From Acididesulfobacillus acetoxydans (lineage in GTDB: Bacteria > Bacillota > Desulfitobacteriia > Desulfitobacteriales > Desulfitobacteriaceae), in contig NZ_LR746496.1 of assembly GCF_902729405.1 (NCBI RefSeq), forward strand, positions 3,906,001 through 3,970,000: a stretch of DNA of 64,000 nucleotides. Reading direction: 5' to 3'. The notes under the pieces were generated by a model. That model saw only the letters and a list, made by a program, of their open reading frames with translations, had not been told where the DNA came from and searched no databases. How positions within the stretch are numbered: position 1 is the stretch's first letter; each line of letters opens with the position of its first letter. The translations under genes and the position numbers were made by a program. Below, one piece after another: positions 1 to 64,000 of this stretch.

Positions 1-60
1 GCGCTGCGATCGCTGACGCGAGCAATCGGCTCAAACGTATGCATCGCGCGCCTGAAAAAA

Positions 61-82
61 GAGGAGAGCTCTCGCTCTCCTC
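61..82 (-). terminator. Rho-independent terminator of the ferredoxin gene
   Basis: A 9-bp perfect stem (GAGGAGAGC with GCTCTCCTC) closes a 4-base loop. On the minus strand it is followed by six T residues (bases 55-60 are A on the plus strand). It lies about 120 bases beyond the ferredoxin stop codon and faces the right way to end that transcript. Confidence 0.85.
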
Positions 83-200
83 CGGAAGTCCTTAACCTCG
101 TGCCTCATGCAACCGATTTGATCAACCTCGATTCGCCTGGCCGATAAAACTTTACTTGTTTACGATGTTCCGACTGTTTAAGGTTCTGACTTCTCAGGAC

Positions 201-371
201 TCAAGCTTTGACAGGCGCACCCGTTGGGCAGACCTCGGCACAAGTACCGCACTCCGTACACAGCTCAGCGTTGATGACATACTTATCGTCACCCTCGCTG
301 ATTGCCTCCGAAGGGCACTCCGCCGCGCACGAGCCACAGGCTATACACTCGTCCGTAATAACAAAAGCCAT
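201..371 (-). CDS. 2[4Fe-4S] ferredoxin
   Basis: A 56-residue bacterial-type ferredoxin. The start ATG (369-371) is preceded by a GGGGAGGT ribosome site. Two CxxCxxCxxxCP motifs are visible, with Cys9/12/15/19 and Cys38/41/44/48, each able to bind one cubane cluster as is standard for clostridial ferredoxins. The mature length of about 55 residues fits the family. It would be a soluble one-electron carrier for anaerobic redox enzymes. It is flanked by its own promoter (407-436) and terminator (61-82), so it is probably monocistronic. The physiological partner cannot be read from the sequence. Confidence 0.93.
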   Translation of the reverse strand: MAFVITDECIACGSCAAECPSEAISEGDDKYVINAELCTECGTCAEVCPTGAPVKA

Positions 372-406
372 CTTTTTCTACCTCCCCTTCCCCCTCAATT
401 AAAGTC

Positions 407-436
407 ACTATAACACAAAAGAAAGGCGGAAGGCAA
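407..436 (-). promoter_or_regulatory. Predicted sigma-A promoter of the ferredoxin gene
   Basis: On the minus strand a TTGCCT -35 box and a TATAGT -10 box are separated by 18 bases, about 35 bases upstream of the ferredoxin start codon. Confidence 0.6.
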
Positions 437-590
437 GATGAAATAATCTATCGCGTCCATTAATTCGAGCAATTATGCGGTGGCGCGAACCCCGATGACA
501 GCCGAAGTGTTGGTTGGCCTGCTCTCACAAAACCAGGCCGGTCCGTCCCGTCGAATGTCGGGCGAGGGCAAGAAAGCCGCCGCTTGTCGC

Positions 591-746
591 TCACACCTCG
601 CGTTCCGGGCGATACGGCACCTGATAGAGCCTGCGCAAGCAGTGGCCGCAGTAGGGAAGCACCCGGTTCGACACCTGGTTGCGGCGAAAGACGACTGAGT
701 TCAGATCTTCGTGCTCAAATCCACATGAGCGGCATTTTTCCAGCAT
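591..746 (-). CDS. Small zinc-ribbon-like protein
   Basis: A 51-residue ORF whose ATG (744-746) follows a GAGGTG ribosome site at 8-base spacing, which favours this start over longer in-frame ones. Two CxxC pairs (Cys5/Cys8 in CRSCG and Cys33/Cys36 in CGHC) suggest a single zinc ribbon. I do not recognise a family. It lies just downstream (minus strand) of the coxE-like gene, separated by a 24-bp tandem repeat, and could be its last cistron or a separate gene. Short length and lack of a recognised homologue keep confidence moderate. Confidence 0.55.
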   Translation of the reverse strand: MLEKCRSCGFEHEDLNSVVFRRNQVSNRVLPYCGHCLRRLYQVPYRPEREV

Positions 747-816
747 CGTTTCTGCACCTCGATTTGTGTCCTTACGAACAATTGTTATCAAAAATAGTAT
801 GCTCAAAAGACTTCTT

Positions 817-864
817 ATTTAAACGACACAAGGCTGCCTAATTTAAACGCCACAAAGCGGCCTA
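817..864. repeat. 24-bp tandem duplication across the coxE stop codon
   Basis: Two adjacent 24-base copies (817-840 and 841-864) differ at three positions. The second copy contains the stop codon of the coxE-like gene, and the first repeats that stop codon in frame. See the findings. Confidence 0.8.
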
Positions 865-2199
865 ACCCAACCGTTCACTCAGAATTCCGGTCAGGTGCCC
901 CAGAGTATAGCATTCATACATCCGGCAGTGGCTCTGGAACTGCTCGATCGTCTTGATTTCCGGCCAGCGCCGCTCCGGCAGGGTGTTCAGCCATAAGATC
1001 TCCCTCACCCGGCGGCGGATGAGAGCCAGATATTGGGCGGCCCTTTCTCCCTCCAGGGTCTGGCTGTCACTTAAAATAATAAACACCGTGCGCCGGGTAA
1101 GGACCTGTGCCTGCGTATGCACCAGCTCTTCCAGAGCAACCGCCAGATTCGTTCCGCCCCCCCAATTCTCACCGGCTGCCGGCAGGGCCTCCCGAACCAT
1201 CTCCTGAAAAGACTTCCCGCTGCGCACCTCATCCGTCAGGCGGGCCAAACGCTCGCCGAAAGCAAAGGTCTCGATACCGCTCACAACCGTGGACAGTCCG
1301 TAGATAAACTGCAGGACAAACTCCGTATATTTCACCATCGAACCCGACAGATCGCAAAGCAAGACGAACTTCGGCCGGCCCCTATGCCGGCTCCGGTAGC
1401 GCCTGGCCAGCAAAACCCCGCCATAGCGCATGTTCGCCCTCAGAGTGCGGCGCATATCGATCCCGCCCCGGCGCCGATCCGCCTGATAGCGGCGGGAAAT
1501 TTGGCCGGCGAGGCGTTCGGTCAGGCGGCGAATCAGATCCGCCACCTTGGGCCAATCCTCGGGAGCGATCTTCTTCAAATCTTGGGATAAATATGCTAAC
1601 TCCTGGCGCCTGATCGCCTCTTCCACTTCGGATAGGACTCCGTTGGCTTCACCCGGAGGAAGCAAAGGAAAATCCTCGCCCAAGCGGTGGCGCCAGTATT
1701 CGAGCGAGCCCCGCACAGTCCGCTCCAGGATCGGCTGAAAGGCATGGTCCACCGGGATTCCGCTCTTCATTCCCTCCGAAGATTTTGCCAAAAAACTCCT
1801 CAGGCGTTCTTTTTCCTCCTCAGGCAGCCGGGCGTAGACCGTCCGCTCTTCCTCGCTGAGCGCGAGTTCCCGGCCTTGGAAGCGCAGCTCTTCATGCGTC
1901 TGCCCGATGTCTTCCCGCCATTGGGCTGCTTTTTTTTCCGCCTCTTCCTGCCAGGCTTTCTTTTGGTCCGGAGGCGCAAAATAGGCGCGGAAGGCTTCCT
2001 CAAACCGGGGAATCTGGTTGGGCTCTTTGACCAAGGTCGCCGCCAGAACCGCCTCCACTCGGTTTCGGTCCTCCATACCCACCAAAGCCAGGCCTTGCGC
2101 GGCATCCAGTATCTCCGACGCGCTGATCCGGATCCCCACCCGACGCAGGAGCCCGGCGAATTCCACCAGGTGCCGGTCCGGCTCGCTCACGGTCTTCAT
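862..2199 (-). CDS. CoxE-like von Willebrand factor A domain protein
   Basis: A 445-residue protein of the CoxE/VWA family. The C-terminal half carries a MIDAS motif (DLSGSM) typical of metal-binding VWA domains; the N-terminal half is charged and helical. The start ATG (2197-2199) overlaps the stop of the upstream MoxR-type ATPase gene as ATGA, so I prefer it to a longer frame running into that gene. In known systems (CoxD/CoxE of aerobic CO dehydrogenase, and MoxR/VWA pairs generally) the ATPase and VWA protein act together as a chaperone that inserts or activates a metal cofactor. The client here is unknown; molybdenum hydroxylases elsewhere in the window are candidates. Confidence 0.8.
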   Translation of the reverse strand: MKTVSEPDRHLVEFAGLLRRVGIRISASEILDAAQGLALVGMEDRNRVEAVLAATLVKEPNQIPRFEEAFRAYFAPPDQKKAWQEEAEKKAAQWREDIGQTHEELRFQGRELALSEEERTVYARLPEEEKERLRSFLAKSSEGMKSGIPVDHAFQPILERTVRGSLEYWRHRLGEDFPLLPPGEANGVLSEVEEAIRRQELAYLSQDLKKIAPEDWPKVADLIRRLTERLAGQISRRYQADRRRGGIDMRRTLRANMRYGGVLLARRYRSRHRGRPKFVLLCDLSGSMVKYTEFVLQFIYGLSTVVSGIETFAFGERLARLTDEVRSGKSFQEMVREALPAAGENWGGGTNLAVALEELVHTQAQVLTRRTVFIILSDSQTLEGERAAQYLALIRRRVREILWLNTLPERRWPEIKTIEQFQSHCRMYECYTLGHLTGILSERLG

Positions 2200-3161
2200 A
2201 TCCGTCCTGCCGCCTGCCCGGCCTCGCCGGCCGGCGCCTGGGCCCGGCGCGGCTCCGCCTTTTTCCCCGGAGCGGCGGACCTTGCTTCCCAAAGCAGCTT
2301 TTCCGCTCCCATCTCCCGGTAAAAAGCCTGAACATCCTCCTCACTCTTGAGAAGAAGGGTCAGGGTCGCGTCCACCCAGGCAGGATCCAGGTCTTCCCGG
2401 CCCATGAGCAGAAGGGCCCTCGCCCAGTCCAGCGTCTCCGCAATCGAAGGAATCTTGTGCAAAGCCACGGTTTCCCGCAAAATATGAATAGCCCGCGCCA
2501 CCTGCACCGCCAGGCGCTCCGGCAATTCCGGCACTTTCGTCCTCAAGATCCGGACCTCTTTGCTGACCGACGGGGATTCTACATGCAAAAAAACACAACG
2601 CCGCTTTAACCCGTCCGATAGCTCCCTCTCACCGTTGGAAGTCAAAACCACCAGCGGGCGCTCCTTGGCCCGAACCGTCCCCATTTCCGGAATCGTAACC
2701 TGGAATTCTCCCAACAGTTCGAAAAGAAACGCTTCAAACTCCGCGTCCGTCTTGTCAATCTCGTCAATGAGAAGGACCGTGGGTTCCTCGCTCACCAGGG
2801 CCTGCAGGAGAGGCCGGGGCAAAAGGTAAGACTCGGAAAAAAGATCCTCCTCCTCCAGGCTCTCCCGCTGCAACTGGATTTTCAGCAGCTGCCTCTGATA
2901 ATTCCACTCGTACAGAGCCCGGGTCTCATCCAAACCCTCATAACACTGCAGGCGCACCAGATGGGCTTTAAAGACCTGGCTCAATACTTTGGCGATTTCC
3001 GTCTTGCCCACTCCGGGAGGCCCCGTCACCAGAAGGGGCTTGCCCAACTGAACCGCCAGGAAAACCGTCACGGCAATGCGATCTTCCGGTTCCGTGATGT
3101 AGCCGGCCTCGGTCAAGCCTTGTTCAAATTCTTCCAGGGTCATTCTTGCCGCCAAGGCCAC
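2196..3161 (-). CDS. MoxR/CoxD-type AAA+ ATPase
   Basis: A 321-residue AAA+ ATPase. Walker A (GPPGVGKTE) is near residue 45, Walker B (LLIDEIDK) follows, and LTSNGERELSDGLKRRC is a sensor/arginine-finger region typical of the MoxR group. The GTG at 3159-3161 follows an AAAGGAAG ribosome site; an internal ATG six codons later is the alternative start. It is translationally coupled to the CoxE-like VWA gene by a 4-base overlap. MoxR-VWA pairs remodel metalloenzymes, and CoxD unfolds apo-CO dehydrogenase for cluster assembly. The C-terminal tail is rich in Ala, Pro and Arg and probably disordered. Confidence 0.85.
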   Translation of the reverse strand: MALAARMTLEEFEQGLTEAGYITEPEDRIAVTVFLAVQLGKPLLVTGPPGVGKTEIAKVLSQVFKAHLVRLQCYEGLDETRALYEWNYQRQLLKIQLQRESLEEEDLFSESYLLPRPLLQALVSEEPTVLLIDEIDKTDAEFEAFLFELLGEFQVTIPEMGTVRAKERPLVVLTSNGERELSDGLKRRCVFLHVESPSVSKEVRILRTKVPELPERLAVQVARAIHILRETVALHKIPSIAETLDWARALLLMGREDLDPAWVDATLTLLLKSEEDVQAFYREMGAEKLLWEARSAAPGKKAEPRRAQAPAGEAGQAAGRI

Positions 3162-3403
3162 CGCTTCCTTTCATCCTGTTCTGAACACCCCCACGACGTC
3201 CCGGCACTCCGGGGTCAACAAGCAATTCCAGAACCCGTCTGTCTTAGTGCCATGATACCAGATACCGTGCTGTCCACCCTTGGTCCCCCCGCGGGTTCGC
3301 TCGTTTTCCGGTGAAAATGGCTTCCGTCTTCATGCTAACTCCTGAACCGATAGGTCATGAAGGTTGTGCCCTCTATCGGAGCCGCCTTATGCGGCTTGGG
3401 GGT

Positions 3404-4165
3404 CTAGTTAAGAATTCCCGCCCGGCGGACGATCTTTTCCACCGCCTGAACGGAAACAGCCTCATCCGGCAAGTCATAAAGGGCTTTCCCAGCCAGGTCC
3501 TGGGTCACAACCAGCGGGTCGAGCGGGATATCCCCGATTACTTTTAAACCGGTCACAGCGATCTCGTCCGCCAGAGAGTCCAAGCTGTCCGGAACGGTTT
3601 TGGTAACGACCAGATAAACCTCACCCACCTCAGCCTTGAGGCCGCGGATCAGGTCATTGACCCGGCCGGCAGAACGAATTCCCCGGGCTGAGGAATCGCT
3701 GATGACAAACATGATATCAATATGCGGGATCGTGCGCCTGCTGATGTGTTCCAAACCGGCTTCCGTGTCCACCGCCACAAAATCATAGTTCTCGCCTAAG
3801 TCTTCCAGGTATTTGCGCAAAAGATCGTTTGGGTAACAGTAGCAGCCCGGACCCTGGGGACCCCCCATGACCAGCAGATCGATGTCCTTTGATTCCACCA
3901 GGGATTGCTGCAGCTTATATTGGACAAAAACGTCTTTGGGCATACCCGTGGGAATGGACTTGGGATTCTTCGTCTCCTCCAAAAGATCGGAAATCGTCGC
4001 CGTCACCTCCAAACCCAACACCTCATTCAGGTTCGCGTTCGGATCGGCATCCACCGCCAGAATGGATATTCCTTTTTTCTCCCGGATCATCTGCCTGAGC
4101 ATCAGGGCCGTAAAAGTGGTCTTGCCCACACCGCCCTTGCCGGCGACCGCCACATATTTTGCCAT
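3404..4165 (-). CDS. cooC: CooC/AcsF-type nickel-insertion ATPase
   Basis: A 253-residue MinD/Mrp-family P-loop ATPase. The deviant Walker A GKGGVGKTT spans residues 9-17, and the CxC motif (Cys108, Cys110 in GPGCYCYPN) is the nickel/zinc-binding signature of CooC proteins. CooC loads nickel into carbon monoxide dehydrogenase C-clusters; AcsF does the same for acetyl-CoA synthase. The ATG is preceded by AGGGGGAG. The CODH itself is not in the window. The presence of CooC suggests that the organism has an anaerobic Ni-CODH, probably of the Wood-Ljungdahl pathway. Its position beside a CoxD/CoxE-like pair is notable. Confidence 0.88.
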   Translation of the reverse strand: MAKYVAVAGKGGVGKTTFTALMLRQMIREKKGISILAVDADPNANLNEVLGLEVTATISDLLEETKNPKSIPTGMPKDVFVQYKLQQSLVESKDIDLLVMGGPQGPGCYCYPNDLLRKYLEDLGENYDFVAVDTEAGLEHISRRTIPHIDIMFVISDSSARGIRSAGRVNDLIRGLKAEVGEVYLVVTKTVPDSLDSLADEIAVTGLKVIGDIPLDPLVVTQDLAGKALYDLPDEAVSVQAVEKIVRRAGILN

Positions 4166-4301
4166 GATTAACTCCCCCTACCCTTTAAACATTTATAGCA
4201 TTCTCCCCCGCGGAGAGTTTTATCTCCCCTTAAACGAGTTTACTTTATGATAACAGAAAACTCCCGCAAAAACTATGATCGCGCGCACACTCTTGCCTCT
4301 C

Positions 4302-5033
4302 TCAGAAAGGCAGTGGAATCACCGGCAAAAACGCGCTTACCCTGCCCAGCAGGTCGAAAAACACCAGGACTCCCAACACGACCAAAATCGCTCCCCCCAG
4401 CCGGGACACCCACTGCACGATGCGTCCGCTCTTGCGGATCCAGGAAGCCGCCCGCTCGGCCAGCAGGGCAAAAAGCAAGAAAGGAAGCGCCAAGCCGAGA
4501 GAATAAAGCAACAGGAGAAAAGCGGCCTCCCCAGTGCTCCCGCTCGAACCCGCCATAAACAGGATCCCGGAGAGCACCGGCCCAATACAGGGCGTCCAAC
4601 CCGCGGCAAAAGAAAGCCCCAAAAGAAAAGCCTTCCCCCCGCCGGCCCTTAAGGCCTTCTCCTCGCCGGCCCCGGTTCCCGCCTGCATGTGAATTCTTTT
4701 CTCCATCATCAGCCAGGGAATCCTCACGATGCCGAGCATTTGCAGGCCGAAAATCACGATAATTAAGCCCCCCACCCGCATCAAGAGGGTCCGGTGGGCG
4801 CCCACCGCCCGGCCCAGGGCGCTGGCCGACGCCCCCAGCAAAACAAAAACCAAGGCAAAGCCGAGCACAAATAAGAGTGAGCGGGCAATCAGAACCCGCT
4901 TGGCCACCTTTCCCGCCAGCGAACTTCCCAGCAGGAAAGAAAAATAGGCCGGTACCACCGGAAGGACGCAGGGCGAGAAAAAAGAAACAAGTCCTCCCAG
5001 GAAGGCCAAACCCCAACTTACATTCATTTGCAT
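4302..5033 (-). CDS. ccdA: CcdA-type cytochrome c biogenesis / thiol-disulfide transport protein
   Basis: A 243-residue integral membrane protein with six hydrophobic segments. The two family cysteines are present, in SPCVLP (about residue 22) and TPCIGP (in the fourth segment). CcdA shuttles reducing equivalents from cytoplasmic thioredoxin to extracytoplasmic thiol proteins used in cytochrome c maturation or sporulation. The ATG at 5031-5033 was used; an ATG two codons later has slightly better spacing from the GGGTGG ribosome site. A strong promoter lies at 5255-5283. No cytochrome c synthase (ResB/ResC) or thioredoxin-like partner is adjacent. Confidence 0.9.
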   Translation of the reverse strand: MQMNVSWGLAFLGGLVSFFSPCVLPVVPAYFSFLLGSSLAGKVAKRVLIARSLLFVLGFALVFVLLGASASALGRAVGAHRTLLMRVGGLIIVIFGLQMLGIVRIPWLMMEKRIHMQAGTGAGEEKALRAGGGKAFLLGLSFAAGWTPCIGPVLSGILFMAGSSGSTGEAAFLLLLYSLGLALPFLLFALLAERAASWIRKSGRIVQWVSRLGGAILVVLGVLVFFDLLGRVSAFLPVIPLPF

Positions 5034-5564
5034 CCACCCGCCCGGGTGATTTCAACGTTTCTCTCCAACCCTCCAACTCCTCTCATAAGTACCCGGGCCT
5101 CTTCGGCACCTGCGCCGTCGCCTCGGTGTCACCGTGGGGCTTGTCCCTCACGCAGGCCCGTGTCCGCTGTGTGCGCCGTCATTTTGCCCCGGTATCACCA
5201 CTGTGCCGGTCCGTCCACTGATGCCGCCTCGATATTGCCAAGGGCTCGGTTCTTATTATACCCTGACCTGCGCCGTCTGACAAATACCACCCGGGGGTAA
5301 TCCGTGCCCGCGCGTTTTTCCTTCAGACACGGCCGGTACCGAGGCTGACAGTGCTTGTTTCCTTTATGACACCGGTACCGCGACCACCTGGGTCTTTTCC
5401 GCAGGCGGGTCTCGGCAGGAACATGGCGGAAGTTACACCTAGGCCGAGCGTACATTCTGTCCCCCGGGAACATATTTTAACCAACTTTTTAAAGACCGGT
5501 TACCGAGCACTTACGCTTTTCGGAACGAACCTTTAAAGATACATGGTAAACTCTAACAAATACA
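5034..5564. other. Intergenic region, no credible gene
   Basis: Apart from the ccdA promoter (5255-5283) and about 215 bases of ccdA leader, I see no ORF with a ribosome site or recognisable protein in either direction. The right part adjoins the gene remnants and may itself be decayed sequence. Confidence 0.5.
5255..5283 (-). promoter_or_regulatory. Predicted sigma-A promoter of ccdA
   Basis: On the minus strand TTGTCA and a perfect TATAAT are separated by 17 bases. This predicts a start near 5248 and a leader of about 215 bases before ccdA. Confidence 0.75.
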
Positions 5565-6020
5565 TTGAGGAGGGATACAGCCAGTGAAAGCTCGAACGAA
5601 TCATTTGACCACTATTTCGGTACTTATCCGGTCGCCAAGAATCCAGCAGGTGAACCACCCTTCTATGCAGCCCCGGGCACGCCCACGATTAACGGACTGA
5701 GTGCCGCCTTACTTTCCCATAATCCCAACCAGGCCAATCCACAGCGTTTGGACCGCTCTCAGGCCCACACGGTCGACTTCGATCACGGCTACACCTCGGA
5801 ACAAAAATCCTTTGACGGCGGTCTGATGGACAAGTTTGTCCAAAATGACGGACACGGCAATACCCAGGTCATGGATTATTACGACGGCAACACGGTTACC
5901 GCTTTTTGGAATTATGCCCAGCACTTTGCCATGAATGACAACTACTTCGGTTCAAACCTGGCCGTAAACTCCAGCCCCGGCATGGCAGAGCACAGTCCGC
6001 TTGGTCCGGAAGTTGAATAG
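5565..6020 (+). pseudogene. Remnant of a phospholipase C / acid phosphatase-type phosphoesterase
   Basis: The frame contains SFDHYFGTYP, NGLSAALLSHNPN, LDRSQAHTVDFDHGYT, EQKSFDGGLMDKFVQ and YYDGNTVTAFWNYAQHFAMND. These are hallmark segments of the N-terminal part of the phosphoesterase family (phospholipase C, AcpA). Full enzymes are 400-600 residues; this frame stops after about 150. The usual secretion signal and the metal-binding segment before SFDHYFG are missing, replaced by a short unrelated sequence next to a GAGGAGG ribosome-like site. It is therefore truncated at both ends and very probably non-functional. It is one of few plus-strand coding signals here. Confidence 0.8.
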
Positions 6021-6028
6021 GTACGACA

Positions 6029-6062
6029 GAAAATGCACCACGCACTGCGCGGGTGCATTTTC
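6029..6062. repeat. Inverted repeat between two gene remnants
   Basis: AGAAAATGCACC (6029-6040) is matched by its reverse complement ending at 6062, with about 10 bases between. It sits exactly at the junction of the two remnants and could be a relic of a rearrangement or insertion. Confidence 0.55.
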
Positions 6063-6247
6063 TCGCCTTATATACCAATGAGCCCACAGACGCCGACGTT
6101 TTCTCTGCCCTGCCGGAAAAGGAAAAGGCGGTTACCCGAAACAAGGATAACCGCCGGGTGTCCTTTATTTTCTTCAGCATCCACGGCTATACTGACCGGC
6201 CGGAAGCCTTGGCCGCGGCCCGGAACGATGTGGTGTTATGTGAATAG
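6053..6247 (+). pseudogene. Remnant of a second gene, possibly the C-terminus of a DUF234-type ATPase
   Basis: This 64-codon frame has coding-like composition and ends in RRVSFIFFSIHGYTDRPEAL followed by AARNDVVLCE. This pattern (aromatic strand, G-Y/F-T-D, then a D-V-V-L strand) resembles the restriction-nuclease-like C-terminal domain of AAA ATPases such as the DUF234 group, but that is from memory. There is no ribosome site, and the apparent GTG start lies inside an inverted repeat (6029-6062). I infer a decayed C-terminal fragment adjoining the phosphoesterase remnant. Confidence 0.45.
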
Positions 6248-6250
6248 ACC

Positions 6251-6625
6251 CTAAAGGGACTTGCCGATCAGGAAACTGGTAATTAGGACAGCCAGGACAA
6301 ATAAGGTGATAAACGTATACAGGTGGTCTTTTTCCATCAGAAACAAAAGGACAGAAGCCGCCACCCGGAAGACCGGGGTGGCAATCAAAAGCACGAGTCC
6401 CAGAGTGATGATGGCAGCGGGCTTAAACAGGAGCAGCCCCGCCCATAGAAGAGGAAGGGAAGTGGGAAAGACATCGGCCGGATAGCCCGAAGCCCCTCGG
6501 ACAAAAAGCAGGACCAAACCCAAGGCCATCACTATGGCCGAAAAATAAACGCCAAAACGCAGGCTGGAACTGATGAACAATTCCGCATCAAACAAATTGG
6601 CCTGACCGCCGGCTTTTTTGTCCAT
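6251..6625 (-). CDS. DUF1634 membrane protein, partner of TauE/SafE exporter
   Basis: A 124-residue protein with three predicted membrane segments, matching the DUF1634 family in length and in its FISSSLRFGVYFSA start. DUF1634 genes are commonly found beside TauE/SafE transporters, as here. The ATG at 6623-6625 overlaps the TAA of the upstream transporter (TAATG) and follows a GGTGG element inside that gene, so the two are translationally coupled. A longer TTG start is possible but less well placed. Function is unknown; it is presumably an accessory subunit of the anion exporter. Confidence 0.82.
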   Translation of the reverse strand: MDKKAGGQANLFDAELFISSSLRFGVYFSAIVMALGLVLLFVRGASGYPADVFPTSLPLLWAGLLLFKPAAIITLGLVLLIATPVFRVAASVLLFLMEKDHLYTFITLFVLAVLITSFLIGKSL

Positions 6626-7458
6626 TACATCCACCAACCCTTCCAGAGCATCTGCAAAGCCACATACAGCAAAATGGGAATAAAAATGAGACGCAAGGTC
6701 TTGTTATTTAAGCGCTCCATCACTTTGGTTCCGGCCTGCGCCCCCAAGAGTACGCCCAGAGCCACAGGACCGGCCACCAGGGGATTGATGTCGCCGCGCG
6801 AAAAGTAAACCCCGGCGCTGGCCGCGGCGGTCACCCCGATCATAAAATTGCTGGTGGCGGTGGACACTTTCATCGGTAACTTCATGAAAACATCCATGCC
6901 CAGGACTTTGAAGACCCCGCTGCCGATGCCGAGCAAGCCGGAAATGACACCCGCTCCGTACATGACGGCATAACCGGGGTAAACCCCGGTGACTTTGTAG
7001 GCCACGGTTTCGTCCAGCGCTTTATCATAATACTCACTGCTCAATTTCAGACGGGTGGCTACCGGATGTTCCACGACATCCACGGGCAGCTCGGAATGCC
7101 TTTTCTGAAACATAGCGACGGCGGAATACATCATCAACACGGCAAAAACGATGTACAACACTTTGGGTTCAACGAGACCGGCGATAAAAGCCCCGCTGAT
7201 CGCACCCAGGGTGGTCGCGGTCTCTAAAAACATCCCGATCCGGATATTCGTAATCTTGTCCCGGACATAAGCGATGGCCGCGCCGCTGGACGTGGCGATG
7301 ACCGAGACGATACTGGCGCCGATGGCCTCATGAATACGGACTCCCAAGAGCAGCGTCAAGGCAGGAATGATAATGATTCCGCCTCCCAGACCCAACAACG
7401 AACCAACAAACCCCGCCAAAATAGAGAAAAGAAAAATGATGAGACTTGACCCAATCAA
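6625..7458 (-). CDS. TauE/SafE-family sulfite/organosulfonate exporter
   Basis: A 277-residue polytopic membrane protein with the family glycine-rich first repeat (FVGSLLGLGGGIIIIPAL) and a second repeat near residue 175 (SGLLGIGSGVFKV). TauE/SafE proteins move sulfite, sulfoacetate or other anions across the membrane; the substrate here is not determinable. I place the start at the TTG at 7456-7458, because a strong GGAGGAGGG ribosome site lies just upstream and would be inside the gene if the upstream TTG were used. A terminator-like hairpin at 7505-7535 separates it from a small upstream peptide ORF. Confidence 0.85.
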   Translation of the reverse strand: MIGSSLIIFLFSILAGFVGSLLGLGGGIIIIPALTLLLGVRIHEAIGASIVSVIATSSGAAIAYVRDKITNIRIGMFLETATTLGAISGAFIAGLVEPKVLYIVFAVLMMYSAVAMFQKRHSELPVDVVEHPVATRLKLSSEYYDKALDETVAYKVTGVYPGYAVMYGAGVISGLLGIGSGVFKVLGMDVFMKLPMKVSTATSNFMIGVTAAASAGVYFSRGDINPLVAGPVALGVLLGAQAGTKVMERLNNKTLRLIFIPILLYVALQMLWKGWWM

Positions 7459-7504
7459 AAAATGACCCTCCTCCAATTAACCATTCGAACCCAGTGAACC
7501 CATA

Positions 7505-7535
7505 AAAACAAAACAAATGCCCCTGTACGGCATTT
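7505..7535 (-). terminator. Terminator or attenuator upstream of the TauE/SafE gene
   Basis: An AAATGCC/GGCATTT 7-bp stem with a 7-base loop (7515-7535) is followed on the minus strand by a T-rich run (TTTTGTTTTT type). It lies between the small ORF at 7561-7635 and the TauE gene. Confidence 0.6.
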
Positions 7536-7560
7536 ATCTTTCTATCTCTGAGCTTACCCC

Positions 7561-7635
7561 TCAAAAAGCCCACTTTCTGCCGTACATTTTGTCCAGGGTT
7601 CCCTCAAAAAAACGCACCACTCCTTTGAAACCCAT
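7561..7635 (-). CDS. Candidate 24-residue peptide in a self-contained transcription unit
   Basis: The ORF starts with ATG and encodes MGFKGVVRFFEGTLDK followed by MYGRKWAF, then TGA. An extended -10 promoter (TGnTATGAT, 7701-7706) lies upstream and a T-tailed hairpin (7505-7535) lies downstream, which is the layout of a small gene or a leader peptide before the TauE transporter. The ribosome site is weak, and so short an ORF can occur by chance. The aromatic/basic composition is amphipathic-helix-like. I do not recognise a family. Confidence 0.35.
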   Translation of the reverse strand: MGFKGVVRFFEGTLDKMYGRKWAF

Positions 7636-7700
7636 TTTTGCCGCACTTCAGACCCGAAGCCGATCAAAGTCCCTTTGTACCCTCTCATCCTCTGTCTTAT

Positions 7701-7709
7701 ATCATACCA
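7701..7709 (-). promoter_or_regulatory. Extended -10 promoter upstream of the small peptide ORF
   Basis: The minus strand carries TGGTATGAT, an extended -10 element; the -35 region is poor. It would drive the 7561-7635 ORF and possibly the TauE/DUF1634 genes by read-through. Confidence 0.45.
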
Positions 7710-7782
7710 CTTTTTACCCGATAATACTAGAATTTAGCCGGCTTGTGAAATCTTGAGCTTAGCTGTTCTCCGTCGCCATCCC

Positions 7783-8481
7783 CTAACGTTCGTCTTTGCG
7801 CCCGAAAACAAGTTCCGCCAGGATTTCATAGGACTTGAGCCTGCTGTAAGAGAGCAAGTCATCCCATTGCGACTTGCGGACATCCCAAGGACAAAAACTG
7901 GAAATGCGGCTGGCAAACCCCAAGGGCTGCCCGCCGAAATGCTTCTCCAGCCTGCGTTGGGCCAAGCTGACCGGGCCGGGGGAATGAGCCGTACAAGCGA
8001 TCGGCTCCAAACACACGGCGGGCTTCCCCGCATAGGTTATCAACAGGCTGGTGCCTGAGAGGGGTTGAACGTCAACCAAACCGCGCTCCACCTCTCCTGT
8101 CAGCCCGACCGGGTCCGGATGAAACCGGGCACCCAAAGCACGCCAAAAATCCTCCTCTTGAGGTGAACAAACCGGAGCCACAAAACTTTGCGCTCCCATC
8201 TCCCTGGCAAAACGCAGCACGAACCGGATGATCCCTTGTTCCAAGGATCCGTCAAGGCGCAGCCCTTCCAGGAGGACGAGCCGCTCTGAAGCGCTGAGAA
8301 CCACCTCGGCAGGGGACTCCGATCCCGCGATTTCCAAGACCTGATAACCGGGAAAGCGCAGGGTGTTGCGGATACTGCGGCCGCTTTCGGCCAGGAACGC
8401 ACCCAGAGCACTGCTCCAGTCTTCCCAGGCCGCTTCTTCCCAATCCCGGACCGGTTCGAGTTTAATTTCAACGCGTGGCAT
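7783..8481 (-). CDS. Conserved-looking protein of unknown function
   Basis: A 232-residue soluble protein that I do not recognise. The ATG at 8479-8481 follows an AAAGGAAAG ribosome site; a longer in-frame start seven codons upstream lacks one. Two features recall GNAT acyltransferase folds (a helix before FVAPVCSP and then EEDFWRALGARFH), but no acetyl-CoA loop is evident. Codon use is like that of the neighbours, so it is probably a real gene. It stands between the TauE unit and the PHP gene, both on the same strand. Confidence 0.65.
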   Translation of the reverse strand: MPRVEIKLEPVRDWEEAAWEDWSSALGAFLAESGRSIRNTLRFPGYQVLEIAGSESPAEVVLSASERLVLLEGLRLDGSLEQGIIRFVLRFAREMGAQSFVAPVCSPQEEDFWRALGARFHPDPVGLTGEVERGLVDVQPLSGTSLLITYAGKPAVCLEPIACTAHSPGPVSLAQRRLEKHFGGQPLGFASRISSFCPWDVRKSQWDDLLSYSRLKSYEILAELVFGRKDER

Positions 8482-8578
8482 GCAATCTTTCCTTTCCGGC
8501 AAATGTACACCTCGCCTGAGCCATCGGCAGCATCAGGGCTGACGTAAGTTTTAATTACCTTCCCAAGGGGAGAAAAAA

Positions 8579-8599
8579 TTCTCCGGCGAAGCCGGAGAA
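8579..8599 (-). terminator. Rho-independent terminator of the PHP phosphatase gene
   Basis: A perfect 9-bp stem (TTCTCCGGC with GCCGGAGAA) and a 3-base loop are followed on the minus strand by six T residues. It lies 36 bases after the stop of the PHP gene. Confidence 0.9.
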
Positions 8600-8634
8600 C
8601 GGATTCGGGATTCTTCAGTTATTCTGCCTCAGAC

Positions 8635-9408
8635 TCAGACAGAATATGCCACAATAGGATAGGGAATCAGTCGCCTTTGTTCAAAACCCACAAGCGCCTC
8701 GGCCCCCAGGCGGCGGGCCATCCCGGCGGCCTCCGCCAAATCTCTTCCCACGGCGGCAGCCTCATGCGCGTCCGAACCGAGAGTGATGGGAACATGGCGC
8801 CTTATGATCTCTTTCAACAAACGCTCCTCCGGATAGAATTCCCCGACGGGTTTATTCCTGCCGTTGGTATTAATTTCAATCGCGCACCCGGTCTCCGCCG
8901 CCGCCGCTAAGGTTTCCTCCGCCAGCTCCAGGATGTCGCTCTTCGGACGCACTCCGTAGATCTTGATTAGGTCCAAATGCCCCAGAGTCGTAAAAAGCCC
9001 GCTGCGAGCCGCCTGGACGACTAAGCCGAAGTAGTCTCGATACAACCGGTCCGGCTCCGCTTCCCGGTGACGCTGCTCCTGCCCGGGGGCGTCAAAAGCC
9101 CAACCTCTGATTTCATGCACAGACCCAATCGCGTAATCAAAAGGAAAGGAGGCGAGAATTCCTCTTACTTTCTCTTCCTCCCCCGGGCGGTAATCCACTT
9201 CAAGCCCCACCCTCACTTTGAGCCCCGGAAACTCAGCCGCCACCTCGCTGAGCAACGGCAAGTTCAAATCTTCGTAGTACAAGTCATGGTCGGCGAAACC
9301 CACTTCCCGTAAACCTTTCGCCGCGGCCGTTCGCAAAAAAGCCCGGACGTTTTCCCGGTCAGCCGGCCTGTCCCGGTGTCCCGTTAAATGCACATGCAGA
9401 TCCAACAC
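8635..9408 (-). CDS. PHP-domain phosphatase, histidinol-phosphatase-like
   Basis: A 257-residue PHP-family metal-dependent hydrolase. Motif I (DLHVHLTGHRD) is at the N-terminus, ADHDLYYED follows, GSVHEI is central and GSDAHEAAAVG is near the C-terminus; these supply the His/Asp ligands of a trinuclear metal site. The length matches HisK-type histidinol-phosphate phosphatases (260-280 residues), but no his genes are nearby, so the substrate is uncertain. The start is GTG (9406-9408) after GGGGAAG. The transcript begins at a good promoter (9506-9534) and ends at the hairpin at 8579-8599, so the gene is monocistronic. Confidence 0.85.
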   Translation of the reverse strand: MLDLHVHLTGHRDRPADRENVRAFLRTAAAKGLREVGFADHDLYYEDLNLPLLSEVAAEFPGLKVRVGLEVDYRPGEEEKVRGILASFPFDYAIGSVHEIRGWAFDAPGQEQRHREAEPDRLYRDYFGLVVQAARSGLFTTLGHLDLIKIYGVRPKSDILELAEETLAAAAETGCAIEINTNGRNKPVGEFYPEERLLKEIIRRHVPITLGSDAHEAAAVGRDLAEAAGMARRLGAEALVGFEQRRLIPYPIVAYSV

Positions 9409-9432
9409 GCGTCTTCCCCGCCTTCATGATCA

Positions 9433-9507
9433 TCAGAATAATTCCCGAACTTCTCATCCCCGATGGCCCTTACCTCAGAATAATTCCCGAACTTGTCATC
9501 CCCGATG
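9433..9507. repeat. Two near-identical 30-base direct repeats in the PHP gene leader
   Basis: A roughly 30-base block (from about 9433) recurs at about 9477 with one mismatch; the spacing is about 43 bases. Both copies lie between the predicted transcription start and the coding region of the PHP gene. Confidence 0.8.
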
Positions 9508-9534
9508 TATATGAATCCCCTTTACTGGGTACAA
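9506..9534 (-). promoter_or_regulatory. Predicted sigma-A promoter of the PHP gene
   Basis: On the minus strand TTGTAC and TATACA boxes are separated by exactly 17 bases. The predicted start is near 9499, leaving a 90-base leader that contains the direct repeats. Confidence 0.65.
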
Positions 9535-9588
9535 TCTAATTAGTCTCACGTTTTCCAATTTTTATCCCCACTCCTCTCTTTTACTTAA

Positions 9589-9620
9589 GCTTGCGGCTTT
9601 CCGGCCGCAAGCATTTTTTT
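9589..9620 (+). terminator. Plus-strand terminator with no gene in front of it
   Basis: GCTTGCGGC pairs with GCCGCAAGC, and seven T residues follow on the plus strand (9614-9620). No plus-strand ORF precedes it for several kilobases. See the findings. Confidence 0.65.
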
Positions 9621-9698
9621 CGTACTCGGATCCTTAAGCCGCGTACTCAGGCCCCTAGGCCGCGCCTGCACAACTCGGAGAACAGTTTAAAAGACCGG

Positions 9699-10190
9699 CT
9701 AATCCGCTGACAATACCTTAACCATAAGTTTTCGCTCCTCAGCAAAGCCCAATTTCTCATAAAGAGAGAGCGCCTTGACATTGTGGCTGCTGACCGCCAG
9801 CCCCAGATACGGAATCCGAGCCGCCCGGCAGTGATCCTCCGCCGCCTTGAGGAGAGCGCTGCCCGCGCCGCGGCCCCTGAATTCCTTGGAGACCGCAAGA
9901 TCCATCACCCATCCTTGACTGAGTCCCGTCAGTTCTTCCTTCGCCCCCGGAAACAGGATCAGATACCCGGCTTTAACCGGACCTCCTTGGTCATCTTCTG
10001 ACTCCGCGATGAAGGCGACGGAATCGGACTGCTGAATCCAGGTCCACAAGCCTTTTAAGATGCCGATGCGGTAGTTCAAAGTCCGGCTCGCCGGCTGCCG
10101 GCGCCAAGGTGAAACACTGTCAAGAATCACGGTCTTTCCCAGGGCATAAATAAAAGGCCAATCATGAACATCTCCCACGCGGATACGCAT
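9699..10190 (-). CDS. GNAT-family N-acetyltransferase, RimI-like
   Basis: A 163-residue GNAT acetyltransferase. VMDLAVSKEFRGRGAGSALL contains the acetyl-CoA-binding R/Q-x-x-G-x-G/A loop, and SHNVKALSLYEKLGF is the usual C-terminal motif B. The start ATG (10188-10190) follows AAGGGGTGA; upstream in-frame codons run through a 35-bp tandem repeat and are not part of the protein. The substrate (a protein N-terminus or a small molecule) cannot be inferred. No clear minus-strand terminator follows. Confidence 0.85.
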   Translation of the reverse strand: MRIRVGDVHDWPFIYALGKTVILDSVSPWRRQPASRTLNYRIGILKGLWTWIQQSDSVAFIAESEDDQGGPVKAGYLILFPGAKEELTGLSQGWVMDLAVSKEFRGRGAGSALLKAAEDHCRAARIPYLGLAVSSHNVKALSLYEKLGFAEERKLMVKVLSAD

Positions 10191-10255
10191 ACTATCACCC
10201 CTTGCATCAATGTATGCATTGGGAGCGACACTCGCCCCGCAAACGAACCTGCCGC

Positions 10256-10360
10256 GGGCATCGTTTTGCGGGTTGTTCGCGTTCTGCCGAGGGCATCGTT
10301 TTGCGGGTTGTTCGCGTTCTGCCGAGGACATCGCTTTGCGGGTTGTTCACGTTCTGCCGC
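10256..10360. repeat. Three tandem copies of a 35-bp repeat
   Basis: Copies start at 10256, 10291 and 10326; the first two are nearly identical and the third has a few changes. The array lies between the divergent GNAT and Na/Pi transporter genes. Confidence 0.9.
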
Positions 10361-10451
10361 GCGGCCGGGGAAGATATACTGTAAGGAACGCGGCTGAGCC
10401 TTTACCAAAAGAGGGGTACAAAGATCTCAGTGCAAGACGGGAGTGAGGAAA

Positions 10452-11360
10452 ATGCCTCTCTTCGTTCTCGGGCTCTTCGCCCTTTTGGGCGGTATGCATA
10501 CCTTGCGTCAGGGGCTGCAAGCCCTGGCCGCGAGCCGGCTGCGCCGGGCTTTGCTTTGGATGACCCAAACCCCTTGGCGCGGCTTTTGGAGCGGGACCTT
10601 GGCGACCGCACTTATACAGTCCAGCAACATCCTGACCGTAATGGCAGTCTCGTTGGTCGACGCCGGCCTTCTCCCTTTTGCCGGCGCCCTCTACCTCGTC
10701 CTTGGCAGCAACATCGGTACGACCGTCACCACCCAACTCCTGACCCTGCCCCTCAACCGTTTTGCCGTGTACGCCCTGCTTCTGGGCGCCCTGGGTTATC
10801 TTTTCCTGCCCAAACGCAAACGCTATCTGGGCCTGACTTTACTCGGACTCGGCTTGCTCTTCTTGGGACTGATGATCTTGGATGCCGGTCTCAGACCTTT
10901 AGCTGACCATGCCGGCGTGCAGAATCTCCTCCATAACCTGGGAAACAACCATCTCCGCGCCATCCTGGCCGGTGCGCTGCTTTCTGCGCTGCTCCAGTCC
11001 TCAAGCGCCACCACCGGGATCGTTATGCTCCTTACCCAGCAAGGCGCCATAACTCTGCCCACCGCCGTCGCTTTTGTCTTCGGTGCCAACATTGGCACGT
11101 GCGGCGCCGCCCTGGTGGCTTCTCTGGGCGCAAAACGGGCCGCTCAACGCGTCGCCTTATTTCACGTTCTTCTCAACGTGTTCGGCGTACTTTGCTTTCT
11201 GCCCTTTCTCGTCCCGCTCGCCAACCTGCTCACTCTTCTGGGCGGCAATCCGACCCGTCAGGTGGCCAACGCCCATACCCTTTTCAACGTAATTTCCTCG
11301 CTCTTGGCTTTCCCCCTGACCCCGTACGCGGGTAAGTTCTTGGAAAGGATCCTGCCCTGA
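10452..11360 (+). CDS. Na/Pi-cotransporter II-family membrane protein, short form
   Basis: A 302-residue polytopic membrane protein with the duplicated QSS signature of the NptA/PNaS family (ALIQSSNILT near residue 57 and LLQSSSATTG near residue 185) and two GSNIGTTVT/GANIGTCGA motifs. Family members import phosphate with sodium. Many bacterial homologues carry a C-terminal PhoU-like domain, which is absent here. The ATG at 10452 was chosen for its spacing from GGGAGTGAGG; a GTG nine bases upstream is in frame. It is one of few plus-strand genes, divergent from the GNAT gene. Confidence 0.85.
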   Translation: MPLFVLGLFALLGGMHTLRQGLQALAASRLRRALLWMTQTPWRGFWSGTLATALIQSSNILTVMAVSLVDAGLLPFAGALYLVLGSNIGTTVTTQLLTLPLNRFAVYALLLGALGYLFLPKRKRYLGLTLLGLGLLFLGLMILDAGLRPLADHAGVQNLLHNLGNNHLRAILAGALLSALLQSSSATTGIVMLLTQQGAITLPTAVAFVFGANIGTCGAALVASLGAKRAAQRVALFHVLLNVFGVLCFLPFLVPLANLLTLLGGNPTRQVANAHTLFNVISSLLAFPLTPYAGKFLERILP

Positions 11361-11456
11361 GTCCCTCCCCGGGGACACCTTGTCCGCCCCGGCAAGGTCG
11401 GGGCGCCCCCGACGCGCTGACGGACCGGCCACGCCGGCCTGCGCTCCCTCGGGCGC

Positions 11457-11993
11457 CTAAGACGCTGACCCCCGCACTCCGAACTTCGCGGCAATCAGAT
11501 CGCAAAGTCCGGCTGCGTCATCCAAACCATAACAGGGTACGCCGGTATCAAACGCGGTGTCGGTCGCGATCGCGATCAGTTCTTCCGGCGCGCAGAGCAG
11601 TTCCCGGTGCGCGGCCGCCCGGAAGACTTCGATCTTAGGTTTCTTGCCGTGTTTGTACCCTTCGGTAAAAATCAGGTCCACTCCCCGGATCAGGGCGATC
11701 ACGGCATCCAGATCCTGCTCTTCCCGAACAGCCTCCAGGATGGCAATTTTCTTCGGTGAAGAGATGACCACCGTGTCTGCCCCGGCTTGGGCAAAGCGCC
11801 AAGTATCCTTACCCGGCCTGTCCATTTCAAACCCGTGCACATCGTGCTTAACGGCGGCGACCCGCCAATTTCTGCGTTTGGCCTCGCTCACCAGCTTTTC
11901 CAGCAGAGTCGTCTTACCCGCGTTCGACTTGCCGACGACAGAAACGACTGGAATTCCGGCCGGACCGTCACCCGTCTGTTCCAACATAGCCAC
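11457..11993 (-). CDS. mobB: Molybdopterin-guanine dinucleotide biosynthesis protein B
   Basis: A 178-residue P-loop protein (Walker A GKSNAGKTTL) with the MobB segments WRVAAVKHDVHGFEMDRPGK and LIFTEGYKHGKKPKIEVFR. MobB binds GTP and assists MobA in attaching GMP to molybdopterin. The GTG at 11991-11993 lies two bases after the moeA stop and follows a GGGAGG site within moeA, making it a better start than in-frame ATGs inside moeA. It is co-transcribed with moeA. Molybdenum enzymes that could use the cofactor include the xanthine dehydrogenases at 58-64 kb, although those normally use the cytosine dinucleotide form or unmodified cofactor. Confidence 0.93.
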   Translation of the reverse strand: MAMLEQTGDGPAGIPVVSVVGKSNAGKTTLLEKLVSEAKRRNWRVAAVKHDVHGFEMDRPGKDTWRFAQAGADTVVISSPKKIAILEAVREEQDLDAVIALIRGVDLIFTEGYKHGKKPKIEVFRAAAHRELLCAPEELIAIATDTAFDTGVPCYGLDDAAGLCDLIAAKFGVRGSAS

Positions 11994-11995
11994 GC

Positions 11996-13210
11996 TCAAT
12001 CCTCCCATTCTCCCATCCAATAAGCCTCCAGGATCTCCCCTTCTTCCACCGGACCGTGTCCGCCCGGAATGTCAACCAGGAGCTGCCGCCCCACCATGGA
12101 TTTCAAAATACCCGATCCCTGCGCTCCTTCCGGGTCGGCCCACACGGTACTTTCCCTCATCACCGCTTTCGCCCGCAAAAAGCGGCGCTGCCGCCCTCCT
12201 TTGGCGAATCCCCCCGCCATCCTCACCGCGAATTTCCGTCCCAATGGGTCTGCCAGACCCGCGCACAGCCGCAAGGCCGGGCGCACCAGCAATTCAAAAG
12301 TGACCAGCGCGGCCGCGGGGTTGCCGGAAAGGGAGAAATACAGGCGCCCGTCTTTCTCTCCCACACAGGCCGGAGTGCCGGGCTTCAACCGCACTTTCCA
12401 GAAGAGAATCTCGCAGCCGTAGGCCTCCAAGGAGCGGGGCAGCAAATCATAGTCTCCTACGGATGCCCCCCCGGTTGTGACGACCATGTCCACGTCTTCC
12501 AGGTCCCGTAAGGCCTGCAGGGTTTCTGCCTGCCTATCGGGTACCAACGGCTTTTGGACGACCTCACACCCGGCTGCGAGCAGAAGTCCCAGCAGCGTGA
12601 AACTATTGCTGTTATAGATCTTGCCCGGGGCCAGCGGCTCGCCGGCCTCCGTCAGTTCGCTGCCGCTGGAGAAAACCCCGACGCGCGGTTTGCGCCGGAC
12701 CGGCACCCGGTCCAAGCCAAACGCCGCCAAGAGTCCCACCGCCGCCGGGCTCAGTCTCGTTCCTTGCCCGAGCAGGAAATCCCCTCTTTTCAGCTCGTCC
12801 CCCTCGGGGACAACGTTGGCGCCCGGCAGAACCGGGCGCTTGACGACGACATCTCCCCCTTCCGACACGGTGTCCTCCATTCGGACCACGCAGTTGGCCC
12901 CCGGGGGCAAGGGAGCCCCTGTAAAAATCTTCGCCGCCTCGCCCGCCAAGATCGTCCGCTCCGGCCACGACCCGGCCGGAATTTCGCTCACAACTTTCAG
13001 ACGCAAAGGGCCCGCGCTCAGCGCCTCGGCCCGGTAGGCATACCCGTCCAGTGGAGAGCGATCGAAAGGGGGATGAGCAAGAGGAGAATAGAGATCCCGG
13101 GCTAAGACCCTGCCGTAAGCCGCGGTCAAGGCCACCTCTTCGCTCGCCGCCCGGTGCACCCGGGAAAGAATAAGTTCCCTTGCCTCTTCCAGTTCTAAGT
13201 TCGTCCGCAT
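11996..13210 (-). CDS. moeA: Molybdopterin molybdenumtransferase
   Basis: A 404-residue MoeA. Visible family features are ALTAAYGRVLARDL, PPFDRSPLDGYA, IFTGAPLPPGANCVVRMEDT, VGVFSSGSEL, VTTGGASVGDYD and the GNPAAALVTFE loop. MoeA inserts molybdate into adenylated molybdopterin. The ATG at 13208-13210 is 9 bases after GTGGGG and gives the usual length of about 400 residues. Longer in-frame starts would overlap fapA and are unlikely. It forms a two-gene operon with mobB. Confidence 0.94.
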   Translation of the reverse strand: MRTNLELEEARELILSRVHRAASEEVALTAAYGRVLARDLYSPLAHPPFDRSPLDGYAYRAEALSAGPLRLKVVSEIPAGSWPERTILAGEAAKIFTGAPLPPGANCVVRMEDTVSEGGDVVVKRPVLPGANVVPEGDELKRGDFLLGQGTRLSPAAVGLLAAFGLDRVPVRRKPRVGVFSSGSELTEAGEPLAPGKIYNSNSFTLLGLLLAAGCEVVQKPLVPDRQAETLQALRDLEDVDMVVTTGGASVGDYDLLPRSLEAYGCEILFWKVRLKPGTPACVGEKDGRLYFSLSGNPAAALVTFELLVRPALRLCAGLADPLGRKFAVRMAGGFAKGGRQRRFLRAKAVMRESTVWADPEGAQGSGILKSMVGRQLLVDIPGGHGPVEEGEILEAYWMGEWED

Positions 13211-13286
13211 AAATTCCATCCCCACTTCATAAACACTGACACTGCCTAAATATCCCGGAAACACTGCCCAATCACGGGAACGCTCT

Positions 13287-15350
13287 TCAAGACGGCGGAG
13301 TGGATGATCCGGGCTCAATCCCGCCCCTGATTCCCGGCCAGGCGCCGGCACGCAGTTTTTCCACTTGCACCCGTCCCTCCGCCCGAAATATCTCCAGATT
13401 CCGGCACGCTTCTTCAATCCGAATTATTTCCTTATTCACGCTTACCAATACATTCGGATGACAGTAATCCACCTTGAGCCTTTTCGTCCCGCTGATTTGC
13501 ACTAAGGTGCTAGAAACCTCCGACCCTCCCAGTTCCCGGATAAAGACATTTCCGCCGGCCAAAACGCTGCCGCCTCGGCAGACTCCTTGGATTTCGACGT
13601 CTCCGTCCGCCTGAAGCTGAACATTATAGGTGCCCTTGCTGCAGAAGAAATCCCCGCCGCAGGCCACGGTCGTGCCCTGGATGTATTCGACCCGGCAGTT
13701 CAAGTGTTCCGGAACCTCCGGGGAGATGTTCGCGACCATGCGGGCCAGGACCTCCTCGACTTTCACCAGGGCCGGAACAGACTGAGGATCCAAAGGACCC
13801 AGGCCTGTCAAAAACCGCTTGCCGGTGTGAATAGCGTCGATGAATTCTTTGGTCACGAGTTCGTCTTTGTGTCCCCGCAGATAGCTTTCCGTTTCCGCCA
13901 TCTTTTTCGGGAATTTGGCGAAATTCCGCTCCAGGATCAGTTTCAGGCTTTGTCCCGATCTTAGCCGGGCGGCCCCGGCAGCTGCGACCAGTTCGGCCGT
14001 TTGACGCAGGCACTCCCTCAGATCACCCTGCAGTTCTTGCAGCCGGCGCAGCAAGCCGGAGTGAAAGACATATTTTTCGCCCACGGTAATCCGACCGCCG
14101 TAAACAGGCCGCTTGACGCTCAGCCCTTTTTCGGCCCGTATCTCCGCGTGTGACACCCCGCCGTTGATTTCCACTCTGCCTTTGGCTGCGACCCGCAGTC
14201 CGTCCTGCACATTGCCGTTGATCACCACGTCCCCGGGAAACTCAATACTGCCGCTTTCCAAGTCGACATCTTGATTCAGAACATAGACATTGTCCACCCC
14301 ATAAGTATAATTGTCAAACTTAACCGGTCGTCCCGGACAGGTCGCCAAGACTTCCAAGCCATCCTCAGACAAGCGGACGTTCTGTTTCAGGCGGAATTGG
14401 AAATCTTTCCACGCTTCCACCGGAATGGCCCGCCCCAAGATATTTGTCCCCGGCACCCCCGGCACTCCGGGAATCTTGCGGGCTAAGACCGCCCCCTCGG
14501 GTACCAGTTCGATCTTCGAGGCAAAGAAATCAATCCGATCCCGTTGCTCCGCCATGACCTGACTTTTTTGGTCCGGCAGCTCCAGCAAGCGCGGCGGCCG
14601 GCCGGGAACCGGCGCCTGTGCCTTAGCCACGACCACCTCTTCCCCATCGGCGACCGCCAGCATTTCACTCCAGGCTTGTTCACGGATGCCGTAAACGATT
14701 TTTAGTTCCCGGAGATCTTCTGCCAAACGCTCTTGATCCCAGTACTCACCCGCAGGGGGGCCTTCCTCCCAAAACACATGCGCCTCAATACTTAACATCT
14801 CCCCGTAAGGAATCGACTCCGGCAGGGCGAACCTTCCGGGCCTGCGTTTGACAACTTTGGCGGCAGCCTCCAACCCCTGAAAGCGAACACTGATCTGCCA
14901 AGTGAACCGCCCAGCTTCAACCGTAGGATAAAACTCCAAATCGCTGCCGGCCTCGACGGTGAAAGGGGTCTCCTCCTCCTCTCCCCTGTAGAGTAACCTA
15001 CCTCCGCAAACGAACGGAATAAACCTCTCCACCCTTTCCGGGCAGTGAATGCGAAAGAATCCCTTCTCCCGGACCGCCGCGGCGACGTGCCTTGGGAGAA
15101 AACCCTGCTCCGCCCCGCCGGGACTGCCCGCTGAGCCAGGCGGGAGATCGCTTGCGGCTTCATCCGCGGCTTCATCCGTGGCTTTATCTGCGGCTTCATC
15201 CCAAATCACCCTGACCTGCCAGCGGCGAGACAAAAGCCCCGGCTTTTGCAGCGTTTCCAGCCGGAGCGCAGAGGGAGCCAGGCCCAATTTGTCCGCCCAA
15301 ACTTCCCGAATTTCCTGCAAAGAGCGCCCGTGTACAATCTCTTCCGGCAT
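13287..15350 (-). CDS. fapA: FapA/DUF342-family protein
   Basis: A 687-residue DUF342 (FapA) protein. It has an N-terminal Jag-N-like segment (residues 1-50), an acidic/Ala linker with a four-residue repeat (EAAD-type, about residues 52-68), and the polymer-like beta-helical FapA core (GDVVINGNVQDGLRVAAKGR, VEINGGVSHAEIRAEKGL). A coiled segment and a beta-rich end follow. FapA family members affect flagellar assembly and cell polarity in some bacteria and are widespread in Clostridia; a precise activity is not established. The ATG follows GGGGG. The gene ends 76 bases before moeA. Confidence 0.85.
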   Translation of the reverse strand: MPEEIVHGRSLQEIREVWADKLGLAPSALRLETLQKPGLLSRRWQVRVIWDEAADKATDEAADEAASDLPPGSAGSPGGAEQGFLPRHVAAAVREKGFFRIHCPERVERFIPFVCGGRLLYRGEEEETPFTVEAGSDLEFYPTVEAGRFTWQISVRFQGLEAAAKVVKRRPGRFALPESIPYGEMLSIEAHVFWEEGPPAGEYWDQERLAEDLRELKIVYGIREQAWSEMLAVADGEEVVVAKAQAPVPGRPPRLLELPDQKSQVMAEQRDRIDFFASKIELVPEGAVLARKIPGVPGVPGTNILGRAIPVEAWKDFQFRLKQNVRLSEDGLEVLATCPGRPVKFDNYTYGVDNVYVLNQDVDLESGSIEFPGDVVINGNVQDGLRVAAKGRVEINGGVSHAEIRAEKGLSVKRPVYGGRITVGEKYVFHSGLLRRLQELQGDLRECLRQTAELVAAAGAARLRSGQSLKLILERNFAKFPKKMAETESYLRGHKDELVTKEFIDAIHTGKRFLTGLGPLDPQSVPALVKVEEVLARMVANISPEVPEHLNCRVEYIQGTTVACGGDFFCSKGTYNVQLQADGDVEIQGVCRGGSVLAGGNVFIRELGGSEVSSTLVQISGTKRLKVDYCHPNVLVSVNKEIIRIEEACRNLEIFRAEGRVQVEKLRAGAWPGIRGGIEPGSSTPPS
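15157..15204. repeat. Four 12-bp tandem units inside fapA
   Basis: Four consecutive degenerate units of the form GCGGCTTCATCC encode a four-residue repeat in the N-terminal linker of FapA. The frame is preserved, so copy number could vary without breaking the protein. Confidence 0.75.
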
Positions 15351-15784
15351 ATGTTAACCCCCGTTTCCCTGATATCCTCTTAACACTTCTTTTCCATATC
15401 TTCTATCTTTGTAAGCTGGGCCGGATCGACGCCATCCATCCGGGCCGAGAGCTGTCCTCTTATATTTAATATCGAATATCTTTGATCTTTCGTATAGCCC
15501 CGCGCTCCTTTCCGTCCCCTTTCCTTAATAATATATCCTTATAATACATGTTTTTTTCCGCATTTACCAGAATACCCCCAACCTATCCGGGAAAACGTCA
15601 AATTCCTATGGCTGGTTAACGGACTTTCACCCTCTGGTTAATCCTCATGCGCGGCGCACACTTAAAGAGAGTCAACCGTCCAAAGGCGATTGACTCTTAA
15701 CATGATCCGCTGCTCTTTACTGCCCTGCCAACGGGTCGAGCTGCCGCTCAAGACCCTTGCTCACCGCTGCCCATATCATTAGAC
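15351..15784. other. Intergenic region between fapA and selD
   Basis: AT-rich, with no credible ORF. It holds the selD-proximal hairpin at 15666-15699 and presumably the fapA promoter, although no unambiguous -35/-10 pair is visible. Confidence 0.5.
15666..15699 (-). terminator. Possible terminator of selD
   Basis: AGAGTCAA pairs with TTGACTCT (with CG-rich inner pairing possible) about 85 bases after the selD stop. The T-run on the minus strand is short, so efficiency is uncertain. Confidence 0.4.
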
Positions 15785-16864
15785 TTACTCCGGCCTGACC
15801 TTGATCCGTCCTGCCTCTCCGCGAATCACCCGGCCTACCACGGCCGCGGCCGGTGTCTGTCTTTGCCGCAGCTGCCGCATGAGCACCGGCAAATCCTCTT
15901 CACCCACGCTCAAAAGCAAGCCCCCGGAAGTAATCGCGTCGGACAAAACCCAGCGCCGGCTCTCTTCCACTTCGGCTTCGTAGGCAGCCTTATCTTCCAA
16001 ATACCGCCGGTTCGACTTCGTTCCGCCCGGCAGGGCTCCCTGTTCCAAACAGCCCCAAACTGCCGGCAAAACCGGAACCGACCCCGCATAGACTTCCGCC
16101 GCGGTGCCGCTGGCTTTCATCATCTCATGCAGGTGCCCGAGCAGTCCGAAGCCGGTAATATCCGTGCAGGCGTGTACCCCGGTCTCTGTGGCCGCCTCCG
16201 CCGCATCCTTGTTCAGGGTCGCCATAACCCTTGTCACTTCTGCCACATCTTCGGGGGCGACAATTCCCCGCTTGATGCCGGTGGTAATGATCCCCACACC
16301 CAACGGCTTGGTCAAGACGAGATAGTCTCCGACCCGGGCCCGGGCATTGGAAAGAATCTTGTCGGGGTGAACCAACCCCGTGACCGCCAAACCGTACTTG
16401 GGTTCATTGTCGTCAATCGAGTGGCCGCCGATAAGTTGCGCTCCCGCTTCCCGGATCTTCTCGCTGCCCCCTTGCAGAATCTGAGCCAACACCGACATGT
16501 CCAGTTTACTCACCGGAAAGGAGACCAGATTGAGCACGGTCAAAGGCTTCGCTCCCATGGCGTAAATATCGCTCAAGGCATTGGCAGCCGCCACCTGTCC
16601 AAAGGCATAAGGGTCATCCACAACCGGCGTAAAAAAATCCACGGTTTGTACAATGGCCTGATCCCGGTTTAAGCGGTAAACTCCCGCGTCATCCGAAGTA
16701 TCCAACCCCACCAGCAAATTGGCATCTTCCTGATTGGCCGGCAAATAACGCAAAACTTGCGCCAGGTCCGCTGGACCGATCTTGCAGCCTCAGCCGGACT
16801 TGCTGGAATATTGGGTCAGGCGGATTTTCTCCTTGGAATCACGACTCAAATTATTTATCAACAC
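15785..16864 (-). CDS. selD: Selenide, water dikinase (SelD), a selenoprotein with Sec at the catalytic position
   Basis: The ATP-dependent enzyme that makes selenophosphate, the donor for selenocysteine, selenouridine and labile selenium cofactors. A normal reading starts at 16753 and lacks the N-terminus. Reading through an in-frame TGA (16790-16792) joins it to LTQYSSKSG-U-GCKIGPADL, which matches the SelD active-site segment SG(C/U)GCK, so the TGA encodes Sec25. The start is GTG at 16862-16864, six bases after AGGGGTGA, giving 359 residues. A GGTCC-AGC-GGACC hairpin begins 12 bases after the TGA, where bacterial SECIS elements lie. Other family motifs include VDFFTPVVDDPYAFG, AANALSDIYAMGA and GGHSIDDNEPKYGLAVTG. 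Transcription is divergent from a LysR gene. Confidence 0.95.
16765..16792 (-). promoter_or_regulatory. Sec codon and candidate bacterial SECIS hairpin in selD
   Basis: UGA at 16790-16792 is followed after 12 bases by a stem of GGUCC/GGACC with a 3-base AGC loop (16765-16777). This position relative to UGA resembles the SelB-binding hairpin of bacterial selenoprotein mRNAs. The pairing is read by eye, not folded by program. Confidence 0.7.
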
Positions 16865-16890
16865 CCAGACTCACCCCTTCCACAGTCCCC

Positions 16891-16944
16891 GAGCGGACGA
16901 GCGTTTCCCGGCTCCGCTTAGTCGGAAACCATAGTCTTCCGCTC
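16891..16944 (-). other. Structured 5' leader of selD
   Basis: Nested complementary segments occur in the short selD leader: GAGCGGA with TCCGCTC (outer), and GTTTCC with GGGAAAC (inner), with a GC-rich apical region. The outer stem begins almost exactly at the predicted transcription start. It may be a cis-regulatory or mRNA-stabilising structure; no known riboswitch is recognised. Confidence 0.45.
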
Positions 16945-16948
16945 AAAT

Positions 16949-16977
16949 ATGTTATCACTAATTGATAAAAAAGTCCA
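16949..16977 (-). promoter_or_regulatory. selD promoter with a palindromic operator in its spacer
   Basis: On the minus strand TGGACT and TAACAT are separated by 17 bases. The palindrome TTATCA-N5-TGATAA (16952-16968) fills the spacer; it has the T-N11-A form bound by LysR-type regulators, and the divergent gene encodes one. Confidence 0.6.
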
Positions 16978-17021
16978 TTCATAAATCGTTATGCGGCACT
17001 GATACCTGTACCCCCCACTGG

Positions 17022-17050
17022 TTGATCCGGGTCCATTGCTTTGTTATAAT
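17022..17050 (+). promoter_or_regulatory. Predicted sigma-A promoter of the LysR gene
   Basis: TTGATC and a perfect TATAAT are separated by 17 bases, 60 bases upstream of the LysR start codon. Confidence 0.75.
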
Positions 17051-17109
17051 GTGAGGGATAACCCTTCGTAAGTGAAGGCAGAGGGGCCTTTAAAAAGGAG
17101 TACCATCCG

Positions 17110-18060
17110 ATGAACTTTCACCAGCTGCACATTTTTAATGTGGTCGCCAAGCACAGGAGTTATTCTAAAGCCGCGGCCGAATTATATCTCAGCCAGCCCA
17201 CGGTTTCCGTTCACCTGCAAAAACTTGAACAGGACCTGGGAATGGAGCTTTTCGAGCAGTTGGGGCGGAATATCTACCTCACAGACGCCGGGCGGATGCT
17301 GTTCGGTTATACCCAAAGAATCTTCGCTTTGGCGGAGGAAGCGGAAAGGGCCCTGGAGGAACTCCAAGGCCTGCACAAAGGACGAATTCGTTTGGGAGCC
17401 GGCACGACCGCCGGAATCTATTATTTGCCTGACCTCCTGGGCCAGTTTAAAGAAGACTATCCCGGCATCGAACTGATCCTGGACGTGGCTAACTCTTCCG
17501 AGATCGAAAAGAAGGTCCTGGCCAACCAATTGGACATCGGAGTCATAGGCTGCCTTTCCACGGAACCCGACCTCGTCTCGGCGCCTTTCCGCCGGGACCG
17601 CCTGCTCATGATTCTGAGTCCTCAGCATCCCCTATTGGAAAAAGCCGAGATAAGCCTTGAAGACATCGCCTGCCAGCGCTTCATTCTGCGCGAGCCCGGC
17701 TCAAGTACACGCCGGGCTATTGAAGACGCTTTCTCGCGCCGCGGCATCCATCTGCAGATCGCCATGGAATACGCCAGCACGGACGGAATCAAATACGCGG
17801 TGGCCGCTAATTTGGGCGTCAGCATCGTTTCGGAGTTAGCCGTCCGGCTCTGTGAACAGACCGGCCTCGTCGCCGTGCGGGAAATACCGGAGCTGGAAAT
17901 CACCCGGCCCTTTTCTCTCATTTATCACAAAGACAAACACCTGTCTCCTCTGAGCCAGACCTTTATCAAAGCCATCAAGGACTATGCCTCTCAAGAGGTG
18001 ACAGAGCCCGGTCCCGAACCGTCACAACCGTCGTCACAACAGACCGTAACCGGTGACTGA
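17110..18060 (+). CDS. LysR-type regulator, probably selenium-metabolism associated
   Basis: A 316-residue LysR regulator. The N-terminal winged helix-turn-helix (about residues 18-37, SYSKAAAELYLSQPTVSVHL) precedes the LysR substrate domain starting near GRIRLGAGTTAGIYYLPDLL. The ATG follows AAAAAGGAG. It is divergent from selD, and its 3' end converges on selA 20 bases away. A LysR subgroup tied to selenium genes is known in Clostridia and related bacteria, and this placement fits it. The TTATCA-N5-TGATAA palindrome between the divergent promoters is the likely binding site. The effector is unknown; a sulfur or selenium compound is a guess. Confidence 0.88.
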   Translation: MNFHQLHIFNVVAKHRSYSKAAAELYLSQPTVSVHLQKLEQDLGMELFEQLGRNIYLTDAGRMLFGYTQRIFALAEEAERALEELQGLHKGRIRLGAGTTAGIYYLPDLLGQFKEDYPGIELILDVANSSEIEKKVLANQLDIGVIGCLSTEPDLVSAPFRRDRLLMILSPQHPLLEKAEISLEDIACQRFILREPGSSTRRAIEDAFSRRGIHLQIAMEYASTDGIKYAVAANLGVSIVSELAVRLCEQTGLVAVREIPELEITRPFSLIYHKDKHLSPLSQTFIKAIKDYASQEVTEPGPEPSQPSSQQTVTGD

Positions 18061-18080
18061 GGCCACGCTTAGCCTTTACT

Positions 18081-19577
18081 TCAGAACCAGTTTTCAAGAT
18101 GCCGAATGATCTCCTCCTCTTCCCCGGCCAGAAGCGTGCGGCCGTCCAGCAATACCCGGTCCTTTTGGATCCTGGCCAGGATGGGCAGCGGGCCGCGCCG
18201 GAGAAATTCTTCCAAATCATTGACAGAGCCGCGACGCGGGCGTAACGCACATACCCAAGTGGGCAAATCCACCGTCGGCCAAGCGCCGCCCCCAACCTGA
18301 GAAAAATCCTCCCGTACTTCAGCTTGAAGTTGCGGATGGTCCCGCAAGGCGGAGCACAGCCGCTCCGCTTTTGCGCGCAAAAGAGCCGGGGGCATTGCCA
18401 GCATGTGCCAGACGGGAAGGTCGGGGCCGCGTCCCTCCGCGTACAGACGCAGCGTTCCCTCCAGGCCGGCCAGGGTGAGCTTGTCTATCCTCAAAGCCCG
18501 GGTCAACTGGTTCGAACGCAGGCGCTCCACGTATTCTTTCTTCCCGACAATGATGCCGGCCTGAGGACCCCCGAGCAGCTTGTCCCCGCTGAAAGACACC
18601 AGGGACAGCCCGGCCTCGACACTCTGTCCGATCGTCGGCTCCGGCGGCAAGCCCCACTGGGACCCGTCCAGGAAACTCCCGCTGCCCAGATCTTCCACAA
18701 CCGGCAGCCCCAGACGCGCCCCCAGCTCAACCAATTCCCGGGCGCTGACGGAATGCGTAAAGCCTTCGATCCGGTAATTGCTCGTGTGCACCTTGAGCAG
18801 GAGGGCCGTTTGACTGCCGATTGCCCCTTCGTAGTCTCTCAGCCAGGTCTTGTTGGTGGCGCCCACTTCCACCAGACGGGCCCCGCCCGCCTTTAAAACC
18901 TCGGGAATCCGGAAAGAACCGCCGACTTCCACCAGTTCCCCCCGTGAGACTACAACCTCTCCCCCCGCCGCCAAGGTGTTCATGATCAACAAGACGGCGG
19001 CCGCGTTGTTATTGACGACCATGGCCGCTTCTGCCCCGGTCAAGGCGCAGAGAAGTTTCTCCACGTGGACGTAGCGGGAACCCCGTTCTCCGCTTTCCAG
19101 GTTGAGTTCCAAATTACTGTAATGCCCGGCCTGAGCGGCCACGAACTCCGCAACTTCCGGAGCAAGCAGCGCACGCCCGCAATTCGTATGTAAAATAACC
19201 CCGGTGGCGTTGATCACGTGACGCAGGCTGGGGGCGGACCTGCCCCTAAGGCTTCGCAGCACTTCCTCCCTCAGCCAACCCCAAAGCCCGGCCTCTGCCT
19301 CCTCCGCGCCGCCCGCTGAAACCTCGGTTTCCCGGTCGGTTCCGGCAAAAGAGGCTTGTGGCAGCCGGACCGCCGCGCTTTCCTCGTCCCAGGGCCAGGC
19401 GCCCTCCTCCCCCAACAGATGCTCTCTCAATTCTTGTAAAGCCTGTCGAATTGCCAGGGTTAGACGCTGACCGTCATTCGTCATGAAGGGACGAAATTCC
19501 TCCCTATGTTCAAAAGCAGCGACGACCTCATGCACGGGCGGAATGATTCTCAACCGCCTGTTTTTTTGATTCGCCAT
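18081..19577 (-). CDS. selA: L-seryl-tRNA(Sec) selenium transferase
   Basis: A 498-residue PLP enzyme that converts seryl-tRNA(Sec) to selenocysteinyl-tRNA(Sec) using selenophosphate. Visible features are INATGVILHTNCGRALL, the YSNLELNLESGERGSR segment, VVNNNAAAVLL, and the PLP lysine Lys333 in SFSGDKLLGGPQAGII. The ATG at 19575-19577 follows AAGGGGTG; an upstream in-frame start lacks this. selB, which usually follows selA, is not here: the next gene downstream is the convergent LysR gene. No tRNA(Sec) gene was seen in the window. Confidence 0.96.
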   Translation of the reverse strand: MANQKNRRLRIIPPVHEVVAAFEHREEFRPFMTNDGQRLTLAIRQALQELREHLLGEEGAWPWDEESAAVRLPQASFAGTDRETEVSAGGAEEAEAGLWGWLREEVLRSLRGRSAPSLRHVINATGVILHTNCGRALLAPEVAEFVAAQAGHYSNLELNLESGERGSRYVHVEKLLCALTGAEAAMVVNNNAAAVLLIMNTLAAGGEVVVSRGELVEVGGSFRIPEVLKAGGARLVEVGATNKTWLRDYEGAIGSQTALLLKVHTSNYRIEGFTHSVSARELVELGARLGLPVVEDLGSGSFLDGSQWGLPPEPTIGQSVEAGLSLVSFSGDKLLGGPQAGIIVGKKEYVERLRSNQLTRALRIDKLTLAGLEGTLRLYAEGRGPDLPVWHMLAMPPALLRAKAERLCSALRDHPQLQAEVREDFSQVGGGAWPTVDLPTWVCALRPRRGSVNDLEEFLRRGPLPILARIQKDRVLLDGRTLLAGEEEEIIRHLENWF

Positions 19578-19651
19578 GATCTGCACCCCTTGCCTTTTAT
19601 CTATCTTCATCGACCAATTATTCTCTTGCCTGGCTGCACCCTTTTTAGGAT

Positions 19652-19676
19652 TTCGACAGGGGACAAGATTTATAAT
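19652..19676 (+). promoter_or_regulatory. Possible promoter of the Gin-like gene with a Spo0A-box-like 7-mer
   Basis: TATAAT at 19671-19676 lies about 30 bases before the ribosome site. TTCGACA (TGTCGAA on the other strand, the Spo0A core) lies at 19652-19658, close to the -35 position. A 7-base match is weak evidence alone. Confidence 0.35.
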
Positions 19677-19708
19677 CTAACCACAACGTAAATACAGGAG
19701 GTAATGGC

Positions 19709-19903
19709 ATGGCATCTCCCCCCCAGGAAACAAGTTACCGTCAACCCGAACAGGTCCTTATCCCGTTCGATCCGGCCCTGCGCCGGAAAAGGCATCTTCC
19801 GTCCTGCATCTTCTGCGGACAAACCCAAGGCACGGAGACCTTTAAGGGAAAACCCATCTGTCTTACTTGTCTCCACCGAATTCTGAACTTATTTCCGTGC
19901 TGA
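19709..19903 (+). CDS. Small zinc-finger protein, Gin-like (anti-sigma-G)
   Basis: A 64-residue protein with an AGGAGG ribosome site 7 bases before ATG. Two CxxC pairs (Cys33/Cys36 in CIFCG and Cys51/Cys54 in CLTC) and the total length match Gin/CsfB, the sporulation protein that inhibits sigma-G. The ICLTCLHRIL end resembles the FICxDCE segment of Gin, but the acidic residue is replaced. I infer a Gin-like function with moderate confidence; a generic zinc ribbon is the alternative. A bidirectional terminator follows at 19918-19948. Confidence 0.6.
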   Translation: MASPPQETSYRQPEQVLIPFDPALRRKRHLPSCIFCGQTQGTETFKGKPICLTCLHRILNLFPC

Positions 19904-19917
19904 CAAATTCCGTATTG

Positions 19918-19948
19918 ACAAAAGGGAAGCCAATGGCTTCCCTTTTGT
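19918..19948. terminator. Bidirectional terminator between the Gin-like gene and mecA
   Basis: AAAAGGGAAGCC pairs with GGCTTCCCTTTT around a 3-base loop. A/T-rich ends on both sides allow it to end both the plus-strand Gin-like transcript and the minus-strand mecA transcript. Confidence 0.85.
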
Positions 19949-19988
19949 GCTTGGCCTCAAGATTCCTTTGCTGCTAGGCCTTAAAATT

Positions 19989-20594
19989 CTAAGACTTAGC
20001 CGGCTTCGGCTTCCAAACTCCAAACGACGCTTTGAGGGTTTGGACGGCTTTCTCCGCAACAATCGTCTGTCCGTGTTCAATGAGGAAAGCCTTGGTCATC
20101 CCTGTGAGTTCCCCGAACTCATCCAGCACCGCCTCGGCCAATTGGCGCTTCTTGCCGGAACCCAGGCGGCTGAGCACCAAGTAGTATTCTTCTTCGAACT
20201 CAAAAAGGCCGGAACGCAGTTGCGCAAACTGGGGCAGGCGGCCTGCGGCGGATATGGCATCCTCTAAATCTTCAAATACATAAACCCACTCGGAGAGACG
20301 GCCTTTACTCGGCTTACGTTTTTCCTTTTCTTGGACCGGCGCCTCCGGCTGATCTTCTTGCTTCATGACCGTAATGACAAACTCATCATTGGAAGCAACC
20401 GTGGCCTGAATCCAGAAAGGTTGGTCGAGGTTGAACTCCACTTCTTCCCGGGCCTGAGAAATAAGCTCCCAAAGGAGTTGCTCAGTCTTCGGAGAGCGCT
20501 GGAACAAATCTGCCATCGTAATATCCCGATCAGCCAGTTCAGTGAAGGAGATGAAGATGCGAATCGTACGTTCGTTGACTTTCTGAATACGCAT
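19989..20594 (-). CDS. mecA: MecA-type ClpC adaptor protein
   Basis: A 201-residue MecA-family protein. The MRIQKVNERTIRIFISFTEL start corresponds to the N-terminal substrate-binding domain, a charged linker (EKEKRKPSKGR) lies near residue 95, and the C-terminal half (VYVFEDLEDAISAAGRLPQF) corresponds to the ClpC-binding domain. MecA delivers substrates such as ComK to ClpCP in Bacillus; the target in Clostridia is not settled. The ATG follows GGAGAGGTGGGGG. An extended -10 promoter lies at 20645-20653 and a terminator at 19918-19948. Confidence 0.88.
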   Translation of the reverse strand: MRIQKVNERTIRIFISFTELADRDITMADLFQRSPKTEQLLWELISQAREEVEFNLDQPFWIQATVASNDEFVITVMKQEDQPEAPVQEKEKRKPSKGRLSEWVYVFEDLEDAISAAGRLPQFAQLRSGLFEFEEEYYLVLSRLGSGKKRQLAEAVLDEFGELTGMTKAFLIEHGQTIVAEKAVQTLKASFGVWKPKPAKS

Positions 20595-20644
20595 TAGCCC
20601 CCACCTCTCCTTTCCTCATCGAGTTCCCACCCTATTGTATTCCC

Positions 20645-20653
20645 ATTATATCA
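20645..20653 (-). promoter_or_regulatory. Extended -10 promoter of mecA
   Basis: The minus strand reads TGATATAAT (a TGn plus a perfect TATAAT), about 50 bases before the mecA ATG. The -35 region is poor, as is common for extended -10 promoters. Confidence 0.55.
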
Positions 20654-20745
20654 TATAACTTGATAACTTTCTCCGAAAACAGGGAAAGAAAGTTGGCTTA
20701 TGGGCACCGATTCATAGTCTTTCCCATTCAGTCCGCCGGCAATCA

Positions 20746-21234
20746 TCACGGGGATTTGTAAACTAAATCTCTGCCGGCAGCCAGGATCCGCAAAGAAACC
20801 GTCTCTTTCGCCACGGGCAGGTAGACCACGCTAACCCGTTCTCCCACGCTCAGGAGACGGTATGTGGTCTGGTCCAGGAAGAGTTCCCGGACGGCTCCGG
20901 CACCTTTTCCGTCCGCCTTCCTTCCCGCTGCCCCGATTTGAAAGGAATAGCGCCCTCCCACCGCTTCTTTGCTCAGAACCGTTCCCTGGCACGAGGCCGG
21001 CTGTCTGAACCAGTCTGCGTCGTTCATGACAAACATGGCCGTGCATCCCGCCACAACGCCGATCCAGACCATACTTTTGCCGAGGAGAACGAGAAATCCC
21101 CAAGCGTCCCGTTCCCGGCGCCACGTGCGCCTGGCCTTGCCGGCCAAACGGCAGAGCACAAACAGCCAAACCAGGATTACGGCAATCACGGCCGGCCAAG
21201 TGCTGAGCCAAAGGTAACGATAATATTCGGCCAT
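20746..21234 (-). CDS. Membrane protein of unknown function
   Basis: A 162-residue protein with two predicted membrane helices (about residues 8-28 and 50-70) joined by a basic loop (KARRTWRRERD). A soluble C-terminal domain begins QPASCQGTVL, with a beta-rich pattern like the DUF3592 group (substitution of VLSKEAVGGRYSFQIG and VSVVYLPV segments). I do not assign a function. The ATG at 21232-21234 was chosen; its ribosome site is weak, and a TTG five codons upstream is possible. Confidence 0.55.
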   Translation of the reverse strand: MAEYYRYLWLSTWPAVIAVILVWLFVLCRLAGKARRTWRRERDAWGFLVLLGKSMVWIGVVAGCTAMFVMNDADWFRQPASCQGTVLSKEAVGGRYSFQIGAAGRKADGKGAGAVRELFLDQTTYRLLSVGERVSVVYLPVAKETVSLRILAAGRDLVYKSP

Positions 21235-21393
21235 CTTGCACCAGCTCAATCCAAATACACGACACGCGCCACCTGATACACAAAAACGGGGTCCACTGCC
21301 TCATTCCGTGAATCCCCGCGTGCAGTCCCTCTCAGGCCCGCAACGCTGCGCGGGCTTGAGGCCTAACCCCATTTTAAGATTGCTCAGTCTTTC

Positions 21394-21507
21394 TCAGCTC
21401 TCGGCCTTCACGATTTTCTCTTTATCCGCCCCGCAATTCTTACAGGTCTTGGGGCGGCAACGACCTTCACTCGTAGCCCCGCACTCCGAACATTTCCAAG
21501 TTGCCAT
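21394..21507 (-). CDS. RCKP-type rubredoxin-like mini protein
   Basis: A 37-residue protein with a strong AAGGGAGGG ribosome site before the ATG at 21505-21507. Cys6/Cys9 (CSECG) and Cys22/Cys25 (CKNCG) form a rubredoxin-like metal knuckle pair, and the intervening GRCRPK matches the RCKP signature of a small family common in Clostridia. It probably binds one iron or zinc. The role is unknown; redox or a structural zinc site are both possible. Longer in-frame readings have no ribosome site. Confidence 0.75.
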   Translation of the reverse strand: MATWKCSECGATSEGRCRPKTCKNCGADKEKIVKAES

Positions 21508-21637
21508 GACTTTTTCCCTCCCTTGAGCAGCCCGACAGATATCCGGGTTCATCTTCTCCTGAACAGCACTGCGGCCGCCGACCATCCGGACATAACGGCA
21601 ACTATACCTTAATTGAAGCAAACGATTTTGTCAATAG

Positions 21638-22438
21638 TTATTTAGAATTAGTATTAATAGTTTGGGGGAGAGGGGGGAGCAAACCGCCTTTAACGGACTT
21701 GGGGTAATAGCCACACTCCTCCTTCAGGCACTGGCGGTTACGCGGGAAATCCCGGCAGACCGGTTTCTCATGCGCCTCGGGCGGAAACTCAGCCACTCCG
21801 TCCCTTTCCAGAATCTCCACGGCAGCCAGAATAGCCGCATACGTGCTTCGTTTACAACAGCGGGGCCCGCCGAAGGCCCCGACGTGTTGCAGGATTTCCC
21901 CGGTGTCACGGTTGGTTTCGGCCCAGCCTTCCTTTTTCAAAGCGGTGAGTCCGCGCAAAACACTGAGGCCGATCCCGGCCCCTATTGCCGCCCCGCAAGT
22001 CCCCCAACTCCCGCAGATACCACCCGGAAGTTGACCGGAGCGCAAAAGAACCTCTTCCAGCCGGGCCTCCGGAACCTCTACCCCCAAGTTTCTCAAACTC
22101 GCCAAGAGCACCAGGGGCACCAGCGCGTGATGTTCCGGCCCATGCATGTGCACACTCGGAAGCGCCATCATCTCCCGGGCCAGATCAATCGGGTTTCGCT
22201 TATCGCTGTGCCCGGCCAGAACCTCCATCATTCCCACCGCATCCGCCCGGTGGCAGGCATCACACACGAAATGCCCTCCCGGGCAGGAAATGGAACTCTC
22301 TTGAACTCGCCCGCAGATACTGCAAGTCCGCTTGACGCTCGTCTCGGCATAGATAAGTTCCCGGCCGCAGAGCACGCAGCCCGCTTTGTGCTCCCCGGCG
22401 ACTTCTTCTTGCCTCCGCACCCTCTGCAATTCGATCAA
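21638..22438 (-). CDS. DUF5714-family Cys-rich protein
   Basis: A 266-residue protein rich in cysteine. The N-terminal region holds four CxxC-type pairs (CVLCG, CSICG, CPGG, CDACH) typical of zinc ribbons. The central QLPGGICGSWGTCGAAIGAGI and C-terminal GGPRCCKRSTY and CGYYP segments match the DUF5714 family, which occurs in anaerobes. Function is not established; the conserved cysteines suggest metal or cluster binding. The start is TTG (22436-22438), six bases after GAGGTGA. It has its own promoter at 22510-22537. Confidence 0.7.
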   Translation of the reverse strand: MIELQRVRRQEEVAGEHKAGCVLCGRELIYAETSVKRTCSICGRVQESSISCPGGHFVCDACHRADAVGMMEVLAGHSDKRNPIDLAREMMALPSVHMHGPEHHALVPLVLLASLRNLGVEVPEARLEEVLLRSGQLPGGICGSWGTCGAAIGAGIGLSVLRGLTALKKEGWAETNRDTGEILQHVGAFGGPRCCKRSTYAAILAAVEILERDGVAEFPPEAHEKPVCRDFPRNRQCLKEECGYYPKSVKGGLLPPLPQTINTNSK

Positions 22439-22509
22439 AATTTTTCACCTCAGGTTTTCGCTCTGCTTTCCCGGGGAATAGTCTGCCTATACCCCTCATG
22501 GGTATCTTC

Positions 22510-22537
22510 ATTATACCACGCCCGCCGTTCTCCGCAA
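22510..22537 (-). promoter_or_regulatory. Predicted promoter of the DUF5714 gene
   Basis: TTGCGG and a perfect TATAAT are separated by 16 bases on the minus strand, with a TG dinucleotide one base before the -10 box. Confidence 0.65.
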
Positions 22538-22666
22538 GCACCACTTAGCTTATTCTGTAATTTTTTCCCCGATGGCGTTCGTTTCCGCATCCTCAAATTG
22601 GCCAATCGCTTTCACCAATAATTGCATTTGCAACTTTGGTTGTCCTGATACTCAGACACAAGCAAA

Positions 22667-22698
22667 AAAGCAGCTCCCCGACAGACGTGAGCTGCTTT
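22667..22698 (-). terminator. Terminator at the 3' end of the flagellar/chemotaxis cluster
   Basis: AAAGCAGCTC pairs with GAGCTGCTTT across a 12-base loop, and a T-run follows on the minus strand. It stands 40 bases after the lytic transglycosylase stop. Confidence 0.8.
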
Positions 22699-22738
22699 AC
22701 TTGGTCATCCCTATGTGCTCATTGACGGCGTCTCCTTT

Positions 22739-23395
22739 TCAAGCCAGCCGATCAAACCCGCCCAAACCCGCCAGGATCTTCCTCACATAGCTTTGGGTTT
22801 CGGCGTAAGGCGGAATACCCCCGTACTTCTCCACGGCACCGGGGCCGGCATTGTAAGCGGCCAGAGCCAGAGGCACATTTCCTTGGTAACGCGCCAGCAG
22901 ATCGTGGAGAAAATGCGTACCCGCGTCAATATTCTCGGCCGGGTTCAGAGCGTCCGTGACTCCGTAAGCCCGCGCCGTAGCCGGCATCAGTTGCATTAAA
23001 CCTTCCGCGCCCGCGGGTGAAACGGCCCGGGAGTCATAGCCGGATTCGGCTTTTACGACTTGCCGGATCAGTGCGGGATCGATTCCGTATTTTCCCGCCG
23101 CTGACGCAATCAAGGGAGCGACATCCTTCCCGGTGCTGTCGGAACAGCCTGCGCCGCTCACACCCGGGTTCTCCACCCGGTCCGCACTTTCTTCCAACCC
23201 TTGGCAAGCATTCGTGTCTTGCGCTCCCCCCGCCCCGGCCGACCCGTCAAGCCGGAGCGCCTGTTGTAAAGTCTCTTGCAGCAGAAGCTCAAAGCCGTCT
23301 TTCTGTTCCGGCTCTTGGCTGTCCGCCCCGCTCCCGGTCCAGGGCGATGCCGCTTGCTGCAGACAGATGAGAAGCAAATCCGCTATGTTCATCAT
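22739..23395 (-). CDS. Lytic transglycosylase (SLT domain), last gene of the flagellar cluster
   Basis: A 218-residue protein with a C-terminal goose-lysozyme-like SLT domain: ALIRQVVKAESGYDSRAVSP (catalytic Glu in KAESG), GAEGLMQLMPATA and ALAAYNAGPGAVEKYGG. The N-terminal 90 residues are low complexity and lack a clear signal peptide, so export may go through the flagellar type III apparatus, as for FlgJ-type enzymes. It probably opens peptidoglycan for the rod and hook. The ATG overlaps the cheW stop by four bases, and a terminator follows. Confidence 0.85.
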   Translation of the reverse strand: MMNIADLLLICLQQAASPWTGSGADSQEPEQKDGFELLLQETLQQALRLDGSAGAGGAQDTNACQGLEESADRVENPGVSGAGCSDSTGKDVAPLIASAAGKYGIDPALIRQVVKAESGYDSRAVSPAGAEGLMQLMPATARAYGVTDALNPAENIDAGTHFLHDLLARYQGNVPLALAAYNAGPGAVEKYGGIPPYAETQSYVRKILAGLGGFDRLA

Positions 23396-23838
23396 GATAA
23401 CAACTCCCGCAATTCATCCGGAGCCAGGATTTTTTCCGGATCCAGTTGCATAATGATACGGTCAGGCAAATTCGCTAAGCCGCTGATAAAAGGGATGGAC
23501 ACCAGGGAAGGAGGAGGAGATATGTCCTCCAGCACTGTTACTTCCACTACCTCATCCACGGCCAAACCGACCCGATCGCCCGCTATTTCCGCCACCAAAA
23601 CCAAGGCGTTGCCGACCTCTCTGCCGGGATCGTCCGATTCAGGCGCGGGCAGGCCGAAACGAACACGCAAGTCGACGACCGGCAGCGCCAATCCTCTCAG
23701 ATTGATCAGGCCTCGGACAAACGGGGGGGCATCCGGAACCGGCCTCACCTCTCCCAAGCGCGCAATTTCATGTACCGCCTCAATCGGCAGGCCATACTCT
23801 TCCTGCCCCACGGCAAAAACGACAGTCTGCACTCCCAT
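23392..23838 (-). CDS. CheW-domain chemotaxis coupling protein (second copy)
   Basis: A 148-residue CheW domain with PFVRGLINLRGLALPVVDLRVRFGL, the conserved core of CheW proteins. CheW links CheA to chemoreceptors. It is distinct from the cheW next to cheA (49040-49486); sequences agree in the core only, so it may serve a different receptor set or act as a CheV-like coupler lacking the receiver domain. Its ATGA overlap with the transglycosylase gene shows that it belongs to the operon. It starts with ATG at 23838. Confidence 0.87.
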   Translation of the reverse strand: MGVQTVVFAVGQEEYGLPIEAVHEIARLGEVRPVPDAPPFVRGLINLRGLALPVVDLRVRFGLPAPESDDPGREVGNALVLVAEIAGDRVGLAVDEVVEVTVLEDISPPPSLVSIPFISGLANLPDRIIMQLDPEKILAPDELRELLS

Positions 23839-23935
23839 ACCCTAATCCCCCCTCTAGCTGAGATTTTCAACGCCTTTTATTAATTTCAACGCCTTTTAGG
23901 ATACAATCAGAAGCCGCGCCCGTGCAAATCGGGTT

Positions 23936-24670
23936 TTAGACTTTCCCCACTTCATTAACAGCCTTATTCAAAGTCGAGTCCTCGGTCTGGATAACTTTTT
24001 GGTTCGCTTCATAAGACTTCATCACACTGATCATATCGACCATCTGACCGGCGACATCCACGTTTGAGGTCTCAAGGTAACCTTGGTGCACCCCAACCCC
24101 CAAGGCCGGCACCGTCCCCCGGGAACTGGCGTATAAAGAATCCCCCTCCCGGATCAGAGCACCCGCCGGAATATCGGCCATCCTTATTTTCCCGACTGTC
24201 TTTCCCCCGTCCGTTACCGTCCCATCGGCCCCAACCGTAAAATTCCCAGTCAGCGGGCCGATCACTCCGTTTAACCCTACGACCGGATAACCGTCCGCCG
24301 TTTGCAGAATACCGTTTGCCCCCAGCTGGAAACGGCCGTTGCGGGTATAGCGCACTCCCTGCGGAGTTTGCACGGCAAAATACCCCCTGCCCGTTAAGGC
24401 GAGATCCGTCCGCACACCCGTAGAGCGCAAACTTCCTTCGAGATTGAGACGCGTGACCGGGTCAACCACGACACCCGTTCCCAGTGAACCCAGTACGGCG
24501 GGAGTGGCCGTCCCTGCGCGCTCTATGAGCATCGAGGGAAAAGTCCTCAAACCGGCCAGTTCTTCTTTAAACCCCGGGGTTCTGACGTTAGCCATATTGT
24601 CGGCAATAATGTCGCTTTGACTTTGGGATGCCAACATGCCGGCTGCCGCCGTATAAAGGCCTCGTATCAC
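23936..24670 (-). CDS. Flagellar hook-basal body rod protein of the FlgF/FlgG type
   Basis: A 244-residue rod protein. The N-terminal LYTAAAGMLASQSQSDIIAD plus NMANVRTPGFKEE is the rod/hook signature, and the C-terminal SNVDVAGQMVDMISVMKSYE plus ANQKVIQT is the matching helix. A single FlgF/G-like gene is present, where Bacillus has two (FlhO, FlhP). The start is GTG (24668-24670) after GAGGGG; upstream in-frame codons overlap flgB and are not used. It forms part of the distal rod. Assignment between FlgF and FlgG cannot be settled by eye. Confidence 0.87.
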   Translation of the reverse strand: MIRGLYTAAAGMLASQSQSDIIADNMANVRTPGFKEELAGLRTFPSMLIERAGTATPAVLGSLGTGVVVDPVTRLNLEGSLRSTGVRTDLALTGRGYFAVQTPQGVRYTRNGRFQLGANGILQTADGYPVVGLNGVIGPLTGNFTVGADGTVTDGGKTVGKIRMADIPAGALIREGDSLYASSRGTVPALGVGVHQGYLETSNVDVAGQMVDMISVMKSYEANQKVIQTEDSTLNKAVNEVGKV

Positions 24671-24798
24671 CGAACAAACCCCTCTTTCTTGCCCCGCCCG
24701 CTTTGCTTGGGCCAAAGCCGCGGGATCTCTTGTCTTCCGGCCGTGCCGGTTGCCTTCCGGCCGCACCGGCCTGAACCGGCCCGAAAAAGGAAGCTCCT

Positions 24799-25203
24799 TT
24801 AGGGCTGCCCCTGGATCGCCTTGCGCAGAATGCCCAATTGTGACTGGATCGCCTGGGCGACCGAGTCATAATAAAGACCGTTTTTCGCCACGTCGGCCAT
24901 CTCTTGGTCAATATCCACGTTATTTCCGTCATTGCGTAAGCTGGTAGCGTTGTCCGTTTTTATTTGAACCCCGGCAGGACTCTGCGTTCCCGCCAGATGT
25001 CCCGACAGAGTCTCTTTTAAGGGGAGGACACCGTTAGGGCCGAGGGCCGACTCCAGCGCAACCTGAAAACTCACGTCCGACCTCTTGAACCCCGGTGTAT
25101 CGACGTTCGCAACATTGTTTGCCAAGACCCTCTGTCTCAGACTTGAAGCATCCAAGCCTTTCTCCATGATCCGCAGAACCGGAGTATCCAGCCAATTCAT
25201 CAT
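24799..25203 (-). CDS. flgB: Flagellar basal-body rod protein FlgB
   Basis: A 134-residue proximal rod protein. The start NWLDTPVLRIMEKGLDASSL, the motif ANNVANVDTPGFKRSDVSFQ and the C-terminal NNVDIDQEMADVAKNGLYYD are diagnostic of FlgB. The ATG at 25201-25203 gives the normal FlgB length; a longer TTG start would add 23 residues. FlgB usually lies directly before flgC and fliE, but here flgC-fliE are 22 kb away beside cheB, and flgB sits between flgD and the flgF/G gene. Confidence 0.9.
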   Translation of the reverse strand: MMNWLDTPVLRIMEKGLDASSLRQRVLANNVANVDTPGFKRSDVSFQVALESALGPNGVLPLKETLSGHLAGTQSPAGVQIKTDNATSLRNDGNNVDIDQEMADVAKNGLYYDSVAQAIQSQLGILRKAIQGQP

Positions 25204-25334
25204 GGGTGCGCCCGCTTCCGGCAAGTCCTGCCAAGAAACCCGGCCTTTCACCTCTTTCTTTTTAGGATTCAAAAATTCCTGTGCCGGCCTAAAACAAGGG
25301 CTGCCGCCGGGAGAGTGAGCCGGCCGCGGGCACT

Positions 25335-25817
25335 CTAAGCGGGAGTGCCCGCCGCATTGTCGATCCGGTCCACTTGAGCCAAAGTGAGAGTCTGGGAACC
25401 CACCTGTAATTCAACCTGGCCGTTTTGCATCGTCACCTGGCTTACGGTCCCCTGAACCGTTTGACCTCCGGCATCCGTTCCGCTCACCTGTTTCCCGATC
25501 AAGGCGGCGCCTTGGGTCAAGAGGGTTTGCTGACTCAACGCCGTCAGATCGGAATCCAGCTTTGTCACGGCCTGAGCCACATTAGTCATCTGTTCCAGAG
25601 CGCTGAACTGGGCCAGCTGAGCCACAAACTGGGTGCTGTTCGTAGCTTGGGACGGATCCTGGTTCTGCAATTCCGCGATCATTAATTTGAGAAAATCATC
25701 TTGCCCCAACACCTGTTGAGCCGGGTTGGAAGCGCCGGCATTTGCCGCAGCCGCCGTGCCGGCGCTCGCCGCGGCTGCGGGAGCGGCTCCCGGGCCGTAC
25801 ATCGGGCTTAGACTCAT
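25335..25817 (-). CDS. flgD: Flagellar hook-capping protein FlgD
   Basis: A 160-residue FlgD. The conserved LGQDDFLKLMIAELQNQDPS and STQFVAQLAQFSALEQMTN segments form the N-terminal FlgD signature; the C-terminal part is the short beta form common in Firmicutes. FlgD caps the growing hook. The ATG (25815-25817) follows AGGAGAGGG. An Ala/Gly-rich N-terminal stretch is the probable export signal. The hook gene flgE, normally next, is absent from this cluster. Confidence 0.92.
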   Translation of the reverse strand: MSLSPMYGPGAAPAAAASAGTAAAANAGASNPAQQVLGQDDFLKLMIAELQNQDPSQATNSTQFVAQLAQFSALEQMTNVAQAVTKLDSDLTALSQQTLLTQGAALIGKQVSGTDAGGQTVQGTVSQVTMQNGQVELQVGSQTLTLAQVDRIDNAAGTPA

Positions 25818-25897
25818 AAATCCCTCTCCTTTTCGTGTTTTTATCAACGCTCATAAATTCTTCATAACGCGGTCGTATGGAGTTAGCCAACTTTGAC

Positions 25898-27433
25898 TCA
25901 GGCCGTTAGGTTTACCCTGTAACCTTCATCCCCCGGCGCTTCATAAGGGAGCACAAGAGCATCGGGAGTCCGGGCCTGTTCCTGCCTGTTGCCTAATTCG
26001 GGCCGGAAAGGCTGGGGCGCATTTTCCCGCCATGGCCGGCCAAAACTCCCGCCCGAACCCAAATCCAGCGTGCCGCAAGCCACCCCCGCATTTTCGAGCG
26101 CATTTCTCAAATCGTGGATGTGCCCCTGTAACATCTTGGCAGTGCTGTCATCAGCCGCCGTAATCTGCAGATTCACCTGTTTGTCATCCCAGTTCAGCAG
26201 CACTTGGATCTTGCCCAGCTTTTCCGGTTGCAACTGAATTGTCAGCTCCTTGATTTGGGGGCTTTCCCGTCTGAGATTTTGCGCCAGGGCTTTGCCAACC
26301 TGCTGCCAAATCTCCACCGGAGCGGCTTCACTCCCGGAACCCATCGCCGCCGGCTGCAGGATTTTTCCCGTCGTGCCCGATATGGGCAGACCTGCCCAAT
26401 TTTGAGGCGGGGCGTCTCGTTGACCGCCGGAGCGTCCGTCCTGCGTGCTTGCTCCTCCCGTCGCCGACGCTCCCGGCTCTGCGCCCGTTCCGGGCAGAGT
26501 GGCAGTCGGGGGCGACGAGTTGTTATTCGACCCCTGCGGATCACCCTTCCCCGGACCGGCTTTCAACAAGACGGCAGGCACAGCGTCCGCCACGGGCTGA
26601 TTCAGTTGCGGGGCCCCGCTGTTTTCTACCGTACCGGACAGTTCCGTCAACAAAACCCTAAGGGCTTGCAGCAAATCCGCGGGCGCAGCGCCCTGCGGCA
26701 ATTGAAGAAAATTGGGAGTATCCCCCGGCCGGCCGGCCGTCTTCATGATCGAATCCAATATACTCTGCCAAGCCCCGACCGGACCGGCCACCCGACTTTC
26801 TTTCCCCGCCTGGGTCAAGATCCCGGCCAAGCATCTCAGTTCCGCCACCATCTTGGCAGTGGGGTTTTCGCCTGCAAGAGCGTCAGGGCCCGGCCCTTGT
26901 GCCCCGCCCCGGCCGGTGGCAGCCGGAGCCAATGAAGAGAGCAGACCCGCCAATAGCTTGATCAGTTCTTCGCTTTCAGCGGCTGTCCCCCCGGAGTTCG
27001 TGACTCCCGGGTTCGTGCCGCCCGGGTTTTTTCCCCCAAGGTTCGGGCCCCCCGGGACAGCCTTACTTTCTCCCGAGAAAAGGCCCGCTCCCGGAAATCC
27101 CGGGAAATTCCCCGGGTATCCCTCTATTATCGCCGGATTTCCCGTCTGCCCTGTCGTCGGCGCGGGGATCCCTGGGCGCCCTTTCCCGGCAGCCGCAATG
27201 CCCGTATACCCCTCCGCCGGCACCGGCAATCCCTTGGCGGCCCTTTGGGTACCCTGGGCGGTTGCACTCACCGGAAGCAATCCTTGACAGAGGAGGGCCG
27301 CGAACCCGGTCTTTAAAAGGTCGGACGAGGAACTCCGGCCGTTCCGGGCCGACGGTGTGGAGATGGGAGCCGTACCCATGACTGGGAGCTTAGGAACCGG
27401 CACTGGGCCACCCGCTTTCTGCTTATGTCTCAC
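25898..27433 (-). CDS. fliK: Flagellar hook-length control protein FliK
   Basis: A 511-residue FliK. A long Pro/Gly/Ser-rich N-terminal ruler region contains Pro-Gly-Thr-Asn repeats (about residues 125-150). The C-terminal switch domain has KELTIQLQPEKLGKIQVLL and the typical LQGHIHDLRNALENAGV segment. FliK measures the hook and switches the FlhB export specificity. The start is GTG at 27433, 23 bases after fliA, with a weak ribosome site. Codon use in the ruler is strongly GC-biased, as is common for such regions. Confidence 0.88.
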   Translation of the reverse strand: MRHKQKAGGPVPVPKLPVMGTAPISTPSARNGRSSSSDLLKTGFAALLCQGLLPVSATAQGTQRAAKGLPVPAEGYTGIAAAGKGRPGIPAPTTGQTGNPAIIEGYPGNFPGFPGAGLFSGESKAVPGGPNLGGKNPGGTNPGVTNSGGTAAESEELIKLLAGLLSSLAPAATGRGGAQGPGPDALAGENPTAKMVAELRCLAGILTQAGKESRVAGPVGAWQSILDSIMKTAGRPGDTPNFLQLPQGAAPADLLQALRVLLTELSGTVENSGAPQLNQPVADAVPAVLLKAGPGKGDPQGSNNNSSPPTATLPGTGAEPGASATGGASTQDGRSGGQRDAPPQNWAGLPISGTTGKILQPAAMGSGSEAAPVEIWQQVGKALAQNLRRESPQIKELTIQLQPEKLGKIQVLLNWDDKQVNLQITAADDSTAKMLQGHIHDLRNALENAGVACGTLDLGSGGSFGRPWRENAPQPFRPELGNRQEQARTPDALVLPYEAPGDEGYRVNLTA

Positions 27434-27456
27434 TTTCTTTATCGGCTGATTCCCGG

Positions 27457-28224
27457 TTAAACTTTAGCTTTGGGGCCCGTCCTCCGGATCATTTTTCCCC
27501 TCAGGCGCGCAATGGCCTGAGAATGGATCTGGGAAATCCTCCCTTCCGATAGGTTCATCACCGTCGCGATCTCCTTCAGAGTAAGCTCTTCCCTATAATA
27601 CAGAGCTATGACCAGCTTCTCCTTCTCCGGCAGTCGTTCAATCGCCTCAGCCAGAAGACGCGCCAGCTCCTCCTTTTCCACTTCTTCATAAGCTTTTTGG
27701 GCCCCGGGATCTTCCAACGAAACCACCGGAGCGCCCTCTCCCTCGTGGTTTTCCAGGATCTCGTCGAAAGAAAGAAGCACCAACATCTGCCCCTGCTTGA
27801 GGACGCTCTCCAGATCCGTGATCCCCATCTTAAGAAAAGCCGCGACTTCTTTTGGCGTCGCCGCGCGTCCCAACTCTCCTTCCAAAGCCGCAAAAGCATC
27901 CTGAACCCGCCGTACCTTTTGCCTGGCACTGTGAGGTACCCAATCCATCGCCCGCAGCCCGTCCAGAATCGCCCCCCGGATGCGCAGAGTGGCGTAAGTC
28001 TCGAATTTTACACCCCGGGCCGGATCGAAACGTTCGACCGCGTCGAGCAGCCCGAAAACCCCGTAGCCCACCATGTCATCCTGGTCGACATAAACGGGCA
28101 AAGACATGGCCAGCCTCCCCGCGACCCTCTTGACCAGAGGCAGAAAGCGCTCGATTCGATGCACATCCCACTGTCCGTTGACACCGGGTTCCCGGGAGTT
28201 TTGCACGTAAGATTCCGCCGGCAA
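27457..28224 (-). CDS. fliA: RNA polymerase sigma factor for flagellar genes (sigma-28, SigD/FliA)
   Basis: A 255-residue sigma-70 family factor with regions 2 (DQDDMVGYGVFGLLDAVERF), 3 and 4 (ELTLKEIATVMNLSEGRISQ). It directs late flagellar and chemotaxis genes. The start is TTG at 28224 after GAGAGGTGA. No anti-sigma flgM is in the window. fliA is embedded in the cluster as in Bacillus (sigD). I see no clear sigma-28 promoter (TAAA-N15-GCCGATAA) upstream of the cluster. Confidence 0.94.
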   Translation of the reverse strand: MPAESYVQNSREPGVNGQWDVHRIERFLPLVKRVAGRLAMSLPVYVDQDDMVGYGVFGLLDAVERFDPARGVKFETYATLRIRGAILDGLRAMDWVPHSARQKVRRVQDAFAALEGELGRAATPKEVAAFLKMGITDLESVLKQGQMLVLLSFDEILENHEGEGAPVVSLEDPGAQKAYEEVEKEELARLLAEAIERLPEKEKLVIALYYREELTLKEIATVMNLSEGRISQIHSQAIARLRGKMIRRTGPKAKV

Positions 28225-28237
28225 GGAACGTCACCTC

Positions 28238-28693
28238 TCAATCTTTCCAACCCATACGGCGCACAATCTGAGCCTCTTGCGCCGGGTCGGGCGGCTCCTG
28301 ACCAAGGCCCGACTCCGTTTGCCCCGGCAAATCCCGAAGTCCCGCTCCGGCCGCGTCCTCCGCAGCCGTCTCCTCGGCCCTGCCGGCCACCCCGGAGTGG
28401 TCTTCTCCCTCGTCGGAAGCAGCCACCGTTTCCGCACCCAGCACAATGTCCAGCAAGTTTCCCTTCCCGTCTGCCGCCCGGACGTCAAAGCCGACCTCCG
28501 TACCTCCTTGCCGGAAGAGATAGAGGCTGCCCACACTTAGCCCATACATAATAACAAATGCCAGCAGCATCCGCAGCATTAGCCAGAGAAATCCCACACC
28601 CCGGCCGAAACTAAGAAGTCCGACTACCAGCGCCGTTCCGACCGCAAGACGCCAAGCCCACGCCCTCAAGGATTCATAATGTTCTTGCTCCAT
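28238..28693 (-). CDS. Membrane protein in the flagellar cluster, function unknown
   Basis: A 151-residue protein with two predicted helices (about residues 14-32 and 36-57) and an acidic, Ala/Glu-rich cytoplasmic tail ending PAQEAQIVRRMGWKD. It sits between cheD and fliA, the place where Bacillus carries ylxL/swrB, and SwrB also has an N-terminal membrane anchor and a charged tail. Functional analogy to SwrB is an inference from position and architecture only. Confidence 0.6.
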   Translation of the reverse strand: MEQEHYESLRAWAWRLAVGTALVVGLLSFGRGVGFLWLMLRMLLAFVIMYGLSVGSLYLFRQGGTEVGFDVRAADGKGNLLDIVLGAETVAASDEGEDHSGVAGRAEETAAEDAAGAGLRDLPGQTESGLGQEPPDPAQEAQIVRRMGWKD

Positions 28694-28885
28694 TTCACTT
28701 TACCCCATCGTCTTGTCCTGTTTCCGCCCGAGGCGCGTCGCCGTGTCCGAGTCCAAGTTTGCCTCGGAGCCCACCGTTCCGAAAATGCCCGTCTCGCCCT
28801 GATCCCGGCGCCCGGAACCGGTAAAAGCCGCAAGTCCGCCGTTGGCCCGCGTCCGGCCGCGTTTCAGACCCCGCGTTCCCCGGCG

Positions 28886-29377
28886 TTAAATGATTTTTTC
28901 CCCATGGCTAATTGTTCTCACCCTGAGTTCGCCGGTGCTGACGTCAAAATGAATGGTCCGGCCAAAACTCCCGCCGGTGTCGGAGGAAAGCAGAGGAATA
29001 CCGAGGCGCTTGAGTTCGTCTGCCACCGCTTCGGCGTTGCGATCGCCGATTTTCAAGACCGGAGGCTTGCCCGGAAAAGAAAACATCTGGGCTCCTCCGG
29101 CCATCTTCGCTCTCAACCGTCCCCGCTTTCCCCCCAAGGCCAATACCTCCTTAAACATGAGGGCGATAGCCGTATCCGCGTATTTAAAAGGGTTATCGCC
29201 GGCTTTGCCGTTGGCCTTGGGCAGCATGATATGCGCCATGCCGCCGATTTTCTGCAGCGGGTCGTGAAGGCAGACTCCCACGCAGGAACCGAGACCCGCC
29301 GTCATGAGAATGTCCGGGGTCGACGCCGTTTTGTAGTCCGCCATTCCCACATTAATCACCTTGACCGTGTTGCTCAT
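28886..29377 (-). CDS. cheD: Chemoreceptor glutamine deamidase CheD
   Basis: A 163-residue CheD with the catalytic segment ILMTAGLGSCVGVCLHDPLQ (Cys of GSCVGV) and GGMAHIMLPK with the catalytic His. CheD deamidates receptor glutamines and stimulates CheC. Its ATG overlaps the cheC stop (ATGA), and the CheC-CheD pair acts in adaptation. About 190 bases without a gene follow before the membrane protein gene. Confidence 0.94.
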   Translation of the reverse strand: MSNTVKVINVGMADYKTASTPDILMTAGLGSCVGVCLHDPLQKIGGMAHIMLPKANGKAGDNPFKYADTAIALMFKEVLALGGKRGRLRAKMAGGAQMFSFPGKPPVLKIGDRNAEAVADELKRLGIPLLSSDTGGSFGRTIHFDVSTGELRVRTISHGEKII

Positions 29378-29970
29378 AGCCCGAACGCTCCCAGAAGTTT
29401 ATGCAGGGACCCCGCCTCCGGCAGAAAAATGAATTGCCCCTCAATCTGGGGAATCCCGGAAATCTGAGTATCGATAAAAAGAACTTGCTCGTCCAGCGTC
29501 CCCTCCTCCAACAAGATCGCGTCCAGAATCGCCCCCGCCATATCGACCGCCAGAGCGGGCACGGACGGGTGGAGCGGAACACCCGAAAACTGTGCTAAAG
29601 CGATGAGGAAAGAGCTGACCATGATATTGCCCACTTCTTTGAGAGCGGATTGCGCCAGCTCGTCGGCATAGAGGTCCGGAGTTTCCCCGCTCTGGATCAA
29701 CGCCTGAACGACAATCTCCGCACTTTCAAGCGGAAAGAAAAAAACCGCTTTGCCCGGGGCCTCTCCTTCCGCCTTAACATAGATCACGGCCTGAGGCTCG
29801 TCCATCTGACCGATTACTCCGGCCATCTCTTGAAAACTAACAGCCCACACTTCGGGTACGGACATGGCAATTCGCCTCTGCAGCAGGGTCGACAAGGCGG
29901 TGGCGGCATGTCCCGAACCGATATTGCCGATCTCGCGCAGGACATCTAAATGGATCTGACTGATCTCCAC
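29374..29970 (-). CDS. cheC: CheY-P phosphatase CheC
   Basis: A 198-residue CheC with two phosphatase motifs, REIGNIGSGHAATALS near residue 13 and LKEVGNIMVSSFLIAL near residue 110, each with the Glu/Asn pair used to hydrolyse CheY-P. The GTG start (29968-29970) is one base after the ycgR stop. A longer frame would run backwards through ycgR and is rejected. CheC and CheD bind each other in the adaptation system used by Bacillus. Confidence 0.93.
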   Translation of the reverse strand: MEISQIHLDVLREIGNIGSGHAATALSTLLQRRIAMSVPEVWAVSFQEMAGVIGQMDEPQAVIYVKAEGEAPGKAVFFFPLESAEIVVQALIQSGETPDLYADELAQSALKEVGNIMVSSFLIALAQFSGVPLHPSVPALAVDMAGAILDAILLEEGTLDEQVLFIDTQISGIPQIEGQFIFLPEAGSLHKLLGAFGL

Positions 29971-29971
29971 C

Positions 29972-30616
29972 TTACACCAGTCCTTTCTTGCGCATGGTTC
30001 TCTGCAGATCAAAGATACAGCGAATGATCCGATCCCGTTCGCGTTCCGGAATTTCGTCAAACCGCGCCGAAACGGTGTAAGACTTGCCATCTTCATCCTT
30101 CTCCACCCGAGAAACATAGGCGGGGGTCTGAATTTCACCCGTGGGTAATTGCAAATACAGATACAATAAAGCCCTCTCCTCAATCTCCTCTTTGGCCCGG
30201 AAGCGGACGCCCCCGCCGCTGAGATCCAGCATGCCGCCGAGTCTCTGCTCACTTAAGCCGTCTTGAATCACCGACCGGTAAGCCATCGGGTAAAAAGCGG
30301 GAAGTCGGACGAAGCTGCGCCTTTGAACTCTGCGTATTTCCTCAGGCACATCCAAAACCAGAACCGGAACGGGCAGAGCAATTCTTTGGATGACCTTGGC
30401 GTCAAAACTGTAGGCCGAGAATTCATCCGCAAAAGCTATTTCCACCTCGCTTCCCTCACGGACGGGCACGATCTCTCGGTCCCGGTAAGGAGCGCCCACG
30501 GAAACCAGCCGGTTCCCCACTTCATCAATGCGGGTCCGGTACCTTCCGGCATACTCCCCTTCCGTTACGACGAGCTCCACCGCCAAACCCGGCTTTAACT
30601 TTTCTTTGTGTGACAA
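29972..30616 (-). CDS. ycgR: YcgR-type PilZ-domain flagellar brake protein
   Basis: A 214-residue protein. The N-terminal YcgR domain (residues 1-95) precedes a PilZ domain with the c-di-GMP-binding motif RRVQRRSFVR (RxxxR) and DLSGGGVRF (D/N-x-S-x-x-G). When loaded with c-di-GMP, such proteins slow or lock the flagellar motor. The TTG start (30614-30616) follows GGGTGG with 6-base spacing and fits the common length of about 215 residues; a longer ORF overlaps flhG. It is encoded between flhG and cheC. Confidence 0.88.
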   Translation of the reverse strand: MSHKEKLKPGLAVELVVTEGEYAGRYRTRIDEVGNRLVSVGAPYRDREIVPVREGSEVEIAFADEFSAYSFDAKVIQRIALPVPVLVLDVPEEIRRVQRRSFVRLPAFYPMAYRSVIQDGLSEQRLGGMLDLSGGGVRFRAKEEIEERALLYLYLQLPTGEIQTPAYVSRVEKDEDGKSYTVSARFDEIPERERDRIIRCIFDLQRTMRKKGLV

Positions 30617-30645
30617 GCGGAACCACCCTTTCAGGCCAATATATC

Positions 30646-31509
30646 CTAAAAGACACGCAGGATCCGGTTGAGAAACCCGCGCATACCCTGGGAGCTGCGC
30701 GGCGGCTGCAAATACAAGCCTGAAACTTTGCCGGCAATCCATTCTATGCACCTGTAAGCGGAACTTGCCGGATAAGTCAGCGCCAAGGGTACCTGCTCCA
30801 TCACCGCCCGCTTCACCAACGGATCCTCGTACACCCAGCCCAACAACGTCAAAGACCCATGCAGAAACCTTTCCACAGCCGCAGCCAGACGCCCGAAAGT
30901 CTCCATGGCCTCCCCCTCGTCTGCGACCCGGTTGACGACAACGTTAACCGGCACGCTTTCCCGGCCTTGACACAAAGCTTTAAAGAGGGCGTAGGCATCC
31001 GTCAAAGCCGTCGGCTCCGGTGTCGTGAGCAGAATCACGTCATCGGAGGCCCGGAGGAAATTGAGCACGGTGCGGTTAAGCCCCGCGCCGGTGTCTATGA
31101 TTAAAATGTCCCCCATTTTGTCCAGACGCCCTAAGTTAGCCAACGAATGAACCAAACGGGTGCGCTCCAGATCCGCCAGATCCGGCACACCGGACCCGCC
31201 CGGAAGAATTCCTATCCCTTTCGGCCCGGCCGCCACGATTTCCTCAATCGTTCTTTCCCCCGCCAGCAAATGGCTCATCGTGTAGACCGGAGTAATGCCG
31301 CAAGCCACATCCACGTTGGCCATGCCCAAATCACCGTCCAAGATGAGAACCCTGTAGCCGTAATCCGTCAGGGCCAAGGCCAGGTTCACGCTGAAAGCGG
31401 TCTTCCCGACCCCGCCCTTGCCGCTGGTGACGGAAATGACCCGGATGGCACGTTTCGTTTCCGCCTTCTGAGAGACCATTTCGCGCAGTATCCTCGCTTG
31501 GTCAGGCAT
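30646..31509 (-). CDS. flhG: Flagellar number regulator FlhG (MinD-like)
   Basis: A 287-residue MinD/ParA ATPase: deviant Walker A (TSGKGGVGKTAFSVNLALAL), GDLGMANVDV and IIDTGAGL. An N-terminal DQA.ILREMV segment is the helix that activates FlhF. FlhG with FlhF sets flagellar number and place. The ATG (31507-31509) lies within the last codons of flhF (8-base overlap) after a GGGGGAGG site. Confidence 0.93.
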   Translation of the reverse strand: MPDQARILREMVSQKAETKRAIRVISVTSGKGGVGKTAFSVNLALALTDYGYRVLILDGDLGMANVDVACGITPVYTMSHLLAGERTIEEIVAAGPKGIGILPGGSGVPDLADLERTRLVHSLANLGRLDKMGDILIIDTGAGLNRTVLNFLRASDDVILLTTPEPTALTDAYALFKALCQGRESVPVNVVVNRVADEGEAMETFGRLAAAVERFLHGSLTLLGWVYEDPLVKRAVMEQVPLALTYPASSAYRCIEWIAGKVSGLYLQPPRSSQGMRGFLNRILRVF

Positions 31510-32794
31510 ACATGTCCTCCTCCCCCAGAACATAGTCTGCCAGGCGTCCCGCGTCCGCCGCTTCGATATCATCGGGAACGTTTTGCCCTGTCGTCAAATA
31601 AGCCGTCGGCAAAGTCGTCTGTTCCAGAATGTTGAGGAGGCTCCCCGCACGGCTGGTCTCGTCTAGCTTGGTCAACACTAGGTGCGTGGCAAAGGACTTA
31701 AAACGCTGAAACACTTGCAGCTGATCGACGGTCTGGGTCGTGGCACTCAGGACCAGCAGGGTCAGGTCGGGCTTCGCCTGCTCCAAAAAGGCCCGCAGTT
31801 CGGACATATGGGCATCATGCAGCGGGCTGCGGCCGGCGGTGTCAATGAAAATGATCTCTTTGTCAGCATACCGGTTCAGTGTCCCCCTGAGCTCGGTCGG
31901 AGTCATGGCCACATCCATCGGCACCCCGATAATCCCGGCAAAGGTCTTCAATTGCTCTACGGCCGCGACCCGGTAGGTGTCCACCGTGACCAAGGCCACC
32001 CGGCGTTTATCGACAAGGCTAAACCCCGCCGCCAATTTGCCGATGGTCGTGGTCTTTCCCACCCCGGTCGGACCGACCAGTGCCACGACCAGCGGCGCCC
32101 GCATGCCCGGCACAATTCTGGCCGTCGGGTTGCAGAGGCGGCTCACGTTTTCCCGGATAGCGGACCAAACCAAGCTCCGGTCCGACCATTGCTCCTCCGG
32201 CAGTTGTCCTTGAACCCGGCGCAGGAGGCGCATCGTCAGCGCCTCGCCGATTCCCCTGCGCCTCAGCCCCTCGGCCCAGCCTTGCAGGGCCTGAGGCCAG
32301 ATCGAACTCATCTGACGCAGGCTCTCCATTTGCCGGCTCATGTCGCTCACCAAGGTCTGCGTCTGACGCAGTTCCGTCAGCACGGCACTCACATCCGTAT
32401 GAGCGTTCCCGACCCCGGGATCCTCGGGCGCGCGCTCCGGACGCGCGGCCGGGGCAGGCGTGTGCTGGGCCGCGGCCGGGGCAGGCGCGCTCTGGGACTC
32501 GGCCGGGGTAGGCGCGCGCCGGGACTCAGCCGGGGTAGGCGCGCGCCGGGACTCAGCCGGGGTAGGCACGCGCCGGGACTCAGCCGTATACGCTTCCGGC
32601 ACCGGCCCCGGCAGGGGACGGGACCGCTCCTCTATGGCCGCCATAATTTCCACTTTGATTTTGCCAAAAAATCCGAGAAACCCGCCTTCCCGATATTGGC
32701 GTGTTTGCAGGATTATGGCCTCCGGCCCTAAGTCCTTTTTGACTTTGCCCACGGTTTCCGCCACATTTTCCCCCGTAAAACGCTTAACCCGCAT
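31502..32794 (-). CDS. flhF: Flagellar GTPase FlhF with a tandem-repeat linker
   Basis: A 430-residue SRP-type GTPase: N-terminal MRVKRFTGENVAE, the N-domain, and the G-domain (GPTGVGKTTTIGKLA, DTAGRSPLHD, TKLDETSRAGS). FlhF places flagella at defined sites. A linker (about residues 70-115) has several copies of a nine-residue ESRRAPTPA-type repeat, encoded by 27-bp units. The ATG (32792-32794) overlaps the flhA stop by 11 bases. Only the linker is unusual. Confidence 0.93.
   Translation of the reverse strand: MRVKRFTGENVAETVGKVKKDLGPEAIILQTRQYREGGFLGFFGKIKVEIMAAIEERSRPLPGPVPEAYTAESRRVPTPAESRRAPTPAESRRAPTPAESQSAPAPAAAQHTPAPAARPERAPEDPGVGNAHTDVSAVLTELRQTQTLVSDMSRQMESLRQMSSIWPQALQGWAEGLRRRGIGEALTMRLLRRVQGQLPEEQWSDRSLVWSAIRENVSRLCNPTARIVPGMRAPLVVALVGPTGVGKTTTIGKLAAGFSLVDKRRVALVTVDTYRVAAVEQLKTFAGIIGVPMDVAMTPTELRGTLNRYADKEIIFIDTAGRSPLHDAHMSELRAFLEQAKPDLTLLVLSATTQTVDQLQVFQRFKSFATHLVLTKLDETSRAGSLLNILEQTTLPTAYLTTGQNVPDDIEAADAGRLADYVLGEEDMYA
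32478..32585. repeat. 27-bp tandem repeat within flhF
   Basis: About four copies of a 27-base unit encode the Pro/Arg-rich nine-residue repeat of the FlhF linker. The unit is a multiple of three, so expansions would be in frame. Confidence 0.85.
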
Positions 32795-34856
32795 GACCCG
32801 GCACCACCATTCCCACGGCCTGGACTTGAACGCCCGGCACGAGTTCATTATAGGACAACAAGGTTAACTGCGGGAGCTGACGTTCCGTCACCCGCCTCAG
32901 GTTAATCCGCACCAGCGCGGCGCAGACCAGCACCGGCGACTGCCCTTTGAGCATCATCTTTTCCACCTCCCGGCTCAACGCCTGAATTAAATCTTGCAGA
33001 ACCTGCGGATCAAGGGACAAATAAGATCCGTAGTCCGAAGGCTGAATGCTGTCCAAAATCTGCTGTTCCACTTTGGGGTCAAGAGTAAGCACCGGCAAAA
33101 CTTTATCTTTGCCCAGCAGGGGCTGCAAGATCGGCCTGGCCAAAGCCTGTCGGACGTGTTCGGTCAGCTTGTCCAAGTCCTTGCCCGCCGGCGCGTGATC
33201 GGCCAAAGTTTCCAAAATCGTTGCCAGATCGCGAATCGAGACCCGTTCGCGCAGGAGGTTGCTTAGAATCTTCTGCACTTGCCCAAGGTTGAGCAGATCC
33301 GGAACCAGTTCCTCCACGACCGCCGGAGATTGCCGGCGGACATTCTCCACCAAAGTCTTGACATCCTGCCGGCTCAGGATCTCCCAGGCCTCATTCTTGA
33401 TGACCTCTGTCAGATGGGTGGCGAGTACCGTCGGGGCGTCCACGACCGTGCAACCCGCGATTTCCGCCTGCTCGCGGTACATCGCGTGAATCCACTTGGC
33501 CTCCAGACCAAAAGCCGGTTCTTTAGTCGGAGTTCCCGGAATCTTGTCCTCCTTCCCTCCCCCGCCCATGGCCAGGTATTGGTCGGCCAGCAGTTCTCCC
33601 CCTGCCACCTCCGCGCCTCTTAATTTTATGACATATTGGTTGGGTTGCAGGTTCATGTTATCGCGAATCCGGATGATCGGAACGATGAAACCCAGCTCTC
33701 CGGCAATCTGACGCCGAATCAGCACCACCCGGTCCAACAGGTCCCCCCCCTGCTGGGAGTCCACCAAAGAGATGAGTGCGTAACCCAACTCCAACTCCAT
33801 ATGATCGACCTGCAAGAGCCCCAGCACGTTTTCCGGCTTCTTGCTTTCGGCCAAAGCGCTTTCCCTGGCAGCCGCACTTTCCTGCCCGACCTCCGCTTTC
33901 TTAGTCCGCCTGATCAGCACCCCGGCTAAAATTAAGACGGAAGCGACCAAGAGCATGGGGAATTTGGGCAGACCGAGAAGGGCGAGCAGAATCAAAACAG
34001 CCCCCGTTATGAACAGGGCCTTAGGCGCGCTCAACAATTGTCTGGAAAGATCCTGACCCAAATTGGCCTCTGACGCCCCGGCGCGGGTCACGACCAGCCC
34101 TGTCGCCGTAGAAATGAGCAGGGCCGGAATCTGTGAGACCAAGCCATCCCCGATGGTCAGCAGGGTATAGGTGTGCAATGCGTCAGGCCAGGACATCCCC
34201 CTGAGAACAACACCCGCGATAAAGCCGCCGATGATGTTAATGAAGAGAATGATAATGGCGGCAATGGCATCTCCCTTAACGAACTTGCTGGCTCCGTCCA
34301 TCGACCCGTAGAAATCCGCTTCCTGCTGGATTTTCCTCCGCCGCTCGCGGGCTTGCTCGTCATTGATGATGCCGGCGTTCAGATCCGCGTCGATCGCCAT
34401 CTGCTTGCCCGGCATGGCGTCCAGAGTGAATCTGGCCGCCACTTCCGAGACCCGTTCCGCCCCTTTGGTAATGACGATAAACTGGACCACCACCAAAATC
34501 ACGAAAACGATAAACCCGACCACAGGGTTGCCGCCGATGACGAACTGACCGAATTGCTGAATCACTTGCCCGGCGGCGCCGTTGAGGAGAATCAGCCGGG
34601 TGGTGGAAATATTGAGAGAAAGCCTGAATAAGGTCATCGTGAGGAGCAGAGAAGGAAGCACGGAAAACTCCAGCGGCTCCTTGAGAAAAAAGGACATCAT
34701 GAGTGTCAGGACCGCCCCAGTGATGTTCAAAGTGATGAGAATATCCAAGAGGCCGGGGGGAAGGGGTATGACCATCATCACCACGATCCCGACCAAACCC
34801 AGAGCCGCCAGAATATCCGTATGCGCTAACAAACGTTTTGGTACGGTTACAGCCAA
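32784..34856 (-). CDS. flhA: Flagellar type III export gate protein FlhA
   Basis: A 690-residue FlhA. The N-terminal half has eight membrane helices plus the FHIPEP-type segment (GKQMAIDADLNAGIINDEQA), and the C-terminal half is the cytoplasmic ring that docks export chaperones. The TTG start at 34856 follows AAAGGGGGTG. flhB precedes it by 129 bases, the largest gap in this part of the operon, and that gap shows no ORF or terminator. Confidence 0.96.
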   Translation of the reverse strand: MAVTVPKRLLAHTDILAALGLVGIVVMMVIPLPPGLLDILITLNITGAVLTLMMSFFLKEPLEFSVLPSLLLTMTLFRLSLNISTTRLILLNGAAGQVIQQFGQFVIGGNPVVGFIVFVILVVVQFIVITKGAERVSEVAARFTLDAMPGKQMAIDADLNAGIINDEQARERRRKIQQEADFYGSMDGASKFVKGDAIAAIIILFINIIGGFIAGVVLRGMSWPDALHTYTLLTIGDGLVSQIPALLISTATGLVVTRAGASEANLGQDLSRQLLSAPKALFITGAVLILLALLGLPKFPMLLVASVLILAGVLIRRTKKAEVGQESAAARESALAESKKPENVLGLLQVDHMELELGYALISLVDSQQGGDLLDRVVLIRRQIAGELGFIVPIIRIRDNMNLQPNQYVIKLRGAEVAGGELLADQYLAMGGGGKEDKIPGTPTKEPAFGLEAKWIHAMYREQAEIAGCTVVDAPTVLATHLTEVIKNEAWEILSRQDVKTLVENVRRQSPAVVEELVPDLLNLGQVQKILSNLLRERVSIRDLATILETLADHAPAGKDLDKLTEHVRQALARPILQPLLGKDKVLPVLTLDPKVEQQILDSIQPSDYGSYLSLDPQVLQDLIQALSREVEKMMLKGQSPVLVCAALVRINLRRVTERQLPQLTLLSYNELVPGVQVQAVGMVVPGHAG

Positions 34857-34985
34857 TTTAACACCCCCTTTCCCACTTTATCCCATCCTAAACCTCCCGC
34901 TTCCGCCAGCGGACAGAGGTCCGCTGACCCGCTCCGCCGCGGACAGCCTCCGCCGGCGCAGTCGCACCGCGCGCTTGCAACGAGT

Positions 34986-36029
34986 TCACCTTCTCCTCTT
35001 CAGCCGGTAGACAAAAGCCAGAACTTCCGCCACCGCCTTATAGAGTTCCGCCGGGACGGCCTCGCCCAGATCGACCTGGGCATAAAGCGCCCGGGCCAGC
35101 GGCTTATTTTCCAGGATCGTAATCCCGTACTCCCGAGCCATCTCCCGGATGCGCAAGGCCACCGCGTCCTGACCTTTGGCTACGACAAATGGCGCGCTTT
35201 TTTCCGCGGGCTCATAGCGAAGGGCTACGGAAATATGGGTCGGGTTTGTCACCACGACATCCGCTTTCTTCAGATCCTGCATCATGCGGCGGCTGGCCAT
35301 GGCCCTCTGCCTCCTTTTGATCTCCGAGCGGATCTGGGGGCTGCCCTCCGTCTGCTTAAATTCCTCCTTCAGTTCCTCGCGGGACATGCGCAAATTCTTC
35401 TCATAGTCCCAGCGCTGATAGAGATAATCGGCCACGGCCAAGACCAAAAAGGAAAGAGAAATTCTCCAACCCAAACTTAAAACGGCATGGCCCAAGAAAA
35501 CCGCCGCCTGACCCACGTCCAGCCGCTGCAGGGCCGGGAACACCTCCAGGTTATCCCGCACCGAGACGTAGAGGCAATAACCGATCACGATGACTTTGAG
35601 CAGAGATTTGGCCAATTCCATCCAGGCTTTGCTGCCGAACATCCGTTTGAATCCGTTAACCGGGTTCAGACGGGCCAAGTCCGGTTTCAACGGTTCGGAG
35701 GTGAAGAGGGTTTTGACCTGCAGAAAGTTCCCCGCCAGCGCGATGATCGCTCCGGCCGCGAAGACCGGGGCCGCGATTTGCACGGAGGCCCAGAGCAAGT
35801 TAACCATCAGACCTGAGACCGAGTGAATATTCCAGTGGGTATCCGCACCCCAAACATACGGGAAAAGTACCTCCAAGCGCTGCAGCATGACCGGAAGCCA
35901 AAACTTCAGCACCGCCACAAAACCCAAAAGCATGACTGCGGATGTGAGCTCCTGACTCTTGAGGACCTGTCCTTTCTTGCGGGCCTCCTGTCTGCGCCTG
36001 GGGGTCGCCGTGAATTGCTTTTCACTCAT
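34986..36029 (-). CDS. flhB: Flagellar export switch protein FlhB
   Basis: A 347-residue FlhB with four membrane helices and the autocleavage motif NPTH (in VVTNPTHISVALRY) near residue 255. The N-terminal EKQFTATPRRRQEARKKGQV is typical. Cleavage at NPTH allows the switch from hook to filament export under FliK control. The ATG overlaps the fliR stop by four bases and follows GGTGGAAGG. Confidence 0.96.
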   Translation of the reverse strand: MSEKQFTATPRRRQEARKKGQVLKSQELTSAVMLLGFVAVLKFWLPVMLQRLEVLFPYVWGADTHWNIHSVSGLMVNLLWASVQIAAPVFAAGAIIALAGNFLQVKTLFTSEPLKPDLARLNPVNGFKRMFGSKAWMELAKSLLKVIVIGYCLYVSVRDNLEVFPALQRLDVGQAAVFLGHAVLSLGWRISLSFLVLAVADYLYQRWDYEKNLRMSREELKEEFKQTEGSPQIRSEIKRRQRAMASRRMMQDLKKADVVVTNPTHISVALRYEPAEKSAPFVVAKGQDAVALRIREMAREYGITILENKPLARALYAQVDLGEAVPAELYKAVAEVLAFVYRLKRRR

Positions 36030-36805
36030 GCCTTCCACCCGCGGTAGAGTTGCAAAAGCCAATCCATGCTCGTGTTAAAAAGATGGGAGACCGACTCGGC
36101 GAACAGCGGCATAGCCATAAACAAAAGAATAAAACCGAAGATGATTTTGACGGCAAAGATAATGGAAAAGACGTTAATCTGCGGCACCGCGCGGGTGAGA
36201 AGGCCTACACCCAAGTCCGCCAAGAGCATGGCACCGAAGACCGGCATGGCCAATTGCACCGAGAGCGCAAAGATTTCCACGGCCAAGCGGACGAAAAAGG
36301 CTATCCCTAAAGGGAGTCCCGCCGGACTGATCGGAACATAGACATAACTTTTCACCATCGCCGCAATCAGGTAGTAATGCGCATTGGTCGCCAGGAGGAG
36401 CATCGTGGCCAGGACCATCTCAAAGTTGCCCATCATGGGACTCTGCATGCCATAGACCGGGTCCAAAGCGTTTCCCATGGTAAACCCCATTTGCAGGTCT
36501 ATCAATTGTCCGGCTCCCTCCACAATGGAGGTCAGGGCAGAGATGACAAAACCGATGACCAGCCCGACCCATGTCTCTTTCAGGATCAAAGCAAAGTAAA
36601 GCAGAAACTCGGCGGGGATTTGCGGCTGCGAAGCCCGGATGAGCGGATACAGGATCATGGACAGGCTCACGGCCAACCCCAATTTGACGAGAGCCGGAAC
36701 CCCCCGGGCCCCGAACACCGGGGCCAGCATAATCATCCCGGCCCAGCGCGCCAAGATCAGCAGGAATAAGGAAATATTCCATTGCAAAAGCCCCGCCAGA
36801 TCCAC
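36026..36805 (-). CDS. fliR: Flagellar export protein FliR
   Basis: A 259-residue integral membrane export-gate component with at least six hydrophobic segments, ARWAGMIMLAPVFGARGVPA near the N-terminus and the conserved MGFTMGNALDP segment. FliP, FliQ and FliR form the pore. The GTG start follows GGGAGGAGGG and is 30 bases after fliQ. Confidence 0.95.
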   Translation of the reverse strand: MDLAGLLQWNISLFLLILARWAGMIMLAPVFGARGVPALVKLGLAVSLSMILYPLIRASQPQIPAEFLLYFALILKETWVGLVIGFVISALTSIVEGAGQLIDLQMGFTMGNALDPVYGMQSPMMGNFEMVLATMLLLATNAHYYLIAAMVKSYVYVPISPAGLPLGIAFFVRLAVEIFALSVQLAMPVFGAMLLADLGVGLLTRAVPQINVFSIIFAVKIIFGFILLFMAMPLFAESVSHLFNTSMDWLLQLYRGWKA

Positions 36806-36835
36806 GTTCCAGCCCTCCTCCCGTCCCCCCGGAGA

Positions 36836-37108
36836 CTAGTGCAAAGCAAAAGTCGGCAACTCGTGCAAAAGGTTCGTCGTGTAAGCCGTCAGGACACTCA
36901 GCATCCACGGTCCCAGCACGAGCATCACCACCACAACGGCCAGAATCTTAGGAATGAAAGAAAGGGTTTGCTCCTGAATCTGGGTCATCGCCTGGAAAAC
37001 ACTGACCAACAGTCCGACCAGGAGCGCGACCCCCAGGATCGGCCCCCCCACCAGCAGGGCGGTGCCCAAAGCCTCTTTGGCCATGTATAGGACTTCGTTT
37101 TGACTCAT
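36836..37108 (-). CDS. fliQ: Flagellar export protein FliQ
   Basis: A 90-residue protein with two membrane helices (ALLVGGPILGVALLVGLLVS and LAVVVVMLVLGPWMLSVLTA) and the family segment VFQAMTQIQEQTLSFIPK. FliQ belongs to the export-gate pore with FliP and FliR. Length is exactly that of the family. Confidence 0.96.
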   Translation of the reverse strand: MSQNEVLYMAKEALGTALLVGGPILGVALLVGLLVSVFQAMTQIQEQTLSFIPKILAVVVVMLVLGPWMLSVLTAYTTNLLHELPTFALH

Positions 37109-37140
37109 AACTCACTCCTCGTATAACTCACTCCCCGGCT

Positions 37141-37806
37141 TCAGTGAAAACTCGTTACCAGCGACTGCACTACCAAATGCCAGCCGTCAACCAAGACAAA
37201 AAGCAAAAGCTTGAAAGGCAGAGAGACCATCATCGGGGGGAGCATCATCATCCCCATGGACATCAGGGTACTGGAAACGATCATGTCTATGATCATAAAA
37301 GGGATAAAGATGGCAAAGCCCATTTGAAAAGCCGTTTTCAGTTCGCTGATAATGAAAGCCGGAATGAGAACATAGGTCGGGATGTCTCCGTAAGTCTTTG
37401 GCCTCTTGATCTTGGCCAGAGTGACAAAAAGCTGCAGGTCATCTTGCCGTGTCTGTTTGAACATAAAAGTGCGCAAGGGTTCTTCGGCTTTACCTAAAGC
37501 CTGTGTCTGACTGATTTGGTGATGCAGATAGGGTTGCAGGGCCTGGGTGTTAATCTGACTTAAGGTCGGCTCCATGACGAACAGCGTCAGGAAAAGGGAG
37601 AGCCCGATCAGCACCTGGTTCGGCGGCAGCTGCTGCGTACCCAGAGCATTGCGCACAAAAGAGAGGACGACAATAATGCGAGTAAACGAGGTCATCAAGA
37701 TCAGAATGGCCGGTGCCAAGGACAGTACCGTTACGAGCAGCAGAATCTGCAAAGAAGTACTGAGCTGCTGTCCGGTGCTGTTGCCAAAATTGAGCGCCAA
37801 GTTCAT
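37141..37806 (-). CDS. fliP: Flagellar export protein FliP
   Basis: A 221-residue export-gate protein. [40 protein letters not shown] and [20 protein letters not shown] are signature segments. It lacks the long N-terminal signal sequence found in enterobacterial FliP, as is common for Firmicutes. The ATG overlaps the fliO stop by four bases. Confidence 0.96.
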
Positions 37807-38297
37807 CGCCGCTCCTCCTCTCCCAGCATCCGGGCCAGCTCACCGGCAAAGGGTTCATCCGACTTAAGTTGAACGAGTTTACTTCTCCTGCCCCGAAACA
37901 GCAGAGCACCCATGCCGGCCAGAAAACCCTCCACCCGGTCCGCCGGGCGGCTGACGATTTCGTCGAGAATCTCGGCCGCCAGGTCCGGATCGTCTATCTC
38001 CGTCAATTTTACCAGGGAATGGTCCGAACCGGCCAACACCTGCAATTTTCCCCCCACTTCCACCAGGTAAAGCGCCTGTTGACCGCCCAGAAGCTGCCGA
38101 TCAAGTACCCTGGCCCAGCCGGCGTCCATCCCGCGCAGGGCCGTGCGGTTCAAGCGCCTGATGATCCATAATGCGACAATCAATATGACCAGGAAGATGA
38201 GGAGTGTTCCGAACAAGCCCCAACCTGAAAACGTGGAATTGAGGGTCTGAATGGATGAAGCAGGCACATAAGGCCGGTTTTCGATACTGCCCGGCAT
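37803..38297 (-). CDS. fliO: Flagellar biosynthesis protein FliO
   Basis: A 164-residue protein with one membrane helix ([19 protein letters not shown], about residues 28-46) followed by [20 protein letters not shown], the FliO signature in the cytoplasmic domain. FliO helps FliP assemble. It starts two bases after cheY, and its C-terminal tail is longer than average. Confidence 0.88.
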
Positions 38298-38299
38298 CT

Positions 38300-38662
38300 T
38301 TACTTCAACGCCTTCGTCACGGCTTCAATCACCCGGTCAGCCTGAAAAGGCTTAACCACGAAATCCTTGGCGCCGGATTGAATCGCCTCAATCACCATGG
38401 CTTGTTGTCCCATGGCGCTGCACATGATGATTTTGGCTTTGGGATCCCTGTTGCGAATTTCCTTTACCGCCTGCAAGCCGTCCATTTCCGGCATAGTGAT
38501 ATCCATGATGGTCAGGTCGGGCTTCAATTCCATATACTTCTCGACGGAAACCGCCCCGTTCTCAGCCTCCCCGGCCACTACGAAGCCGCCCTTATTGAGA
38601 ATATCCTTCAGCATCATCCGCATGAAGGCCGCGTCGTCGACGATCATTACCGTTGCGCCCAC
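38300..38662 (-). CDS. cheY: Chemotaxis response regulator CheY
   Basis: A 120-residue single receiver domain: acidic pair Asp9/Asp10, phosphoacceptor Asp54 (TIMDITMPEMDG), Ser/Thr position in MCSAMG, and Lys in FVVKPF. CheY-P binds FliM and FliY to bias motor rotation. The gene lies between fliY and fliO, as in Bacillus. Confidence 0.95.
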   Translation of the reverse strand: MGATVMIVDDAAFMRMMLKDILNKGGFVVAGEAENGAVSVEKYMELKPDLTIMDITMPEMDGLQAVKEIRNRDPKAKIIMCSAMGQQAMVIEAIQSGAKDFVVKPFQADRVIEAVTKALK

Positions 38663-38729
38663 AAGTGTTCCCCCTTAATTGAGTTTGTCTCACAGCCCGC
38701 TTTCCGTCAGCTTACGCCGGTCACAGACC

Positions 38730-40040
38730 TCAGTCCAGAGTCTGAATTCTCTGAGCCGGATGCACAATATCCGTGATGCGAATGCCAAAGGTCTCATTGA
38801 TGACCACAACCTCGCATTTTGCAATCAATTTGCCGTTCACGATCATGTCGACCGGCTCTCCCGCCAGGCGGTCCAGTTCCACAACCGAACCCGGTCCCAT
38901 CTCCAGGATCTCTTTAATGGTCTTCTTAGCTTTGCCCAGTTCAACACTGACCTGGAGGGGAACATCCATAATAAGATCGAGATTGTTCGGCGGGACCGTT
39001 TCTTGCCCGGGCTCAAGCGGGGTAAACCGCGCCGTCCGCACCGCGGCCAGGGGAGGCTGAGCCGCGGCACCATGAACGGTGGCGGGGCCGCCGGAGCCCG
39101 GAGCAGCCATGCCCGCGGAGCCATAACCCTGTATGCTCTGACCCGCGGGGCCCCCGTAACCCCGAATACCTTGAGCCGCGGGGGCGCTCCCCGTTGCGCT
39201 CTGACCCGGTGCGCCTTTACTTCCGGCACCGGCAAATCCAGACGAGCCGCCACCGGCCATAGCCGCCGCCCCAGATCTGGCCGCCGGCGTCCCTTGAGCG
39301 GAGGACCCGAGGGTTACCCTGTCCTCACCCTCCGTGGCCGCGGCCACGGTTTCGCCGAGAGTGGCCATGAGTTTTTCCACCATCCCTTTAGCCACTGAAA
39401 TCGGGATAACCTGCACCAGAATGCTGTCTATCGCCGACTCAACGACCATCTGAAAAGAGATGCGAACAAACGGTTCGGAAGCCTGTAAGAACTCCTGTAA
39501 AAACTCCTTCTCCTCGCCCAGATCATGCAAAGCCAGCTGAGGCGGGGTGATGTCCACCGGGGACTTAAACATCGTCGACATCGAGGTAGCCGCCGATCCC
39601 ATCATTTGATTCATAGCCTCGGCGATCCCGCTGATCTGCATTTCCGAAAGCTCTGGCGATGAATTTGTGCCATCACCCCCCATCATCAAATCGACGATCA
39701 CCGCTCCGTCCTTTTGCGACAGAATGAGCAGATTCGATCCTTCCAGACCCGCCTTGTACTTGACGTTGACAATGACGGAAGGAACCGGATAATCCCGGCG
39801 CACCTGTTCCGCCGAGGTGACATCCACCCGGGGGGTCGTAATCTCGACTTTGCGGCCCAGGAGCAGAGAAAGAGTCGTGGCCGCCGTGCCCATGGAGATA
39901 TTGGCGATTTCCCCGATCGCGTCTTTCTCTTGCTCGCTAAACCCTGCCATTTCCTCTTCTTGCGAGTTCTCCGCGGCCACCTCCACCGACCCTTTGAGCA
40001 GGGCGTCTATTTCCTCCTGGGACAGCATCCCGTCACTCAT
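38730..40040 (-). CDS. fliY: Flagellar motor switch phosphatase FliY
   Basis: A 436-residue FliY/FliN protein. The CheY-binding peptide LSQEEIDALL is at the N-terminus; a CheC-like domain with two phosphatase motifs (GEIANISMGTAATTLS and SGIAEAMNQMMGSAATSMS) follows; a Gly/Ala/Ser-rich linker spans about residues 250-345; a C-terminal FliN/SpoA domain starts LDLIMDVPLQVSVELGKAKK. It is a C-ring component that also hydrolyses CheY-P. The ATG (40038-40040) overlaps fliM by eight bases. Confidence 0.94.
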   Translation of the reverse strand: MSDGMLSQEEIDALLKGSVEVAAENSQEEEMAGFSEQEKDAIGEIANISMGTAATTLSLLLGRKVEITTPRVDVTSAEQVRRDYPVPSVIVNVKYKAGLEGSNLLILSQKDGAVIVDLMMGGDGTNSSPELSEMQISGIAEAMNQMMGSAATSMSTMFKSPVDITPPQLALHDLGEEKEFLQEFLQASEPFVRISFQMVVESAIDSILVQVIPISVAKGMVEKLMATLGETVAAATEGEDRVTLGSSAQGTPAARSGAAAMAGGGSSGFAGAGSKGAPGQSATGSAPAAQGIRGYGGPAGQSIQGYGSAGMAAPGSGGPATVHGAAAQPPLAAVRTARFTPLEPGQETVPPNNLDLIMDVPLQVSVELGKAKKTIKEILEMGPGSVVELDRLAGEPVDMIVNGKLIAKCEVVVINETFGIRITDIVHPAQRIQTLD

Positions 40041-41028
40041 CCTGATCCCTTCCTTCCTCGACAACCTCCGTGAGTTTTAGCGCGAGATGTTCCCCATGCA
40101 GCCCCGGGACACCCCGGAACTTCCTAAAAGCGCCGACGAAAACGGGAAGAGGGGCCTCAACCTCTTGATCGAGCGGAATCACGTCACCCGGAGCCAAATC
40201 CACAAGTTCCCGCACCGAGATCTGTGTCTGACCCAAAAGCACATGAAGGTCCACTTTAGCCCGTTCGATTTGGCGGCGGATCGCCTCCACCTCTACCGCG
40301 GACGACACTTTGGCCTGAGCCGCGAAGAGCAAAAAACTGCTTAATTTATCCAGGATCGGTTCCAGCACCAGATAAGGCAGGCAAACATTGATCATCCCCA
40401 CCGTCTCCCCCACACTGATCTGCAGAGTGACCAGCATCACCATCTCGTTGGGCGCGATAATCTGAGTAAACTGGGGATTCGTTTCCAGGGCTACGAAATG
40501 GGGATGGGTCGCATAGACTTCGGCCCAAGATTCCCCGAAAAGCGCGACCATCTGGGACAGCCTGCGTTCAATAATCGTCCGTTCAATCTCCGTCAAATCC
40601 CGGTTCTTTTCCCCGCCTTGTCCCAGCCCCCCCAGAATCAGGTCAATGATCGCAAAGGCCAGGGCCGGGCTGATTTCCAAAAGGAGCGTTCCCTCCAGGG
40701 GCTCCAAAGTAAATATCCCGAGAATCGTGGGATTCGGCAAAGATCTAATAAATTCGTCATAGGTGATCTGCTCCATTGACAGCACCCGGGTCTCGATCAC
40801 GGAATGAAGATGGGCGGATAAATAGGTGGTCAGAGCCCGGCAAAAGTTGTCGTGAATATTTTGCAGGGTATGCATATGGTCTTTGGAAAATTTGTTAGGA
40901 CGTTTAAAATCGTAAACACGAACTTTTTTATGGGCCTTGCTTTCTTTCATCTCTTCAGCGTCAACCTGTCCCTCCGACAAGGCGCTCAGCAGGGCATCGA
41001 TTTCCGCTTGAGACAGAACATCGCCCAT
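40033..41028 (-). CDS. fliM: Flagellar motor switch protein FliM
   Basis: A 331-residue FliM: the N-terminal CheY-P-binding segment LSQAEIDALLSAL, a CheC-like central domain (DNFCRALTTYLSAHLHSVIE), and a C-terminal SpoA-like domain (LHVLLGQTQISVRELVDLAP). With FliG and FliY it makes the C-ring. The ATG follows a GGGGGGATTCC-type purine site. A 107-base gap with small direct repeats separates it from fliL. Confidence 0.95.
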   Translation of the reverse strand: MGDVLSQAEIDALLSALSEGQVDAEEMKESKAHKKVRVYDFKRPNKFSKDHMHTLQNIHDNFCRALTTYLSAHLHSVIETRVLSMEQITYDEFIRSLPNPTILGIFTLEPLEGTLLLEISPALAFAIIDLILGGLGQGGEKNRDLTEIERTIIERRLSQMVALFGESWAEVYATHPHFVALETNPQFTQIIAPNEMVMLVTLQISVGETVGMINVCLPYLVLEPILDKLSSFLLFAAQAKVSSAVEVEAIRRQIERAKVDLHVLLGQTQISVRELVDLAPGDVIPLDQEVEAPLPVFVGAFRKFRGVPGLHGEHLALKLTEVVEEGRDQDE

Positions 41029-41135
41029 GGAATCCCCCCCCTCCGCTCCGGATGGATATTCGTGGTTCGTAGTTCGTGGTTCGCGAATAGATCGTTTCCC
41101 AGTAAGTTTTAATGCTCAACTTTCGTCAAACGAGT
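41029..41135. repeat. Short direct repeats in the fliL-fliM gap
   Basis: A small array of TTCGTGGTTCGTAG-type units lies at about 41059-41085 between fliM and fliL. No ORF is present. This is a simple-sequence minisatellite and is otherwise unremarkable. Confidence 0.6.
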
Positions 41136-41552
41136 TCACTGATAAATAAAGGAAAGGAAAAGCACATTTCGGATGTATCCGTCCGCCACCTGGTTGAGCT
41201 GACTGAGCAGTTCCCGGCGTAGTATTTCTCTGGCCGCCGGGGTCTCCACATCGGCCAAAGATTTATTGGAGAGGACGGTATTCACCTTATCTTTGAGAAA
41301 ATCCGCTTTAGCTTGGAGAATAGGTCCCGCCGCGGCATCTGTCCCCTCCAAAGTAATGGATGTTTTCAGGAACGCCCCCCCCCTCAGGTTGACGGTAAAC
41401 TCGCCGATCGACACCAAAGGACCATCCTGCTTGGGTGTTATTCCCGCCTGCCCCGGGCGAAAGACTTTCTGTGCCAGCAGCGTCCCCCCCGCGCCCAATA
41501 CAACTCCGACAAGCGCCGCCACAATCAGCAAACTCCACAATTTATGTTTCAT
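41136..41552 (-). CDS. fliL: Flagellar basal body-associated protein FliL
   Basis: A 138-residue protein with one N-terminal membrane helix (LWSLLIVAALVGVVLGAGGT) and a periplasmic domain containing PLVSIGEFTVNLRGG and the C-terminal VRNVLFLSFIYQ-like end. FliL supports stator function. It overlaps flbD by four bases. motA/motB are not in the window. Confidence 0.9.
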   Translation of the reverse strand: MKHKLWSLLIVAALVGVVLGAGGTLLAQKVFRPGQAGITPKQDGPLVSIGEFTVNLRGGAFLKTSITLEGTDAAAGPILQAKADFLKDKVNTVLSNKSLADVETPAAREILRRELLSQLNQVADGYIRNVLFLSFIYQ

Positions 41553-41761
41553 TCTCTTCTCTCCTCCGGTCCCACATAATCCGGATGACAGCGCCGGCGA
41601 AATTCCGCAATACGTTGAATCAGAAGAACCGGTTCCTCAGTCACCACATACTTATTTCCACCCGTTAGCGTAATCACCGTATCCGGGGTCTGCTCCATAG
41701 TCTCAATCAAATCAGGGTTTAAATAAAACGTCTTTCTGTTAAGACGCGTGACTTTAATCAT
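41549..41761 (-). CDS. flbD: Flagellar FlbD-family protein
   Basis: A 70-residue protein matching the small FlbD (SwrD) family: MIKVTRLNRKTFYLNPDLIE, then TVITLTGGNKYVVTE. In Bacillus the homologue SwrD increases motor power and swarming. The ATG (41759-41761) follows AAGGGGTGGGAC; a longer frame has no ribosome site. It lies between fliJ and fliL. Confidence 0.9.
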   Translation of the reverse strand: MIKVTRLNRKTFYLNPDLIETMEQTPDTVITLTGGNKYVVTEEPVLLIQRIAEFRRRCHPDYVGPEERRE

Positions 41762-41843
41762 GTCCCACCCCTTGCTCAACCCGCGGCGGCGCGGTCCCAA
41801 AAACCATCCGTCCGGCGGAAAGCCCGAGTCTATCCCGGTCCGC

Positions 41844-42290
41844 TCACGAACGCCCGATCCGCTCACGCTTGCTCAGGTAAATAACCTGCCCCACCTCGTC
41901 GAGCACCTTTTGCTCCCGCCGCCGTTCCGCCAGTGCCCAGGCCCGCGCCTGTCGCCCCTTGAGGCGGCGGAACTTTTCTTTCCGGCAGTAGGTCTCGACC
42001 ACCCGCAGACGCTGCTCTTCTTTGCGCTCTTCCTGCTCCCGGAGCTCAGCCTCACAAGTTTGCAGCTTCCGGTACTCTTGCCGGGCGAAAATCTGCCAAG
42101 GCCCCAGTTCTTCCGGCCGCGCCCGACGCTGCCCGTCCAGACCTTGAAGCCAGCGTCTTTCCTGCTGTTCCCGCCGCTCGGCCAAGTCCCGGCAACGCAG
42201 GATCTCCTCGGCCAAACGGCGCTGAGCCTCTTCCAGAGCGTTCAGCGCTAACCCCAGGCTTGTTTCCAAACGGAATTTAAACCTCGCCAT
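41844..42290 (-). CDS. fliJ: Flagellar export chaperone FliJ
   Basis: A 148-residue coiled-coil protein (MARFKFRLETSLGLALNALE, then long Glu/Arg/Gln heptads) typical of FliJ, which couples the FliI ATPase to FlhA. The ATG at 42288-42290 gives the usual MxxFxFRLE start and overlaps fliI by 14 bases; a GTG three codons earlier is possible. Confidence 0.87.
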   Translation of the reverse strand: MARFKFRLETSLGLALNALEEAQRRLAEEILRCRDLAERREQQERRWLQGLDGQRRARPEELGPWQIFARQEYRKLQTCEAELREQEERKEEQRLRVVETYCRKEKFRRLKGRQARAWALAERRREQKVLDEVGQVIYLSKRERIGRS

Positions 42291-43590
42291 CCTCAACACA
42301 CCCTTTCAGCCCTCTGAGCGTCACCTCAAAATCGGAACGCTCATCGATTCCCTGGCGCAAAAACTTCCGGATCCTTTCGTTGCAGCGAATAGCCTCGTCA
42401 ATGCGGGGGTTGCTTCCATTCACATAGGCGCCGATGTCAATCAAATCTTTAGCGTGTTCATAAACTGCCAGACGCTCCCTGACGGCGGCGGCAGATTCCC
42501 TGTGCTCTTGCCCCACCACATCGGACATAACCCGGCTGACAGACTGCAAAATGTCGATGGCGGGGTAATGATTTTGCCCGGCCAGCTCCCGAGTCAAAAC
42601 AATATGCCCGTCCAAGATTCCCCGCACGGCGTCGGCAATCGGTTCATTATGATCATCCCCGTCCACCAGGACCGTGTAGATCCCCGTGATACTCCCCCGT
42701 TCCGACATTCCCGCCCGCTCCAAAAGTTTAGGCAGGAGGGCAAACACCGAGGGAGGGTAACCCCGCGTAGCCGGAGGTTCCCCGGCTGTTAAACCGACTT
42801 CTCGCTGGGCCATGGCAAACCGGGTCACAGAATCCATCATCAACAGGACGTCCTCGCCCCGATCCCGAAAATATTCCGCCACGGCCGTCGCCGTAAACGC
42901 GGCTTTTAGCCGGACCAAAGCCGGTTGGTCTGATGTGGCCACCACAACCACGGAGCGGCGGAGTCCTTCGCTTCCCAAATCCTTCTCGATGAATTCCCGC
43001 AGTTCCCGTCCCCGCTCCCCAACCAGGCCGATAACATTGACCCCGGCCGTCGTGTTCCTAGCCATCATTCCCAAGAGCGTACTCTTGCCGACTCCGGATC
43101 CGGAAAAAATCCCGATGCGCTGCCCGCGCCCTATCGTCAGCAACCCGTCTATAGCCCGCACGCCCACGCTTAAGCCGTCCCGGATTCTCGGCCGTAACAA
43201 GGCGTCGGGAGGCCGGTTAAAAAGCGGATAACTCGTGTCTGTGACTAAGGCTCTCCCGTCACACGGCCTCCCCAACCCATCCAGGACCCTGCCCAAGAGG
43301 GCCGGACCCACGGCCACTTTCAGCGTCCCCTCTTGCGGGATCACCCGGTCCCCGGGAGCGATTCCTTCCGCTTCGGCCAAAGGCAGAAGCAAAGTCGTCC
43401 TATGGCGAAACCCCACCACCTCCGCCGGAATCTCCGACCCTCGGCGCGTGCGGATCAGGCAATATTCCCCTACGCCGGCCCGCGGTCCCGCCGCTTCAAT
43501 CATCAATCCGACAATTCTTTCAACCCGGCCCCGCTCGCTGATCAGTTCCGACATCTGAACTCTCCGGGCCAAGCGGCTCCACTCCCCCAT
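42277..43590 (-). CDS. fliI: Flagellar export ATPase FliI
   Basis: A 437-residue F1-beta-like ATPase: N-terminal VERIVGLMIEAAGPRAGVGE, Walker A GSGVGKSTLL near residue 170, Walker B VLLMMDSVTRFA, and the conserved PPATRGYPPSVFALLPKLLE loop. It energises substrate delivery to the gate. The ATG at 43588-43590 keeps the usual N-terminal helix and follows GGAATTGGAG. It overlaps fliH by 71 bases, more than is usual; an internal ATG 36 bases downstream would reduce this. Confidence 0.94.
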   Translation of the reverse strand: MGEWSRLARRVQMSELISERGRVERIVGLMIEAAGPRAGVGEYCLIRTRRGSEIPAEVVGFRHRTTLLLPLAEAEGIAPGDRVIPQEGTLKVAVGPALLGRVLDGLGRPCDGRALVTDTSYPLFNRPPDALLRPRIRDGLSVGVRAIDGLLTIGRGQRIGIFSGSGVGKSTLLGMMARNTTAGVNVIGLVGERGRELREFIEKDLGSEGLRRSVVVVATSDQPALVRLKAAFTATAVAEYFRDRGEDVLLMMDSVTRFAMAQREVGLTAGEPPATRGYPPSVFALLPKLLERAGMSERGSITGIYTVLVDGDDHNEPIADAVRGILDGHIVLTRELAGQNHYPAIDILQSVSRVMSDVVGQEHRESAAAVRERLAVYEHAKDLIDIGAYVNGSNPRIDEAIRCNERIRKFLRQGIDERSDFEVTLRGLKGCVEDGEV

Positions 43591-44392
43591 GCTCCAATTC
43601 CTCCCGCAGAAGCTGTTCCAACTTGGCCAATTGGTCGGCCAGACCGGCGTCATACACCCCTTCCTGACAATCAAGGAAACAATCCCCCGCCGACAGGGAA
43701 TCATCCTTCACCCACGGGCAGGGCAGGGACTCGGGTGGGAGCTCTCCGACCCATTCGGCATCCCGGACCGAAAGGTGTAAGACCATTCCCGTCTTTTCCT
43801 CGGGCAGAAGAGCCAAGGCCCGGACGATTTCCAACAGACGCTGTGGCCTGACCGCCAAAGAAGCTTTTACAATACGCTCCGCAATAGCCAGGGCCAAACC
43901 CAGGATCTCCCTGTCCGCCCTCAGAAATTCCGCCTGGGCCGCCTTCGTCGCCAGGCGCATGAGCTCCCCCGAACGATTCAATAAACGGGCCGCCGCCTCC
44001 TCCCCGCTCCGCAGCCCTTCCCGACGGCCGTCGTCATACCCGTCGGCATACCCCTTCTTCTGTCCCTCAGTCCTTGCCTGCTCCTCGATTTCCTTTCCTC
44101 GCAAAGCGGCGGCCTCTTCGGCCCCCCGAATCAGCCCCTCCGCTCGGAACCGGGCCTCAAGCAGGATTTCTTCTGCCCGCAAGTGGGCTTGAACCAAACT
44201 ATCCCCGTTAGTCTCATTTCGGGCTTCCGACTCGATCCCGTCACTTTCCGGCAAACCCCGCTCCGCTGTCGGGGACGCGACCGCCGTCTGCTCCCTCAGC
44301 CTTTGAAAGACGGACTGCCCGTCTACGACACAGAGCCCGCTCTGCCGCACGACACACTTTTTAACGACTTTCCAATTAATAAATGAGTTCAT
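43520..44392 (-). CDS. fliH: Flagellar assembly protein FliH
   Basis: A 290-residue FliH. A long charged coiled segment (about residues 70-140) contains GYADGYDDGRREGLRSGEEA, a GxxxG-type repeat of FliH. The C-terminal domain begins LGLALAIAERIVKASLAVRP. It inhibits and docks FliI. The ATG (44390-44392) overlaps the fliG stop by 17 bases and follows GGGGTGG. Confidence 0.9.
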   Translation of the reverse strand: MNSFINWKVVKKCVVRQSGLCVVDGQSVFQRLREQTAVASPTAERGLPESDGIESEARNETNGDSLVQAHLRAEEILLEARFRAEGLIRGAEEAAALRGKEIEEQARTEGQKKGYADGYDDGRREGLRSGEEAAARLLNRSGELMRLATKAAQAEFLRADREILGLALAIAERIVKASLAVRPQRLLEIVRALALLPEEKTGMVLHLSVRDAEWVGELPPESLPCPWVKDDSLSAGDCFLDCQEGVYDAGLADQLAKLEQLLREELEHGGVEPLGPESSDVGTDQRAGPG

Positions 44393-45383
44393 CGCCGCCA
44401 CCCCGCGAAATGACAATGGCTCCGCTTTCTTCCAGCTTGCGGATCACCTTGACGATCCGCTGTTGTGCTTCCTCCACATCCCGCAGCCGCACGGGTCCCA
44501 TAAACTCCATATCCTCTTTGAGCATTTGTCCCGCCCGGGTCGACATATTGACCTGAACCTTCTGCAGCACGGCCGGATCGGTACCCTTGAGAGCGGTCGC
44601 CAAGTCTTTGGTGTCTACCTCCCGCAGCACCAACTGCACGCCGCGATCGTCCAACAAGACAATATCTTCGAAGACAAACATCTGGCGTTTAATCTGTTCG
44701 GCCAATTCCGGGTCATCCATCTCCAAGGTATCCATGATGTTCTTCAGCGTGGAGGGATCCGCCCGGTTAAGGACATCCACCACACTTTGCATTCCCCCTG
44801 AGCTCGCATAATCCGTCGGCGCTAGGCTGGAGATTTTCCGTTCCAGCACTTTTTCGATTTCCTTCAGGACATCGGGACTCGTTCTCCCCATCAGAGCGAT
44901 CCGCCGGGCGACATCCGCCTGTTTTTCCTGAGACAAGTTGGAAAGAAGTACCGCCGCCTTGTCCGGGAGCAGGTGAGTCATAATCAGGGCGATAGTCTGG
45001 GGGTGCTCTCCTTGAATAAAAGACAAGAGCTGCTTAGGATCGGTCCGCCGCACTATGTCGAAGGGGCGCATCTTCAAGGAAGACGAAAGGCGGCTGATAA
45101 TTTCAAAAGCCCTCTGCTCCCCCAAGGCCCGTTCCAGCACTTCACGGGCATATTCAATTCCGCCCTGGGCGATGTAGTCATTCGCAATACACATTTGGTG
45201 AAATTCTTCTAGAACCGTATCCCTTTCCTCAGCGGATACTTTACGCATGTTGGCCATTTCCAAGGTGAGCTGCTCAATTTCTCCCTCACTTAAATGCTGA
45301 ATCACCCGCGCGGAATGCTCCGTGCCCAAGGCAATCATGAGGATAGCCGCCTTGCGCAATCCGGTCAACTCTGTTTGCGCCAT
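44376..45383 (-). CDS. fliG: Flagellar motor switch protein FliG
   Basis: A 335-residue FliG with the N-terminal FliF-binding domain (TGLRKAAILMIALGTEHSAR), middle domain (EHPQTIALIMTHLLPDKAAV) and C-terminal torque helix (IKRQMFVFEDIVLLDDRGVQ). The motif EHPQTIALI and the charged residues of the last helix are intact. It starts one base after fliF ends. Confidence 0.96.
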   Translation of the reverse strand: MAQTELTGLRKAAILMIALGTEHSARVIQHLSEGEIEQLTLEMANMRKVSAEERDTVLEEFHQMCIANDYIAQGGIEYAREVLERALGEQRAFEIISRLSSSLKMRPFDIVRRTDPKQLLSFIQGEHPQTIALIMTHLLPDKAAVLLSNLSQEKQADVARRIALMGRTSPDVLKEIEKVLERKISSLAPTDYASSGGMQSVVDVLNRADPSTLKNIMDTLEMDDPELAEQIKRQMFVFEDIVLLDDRGVQLVLREVDTKDLATALKGTDPAVLQKVQVNMSTRAGQMLKEDMEFMGPVRLRDVEEAQQRIVKVIRKLEESGAIVISRGGGDELIY

Positions 45384-45384
45384 C

Positions 45385-46977
45385 TCAATACTCCTCCGAC
45401 AGCCATGTTTTCAGCAGGCGGGCCGCCTCGTCGGCATTATTGCGGGTGTAGAGCTCCACGGCTTCTCTGATTTTCTGACGTTCAATCTCAATGGCGCTCT
45501 TGGCTTGCCTTTTCTGGAGTTTTGCCCGAGCTTCCTCTTCCGCTTGTTGCTGTGCCAGAAGCACACCCTCTGCCTCCGCGGCCGCCAGCGGCTGACCCTC
45601 CCCCGTCAAAGCGTCTGTGCGCGCCAAACGTTTTCGTTTTGAACGCGTACGAACCAGAAGAAGGAGAAAAATAATTCCCAACAGAATTCCCGCGCCCAGC
45701 TCCGCGTATCTCAGCAGGCGACGGTTTTGCGCCGCCCGGGCCATAGCCGCCTGGGCCTGATTCAGGGCCGTCGTGTCAAAAGGAATGGCCGCCACCCTGA
45801 TTTGGTCTCCCCGCTTCGGATCGAGCCCCGCGGCCGAGGTCACCAATCCTTGAATAGAAGCCAATTGGGTCGGTGTGACTTTATTGGAGTCTGCCATGAC
45901 AGAGATGGACAAGCGCTTGATCGCGCCCGGACTGACCACCTGTTCCGTCTGAGTCTTATCCGGCTGGTAATTCTCAGTGCTCGAACTTTGGCCGGAAGTC
46001 GTCGTATTGCCGCCGCCTACCGCCGGATAGCCCGGCACATTGCTATTCACCCCCGGGGCGGCGCCTGCCGTCCCGCCGCTGCTCTTCTCGCTCGTGACCT
46101 GTTTGCTCACCAGAGCTCCGGCCCCGTACTTGTCCGAGGTGACCTTCACCTGATCGAAATTTAAATCGGCATTGACTCTTACCACCGCGTTACCCGATCC
46201 CAAAGCCTGGTCGAGCATGCTCTGCACGGACTGCTGAATTCGTTTCTGAACGGCTTCTTGGATTCGCAGTTGGCTATTGCTCAGACCGGCAGAACTCGCG
46301 GCCTCGTTGAGTACGTCGGATAACACTTGTCCGTTAGTGTCCACAATCGTCACATTGCCCGGTTTAAGTCCCTCCACAGATGCAGCCAAAAGATTTGCTA
46401 CTCCCCGGACTTGCTCCCGGCTCAGCGTCACTCCCGGGGCCAGTTTGAGCGTAACAGCCGCCGTGGCGGCCTGCGTTTTTCCCTCGAACAGGGAAGGCTG
46501 GGGCATGACAATGTGCACCGAAGCGTCCTCAACCCCGTTCAAAGTCTTCAGGGTATTTGCCAGTTCACTTTGCAGAGCCAGAACGTAACGCAGCTGGCGA
46601 TCGGCATCCGTTTCGCCCAGCTGCATCTGGTTCAGGTAGTCGAAGCTGAACTTGCTGCCCTGGGGAACACCCGCACTGGCCAACTCCAGACGGGCTTCGG
46701 CCGCCTGCGCCTTTGGCACCAAAATTGTGCCGCCACCGTCTTGCAACTCATAGGGGATTTTCAAACTTACGAGTTTGCTCCTTACGGCCGCGGCGCTTGT
46801 CAGGTCGATCTTACTGAAGAGCGGAACATATTGAGGCCTTCCCGCCCAGACGATCAGGGTGATCAGGGCCGTCGCCACCAGGAGGGGAGCGGCAACCGTC
46901 ACGGTTTTCTGCGGACGGGTCAGCTTCTGCCAAAAATCCCGCAATGATTTCCGCCAGTCTGTCCACGAGAAATTCAC
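45385..46977 (-). CDS. fliF: Flagellar MS-ring protein FliF
   Basis: A 530-residue MS-ring protein. Membrane helices lie near residues 25-45 and 430-450. The ring-building motifs (VPLFSKIDLTSAAAVRSKLV, GSKFSFDYLNQMQLGETDAD, MPQPSLFEGKTQAATAAVTL) and a C-terminal FliG-binding tail (EAARLLKTWLSEEY) are present. A Ser/Gly/Pro/Asn-rich loop (about 305-345) is less conserved. It is the base on which the motor is built. Confidence 0.96.
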   Translation of the reverse strand: MNFSWTDWRKSLRDFWQKLTRPQKTVTVAAPLLVATALITLIVWAGRPQYVPLFSKIDLTSAAAVRSKLVSLKIPYELQDGGGTILVPKAQAAEARLELASAGVPQGSKFSFDYLNQMQLGETDADRQLRYVLALQSELANTLKTLNGVEDASVHIVMPQPSLFEGKTQAATAAVTLKLAPGVTLSREQVRGVANLLAASVEGLKPGNVTIVDTNGQVLSDVLNEAASSAGLSNSQLRIQEAVQKRIQQSVQSMLDQALGSGNAVVRVNADLNFDQVKVTSDKYGAGALVSKQVTSEKSSGGTAGAAPGVNSNVPGYPAVGGGNTTTSGQSSSTENYQPDKTQTEQVVSPGAIKRLSISVMADSNKVTPTQLASIQGLVTSAAGLDPKRGDQIRVAAIPFDTTALNQAQAAMARAAQNRRLLRYAELGAGILLGIIFLLLLVRTRSKRKRLARTDALTGEGQPLAAAEAEGVLLAQQQAEEEARAKLQKRQAKSAIEIERQKIREAVELYTRNNADEAARLLKTWLSEEY

Positions 46978-47020
46978 TCACCATTCCCCCTTCCTACAAC
47001 CTCTATAGCCACCGGGCACC

Positions 47021-47353
47021 CTAGATCTGCATGCGCATCAGCTCCTGATACGCGTCCATTGCTTTATTTCGCACTTCGACCGTAAGGGACATGGCCAAAC
47101 TGGCCTTATCCAGCGCGATCATGACACTGTGAATGTCCGGCGCTTGTCCCGTGGCCAAAGCGATGCTGGCCGCGTCCGCATTTTTCTGCAACCCGTCCAC
47201 CTGCTGCAGGGCCTGTCCCAAAAACTTACCGAAATTCGCGCCCGTCAGTCCGGGTCCCGTTTTCGTTCCCGCCCCCGAAAGAGGGGCCGCATTGTTCACA
47301 GCGCTGTTGCCCGGCGTCAAGAGGGCCAGCGGCGCTACCGCACTCAAGCTCAT
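47021..47353 (-). CDS. fliE: Flagellar hook-basal body complex protein FliE
   Basis: A 110-residue FliE: FGKFLGQALQQVDGLQKNAD, ATGQAPDIHSVMIALDKASL and the C-terminal VEVRNKAMDAYQELMRMQI are diagnostic. FliE joins the MS ring to the proximal rod. The ATG follows AAAGGTGTGA. Confidence 0.94.
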   Translation of the reverse strand: MSLSAVAPLALLTPGNSAVNNAAPLSGAGTKTGPGLTGANFGKFLGQALQQVDGLQKNADAASIALATGQAPDIHSVMIALDKASLAMSLTVEVRNKAMDAYQELMRMQI

Positions 47354-47358
47354 TCAGA

Positions 47359-47859
47359 TCACACCTTTCCCAGTTCCAAGGCCTTAGTCTCCATCCCTTT
47401 GCTGGCGTTCAGCACCGTTACGTTGGCCTCATAAGCCCGTGAAGCCGAGACCATGTCTACCATCTCCGTCACCACATTGACATTCGGTTCACGCACATAC
47501 CCGGCCGGGATGCCCGGCTCCGGTGTCTTGGCCGCGTCCGGGGAATCCGGGTTGTACGCCAGCTTGAAAGGCGTCTGATCCCCGGCGATGGCGGCCACCT
47601 CCACCCCCGTGCCCGCGGCCCGGTCCAAAGAAGAAGAACGCGCAAAAGCCTGGTCGAGAGTCCGGGCAAAATCCGGCTGAACCGGCCGGGGCTCGAAAAT
47701 CGCCACCTCGCGCCGGTAAGGAATCTGATTTCCCGCCGGAGTCAATTGCCCCGTACGAGTGGTGTTGACATTGGCAATGTTGTTGGCAATCAGGTCCAAG
47801 CGCAGGCGCTGTGCTGTCAAGCCGGAGGCGCTGGCATCAATAGCCTGAAAAATTCCCAT
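47359..47859 (-). CDS. flgC: Flagellar basal-body rod protein FlgC
   Basis: A 166-residue rod protein with ASASGLTAQRLRLDLIANNI plus ANVNTTRT near the N-terminus and VNVVTEMVDMVSASRAYEAN plus VTVLNASKGM at the end, both FlgC features. It lies between fliE and cheB. The usual partner flgB is not adjacent but at 24799-25203. Confidence 0.94.
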   Translation of the reverse strand: MGIFQAIDASASGLTAQRLRLDLIANNIANVNTTRTGQLTPAGNQIPYRREVAIFEPRPVQPDFARTLDQAFARSSSLDRAAGTGVEVAAIAGDQTPFKLAYNPDSPDAAKTPEPGIPAGYVREPNVNVVTEMVDMVSASRAYEANVTVLNASKGMETKALELGKV

Positions 47860-47865
47860 CCGTCT

Positions 47866-49056
47866 TTACCCCCCCATAACACACTCCGTGATAGTCCGCC
47901 CGATTTCTCCCAATGGTACTACCCTATCCGCCAATCCGCCCTCCACCAAGGCCTTGGGCATACCGTAGACGACACAGGACTCCTCCGCCTCGGCAATGGC
48001 AAACCCCCCTAAAGCTTTGATTTGTTTCATCCCCTCTGCCCCATCCCGACCCATCCCCGTCATCACCACCCCCAAGGTTCCCCCGCCGACCTCACGGGCC
48101 AAGGAAAGGAACAGCACATCCACCGAGGGGTGATAGAGCGTGGGAATCGGGCTTTCCTCCCCGATCGCCAGGCAAAGGCGGCCGGCCTTGCGAACCACTT
48201 GCGTTTGTTTACCGGCCGGCGCCACGCAGATGATTCCCGCCCGCAGCGCCTCTCCGTCCTTGCCCTCCCGCACCTCAAGACTGCAAAGGCCGTTCAGGCG
48301 CTGGGCCAACGGTCCCGTAAACCCCGGGGGCATGTGCTGGGCAACTACCACCGGGACCGGGAAATCTTGCGGGAGCTGAGGCAAGACCGTCTGCAAGGCC
48401 GCGGGCCCTCCGGTCGACGTGCCGATCGCCACCACTTCCACCGGATATTGGGGGCGGGCGGCGGAAATCACACCCGCAACGAAACCCCGGGCATGCGGCT
48501 CGGCGAGGGGGGAGGAAAAAGCCTTCCCTCCCGGGAACTCCCGAGCCGAAACTTTGTGCCTATCTGTCTCACTCGCCTTGACCCCGTTGGCCGCGGCCCC
48601 CGAAGAGCATCCCTTGCCGGGGGAAACCCCGAGTCTGGAGGGGTCCACTTCGGCCGCTGCCCTGATTTTCTCGATCAGATCACGGCTCATTGCCGCCAAA
48701 TCCGTTCCGGGGCTGCCCGCAGGTTTGGCTACGACATCAACCGCACCCAGATCGAGGGCCTTAAGGGTGGCGTGGGCGCCCTCGGTCGTCAGGGCGCTTA
48801 AGATGATCACCGGGGTCGGCTGCCAGCGCATGATTTCGTCCAGAGCCCGCAGTCCGTCCATGACCGGCATTTCCACATCCATTGTGACCACCTGCGGGTG
48901 CAGGGCACGCAGCTTCGCGATCCCTTCCTTGCCGTCGCGCGCAATGCCCAGGACTTTAAGGCGGGAATCCAGGCCGAGAATCTTTTGCAGAGCCAGACGC
49001 ATAAACGGGGAATCATCGACGATAAGCACTCCGATAGGGCTAGGCGCTGAACTCAT
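47866..49056 (-). CDS. cheB: Chemotaxis protein-glutamate methylesterase/deamidase CheB
   Basis: A 396-residue CheB. The receiver domain (Asp14/Asp15, phosphoacceptor Asp60 in TMDVEMPVMDG) is joined by a low-complexity linker to the methylesterase domain, with catalytic Ser in GTSTGGPAAL, His in AQHMPPGFT and Asp in TGMGRDGAEG. CheB removes methyl groups from chemoreceptors. The opposing methyltransferase CheR is not in the window. It overlaps cheW by 17 bases. Confidence 0.95.
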   Translation of the reverse strand: MSSAPSPIGVLIVDDSPFMRLALQKILGLDSRLKVLGIARDGKEGIAKLRALHPQVVTMDVEMPVMDGLRALDEIMRWQPTPVIILSALTTEGAHATLKALDLGAVDVVAKPAGSPGTDLAAMSRDLIEKIRAAAEVDPSRLGVSPGKGCSSGAAANGVKASETDRHKVSAREFPGGKAFSSPLAEPHARGFVAGVISAARPQYPVEVVAIGTSTGGPAALQTVLPQLPQDFPVPVVVAQHMPPGFTGPLAQRLNGLCSLEVREGKDGEALRAGIICVAPAGKQTQVVRKAGRLCLAIGEESPIPTLYHPSVDVLFLSLAREVGGGTLGVVMTGMGRDGAEGMKQIKALGGFAIAEAEESCVVYGMPKALVEGGLADRVVPLGEIGRTITECVMGG

Positions 49057-49486
49057 ACTTTGTCTCCCCAGCCATCACCTGATCGAGGTCGAGAAGGATG
49101 AGTAGCCGTTCCCCCACTTTGCCCACTCCGCGAATGAATTGAGCGTCCAAACCCATAGCCACCGGAGGCGGCGGTTCGATGGCCGCCGTATCCAGACGCA
49201 GGACTTCGGTCACCGCGTCGACCCGAATGCCGAAAACTTTCTTTTCTGCCTGCAAAACGATGATCCGGCTGAGATCCGTCTCCTCCGCCGGCGTCAAACC
49301 AAAACGGACGCGCAAGTTGACAATGGGAATCACATTTCCCCGTAAATTAGTCACCCCTTCCACATGACGAGGAGCTTTCGGAACACGGGTTATGGGTGGG
49401 ATGCGGATGATTTCCTGAACCCGCATGATATCCATGCCGAATTCTTCCGCCCCAAGAGAGAACGTCACGAGTTGCTCTTCAGCCAT
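49040..49486 (-). CDS. cheW: Chemotaxis coupling protein CheW
   Basis: A 148-residue CheW: EQLVTFSLGAEEFGMDIMRV, HVEGVTNLRGNVIPIVNLRV and RLLILLDLDQVM are core CheW segments. It lies 40 bases after cheA and overlaps cheB. It bridges CheA and receptors and is probably the main coupler, whereas the copy at 23392-23838 is at the far end of the cluster. Confidence 0.95.
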   Translation of the reverse strand: MAEEQLVTFSLGAEEFGMDIMRVQEIIRIPPITRVPKAPRHVEGVTNLRGNVIPIVNLRVRFGLTPAEETDLSRIIVLQAEKKVFGIRVDAVTEVLRLDTAAIEPPPPVAMGLDAQFIRGVGKVGERLLILLDLDQVMAGETKYEFSA

Positions 49487-49526
49487 ACTCTGGCCTCCTT
49501 TTCTCCGATCTTGACAGTCCTACGGA

Positions 49527-51734
49527 CTAACGGCGGACCACAACGTCTTGCAGCAAGGAACCGATATCCAAAATCAAAGTGACTTTGCCGTCTCCCAGGA
49601 TGGTGGCGCCCGCAATCCCGGGCAAGCTGCCCAACACCTCGCCCAAGGATTTAATGACTATTTCCTGCTGACCCCGCAAACCGTCGACCACCAAACCCAA
49701 AGCCTTATCCCCCAGCCCGACCACAACGACAAAGACCTCTTCAGGCGGCTTTTCCGTCTTGGGAATGTCAAACTCCTCCTCAAGAAATATCAGGGGCAGG
49801 GCATTCCCGCGCAGCTGGACCATGGCCCGGCCGCCGACCGTCTTCATATCACCGCGGGCAACCAACAAGGTTTCCAGCACGGACGAGAGCGGGATCGCGT
49901 AGACTTCTTGACCCACTTCCACCAAGAGCGCCTGAATAATAGCCAGGGTAAGCGGCAGTCTGATCGTGAAAGTGGTACCTTGGCCGCCGCGGGTGTCGAT
50001 ATCGACGGTTCCGCCCAAGCTGTTCAGAGCCTTTTTGACCACATCCATGCCCACACCCCTGCCGGAAATGTCCGTAACTGTATCGGCGGTGCTGAAACCG
50101 GGCCGGAAAATGAACTGGGCGATTTCTCTCTCGGATAATCCTTCCCTGGCACTCACCCAGCCCTCGGCCACAGCCTTCCTGCGTATTTTTTCTAAGGGAA
50201 GGCCGCAGCCGTCATCCGCGACGACGATAGCGATATGATTTCCCTGATGGTAAGCATCCAGACTGACAGTGCCGGTCGCTCTTTTGCCTGCCGCCCGGCG
50301 TTCGGCAGGGGATTCTATGCCATGGTCCACCGCGTTGCGGATGAGGTGCATGAGGGGATCTCCGATGGCCTCAACAACAGTCTTGTCCAGCTCCGTATCC
50401 TCTCCCTGAACAACGAGCTCAATCTCTTTCTTCGTCCTGCGAGCCAAGTCCCGGACCAGACGGGGAAAGCGGCCGAATACCGTCCCGATGGGCACCATCC
50501 TCAGCCTCATTACGCTCTCCTGCAGATCATTCATCAAGCGCCCCAGATAGACATTCGTCTCGATCAGGCTGCTCACTAACGGCTCCTGCGGGTAACAGCC
50601 TTTCAAATCGGTACCCGTCTGCACCAAACGCGTCCGCGTAATCACCATCTCTCCGACCATATTGATCAAGTTGTCCATGCGTGCGGTATCGACGCGAATC
50701 GTGTGAATCGGAACATTTTCTGCCGGGACCCCCGCATTCGGAGCGGAAACCGGCGTATTATTATATAAATAATGTGATTCTGCACCGTGCTCCTGAGAAA
50801 CATCTGCCCCTCCGGTTAAAACGGAAGGTGTGGGGTAGGAGTGAAGCTCAGCTGCGGCCACCTCCGACACCCCCAAAATTTCCTCGCGGATGGCTTCGGA
50901 CGGCTCGGGGGAAATGAGCAAGAGGCAAAAGTGGTTGTCCTGTGCCGTGTCCATCTCTTCAATGCCCGGCAAAATCTTGAGAACGGTCCCGATACCCTCC
51001 AGTCTCTGCATAATGACCACAGCCCGGACGGCCTTCATTAGAGTATCGTCAGCCAGGGTGACATCGATTTGGTAGATGCCGTAACCCTTGTTCTGTGCCT
51101 CTTTGACCTTGTCACGGTCCCCCGCTTCGAGGAAGAAATCCCGCGGGACAAAGTTATCTTCTCTCGCCTCCACCGCTCCGGTGCTGTCCGCCCTAACTTT
51201 TCCTCCCTCCCGGCCGCCTTCCGGCTCGCTGGGACTGCTCCGGCTCTTGTCAGCCGCCCCGTGAACTCCCGCCGGGGAATTCCGCACCCCCCCGGCTCCC
51301 GTTTCTTCCCTTACTGAAGGCGAACCGCCCCTTGCCCAGCCCTTCATCACTCCTACTAAATCTTCATACTCTTCCCGGATTTCCTGCCTTTGTTCCACTT
51401 GGGCCAGCATCGTCCGAATGCGGTCGGTCACTTCCAGAAGAACGTCCACCACGCCCGGCGTAACTTCCATGGCACCCTGCCGCAGACGGTCCAGCAAATC
51501 TTCAGCCGCGTGTGTCAAGGCCACAATGGGCAAGAATCCCATGGTACCGGAGGCGCCTTTCAAGCTGTGCGCCGAGCGGAAGAGATCATTGACCAAATTA
51601 ATGTCTTGACCTTCCTTTTCCAACCGCAGTAAACCTGTTCCTAATCTGTCAATCTGCTCCCGGGAATCCAGTAAATAGAAATCCAGAAATTCCGCCACAT
51701 CCACACCCGGGTTTTCCCGGTCATCTCCGTCCAT
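49527..51734 (-). CDS. cheA: Chemotaxis histidine kinase CheA
   Basis: A 735-residue CheA. The Hpt domain has the phosphoacceptor His56 (FRSAHSLKGASGTMGF); then come a linker and P2-like domain, the P3 dimerisation helices (TIRVDTARMDNLINMVGEMV), the P4 kinase domain (LIRNAVDHGIESPAERRAAG, DDGCGLP, GRGVGMDVVKK) and the P5 CheW-like domain. The ATG (51732-51734) follows AGGGGTGG. This is the first gene of the cluster; no clear promoter is visible upstream. Confidence 0.95.
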   Translation of the reverse strand: MDGDDRENPGVDVAEFLDFYLLDSREQIDRLGTGLLRLEKEGQDINLVNDLFRSAHSLKGASGTMGFLPIVALTHAAEDLLDRLRQGAMEVTPGVVDVLLEVTDRIRTMLAQVEQRQEIREEYEDLVGVMKGWARGGSPSVREETGAGGVRNSPAGVHGAADKSRSSPSEPEGGREGGKVRADSTGAVEAREDNFVPRDFFLEAGDRDKVKEAQNKGYGIYQIDVTLADDTLMKAVRAVVIMQRLEGIGTVLKILPGIEEMDTAQDNHFCLLLISPEPSEAIREEILGVSEVAAAELHSYPTPSVLTGGADVSQEHGAESHYLYNNTPVSAPNAGVPAENVPIHTIRVDTARMDNLINMVGEMVITRTRLVQTGTDLKGCYPQEPLVSSLIETNVYLGRLMNDLQESVMRLRMVPIGTVFGRFPRLVRDLARRTKKEIELVVQGEDTELDKTVVEAIGDPLMHLIRNAVDHGIESPAERRAAGKRATGTVSLDAYHQGNHIAIVVADDGCGLPLEKIRRKAVAEGWVSAREGLSEREIAQFIFRPGFSTADTVTDISGRGVGMDVVKKALNSLGGTVDIDTRGGQGTTFTIRLPLTLAIIQALLVEVGQEVYAIPLSSVLETLLVARGDMKTVGGRAMVQLRGNALPLIFLEEEFDIPKTEKPPEEVFVVVVGLGDKALGLVVDGLRGQQEIVIKSLGEVLGSLPGIAGATILGDGKVTLILDIGSLLQDVVVRR

Positions 51735-52596
51735 ACACACAACCACCCCTATCTTTGAGACCCGCTCAGGGGCCACCCGCCGAGGTTACCTTGACAGGTT
51801 TTCACGGATACAAACAGTAAACTTTTTTCTAATGTTTATCCTTTCTCGTTTGCCTCTTTTTTCCTCTTCCTTCCCCTGTTGAGCAACAAAAATGCCCGAT
51901 TCCAAGGCAAATTCCTTACGATTTACCCCCAACAATCTGGCATGATCTTCCTGGGCAAAAAGGCCCTGATTTACCTATTCGCCATAAAAACCAAATCTCC
52001 TTCGACTTTTTCCACAAAATTTGCGCTATCCTTGCATCCTTTTGCTGAATTCTATGGAATTTCCCGTCGTACCGCATAAATACGCGGTCTGCGCGGCCCG
52101 GATCTCAGGGTTCCCGGGACGAACGTCCCTGACATTTTTGCACCCTGGTCCCGGCCATTTTTGTTCCAACGACCCACCCGAAAAAAAGGAGCTCCGGTGT
52201 CCCTTTTCGTTCCCTGCCCCCCACCGCCGCGCCGCTCATTTCACTCCCCGGCTGCGTTTGCGTCAACAGTCCGTCACTGGCCGCCTCCGTTCGCCGGTCG
52301 TTCGTCTGCCGCTGATATTTCTCCGTATGTCGCTTGCGCGGCACGGAAGTCTGACAACAGATCCTAAAACGACGGCGGGGTAATATCCCTGCCGTCGTTT
52401 CTTAACATGCCGAAAAACCACCAAAATCACATCTTTAAGCCGTGGACAAGAGACGTTCAGGCCAGTTGCTTAAAGCGGTTCCCGGACAGCCACCCATTAA
52501 AGACCTCCCCGCCTGTCGGGGAACCCTACCTCTTCAGGGCCGTTTTCGCTGATCTTCAGCCCGAACTCGCCGCTGCGGTCGCGTGCTAAGAGGAGG
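51735..52596. other. Large gene-free region upstream of cheA
   Basis: About 860 bases without a credible gene. It must hold the promoter of the cheA cluster, but I see no consensus sigma-A or sigma-28 site. On the minus strand about 52000 there is an AAGTCGAAGGAG block followed by GGCGAATAGG (see the findings). A strong hairpin lies at 52367-52400 and a small one at 52509-52523. Confidence 0.55.
52367..52400 (-). terminator. Terminator-like hairpin downstream of ade
   Basis: AAACGACGGC and GCCGTCGTTT, extended inward by GGGG/CCCT, form a 13-14 bp stem with a TAATAT loop. On the minus strand TTTTAGG follows. It lies about 200 bases after the ade stop, the only strong candidate for ending the purine-gene transcript; it could also act on the plus strand. 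Confidence 0.6.
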
Positions 52597-54540
52597 TCAG
52601 GGAAAAAGGCTGACGAAACTCAATTTATCCCCGTCGACCAGGCCCCGGTCCGTGAGTTTGAGATGGGGGATTACAGGCAAGGAAAGAAAAGCCAGAGTCA
52701 TAAACGGATCAACCCCCTCCCTCACGCCCAGTTCACGGGCCCGAATATGCATCTCCTCCAGGATGGACACGACCTTATCGGCCGGCTCCCGGCTCATCAA
52801 ACCGGCCAAAGGAAGGGGCAGGTGACCCAAGACCCTGCCCCCGGCCGTTAAACAGAGACCGCCCTGCGCAGCCACCACAGTACTGACAGCCAATTCCATG
52901 TCCTCGTCGTTCATCCCGGCCACTACCAGGTTGTGCGAATCATGGGCGACAGTGGAAGCCAGGGCCCCCCGGGCGAGCCCGAACCCCTGGACAAATCCCA
53001 GGCCGGTACGTCCGCTCGCTTGATGGCGTTCAAGAACTGCCAATTTGGCGACATCCTGACTCACATCCGGGAGAACCAGGCCGGCCCGAACCGGTAAATC
53101 CAGGCAGAGATGATCCGTCACCAGAGAATGAGGCTTGACCCCAATGACCCGCACCGCGACCGTTTCCCCGGCCTTACAGGAGCGGCCTCCCCTCCGCAGC
53201 GTCTCTGTCGCGCTTCCCCGCGGCACCCGCGGACAGCGGATCTGCAGCCTTTCCCGGCTCCATTTTCCCAGATGAACTGTATCGCTCAGATCAGTTTCTC
53301 CCCGACTCAAATTCTGCCCGGTGACCTGTCTGCCGTCTTTTGAGGGGTTCACGCCGGCCCAAGCTGCCGCACCCACCGACAAGACAGGTCTTGACCATGC
53401 AGCCGCCTCTGCCGAAAAAGCTGCCCCAAGCCCTTCTTGCCGGCTTTTTCCCCGCCAGAAGACATCGTCGATGACAAACTCCTCCAGATCGCTGAGAATG
53501 ACACAATCCGCCTGGAACCCGGGAGCAACCGCCCCTAAATGCTCCAAACCCAGAGCCCGCGCCGGATTGATCGTCGCCATCTGTACGGCCTGTAGAGGCT
53601 CCACCCCGGCTTTAACCGCCAGGCGAATCAAATGATCGATACTCCCCTCGCGCCAAAGATCCAGAGGATTGCGGTCATCCGTGACCAACAGGCAGCGGTT
53701 GGAATTGATCGGATTGACCGCCGGCAGCAGGTCAAGCAAATTACGGGCGGCACTCCCTTCCCTCAACATCAGGAAAAATCCCCTGCGCAAGCGCTCCCTG
53801 GCCTCCTCAGGGGTCGAACACTCATGTTCGGTCCCGATGCCCGCCAAATAATAGGCGTTGAGGTCCTGCGCCCGGATCCCCGGCGCGTGCCCGTCTCTCA
53901 GACGCAGCGGAAGCTCAAGTTTGCGCACCAAATCTTCTTTTCCTGCCAGGACGCCGGGATAGTCCATCACCTCGCCCAACCCGATCACGCGGGGGTCATC
54001 CGTTAAGGCCGCCAAATCCCCGGCCGTCAGCCGGGCCCCTGAAGTCTCCAACTCAGTGGCCGGCACGCAGGAAGGCAGAGCCACAAACCCGTTAAAGGGC
54101 AAGCGGGCCAAACGATCCAGAATATAGCGGATCCCGGCCAGACCCGCCACATTGGCAACCTCGTGCGGATCCACCAAGGCAGTCGTTACCCCGTGCGCCA
54201 CGAGGAGGGCACAAAACTCCTCCGGGCAGAGATGGGAACTCTCAATGTGCACATGCCCGTCGATCAAGCCCGGGACCACGTAGTGCCCCGCCAGATCCCG
54301 GACCTCCCGAGCTTGACGGTACTCCCCCGTGCCGACAAAAAAGCCGTCCTGAATCCCGATGTCCGTCTCATAAATTTCCCCGGAAAGGACGTTCACCAAA
54401 CGGGCGCGGTGCAAAACCAGGTCAATAGGCTCGAGACCCCGGGCCTGCCTCATTTTTTCCCGCCGGGATACCTTCTTCTGCCCTGCCCCCTCAATCTTTG
54501 TCCCTTCCGTTCTTATTCCTTCGGCTGGCCACGGTTTCAT
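52597..54540 (-). CDS. ade: Adenine deaminase
   Basis: A 647-residue adenine deaminase of the amidohydrolase superfamily (Ade type, not Add). Metal-site motifs DGHVHIESSHLCPEEF and DPHEVANVAG, then GEVMDYPGV, GHAPGIRAQDLNAYYLAGI and VTDDRNP are visible; the C-terminal domain contains VAHDSHNLVVAGMNDEDM. It converts adenine to hypoxanthine and ammonia, feeding xanthine dehydrogenase. An N-terminal extension of about 30 residues is charged; the first ATG (54540) has a good GGGG ribosome site, whereas the ATG at codon 30 is an alternative. A lineage-typical insert lies near residues 400-460. Confidence 0.94.
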   Translation of the reverse strand: MKPWPAEGIRTEGTKIEGAGQKKVSRREKMRQARGLEPIDLVLHRARLVNVLSGEIYETDIGIQDGFFVGTGEYRQAREVRDLAGHYVVPGLIDGHVHIESSHLCPEEFCALLVAHGVTTALVDPHEVANVAGLAGIRYILDRLARLPFNGFVALPSCVPATELETSGARLTAGDLAALTDDPRVIGLGEVMDYPGVLAGKEDLVRKLELPLRLRDGHAPGIRAQDLNAYYLAGIGTEHECSTPEEARERLRRGFFLMLREGSAARNLLDLLPAVNPINSNRCLLVTDDRNPLDLWREGSIDHLIRLAVKAGVEPLQAVQMATINPARALGLEHLGAVAPGFQADCVILSDLEEFVIDDVFWRGKSRQEGLGAAFSAEAAAWSRPVLSVGAAAWAGVNPSKDGRQVTGQNLSRGETDLSDTVHLGKWSRERLQIRCPRVPRGSATETLRRGGRSCKAGETVAVRVIGVKPHSLVTDHLCLDLPVRAGLVLPDVSQDVAKLAVLERHQASGRTGLGFVQGFGLARGALASTVAHDSHNLVVAGMNDEDMELAVSTVVAAQGGLCLTAGGRVLGHLPLPLAGLMSREPADKVVSILEEMHIRARELGVREGVDPFMTLAFLSLPVIPHLKLTDRGLVDGDKLSFVSLFP

Positions 54541-54726
54541 CTTCTACCCCTTCATCCTCTGCATCTTCATCTTCATCCTCATCCTCGCATCTTCATCCTC
54601 ATCCTCGCATCTTCATCCTCGCGTCTTCATCTTTTGCCTCTTCGTCCTTGCCCCTTCATCTTCCGCCTCTTCAACTCCTGCCCTTCACTTTCTGTCCTTC
54701 AGTTCCTGTCCTTCAGTTCCTGTCCT
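54541..54726. repeat. Pyrimidine/purine-biased low-complexity tract between dadD and ade
   Basis: The 185-base gap is almost purely pyrimidine-rich on the plus strand, built from degenerate CATCTTCATCCTC units and then CTTCAGTTCCTGTC units. The minus-strand RNA would be a purine-rich leader for ade. No ORF is credible. Confidence 0.75.
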
Positions 54727-56058
54727 TCAACCCAGCCCCGTCCGCTTCAAGACTCGCTTCAGACTCTCGGTTGCACTTTTCTTCACATCGTTCACGTCCA
54801 GACTTAAGAGGCGCCTGTCCTCCATGAGAATACGCCCGTCGACCATCGTCAGGCGCACATCGGCCGCAGTAGCCTGATACACCAATTGCGAATAGACGTC
54901 CACCCCTTCCATGGGCCAAGTGTGAAGCCCCTGCAGGCTGACAACCGCCAAATCCGCCTTCTTACCCGCTTCCAGGCTGCCCAGGTCTTTTTCCCGGCCC
55001 AGCGCCCGCGCCCCCGCCAGAGTCGCCAGCTCAAAGACTTTGGCGGCCGGCATGGAGGTGGGGCCATGCAGAGGTTTCTGAATCAGGGCCGCATGGCGCA
55101 TTTCTCTGAACCCGTCCAGGTTATTGTTGCAGGGGGCTCCGTCCGCTCCCAAAGAGACCTCTGCTCCGCGTGCCAGAAGTTCCGGCACCGGGGCCACTCC
55201 GGACGCCAACTTCAAATTGGAGGACGGACAATGGACGATCTTTGTTCGGCTCTCTGCCAGGATCTGCTTTTCCGCTTCGTCCAGCCACACGCAATGAGCC
55301 AGCAAGGAGCGGGGACCGGTCAAACCCAACTTTTCCAGGAAAACCACGTTGCGTTCACCCCGGGTCCTCTCCACCAACTCAATCTCACCCCGGTTTTCCG
55401 AAGCGTGGGTATGAACGAGAGCCTGTTTTGCCTCCGCCAGGCGCGAGACTTCCTTAAGGAGTTCATCCGTGCAAGAAACCACAAAACGCGGAGTATAGGC
55501 CACCTCCAACCGCCCCTCACCGCTGCCGTGATATTTTTCCCACAGATCTGTGCTTTCTTGCAGAGACGCCGCCGTGGACTCTTTCAACCCGGCGGGAATA
55601 TCCGGATCCGGCAAATCCATCATACATTTGCCCGACACGGCCCTCATCCCGCTCTCCAGGATGGCCCGGAAGGCTTCTTCGGTATGATGCACCGTTTCCA
55701 TGTCGACAATCGCGGTCGTACCGCCCAGCAGGAGTTCCCCCAGCCCCAAACGGGCCGAATCATAGAGAGACCCGGCATCATGCCCTGCTTCCAAAGGCCA
55801 GATTTTGTTTCTCAACCAGTCCAGCAGTTCCAAATCATCCGCCTGACCGCGGAACAATACCTGACAAAGGTGGACATGCGTCTGGATAAGCCCCGGAATG
55901 ACCAGATCTCCTTTCAGGTCAATCGTCCGGTCGGCCGTCTCCCCCAGAGCGGGCCCCAGAGCCGCAATCGTCGTCCCTTCAACCAGCAGATCCCCCTGAA
56001 AAACCGCCCGCTGGGCGTTCATCGTGACAATAGTTCCGTTCTTTAAAAGAATACGCAT
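54727..56058 (-). CDS. 5'-Deoxyadenosine deaminase-type amidohydrolase
   Basis: A 443-residue amidohydrolase of the SAH/MTA/5'-deoxyadenosine deaminase family. Metal ligands sit in THVHLCQVLFRG, HTHASENRGEIELVE, LAHCVWLDEAEK and SLGADGAPCNNNLDGF. Segment DDLELLDWLRNKIWPLEAGH is typical of clostridial 5'-deoxyadenosine deaminases, which act on the by-product of radical-SAM enzymes; activity on methylthioadenosine, SAH or guanine cannot be ruled out. The ATG follows GAAGAAGGG. Placed between ade and the purine permease, it would send nucleoside-derived purines into the same hypoxanthine pool. Confidence 0.82.
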   Translation of the reverse strand: MRILLKNGTIVTMNAQRAVFQGDLLVEGTTIAALGPALGETADRTIDLKGDLVIPGLIQTHVHLCQVLFRGQADDLELLDWLRNKIWPLEAGHDAGSLYDSARLGLGELLLGGTTAIVDMETVHHTEEAFRAILESGMRAVSGKCMMDLPDPDIPAGLKESTAASLQESTDLWEKYHGSGEGRLEVAYTPRFVVSCTDELLKEVSRLAEAKQALVHTHASENRGEIELVERTRGERNVVFLEKLGLTGPRSLLAHCVWLDEAEKQILAESRTKIVHCPSSNLKLASGVAPVPELLARGAEVSLGADGAPCNNNLDGFREMRHAALIQKPLHGPTSMPAAKVFELATLAGARALGREKDLGSLEAGKKADLAVVSLQGLHTWPMEGVDVYSQLVYQATAADVRLTMVDGRILMEDRRLLSLDVNDVKKSATESLKRVLKRTGLG

Positions 56059-56426
56059 TCAAAAATCCCTTCTTCACTCGTAGTTTTTCACTGCCGGCTC
56101 TCCCCCGGCAGACTCCCCTCCTTCCGGGGCCGCAAATTGCCGCAAAAGCGAACTCTCACCGTTTTAAACCCCTCATAGTCAGAGCGGCCGGGAGACAAAA
56201 ATGCAGCCTTTTGCCTCCCGGATTCCGCCTGACGGCTGCCGGCAGCCGCCGACTCAAGCCGGAATATCCCAATCCTGCAGGGATCCTGCCCTTCCTGCAG
56301 GGGAGCAGCCTTCCCGGCTCAGGTGAACGGCGCCGACAAATTCAGCGTCACTTTCCTGAGTTTCGCGGCTTGAGCGAAACCTTCCGAGAAAATATCCCCC
56401 GTGCCAAAGGTCTCGCCCGGCCGGCT
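56059..56426. other. 368-base gap with hairpins and a riboswitch fragment
   Basis: No gene is present. It contains a 16-base copy of the aptamer 3' strand (56168-56183), a 13-bp hairpin (56189-56222) directly upstream of it on the minus strand, and a perfect 16-bp palindrome (56233-56248). See the findings. Confidence 0.7.
56168..56183 (-). promoter_or_regulatory. 16-base match to the purine riboswitch 3' strand (relic or unusual element)
   Basis: The minus strand reads TCTGACTATGAGGGGT, identical to the J3/1-P1 3' strand of the riboswitch at 61881-61896. The other aptamer parts (P1 5' strand TATGAG on the plus strand, GTTTCTACC) are not found in the preceding 240 bases. Confidence 0.5.
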
Positions 56427-57764
56427 CTAACCCAGGACAAAATGGAGAATAAACAGAATCGTCAAGACATAGGTGACCGCATTGTTTTCTTTGTACCTTC
56501 CCGTGACCAGCTTGATGATCGTATATGACATGAAACCGAAGGCCAGGCCTTGAGCGATGGAGTACGTAAGGGGCATCATGATGATGGTCAGAAAAGCCGG
56601 CAGCGCTTCCGTAAAATCGTCAAAGCGCACATGGACCACTTCACCCATCATCAGCGTTCCCACCAGAATGAGCACAGGCGCGGTGGCCACGGACGGGACC
56701 AGACCGACCAAGGGCGCAAAAACGATGGCCACGATGAAGAGAATGGCCACAACCACAGCCGTCAGGCCGCTCTTGCCCCCTTCGGCCACGCCGGAGGTGC
56801 TCTCGATGTAGGACGTCACCGTCGGTGTCCCCATGATCGAACCAAACATGGTGCCGATAGAATCGGCCATCAGGGCCCGGCCGGCCCGGGGCAGGTTGCC
56901 CTGGTCATCGAGTAAGCCCGCTTTGCGCGACACCCCCAGCAGAGTACCGATATTATCGAACATGTCTACAAAAGTAAAGGCGAACAGAATAGAAATCAAA
57001 CCGTAATCAAAAGCCCCTACGATATTCAGGTGCATGAAGATGGGAGTAACTGAAGCAAACGGATTCGTCGGGGCGATGAAGCTGGAGATGCCCGTCGGTG
57101 CCGGGGCCACTCTGAAGATCATGGCGATGACACTCGTGATTAACATTCCCAGCAAAAGGCCTCCTTTAATCCTCTTGGCCATAAAAAAACCCGTAATGAT
57201 TAAGCCAAGGGCCGCTACCAGCACGGAGGGGGATTTCATGTTGCCCAAAGCCACAATCGTGTCTTTGTTGGCCACGATAATGCCGGCATTTTGCAATCCG
57301 ATAAAAGCGATAAAGAGGCCAATCCCGACTCCGATGGAGTAGCGCAGGACCTCAGGCACCCCGGCGATAATCCATTCCCGAACTTTAGTTACGGTAAGAA
57401 GGAAGAAAACCAAGCCGGAAATGAACACCGCGCCCAAGGCTGTCTGCCAGGGAAGGTGCATGCCGATGACCACCGAGTACGTAAAAAAGGCGTTAAGGCC
57501 CATGCCCGGAGCCATGGCGATAGGGTAATTGGCGTAGAAGCCCATAATCAGAGTGGCAAAAGCCGAGGAAATCGCGGTCGCCGCAAAAGTGGCCGCAACC
57601 GGCATCCCGGCGGCTTTGAGAATATTGGGATTGACAAAGAGGATATAAGCCATCGTGACAAAAGTCGTCACTCCTGCCAGGACTTCTGTCTTGACATTGG
57701 TATGCAGTTCATCCAGGTGAAAGATGCGGTTCAGCAAACCGCCGGAACTTTGGTTAACCGACAT
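56427..57764 (-). CDS. NCS2-family purine (guanine/hypoxanthine) permease, AzgA type
   Basis: A 445-residue membrane transporter with 12-14 predicted helices. MAYILFVNPNILKAAGMP, ANYPIAMAPGMGLNAFFTYS, FTFVDMFDNIGTLLGVSRKA and GTPTVTSYIESTSGVAEGGK are signatures of the AzgA branch, which imports hypoxanthine, guanine or adenine with protons. The ATG follows AAAAAGGAGGG. The gene lies directly after the xdh genes and probably supplies their substrate. The leader contains three tandem 21-base repeats (57787-57849). Confidence 0.92.
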   Translation of the reverse strand: MSVNQSSGGLLNRIFHLDELHTNVKTEVLAGVTTFVTMAYILFVNPNILKAAGMPVAATFAATAISSAFATLIMGFYANYPIAMAPGMGLNAFFTYSVVIGMHLPWQTALGAVFISGLVFFLLTVTKVREWIIAGVPEVLRYSIGVGIGLFIAFIGLQNAGIIVANKDTIVALGNMKSPSVLVAALGLIITGFFMAKRIKGGLLLGMLITSVIAMIFRVAPAPTGISSFIAPTNPFASVTPIFMHLNIVGAFDYGLISILFAFTFVDMFDNIGTLLGVSRKAGLLDDQGNLPRAGRALMADSIGTMFGSIMGTPTVTSYIESTSGVAEGGKSGLTAVVVAILFIVAIVFAPLVGLVPSVATAPVLILVGTLMMGEVVHVRFDDFTEALPAFLTIIMMPLTYSIAQGLAFGFMSYTIIKLVTGRYKENNAVTYVLTILFILHFVLG

Positions 57765-57786
57765 TTTTTAGCCCTCCTTTTTCAAT

Positions 57787-57849
57787 ATACCTCCTGGGAC
57801 TTTTAACATACCTCCTGGGACCTTTGGCATACCTCCCCGGATGCCGTAT
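57787..57849. repeat. Three 21-bp tandem repeats carrying Shine-Dalgarno-like cores, upstream of the permease gene
   Basis: ATACCTCC starts at 57787, 57808 and 57829. On the mRNA strand each unit shows GGAGGTAT, so three ribosome-site-like cores precede the real AAGGAGGG site of the permease gene. Confidence 0.85.
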
Positions 57850-57983
57850 CCGTTTTCCTTCCGTTAAGCGGCGCCGCAGCACCACGCTCTGCACCGGAAG
57901 GCCGATCGTGCCTGCTCCGGCTGCCGCGGTCACGGGCCGGCCGCCGGCCTGCTTTCACCTCCCTTCTTCCCGCCCGTACCGAC

Positions 57984-58979
57984 TCAAGTCTTGCTTGGCC
58001 CGGCCAAGGCGGCCAATATCTTTTCCGGCGTCGCCGGCAAGGAGGTAATCCTCACCCCGACGGCGTCATCAATCGCGTTCACTATGGCCGCGATCGTAGG
58101 TAACATGGCCGGCTCGCCCAGCCCCTTGGCGCCGTACGGCCCGGTTTCCTCCGGCTCCTCCACAAGAATAGCATGGATCTCAGGCGTATCCAAAACCGTG
58201 GGAATCAAATATTGGGAAAGAGACGGATTCTTAATCTGGCCTTCGCTTAACTGCACCTCTTCCAGGAGGGCAAACCCCACTCCCTGGGCTATCCCTCCAG
58301 CAATTTGCCCCTCGGCTTGCAGGGGATTAATCGCCTTTCCCAGGTCATGCGCGGCCACCACCTTAAGCACTCGCACGTTTCCCGTCTCCGTATCCACTTC
58401 GACCTCAGCCACCTGACAACCGAAGGCATAGGGCCAATACGGAGACCCTTGCCCTGTTTCCGGGTTGACCCGGGTTGTACGGGCTGTATAACTTTCGGAA
58501 CCCAGAAAGCGTTCGCCGTCCAAACGGGCCTGGCTCACCACTTCGGCTAAGGGCAAGGAACGTGCCGGTTCCCCTTTGACGCGCACCCGATGGTCTTTAA
58601 GTTCAATTCCGTCCGCGCTTGTACAGTGTAAAGCCCGGGCGGCGTAAGCCAAGAGGCCGGCCTTGGCTTGGGTCACCGCCTTAATCACGGCATTTCCGGT
58701 ATTATAGGTGTGCCGGGTGGCCGCCGAGGTTCCGGAATCAGGTGTTGTATCCGTATCTCCGCTGATCACTGTCACCTCATCCGCATCGATCCCCAGTTCC
58801 TCGGCCGCGATCTGAGCGAAGATCGTGCTGCTTCCCTGCCCCACGTCAATCGCGCCCGTGAGCACGCTCACCGAGCCGTCGTCATGAATCTCGACAAAAG
58901 CGCTGGACACGTCGGGGAAACCGTTCCCGTACCCCGTCCCGTACCAGGCACAACCCAGCCCTCGGCCCCGTTTTTTCAT
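57984..58979 (-). CDS. Xanthine dehydrogenase molybdenum-binding subunit, C-terminal half
   Basis: A 331-residue protein equal to the second half of XdhA/XdhD-type molybdopterin subunits. TGAIDVGQGSSTIFAQIAAE is cofactor binding; VVAAHDLGKAINPLQAEGQI and GPYGAKGLGEPAMLPTIAAI contain the catalytic glutamate in GLGEP. The ATG (58977-58979) overlaps the stop of the first half as ATGA and follows GGAGAGGTGA. In most organisms both halves are one chain of about 750 residues. The two lie in different reading frames with a dedicated ribosome site, so they are two genes or a recent frameshift. Confidence 0.88.
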   Translation of the reverse strand: MKKRGRGLGCAWYGTGYGNGFPDVSSAFVEIHDDGSVSVLTGAIDVGQGSSTIFAQIAAEELGIDADEVTVISGDTDTTPDSGTSAATRHTYNTGNAVIKAVTQAKAGLLAYAARALHCTSADGIELKDHRVRVKGEPARSLPLAEVVSQARLDGERFLGSESYTARTTRVNPETGQGSPYWPYAFGCQVAEVEVDTETGNVRVLKVVAAHDLGKAINPLQAEGQIAGGIAQGVGFALLEEVQLSEGQIKNPSLSQYLIPTVLDTPEIHAILVEEPEETGPYGAKGLGEPAMLPTIAAIVNAIDDAVGVRITSLPATPEKILAALAGPSKT

Positions 58980-60253
58980 CGCCCGCTCACCTCTCCAAGA
59001 TAGGATTTGACCGCTTTCAGACACTCTTCCATACCCACACTTCCGCTCAGAACCTGACCTGTCGCGGTTTCGCTCCCCGCCCGGTAGATATTCCTCAGCC
59101 GCACTTCCCAAGGACTTAACCCCAGCTCACGAGCCAGCAGATCCATTTGGCTCTCATAGGCCAAAACGGGCTGGGCCGCTCCGAACCCGCGCATTGCCCC
59201 CGTATAAGGGTTGTTCGTCAACACGGCATAAGCATCTACCCGCACGTGGGGAATCTCGTAGGGACCGGTGGCGTGAATGGCAGCCTTGCGCAAGATGTTG
59301 GGACTCCAGGACGCATAGGCACCGGCATCCCCGACAATCCGAGCTTCCATGACGGTCAGCTTTCCGGCCCGGGTCGCCCCCGTCTTGTAGTGCATCCTCA
59401 TGGGATGGCGCTTGCTGTGGGAATAGAAAGACTCTTCGCGCGTATTTTCCATTTTCACCGGGCGCTGGGTGTGCCAAGCCATGAGAGCCGCCATGATTTG
59501 CAGAGAAATATCTTCCCGGCCTCCGAAAGCTCCCCCCACACTCCGGGTCCTGACCCGGACCTGATTGAACTTCAGCCCCAGGGCATGGGCAATCTCCCCC
59601 CGGTCATAATGGGCGTACTGGGTGGCAACTTCAACGACCAGGTGGCCCCGCTCATCGACGTAAGCGAGCACCGCCTCCGGCTGGAGAAAAGCGTGATCCA
59701 GCATCTGAGTTTGATAGTCCCTCTCCACCGTCACTTCCGCCTCGGCCCAGCCTTTGGCTGTGTCGCCTTTATAAACCGGGAGATGATACACGATATTGCT
59801 GCCGCCGTGGATTTCCGGATGCAGAGCCGGAGCCTCCTCCTTCATCGCCTCTTCCGGGTCAAACAGCCCCGGCAGAACCTCGTAATCGACCTCGACCCGC
59901 CCGGCGGCCGCCCGGGCCTGAGCCGGTGTTTCGGCCCCGACCAGGACCACCGGATCCCCGGCCATCCGGACGTGGTCTGCCACCAAAACCGGTTGATCCC
60001 GGTAAAGCACGCCGTGTCCGTTGTGGGGAACATCGGCTGAGGTCAGAACTGCAACCACTCCTTCAGCTTTCCGCGCCTCATCCAGCCTGAGTCCGCGTAT
60101 CCGGGCATGGGCATGGGGGCTGCGCACAGCTACAGCGTAAATCTGCCCCTCCCGCCTTACATCTGCCGGAAAAGCAGCCTGACCTAAAACTTTTCCCCAG
60201 GCATCCTCCCGCAGCACGCGTCCGCCAACCGTTCCGCCAATCACATCGTTCAT
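58976..60253 (-). CDS. Xanthine dehydrogenase molybdenum-binding subunit, N-terminal half
   Basis: A 425-residue protein. The N-terminal hammerhead domain (GGRVLREDAWGKVLGQAAFP, VAVRSPHAHARIRGL) is followed by the first molybdopterin-binding region (QTQMLDHAFLQPEAVLAYV, RSVGGAFGGREDISLQIMAA, NNPYTGAMRGFGAAQPVLAY). It ends at a TGA just after the helix ECLKAVKSYLGEVSGR, where single-chain homologues continue. The GFGA loop is intact, suggesting a functional fold when paired with the next gene. The ATG overlaps the 2Fe-2S subunit gene by four bases. Confidence 0.92.
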   Translation of the reverse strand: MNDVIGGTVGGRVLREDAWGKVLGQAAFPADVRREGQIYAVAVRSPHAHARIRGLRLDEARKAEGVVAVLTSADVPHNGHGVLYRDQPVLVADHVRMAGDPVVLVGAETPAQARAAAGRVEVDYEVLPGLFDPEEAMKEEAPALHPEIHGGSNIVYHLPVYKGDTAKGWAEAEVTVERDYQTQMLDHAFLQPEAVLAYVDERGHLVVEVATQYAHYDRGEIAHALGLKFNQVRVRTRSVGGAFGGREDISLQIMAALMAWHTQRPVKMENTREESFYSHSKRHPMRMHYKTGATRAGKLTVMEARIVGDAGAYASWSPNILRKAAIHATGPYEIPHVRVDAYAVLTNNPYTGAMRGFGAAQPVLAYESQMDLLARELGLSPWEVRLRNIYRAGSETATGQVLSGSVGMEECLKAVKSYLGEVSGR

Positions 60254-60714
60254 TGTTCCACCTCCCCGGCCGCGCGTTCCACTGCCTTCAGGATCCGGTC
60301 ATACCCGGTACAGCGGCAGAGGTTGCCGGACATGGCCACCGCTATTTCCTCTTTACCCGGGTGTGGGTTCCGGTCCAGCAGAGCCTTAGCCGACAAAACC
60401 ATACCCGGCGTGCAGAAACCGCACTGTACCGCACCTTCCTCCAAGAAAGCCTTCTGCACCGGATGCAGGGAACCCCGCTTTCCCAAGCCCTCGATGGTCG
60501 TCACCGCGTGCCCGTCGGCCTGACCCGCCAGGACCATACAGGAATTGACAGTCTTACCATCCATGATCACAGTACAAGCTCCACATTCACCCTCACCGCA
60601 GCCTTCCTTAGTCCCCGTCAAATGCAGGCGCTCGCGCAAAATATCGAGCAGACGCTCCTCGGGCTCCACCTCCAACCTCCTATCCACACCGTTTACCTTG
60701 AGTTCAATCTTCAT
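60250..60714 (-). CDS. Xanthine dehydrogenase [2Fe-2S] subunit
   Basis: A 154-residue protein with two 2Fe-2S centres: plant-ferredoxin-type GCGEGECGACTVIMDGKTVN-SC and four-helix-type QCGFCTPGMV with GNLCRCTGY. It passes electrons from the molybdenum centre to FAD. The start is the ATG at 60712-60714 (after GGGAAGGGG), overlapping the FAD-subunit gene by 11 bases. The length is usual for XdhC-type small subunits of bacterial enzymes. Confidence 0.94.
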   Translation of the reverse strand: MKIELKVNGVDRRLEVEPEERLLDILRERLHLTGTKEGCGEGECGACTVIMDGKTVNSCMVLAGQADGHAVTTIEGLGKRGSLHPVQKAFLEEGAVQCGFCTPGMVLSAKALLDRNPHPGKEEIAVAMSGNLCRCTGYDRILKAVERAAGEVEQ

Positions 60715-61585
60715 TTCCCCTTCCCCCCTTTCGGTCAACGTCCGCGTGTTCCCCGGATGTTACAAACTCCATCGTTCTCAATGCTTCCCTGACCACACCG
60801 GCGACCGCTTCTTTCTTATAGGGAGCGGAGGCTCTTTCCCCTAAGGCCCGGCTTATGACCTTCTTGGCCTGACGACAGGCCAGCTCTGTGAAACCGCGGT
60901 CCAAAACCAACCCATTCAGTTCCTCTGCCAGATCCAGACTGAGAAAAGCCCGCTTCCCCGCTGCCCCAAACGCCACTCGGACTCCACAGGCCCTCCCGTT
61001 TTCCTCCCGCAAAGCGACTGCCGCGCTCAAACGGGCAATGGCTAAAGCCTGACGCCGGCCGAGCTTGGCAAAGCCGCTCACTCCGGCCCGCAAAGGCAGG
61101 CGAAATCCCGCCAGTAAAGTCCCCGGCTGCCAGAGCGGTGTCCTCCCCAACACCTCGGCGAGCGGCAGCAGAACTTCACCCGAGCGACTCAGCAAGCGCA
61201 CCTGGGCCTGCAAGACCAGAAGGGCGGGCAGGCTGTCAGCCGCCGGCGAACAATTGGCTAAATTCCCTCCTAAAGTCGCCTGGTTGCGAATCTGCGGTGC
61301 GCCCATGCTGCTGCAGGCCAGCCAAAGGGCACGGGCCTCTTGCGCTGCCGTATCGTTATTGAGTAAATCTGCGAAGCTGACCATAGCCCCAATCTCCAGC
61401 CAGTCACCCCCTGCCCGGATCTGCCGCAATTCCGCGACGGCCTGCAAGTCAACTAACCCCCTCGCCTGAACCTCCCGACGCCGCAGCTTCAGGATCAGAT
61501 CCGTACCCCCGGCCAGGTAGAGCATACCCGGTTCTTCCCCTGCCTCTAAAGCTTTGGCAAGCGTTTGCGGACGAATATAATACAT
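60704..61585 (-). CDS. Xanthine dehydrogenase FAD-binding subunit
   Basis: A 293-residue subunit of the CO dehydrogenase/xanthine dehydrogenase FAD family: YLAGGTDLILKLR and QATLGGNLANCSPAADSLPA are flavin-binding motifs. A 4Fe-4S insert of the anaerobic type is not evident. It is the first structural gene after the purine riboswitch leader (61586-61990). The ATG follows GGAGGTGGAG. Confidence 0.93.
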   Translation of the reverse strand: MYYIRPQTLAKALEAGEEPGMLYLAGGTDLILKLRRREVQARGLVDLQAVAELRQIRAGGDWLEIGAMVSFADLLNNDTAAQEARALWLACSSMGAPQIRNQATLGGNLANCSPAADSLPALLVLQAQVRLLSRSGEVLLPLAEVLGRTPLWQPGTLLAGFRLPLRAGVSGFAKLGRRQALAIARLSAAVALREENGRACGVRVAFGAAGKRAFLSLDLAEELNGLVLDRGFTELACRQAKKVISRALGERASAPYKKEAVAGVVREALRTMEFVTSGEHADVDRKGGRGNED

Positions 61586-61827
61586 CTTTCTCCACCTCCA
61601 TAGATGAACTCTTCAGGGAAAATCCCGCTCGGCAATCACATCGGACTTTTCCGACTTTGAGCCGGCTCTCGGAAAGCCGGCCCGAACCCATCTTGGTCAA
61701 AAAACTTCCTTCTTGAAAAACTTCCCTCGGTGGAAACTGCGCGGCACAACCCCTCCCCGGCTTAAAGCATTTTCCCCTCTCACCGGCCTAAGACATTGTC
61801 ACCCCTCGTCGCTGCCCCAACGCGCCC

Positions 61828-61856
61828 GGTCATCCGGTAACAAAAAACGGATGACC
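61828..61856 (-). promoter_or_regulatory. Expression platform of the purine riboswitch
   Basis: On the minus strand GGTCATCCG (61848-61856) is followed by TTTTTT (61842-61847) and then by CGGATGACC (61828-61836). An identical CGGATGACC lies in the aptamer (61904-61912). Pairing with the aptamer copy gives a stem directly followed by the T-run (a terminator); pairing with the distal copy puts the T-run in the loop (no termination). This predicts an ON switch. Confidence 0.8.
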
Positions 61857-61884
61857 GTCGCCGACACCAAAGGGAAATACACCC

Positions 61885-61949
61885 CTCATAGTCAGACGAT
61901 TTTGGTCATCCGGTAGAAACTTTTGGACCTATCTCCAAAAATATATGAG
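61885..61949 (-). ncRNA. Purine riboswitch aptamer (guanine/hypoxanthine class)
   Basis: A 65-nt minus-strand element with all purine-aptamer hallmarks: P1 CTCATA/TATGAG, P2 TTTTGGA/TCCAAAA, the J2/3 core GTTTCTACC (61912-61920), P3 GGATGA/TCGTCT, and J3/1 GACTATGAG. L2 ends in GG and L3 begins CC, matching the kissing-loop pairs of known aptamers; both loops are one base short. The specificity base (C74 of the xpt aptamer) is C at 61891, which predicts guanine, hypoxanthine or xanthine rather than adenine. The first downstream gene is the FAD subunit of xanthine dehydrogenase. Confidence 0.95.
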
Positions 61950-62009
61950 TTGAAACAACACCCTTATTCAGTTGTATCTATATTTATATTCTCTGTATTA
62001 TTATTTATA

Positions 62010-62017
62010 TTCGACAA
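62010..62017 (-). promoter_or_regulatory. Spo0A-box-like site upstream of the riboswitch
   Basis: The minus strand reads TTGTCGAA, a match to the Spo0A core, within an AT-rich stretch about 65 bases upstream of the aptamer. No unambiguous -35/-10 pair was found nearby. Functional meaning is speculative. Confidence 0.3.
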
Positions 62018-62090
62018 GATTCTTGCCATTCCTTCTCTTCGAGCAACAACTTTGGCAAAAATCAAGGCCACCATTCCCCAACACAACGAT

Positions 62091-62423
62091 TTACTCCCCG
62101 ACCTTCCCCGACCCGGATACCGTCTCAATAAACACCTCCATAACCCCGCCGCAAACCATCCCATCTGCCTCCGCTAGCTCGTGCGTCAGCTCGACCCGGG
62201 CAGTTCGCGGCTGCCGTGTTCTTAGAACTTCCCAGGCCGTACGCCTGGCCTCCGCCTCCCCGCAGCCGCCCCCGATCGTCCCGACCGACCGCCCGTCCCT
62301 GTAAAAGAGGACCTGGGCTCCCGCCTTGCGCGGAGTGGAACCGCGGGTCGAAATCACCGTGACCAAGGCCGCCTCCTCGCCCGCTGTTAAATCGAGAATG
62401 GCCCGCGTTACCTTATGGTCCAC
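62091..62423 (-). CDS. XdhC-family protein, N-terminal (CoxI-like) domain
   Basis: A 110-residue protein: AALVTVISTRGSTPRKAGAQ, GTIGGGCGEAEARRTAWEVL and the VCGGVMEVFIE end match the XdhC/CoxI N-terminal domain. XdhC binds molybdenum cofactor and inserts its sulfurated form into xanthine dehydrogenase. In this locus it is separate from the Rossmann domain encoded just upstream, with an 11-base overlap. The GTG at 62421-62423 has a GGGGG site within the upstream gene. Confidence 0.88.
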   Translation of the reverse strand: MDHKVTRAILDLTAGEEAALVTVISTRGSTPRKAGAQVLFYRDGRSVGTIGGGCGEAEARRTAWEVLRTRQPRTARVELTHELAEADGMVCGGVMEVFIETVSGSGKVGE

Positions 62424-63201
62424 CCTGCACACCCCCTGACTGAGCTTTTAGCCCGCTGCTCCGGCCGTAGTATTTGACCATGACGATTTCCGCCACAATG
62501 CTAACCGCTATTTCTTCGGGAGTTTGTGCCCCTATATCCAAACCGATAGGAGCCTGCACGCTGTCCAGCAGGGCGGGGGAAATGCCCTCCGCTCTCAGTT
62601 CATCGAGCACGGCTTTGACTTTGCGGCGGCTCCCGATCATTCCGGTGTAAGCCGGCTGTTCCTCACTCTCGAGGACTTTGGCCAGGCAGTCCTTGTCATG
62701 ACGATGCCCGCGGGTCACAATGACCGCAAAAGTGCTGCCGTCGGGAGCGTACTCTTCAATGGCCTTGCCAAACTCGTCACAAATAACCCTATCCGCTGCG
62801 GGGAACCGGGTCGTCGAAGCAAAGGCCGGCCGGTCATCGACCACCGTAACTTCAAAGCCGATCATCTTCCCCATTTGTACGAGAGGCAGCGCAATATGCC
62901 CCCCGCCCAAAATGAGCAGGCGCTGGGCCGGAAGGAGCGGATCCAGAAAAATCCCCAGCGGCTCCCCCGCTACTTCCCGCCGGTAAAGCCGGGGGATTCT
63001 CAACCGTAAGACCTCCCGGACCTCTTCGGCCAAATCGGGAAATTCCGGCCAAGCCTGTCCGCCGGCAATCCTTTGCCCGTCTCCGTCAAAAATGAAGCGG
63101 CTGCCGGCGGGATACCGGACGGTGCCCTGGACGATGACAGCCGCCACACCTAATCTCTTCTCTTCGAGATAACGGAGCAGAGTGGAATAATACGCAGTCA
63201 T
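62413..63201 (-). CDS. XdhC-family protein, Rossmann (XdhC_C) domain
   Basis: A 262-residue protein. The C-terminal Rossmann domain has RLLILGGGHIALPLVQMGKM, VDDRPAFASTTRFPAADRVI, VTRGHRHDKDCL and YTGMIGSRRKVKAVLDEL, all XdhC motifs; the N-terminal part is a divergent CoxI-like domain. It matures molybdenum hydroxylases. The ATG follows GGAGAGGAG. The order (Se-type hydroxylase, this gene, CoxI-domain gene) suggests it serves the hydroxylase at the window edge. Confidence 0.9.
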   Translation of the reverse strand: MTAYYSTLLRYLEEKRLGVAAVIVQGTVRYPAGSRFIFDGDGQRIAGGQAWPEFPDLAEEVREVLRLRIPRLYRREVAGEPLGIFLDPLLPAQRLLILGGGHIALPLVQMGKMIGFEVTVVDDRPAFASTTRFPAADRVICDEFGKAIEEYAPDGSTFAVIVTRGHRHDKDCLAKVLESEEQPAYTGMIGSRRKVKAVLDELRAEGISPALLDSVQAPIGLDIGAQTPEEIAVSIVAEIVMVKYYGRSSGLKAQSGGVQGGP

Positions 63202-63336
63202 GAACTCCTCTCCTGTCCGGAAAACTTAATTGAAAAAACGACGGAACTTCCAGAACGGAATCTGTCCATAGTTTTGCCTCTTGTCGCACAAAACCAGACC
63301 CATGCGCATGAAATGCTGCACTTAAAACCCTTACTT

Positions 63337-63480
63337 CCGGCCTCTGACTTCTGACCTCTGCTCCGGCCTCCGTCATTTTCCCCTCGTTCTGACTTCCGGC
63401 CTCTGACTTCTGACCTCTGTTCCGGCCTCCGTCATTTTCCCCTCGTTCTGACCTCCGGCCTCTGACTTCTGACCTCTGCT
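63337..63480. repeat. 59-bp tandem repeat, about 2.4 copies
   Basis: Copies begin at 63337, 63396 and 63455. Each holds CTCTGACTTCTGACCTCTG-type words. The array reaches into the 3' end of the partial hydrolase-edge gene at 63373-64000 and lengthens its reading frame. Confidence 0.92.
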
Positions 63481-64000
63481 ATACGGTGTACCCGTCAAAG
63501 GCAGACTGGTTCTGAATTTGCCGTCCAAGCGGCGATAAGCACAAGCCACCGCCGGAGCCACCGGAATAGAGGCGATCTCCCCGACCCCTTTCGCCCCGTA
63601 AGCCAAAGGAGACGGATTCTTCTCGATGATCAGTACTTCTGTCTCCGGCATGTCCGTGGATCTGAACAACCCCAACGTGGCAAATTTGGCCGTCGGAACC
63701 CCTTGGCGCAAAGGAAACTCCTCCCGCAGAGCAAAACCTAACCCCATGGCAATACCGCCTTCCACCTGCCCTTCCACCGCTTTGGGATTGATGGCCCGGC
63801 CCACATCATGCGCGGCGATCACTTTGACCACGCGTCCCGTCTCGTCCAAAATCACGACATCGGTCGCATAGCTATAAGCGACATGATTCACGGGATGGGG
63901 TTTATCCGCATTCAGAACATCCGTAATCCCCGAATATTCCCCTTCATAAACGGCGCCCTCCAACTCCGCCAGAGACTTGTGGTTCATATCCTGCTGCAAT
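63373..64000 (-). CDS. Selenium-dependent-type xanthine dehydrogenase, C-terminal part (partial)
   Basis: A partial gene; the 5' part lies beyond the window. VIAAHDVGRAINPKAVEGQV, GGIAMGLGFALREEFPLRQG and SPLAYGAKGVGEIASIPVAP are molybdopterin-subunit motifs with the catalytic Glu in GVGE, and the DGKFRTSLPLTGTPY end resembles selenium-dependent molybdenum hydroxylases, where labile selenium replaces the cofactor sulfur. Family members end near this TPY; here about 30 more residues come from the 59-bp repeat array. Assignment to the selenium class is from the end motif, the XdhC neighbour and the presence of selD, and is moderate. Confidence 0.8.
   Translation of the reverse strand, partial: LQQDMNHKSLAELEGAVYEGEYSGITDVLNADKPHPVNHVAYSYATDVVILDETGRVVKVIAAHDVGRAINPKAVEGQVEGGIAMGLGFALREEFPLRQGVPTAKFATLGLFRSTDMPETEVLIIEKNPSPLAYGAKGVGEIASIPVAPAVACAYRRLDGKFRTSLPLTGTPYSRGQKSEAGGQNEGKMTEAGTEVRSQRPEVRTRGK

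Follow-up and report, generated by a model that had tools for sequence, protein, structure and literature searches.

A guanine-I-type purine aptamer in a predicted transcriptional ON switch for xanthine dehydrogenase genes of Acididesulfobacillus acetoxydans

A purine riboswitch aptamer with a guanine-I-type core precedes the xanthine dehydrogenase (xdh) operon of A. acetoxydans. The anatomy of the leader makes it likely that the element is a transcriptional ON switch in which the 5′ strand of P3 is captured by an intrinsic terminator. We infer the identity of the ligand, the direction of control, and its kinetic character. The leader in the window, the whole stretch of 64,000 nucleotides that was analyzed, joins a known aptamer to an unusual expression platform. 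If the model is correct, a guanine-I aptamer, usually found in OFF switches, has been rewired to turn on purine breakdown by terminator capture of the P3 strand.

The aptamer and its operon

The covariance search with RF00167 that was recommended in the preliminary description of this region returned a full-length match (model positions 1–102) at 61968–61869 on the minus strand. The score of 66.6 bits lies above the curated gathering score of 37, as expected for a purine riboswitch, and the same model search found no other purine aptamer in the 4.52-Mb genome. The aptamer proper spans 61949–61885 (minus strand), and its core and helices are kept, with covariation, in 22 leaders. By hand, P1 (CUCAUA/UAUGAG) was assigned to 61949–61944/61890–61885, P2 (UUUUGGA/UCCAAAA, loop GAUAGG) to 61940–61934/61927–61921, and P3 (CGGAUGA/UCGUCUG, loop CCAAAA) to 61912–61906/61899–61893. 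J2/3 is GUUUCUAC and J3/1 is AC. L2 and L3 each fall 1 nt short of the consensus but retain the GG/CC that forms the kissing contact.

Alignment with the Rfam model places C61891 at the specificity position equivalent to C74, which agrees with the initial assignment to the guanine class and differs from the U that marks adenine riboswitches. Together with U22, U51, and J2/3 and J3/1 of standard length, this nucleotide gives the window aptamer a guanine-I core, in which the one difference, A24 to U, looks neutral. The aptamer sequence carries neither the signature of xanthine-II RNAs (U51G with insertions in J2/3 and J3/1) nor that of guanine-II RNAs (a one-nucleotide J2/3 insertion and a J3/1 insertion with U51 kept). 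Repression by ligand is a usual but not a defining trait of guanine-I switches, and the anatomy of the window leader predicts the opposite.

Downstream of the aptamer lie xdhB-xdhC-xdhA1-xdhA2-permease-amidohydrolase-ade, all on the minus strand, and the same gene order follows the same kind of aptamer across the host's order. The first gene encodes the FAD-binding subunit (xdhB, 60704–61585; Pfam PF00941, PF03450; NCBIfam). It is followed by the 2Fe-2S subunit (xdhC, 60250–60738; PF01799, PF00111) and by the N-terminal (xdhA1, 58976–60253; PF01315, PF02738) and C-terminal (xdhA2, 57984–58979; PF20256) halves of the molybdenum subunit. The remaining genes encode a xanthine/uracil-family permease (56427–57764; PF00860), an amidohydrolase of the 5′-deoxyadenosine deaminase family (54727–56058; NF005557, 666.6 bits versus a cut-off of 522), and adenine deaminase (ade, 52597–54540; TIGR01178, 570 bits versus a cut-off of 472.5). 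The Pfam and NCBIfam assignments bear out the earlier view that the genes behind the switch serve purine catabolism.

The start of xdhA2 overlaps the stop of xdhA1 by 4 nt (ATGA). The split of xdhA (57984–60253, minus strand) is conserved across the order, in the operons behind leaders L032, L034, L036, L045, L052, L060, L063, and L064, and XdhA appears fused behind L033. A frameshift or sequencing error was ruled out, since the split is conserved with its 4-nt overlap. Upstream of the leader, two overlapping open reading frames (62091–63201, minus strand) correspond to an XdhC-type maturation factor, and further upstream is the end of a xanthine dehydrogenase of the selenium-dependent type.

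A terminator that shares a strand with the aptamer

The segment CGGATGACC (61912–61904, minus strand) consists of the P3 5′ strand and the CC of L3. Sequence, complementarity, and covariation suggest that it doubles as the 5′ arm of an intrinsic terminator. The 3′ arm, GGTCATCCG (61856–61848), is its perfect 9-bp complement and is directly followed by six T residues (TTTTTT, 61847–61842). This pairing, proposed in the preliminary description, is confirmed on the minus strand. The sequence and position given there for CGGATGACC hold, but the segment, which covers the 5′ side of P3 and the initial two nucleotides of L3, is better labeled P3-L3 than "J2/3-P3".

The minimum free energy fold of the leader is the terminator, with 61912–61904 paired to 61856–61848, an internally paired loop region, and then the six T residues. 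Folding with and without the aptamer constraint, one of the checks first suggested, gave ensemble energies through the T-run of −29.7 kcal/mol with the aptamer enforced and −42.8 kcal/mol for the terminator. The terminator is therefore ∼13 kcal/mol more stable in a fold model that includes neither ligand nor kissing-loop energy, and for this reason the switch would have to be kinetic. When the aptamer is held closed, nothing stronger than a 5-bp stem (−4.7 kcal/mol) is predicted beside the T-run of the window leader, compared with −32.4 kcal/mol for the P3-based hairpin; the model yields no strong terminator hairpin that is compatible with the folded aptamer.

The terminator and the aptamer are mutually exclusive because both use the P3 5′ strand. 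Given that no strong aptamer-compatible terminator is predicted, ligand binding should prevent termination, in keeping with the ON direction originally proposed. Among 24 ON-type leaders, P3-based hairpins range from −20.5 to −42.4 kcal/mol and aptamer-compatible hairpins from 0 to −8.5 kcal/mol; these values refer to the lowest-energy T-run, which for six leaders (L063, L064, L033, L034, L044, and L065) lies further downstream than the one nearest the arm. The aptamer-independent hairpins of 17 canonical leaders are stronger, ranging from −7.3 to −35.1 kcal/mol.

In the proposed mechanism, the aptamer would be transcribed first and would be able to fold first. It is complete ∼30–40 nt ahead of the competing arm, so the ligand could lock it before that arm emerges. 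A purine bound in time (guanine, or hypoxanthine or xanthine at higher concentration) would keep P3 and the kissing loops closed. In this bound state 61912–61904 would be unavailable, no strong hairpin would precede the T-run, and RNA polymerase would read into xdhB. Without ligand, 61856–61848 would invade P3, pair with 61912–61904, and open the junction, and the resulting long terminator hairpin would end at the T-run. Given the stability of the terminator in the model, the switch could be leaky or could always terminate. A promoter scan gave only weak candidates on the minus strand.

Comparison of related leaders

The relatives compared include Peptococcaceae bacterium CEB3 (same genus), Desulfosporosinus species, and Paradesulfitobacterium ferrireducens. 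Because an XdhB search reached only distant relatives outside the host's order, the wider survey was made with an aptamer model. The comparison of homologous xdh leaders, which had been suggested at the outset, indicates that the P3/terminator architecture is conserved with covariation. The pairing recurs across the order with different sequences and compensatory changes, and it is seen, with weaker support, in a second family of the phylum. The P3 5′ strand reads CCGGATGACC in the window and CEB3, CCGGATAACC in two relatives, CGAGGCAACC in Desulfosporosinus, and CCAGGTGACC in the second family; the corresponding terminator arms are GGTCATCCG, GGTTATCCGG, GGTTGC, and GGTCACCTG. An alignment with the CEB3 leader shows good conservation between P1 and the T-run and divergence beyond it.

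To judge this pairing, P3 strands were swapped between leaders, and after each swap the best arm was selected again. Native pairing scored 16.55 versus 13.69 (of 20) for permuted strands, and 0 of 5000 permutations were as good; with the second family added, the count was 0 of 20,000. The same procedure applied to 43 canonical leaders gave no signal (9.16 native versus 9.29 permuted). In an alignment of 21 leaders, 90% of cells are paired, and six of the 10 pairs show double-sided changes (36 cells in all), a number reached in 0 of 500 shuffles, although these shuffles do not correct for relatedness. Sliding the helix by 1–3 columns lowers pairing to 29%–56%. The arms in this alignment were chosen for complementarity, a bias from which the permutation test is free since it re-chooses them.

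The recurrence of strand sharing with covariation in relatives indicates that it is more than chance. Both the aptamer and the P3-based terminator look selected, because the P3/arm pairing and the aptamer helices each covary. In the second family, leader L172 pairs perfectly and some other leaders are mismatched; those before 2Fe-2S genes have at least one mismatch and give weaker support. Leader L062, which precedes an amidohydrolase gene in the host's order, differs in layout, with a second GATGACC between the aptamer and the T-run and a long stand-alone hairpin, and was left out of the clean support for the ON layout.

Known switches, alternative readings, and related aptamers

The window aptamer resembles guanine-I RNAs of the xpt type (RF00167) in its three-way junction, kissing GG/CC loops, J2/3 GUUUCUACC, and C at the specificity position. 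It differs in that its loops are 1 nt shorter, it controls purine catabolism, the 5′ strand of P3 is captured by its terminator, and it is predicted to be ON rather than OFF. The adenine switch pbuE is a kinetically controlled transcriptional ON switch whose terminator invades the aptamer, and the window model shares these features. However, the specificity nucleotide of pbuE is U and the part lost to its terminator is the aptamer 3′ side (P1 side), whereas the window switch carries C and loses the P3 5′ strand.

Guanine-I switches usually lower expression, whereas guanine-II, xanthine-II, and 2′-dG-III variants are predicted to be ON (PMC9295807). Xanthine-II RNAs, like the window aptamer, precede xanthine dehydrogenase and related genes, and their terminators overlap the aptamer (PMC9295807), but the window aptamer has neither U51G nor inserted nucleotides in J2/3 or J3/1. 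The earlier remark that ON behavior would be unusual therefore stands for a guanine-I core and not for the scaffold, for which ON predictions are in print. Each of the four guanine switches of Clostridioides difficile is an OFF switch, and for one of them a response to xanthine is reported (PMC11477304). The xanthine-I (NMT1) riboswitch is likewise linked to purine oxidation genes, but its fold is unrelated (PMC7373994). The text of the papers searched, mainly open-access ones, yielded no account of ON control by a guanine-I-type switch upstream of xdh genes.

The preliminary description also assigned a role to a second CGGATGACC (61836–61828, minus strand), which would compete for GGTCATCCG with the T-run in its loop and thereby act as an antiterminator. 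The exact 9-mer match, which extends to 12 nt (TACCGGATGACC), and the stable hairpin that this copy forms with 61856–61848 when a longer transcript is folded with the aptamer enforced are in line with such a role. However, the copy lies 3′ of the T-run, and by its coordinates the decision to terminate falls before RNA polymerase has reached it. It also sits in sequence missing from the CEB3 leader, and no downstream counterpart exists in any other leader scanned, although these leaders retain the P3/terminator pairing; in three Desulfosporosinus leaders, a match with one mismatch lies ∼200 nt away. Absence of the two-copy arrangement from relatives had been named as grounds for rejection, and this counts against the second copy but not against the P3 strand. 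We consider antitermination by this copy very improbable; the repeat is probably incidental and plays no part in switching. In read-through mRNA the copy could fold into a hairpin, but no role need be assumed for it. An insertion of a mobile repeat after the terminator was rejected, as the sequence is single copy in this genome.

That the element is an ordinary guanine OFF switch, with ligand favoring termination, is suggested by the behavior of most known guanine-I RNAs (PMC9295807) and by the terminator being the most stable fold, but we regard it as unlikely: the sole strong terminator requires the P3 5′ strand and is incompatible with the aptamer, covariation backs both exclusive structures, and it would make less sense for a purine to shut off purine catabolism. 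About equally doubtful is a degenerate leader whose aptamer no longer switches and whose terminator attenuates constitutively. Shortened L2 and L3 and the ∼13 kcal/mol advantage of the terminator in the model would fit such decay, whereas the conserved, covarying aptamer core and helices of 22 leaders, and a sister genome that retains the leader nearly intact while the flanks diverge, argue for function. A more serious possibility, though still not the favored one, keeps the ON mechanism and makes xanthine or hypoxanthine, not guanine, the physiological inducer. The operon centers on the oxidation of these two purines, guanine-I aptamers discriminate only ∼10-fold against both (PMC9295807), and there is the C. 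difficile guanine-class switch with a reported xanthine response (PMC11477304); against this, the window aptamer has guanine-I junction positions without U51G or the xanthine-II insertions.

Beyond the ON switch predicted for the window, orthologous leaders of Desulfosporosinus (L033–L048, L055–L058) keep the P3-strand platform with an altered core (C54G, G72C, A73U). Their junctions resemble guanine-II, and their ligand preference may have changed. We can only tentatively suggest that P3-capturing ON switches for purine catabolism form a widespread and so far undescribed group, in which the pocket drifts from the guanine-I type (this genome and Paradesulfitobacterium) to the Desulfosporosinus form, possibly with a different inducer. 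If the predicted ON wiring holds, these leaders would provide orthologues whose pocket varies on an unchanged platform, and natural pairs of one pocket with opposite outputs in which the control of direction by the expression platform could be tested.

Several other aptamers were observed in the survey. Two genomes of the genus Desulfosporosinus carry xanthine-II-like aptamers (L065, L066; U51G and junction insertions) upstream of a xanthine dehydrogenase-type gene set unlike that of the window, and there too the terminator pairs with the P3 5′ strand. The second family of the phylum (L161, L163–L168, L172–L181, L190) has several purine aptamers per genome, located before xdh genes or genes for lipoprotein/ABC-type transporters, and in many of them the terminator uses the P3 strand. 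Adenine-type aptamers (L050, L051), whose specificity nucleotide is U, precede adenine deaminase genes in one genus of the host's family, and the hairpin at their T-run apparently involves the 3′ side of P1. Two purine-like aptamers (L059, L061) have a changed J3/1 (A73G); judged by eye, the first long open reading frame after L059 is chemotaxis-type sensor-like and that after L061 is ABC transporter ATPase-like.
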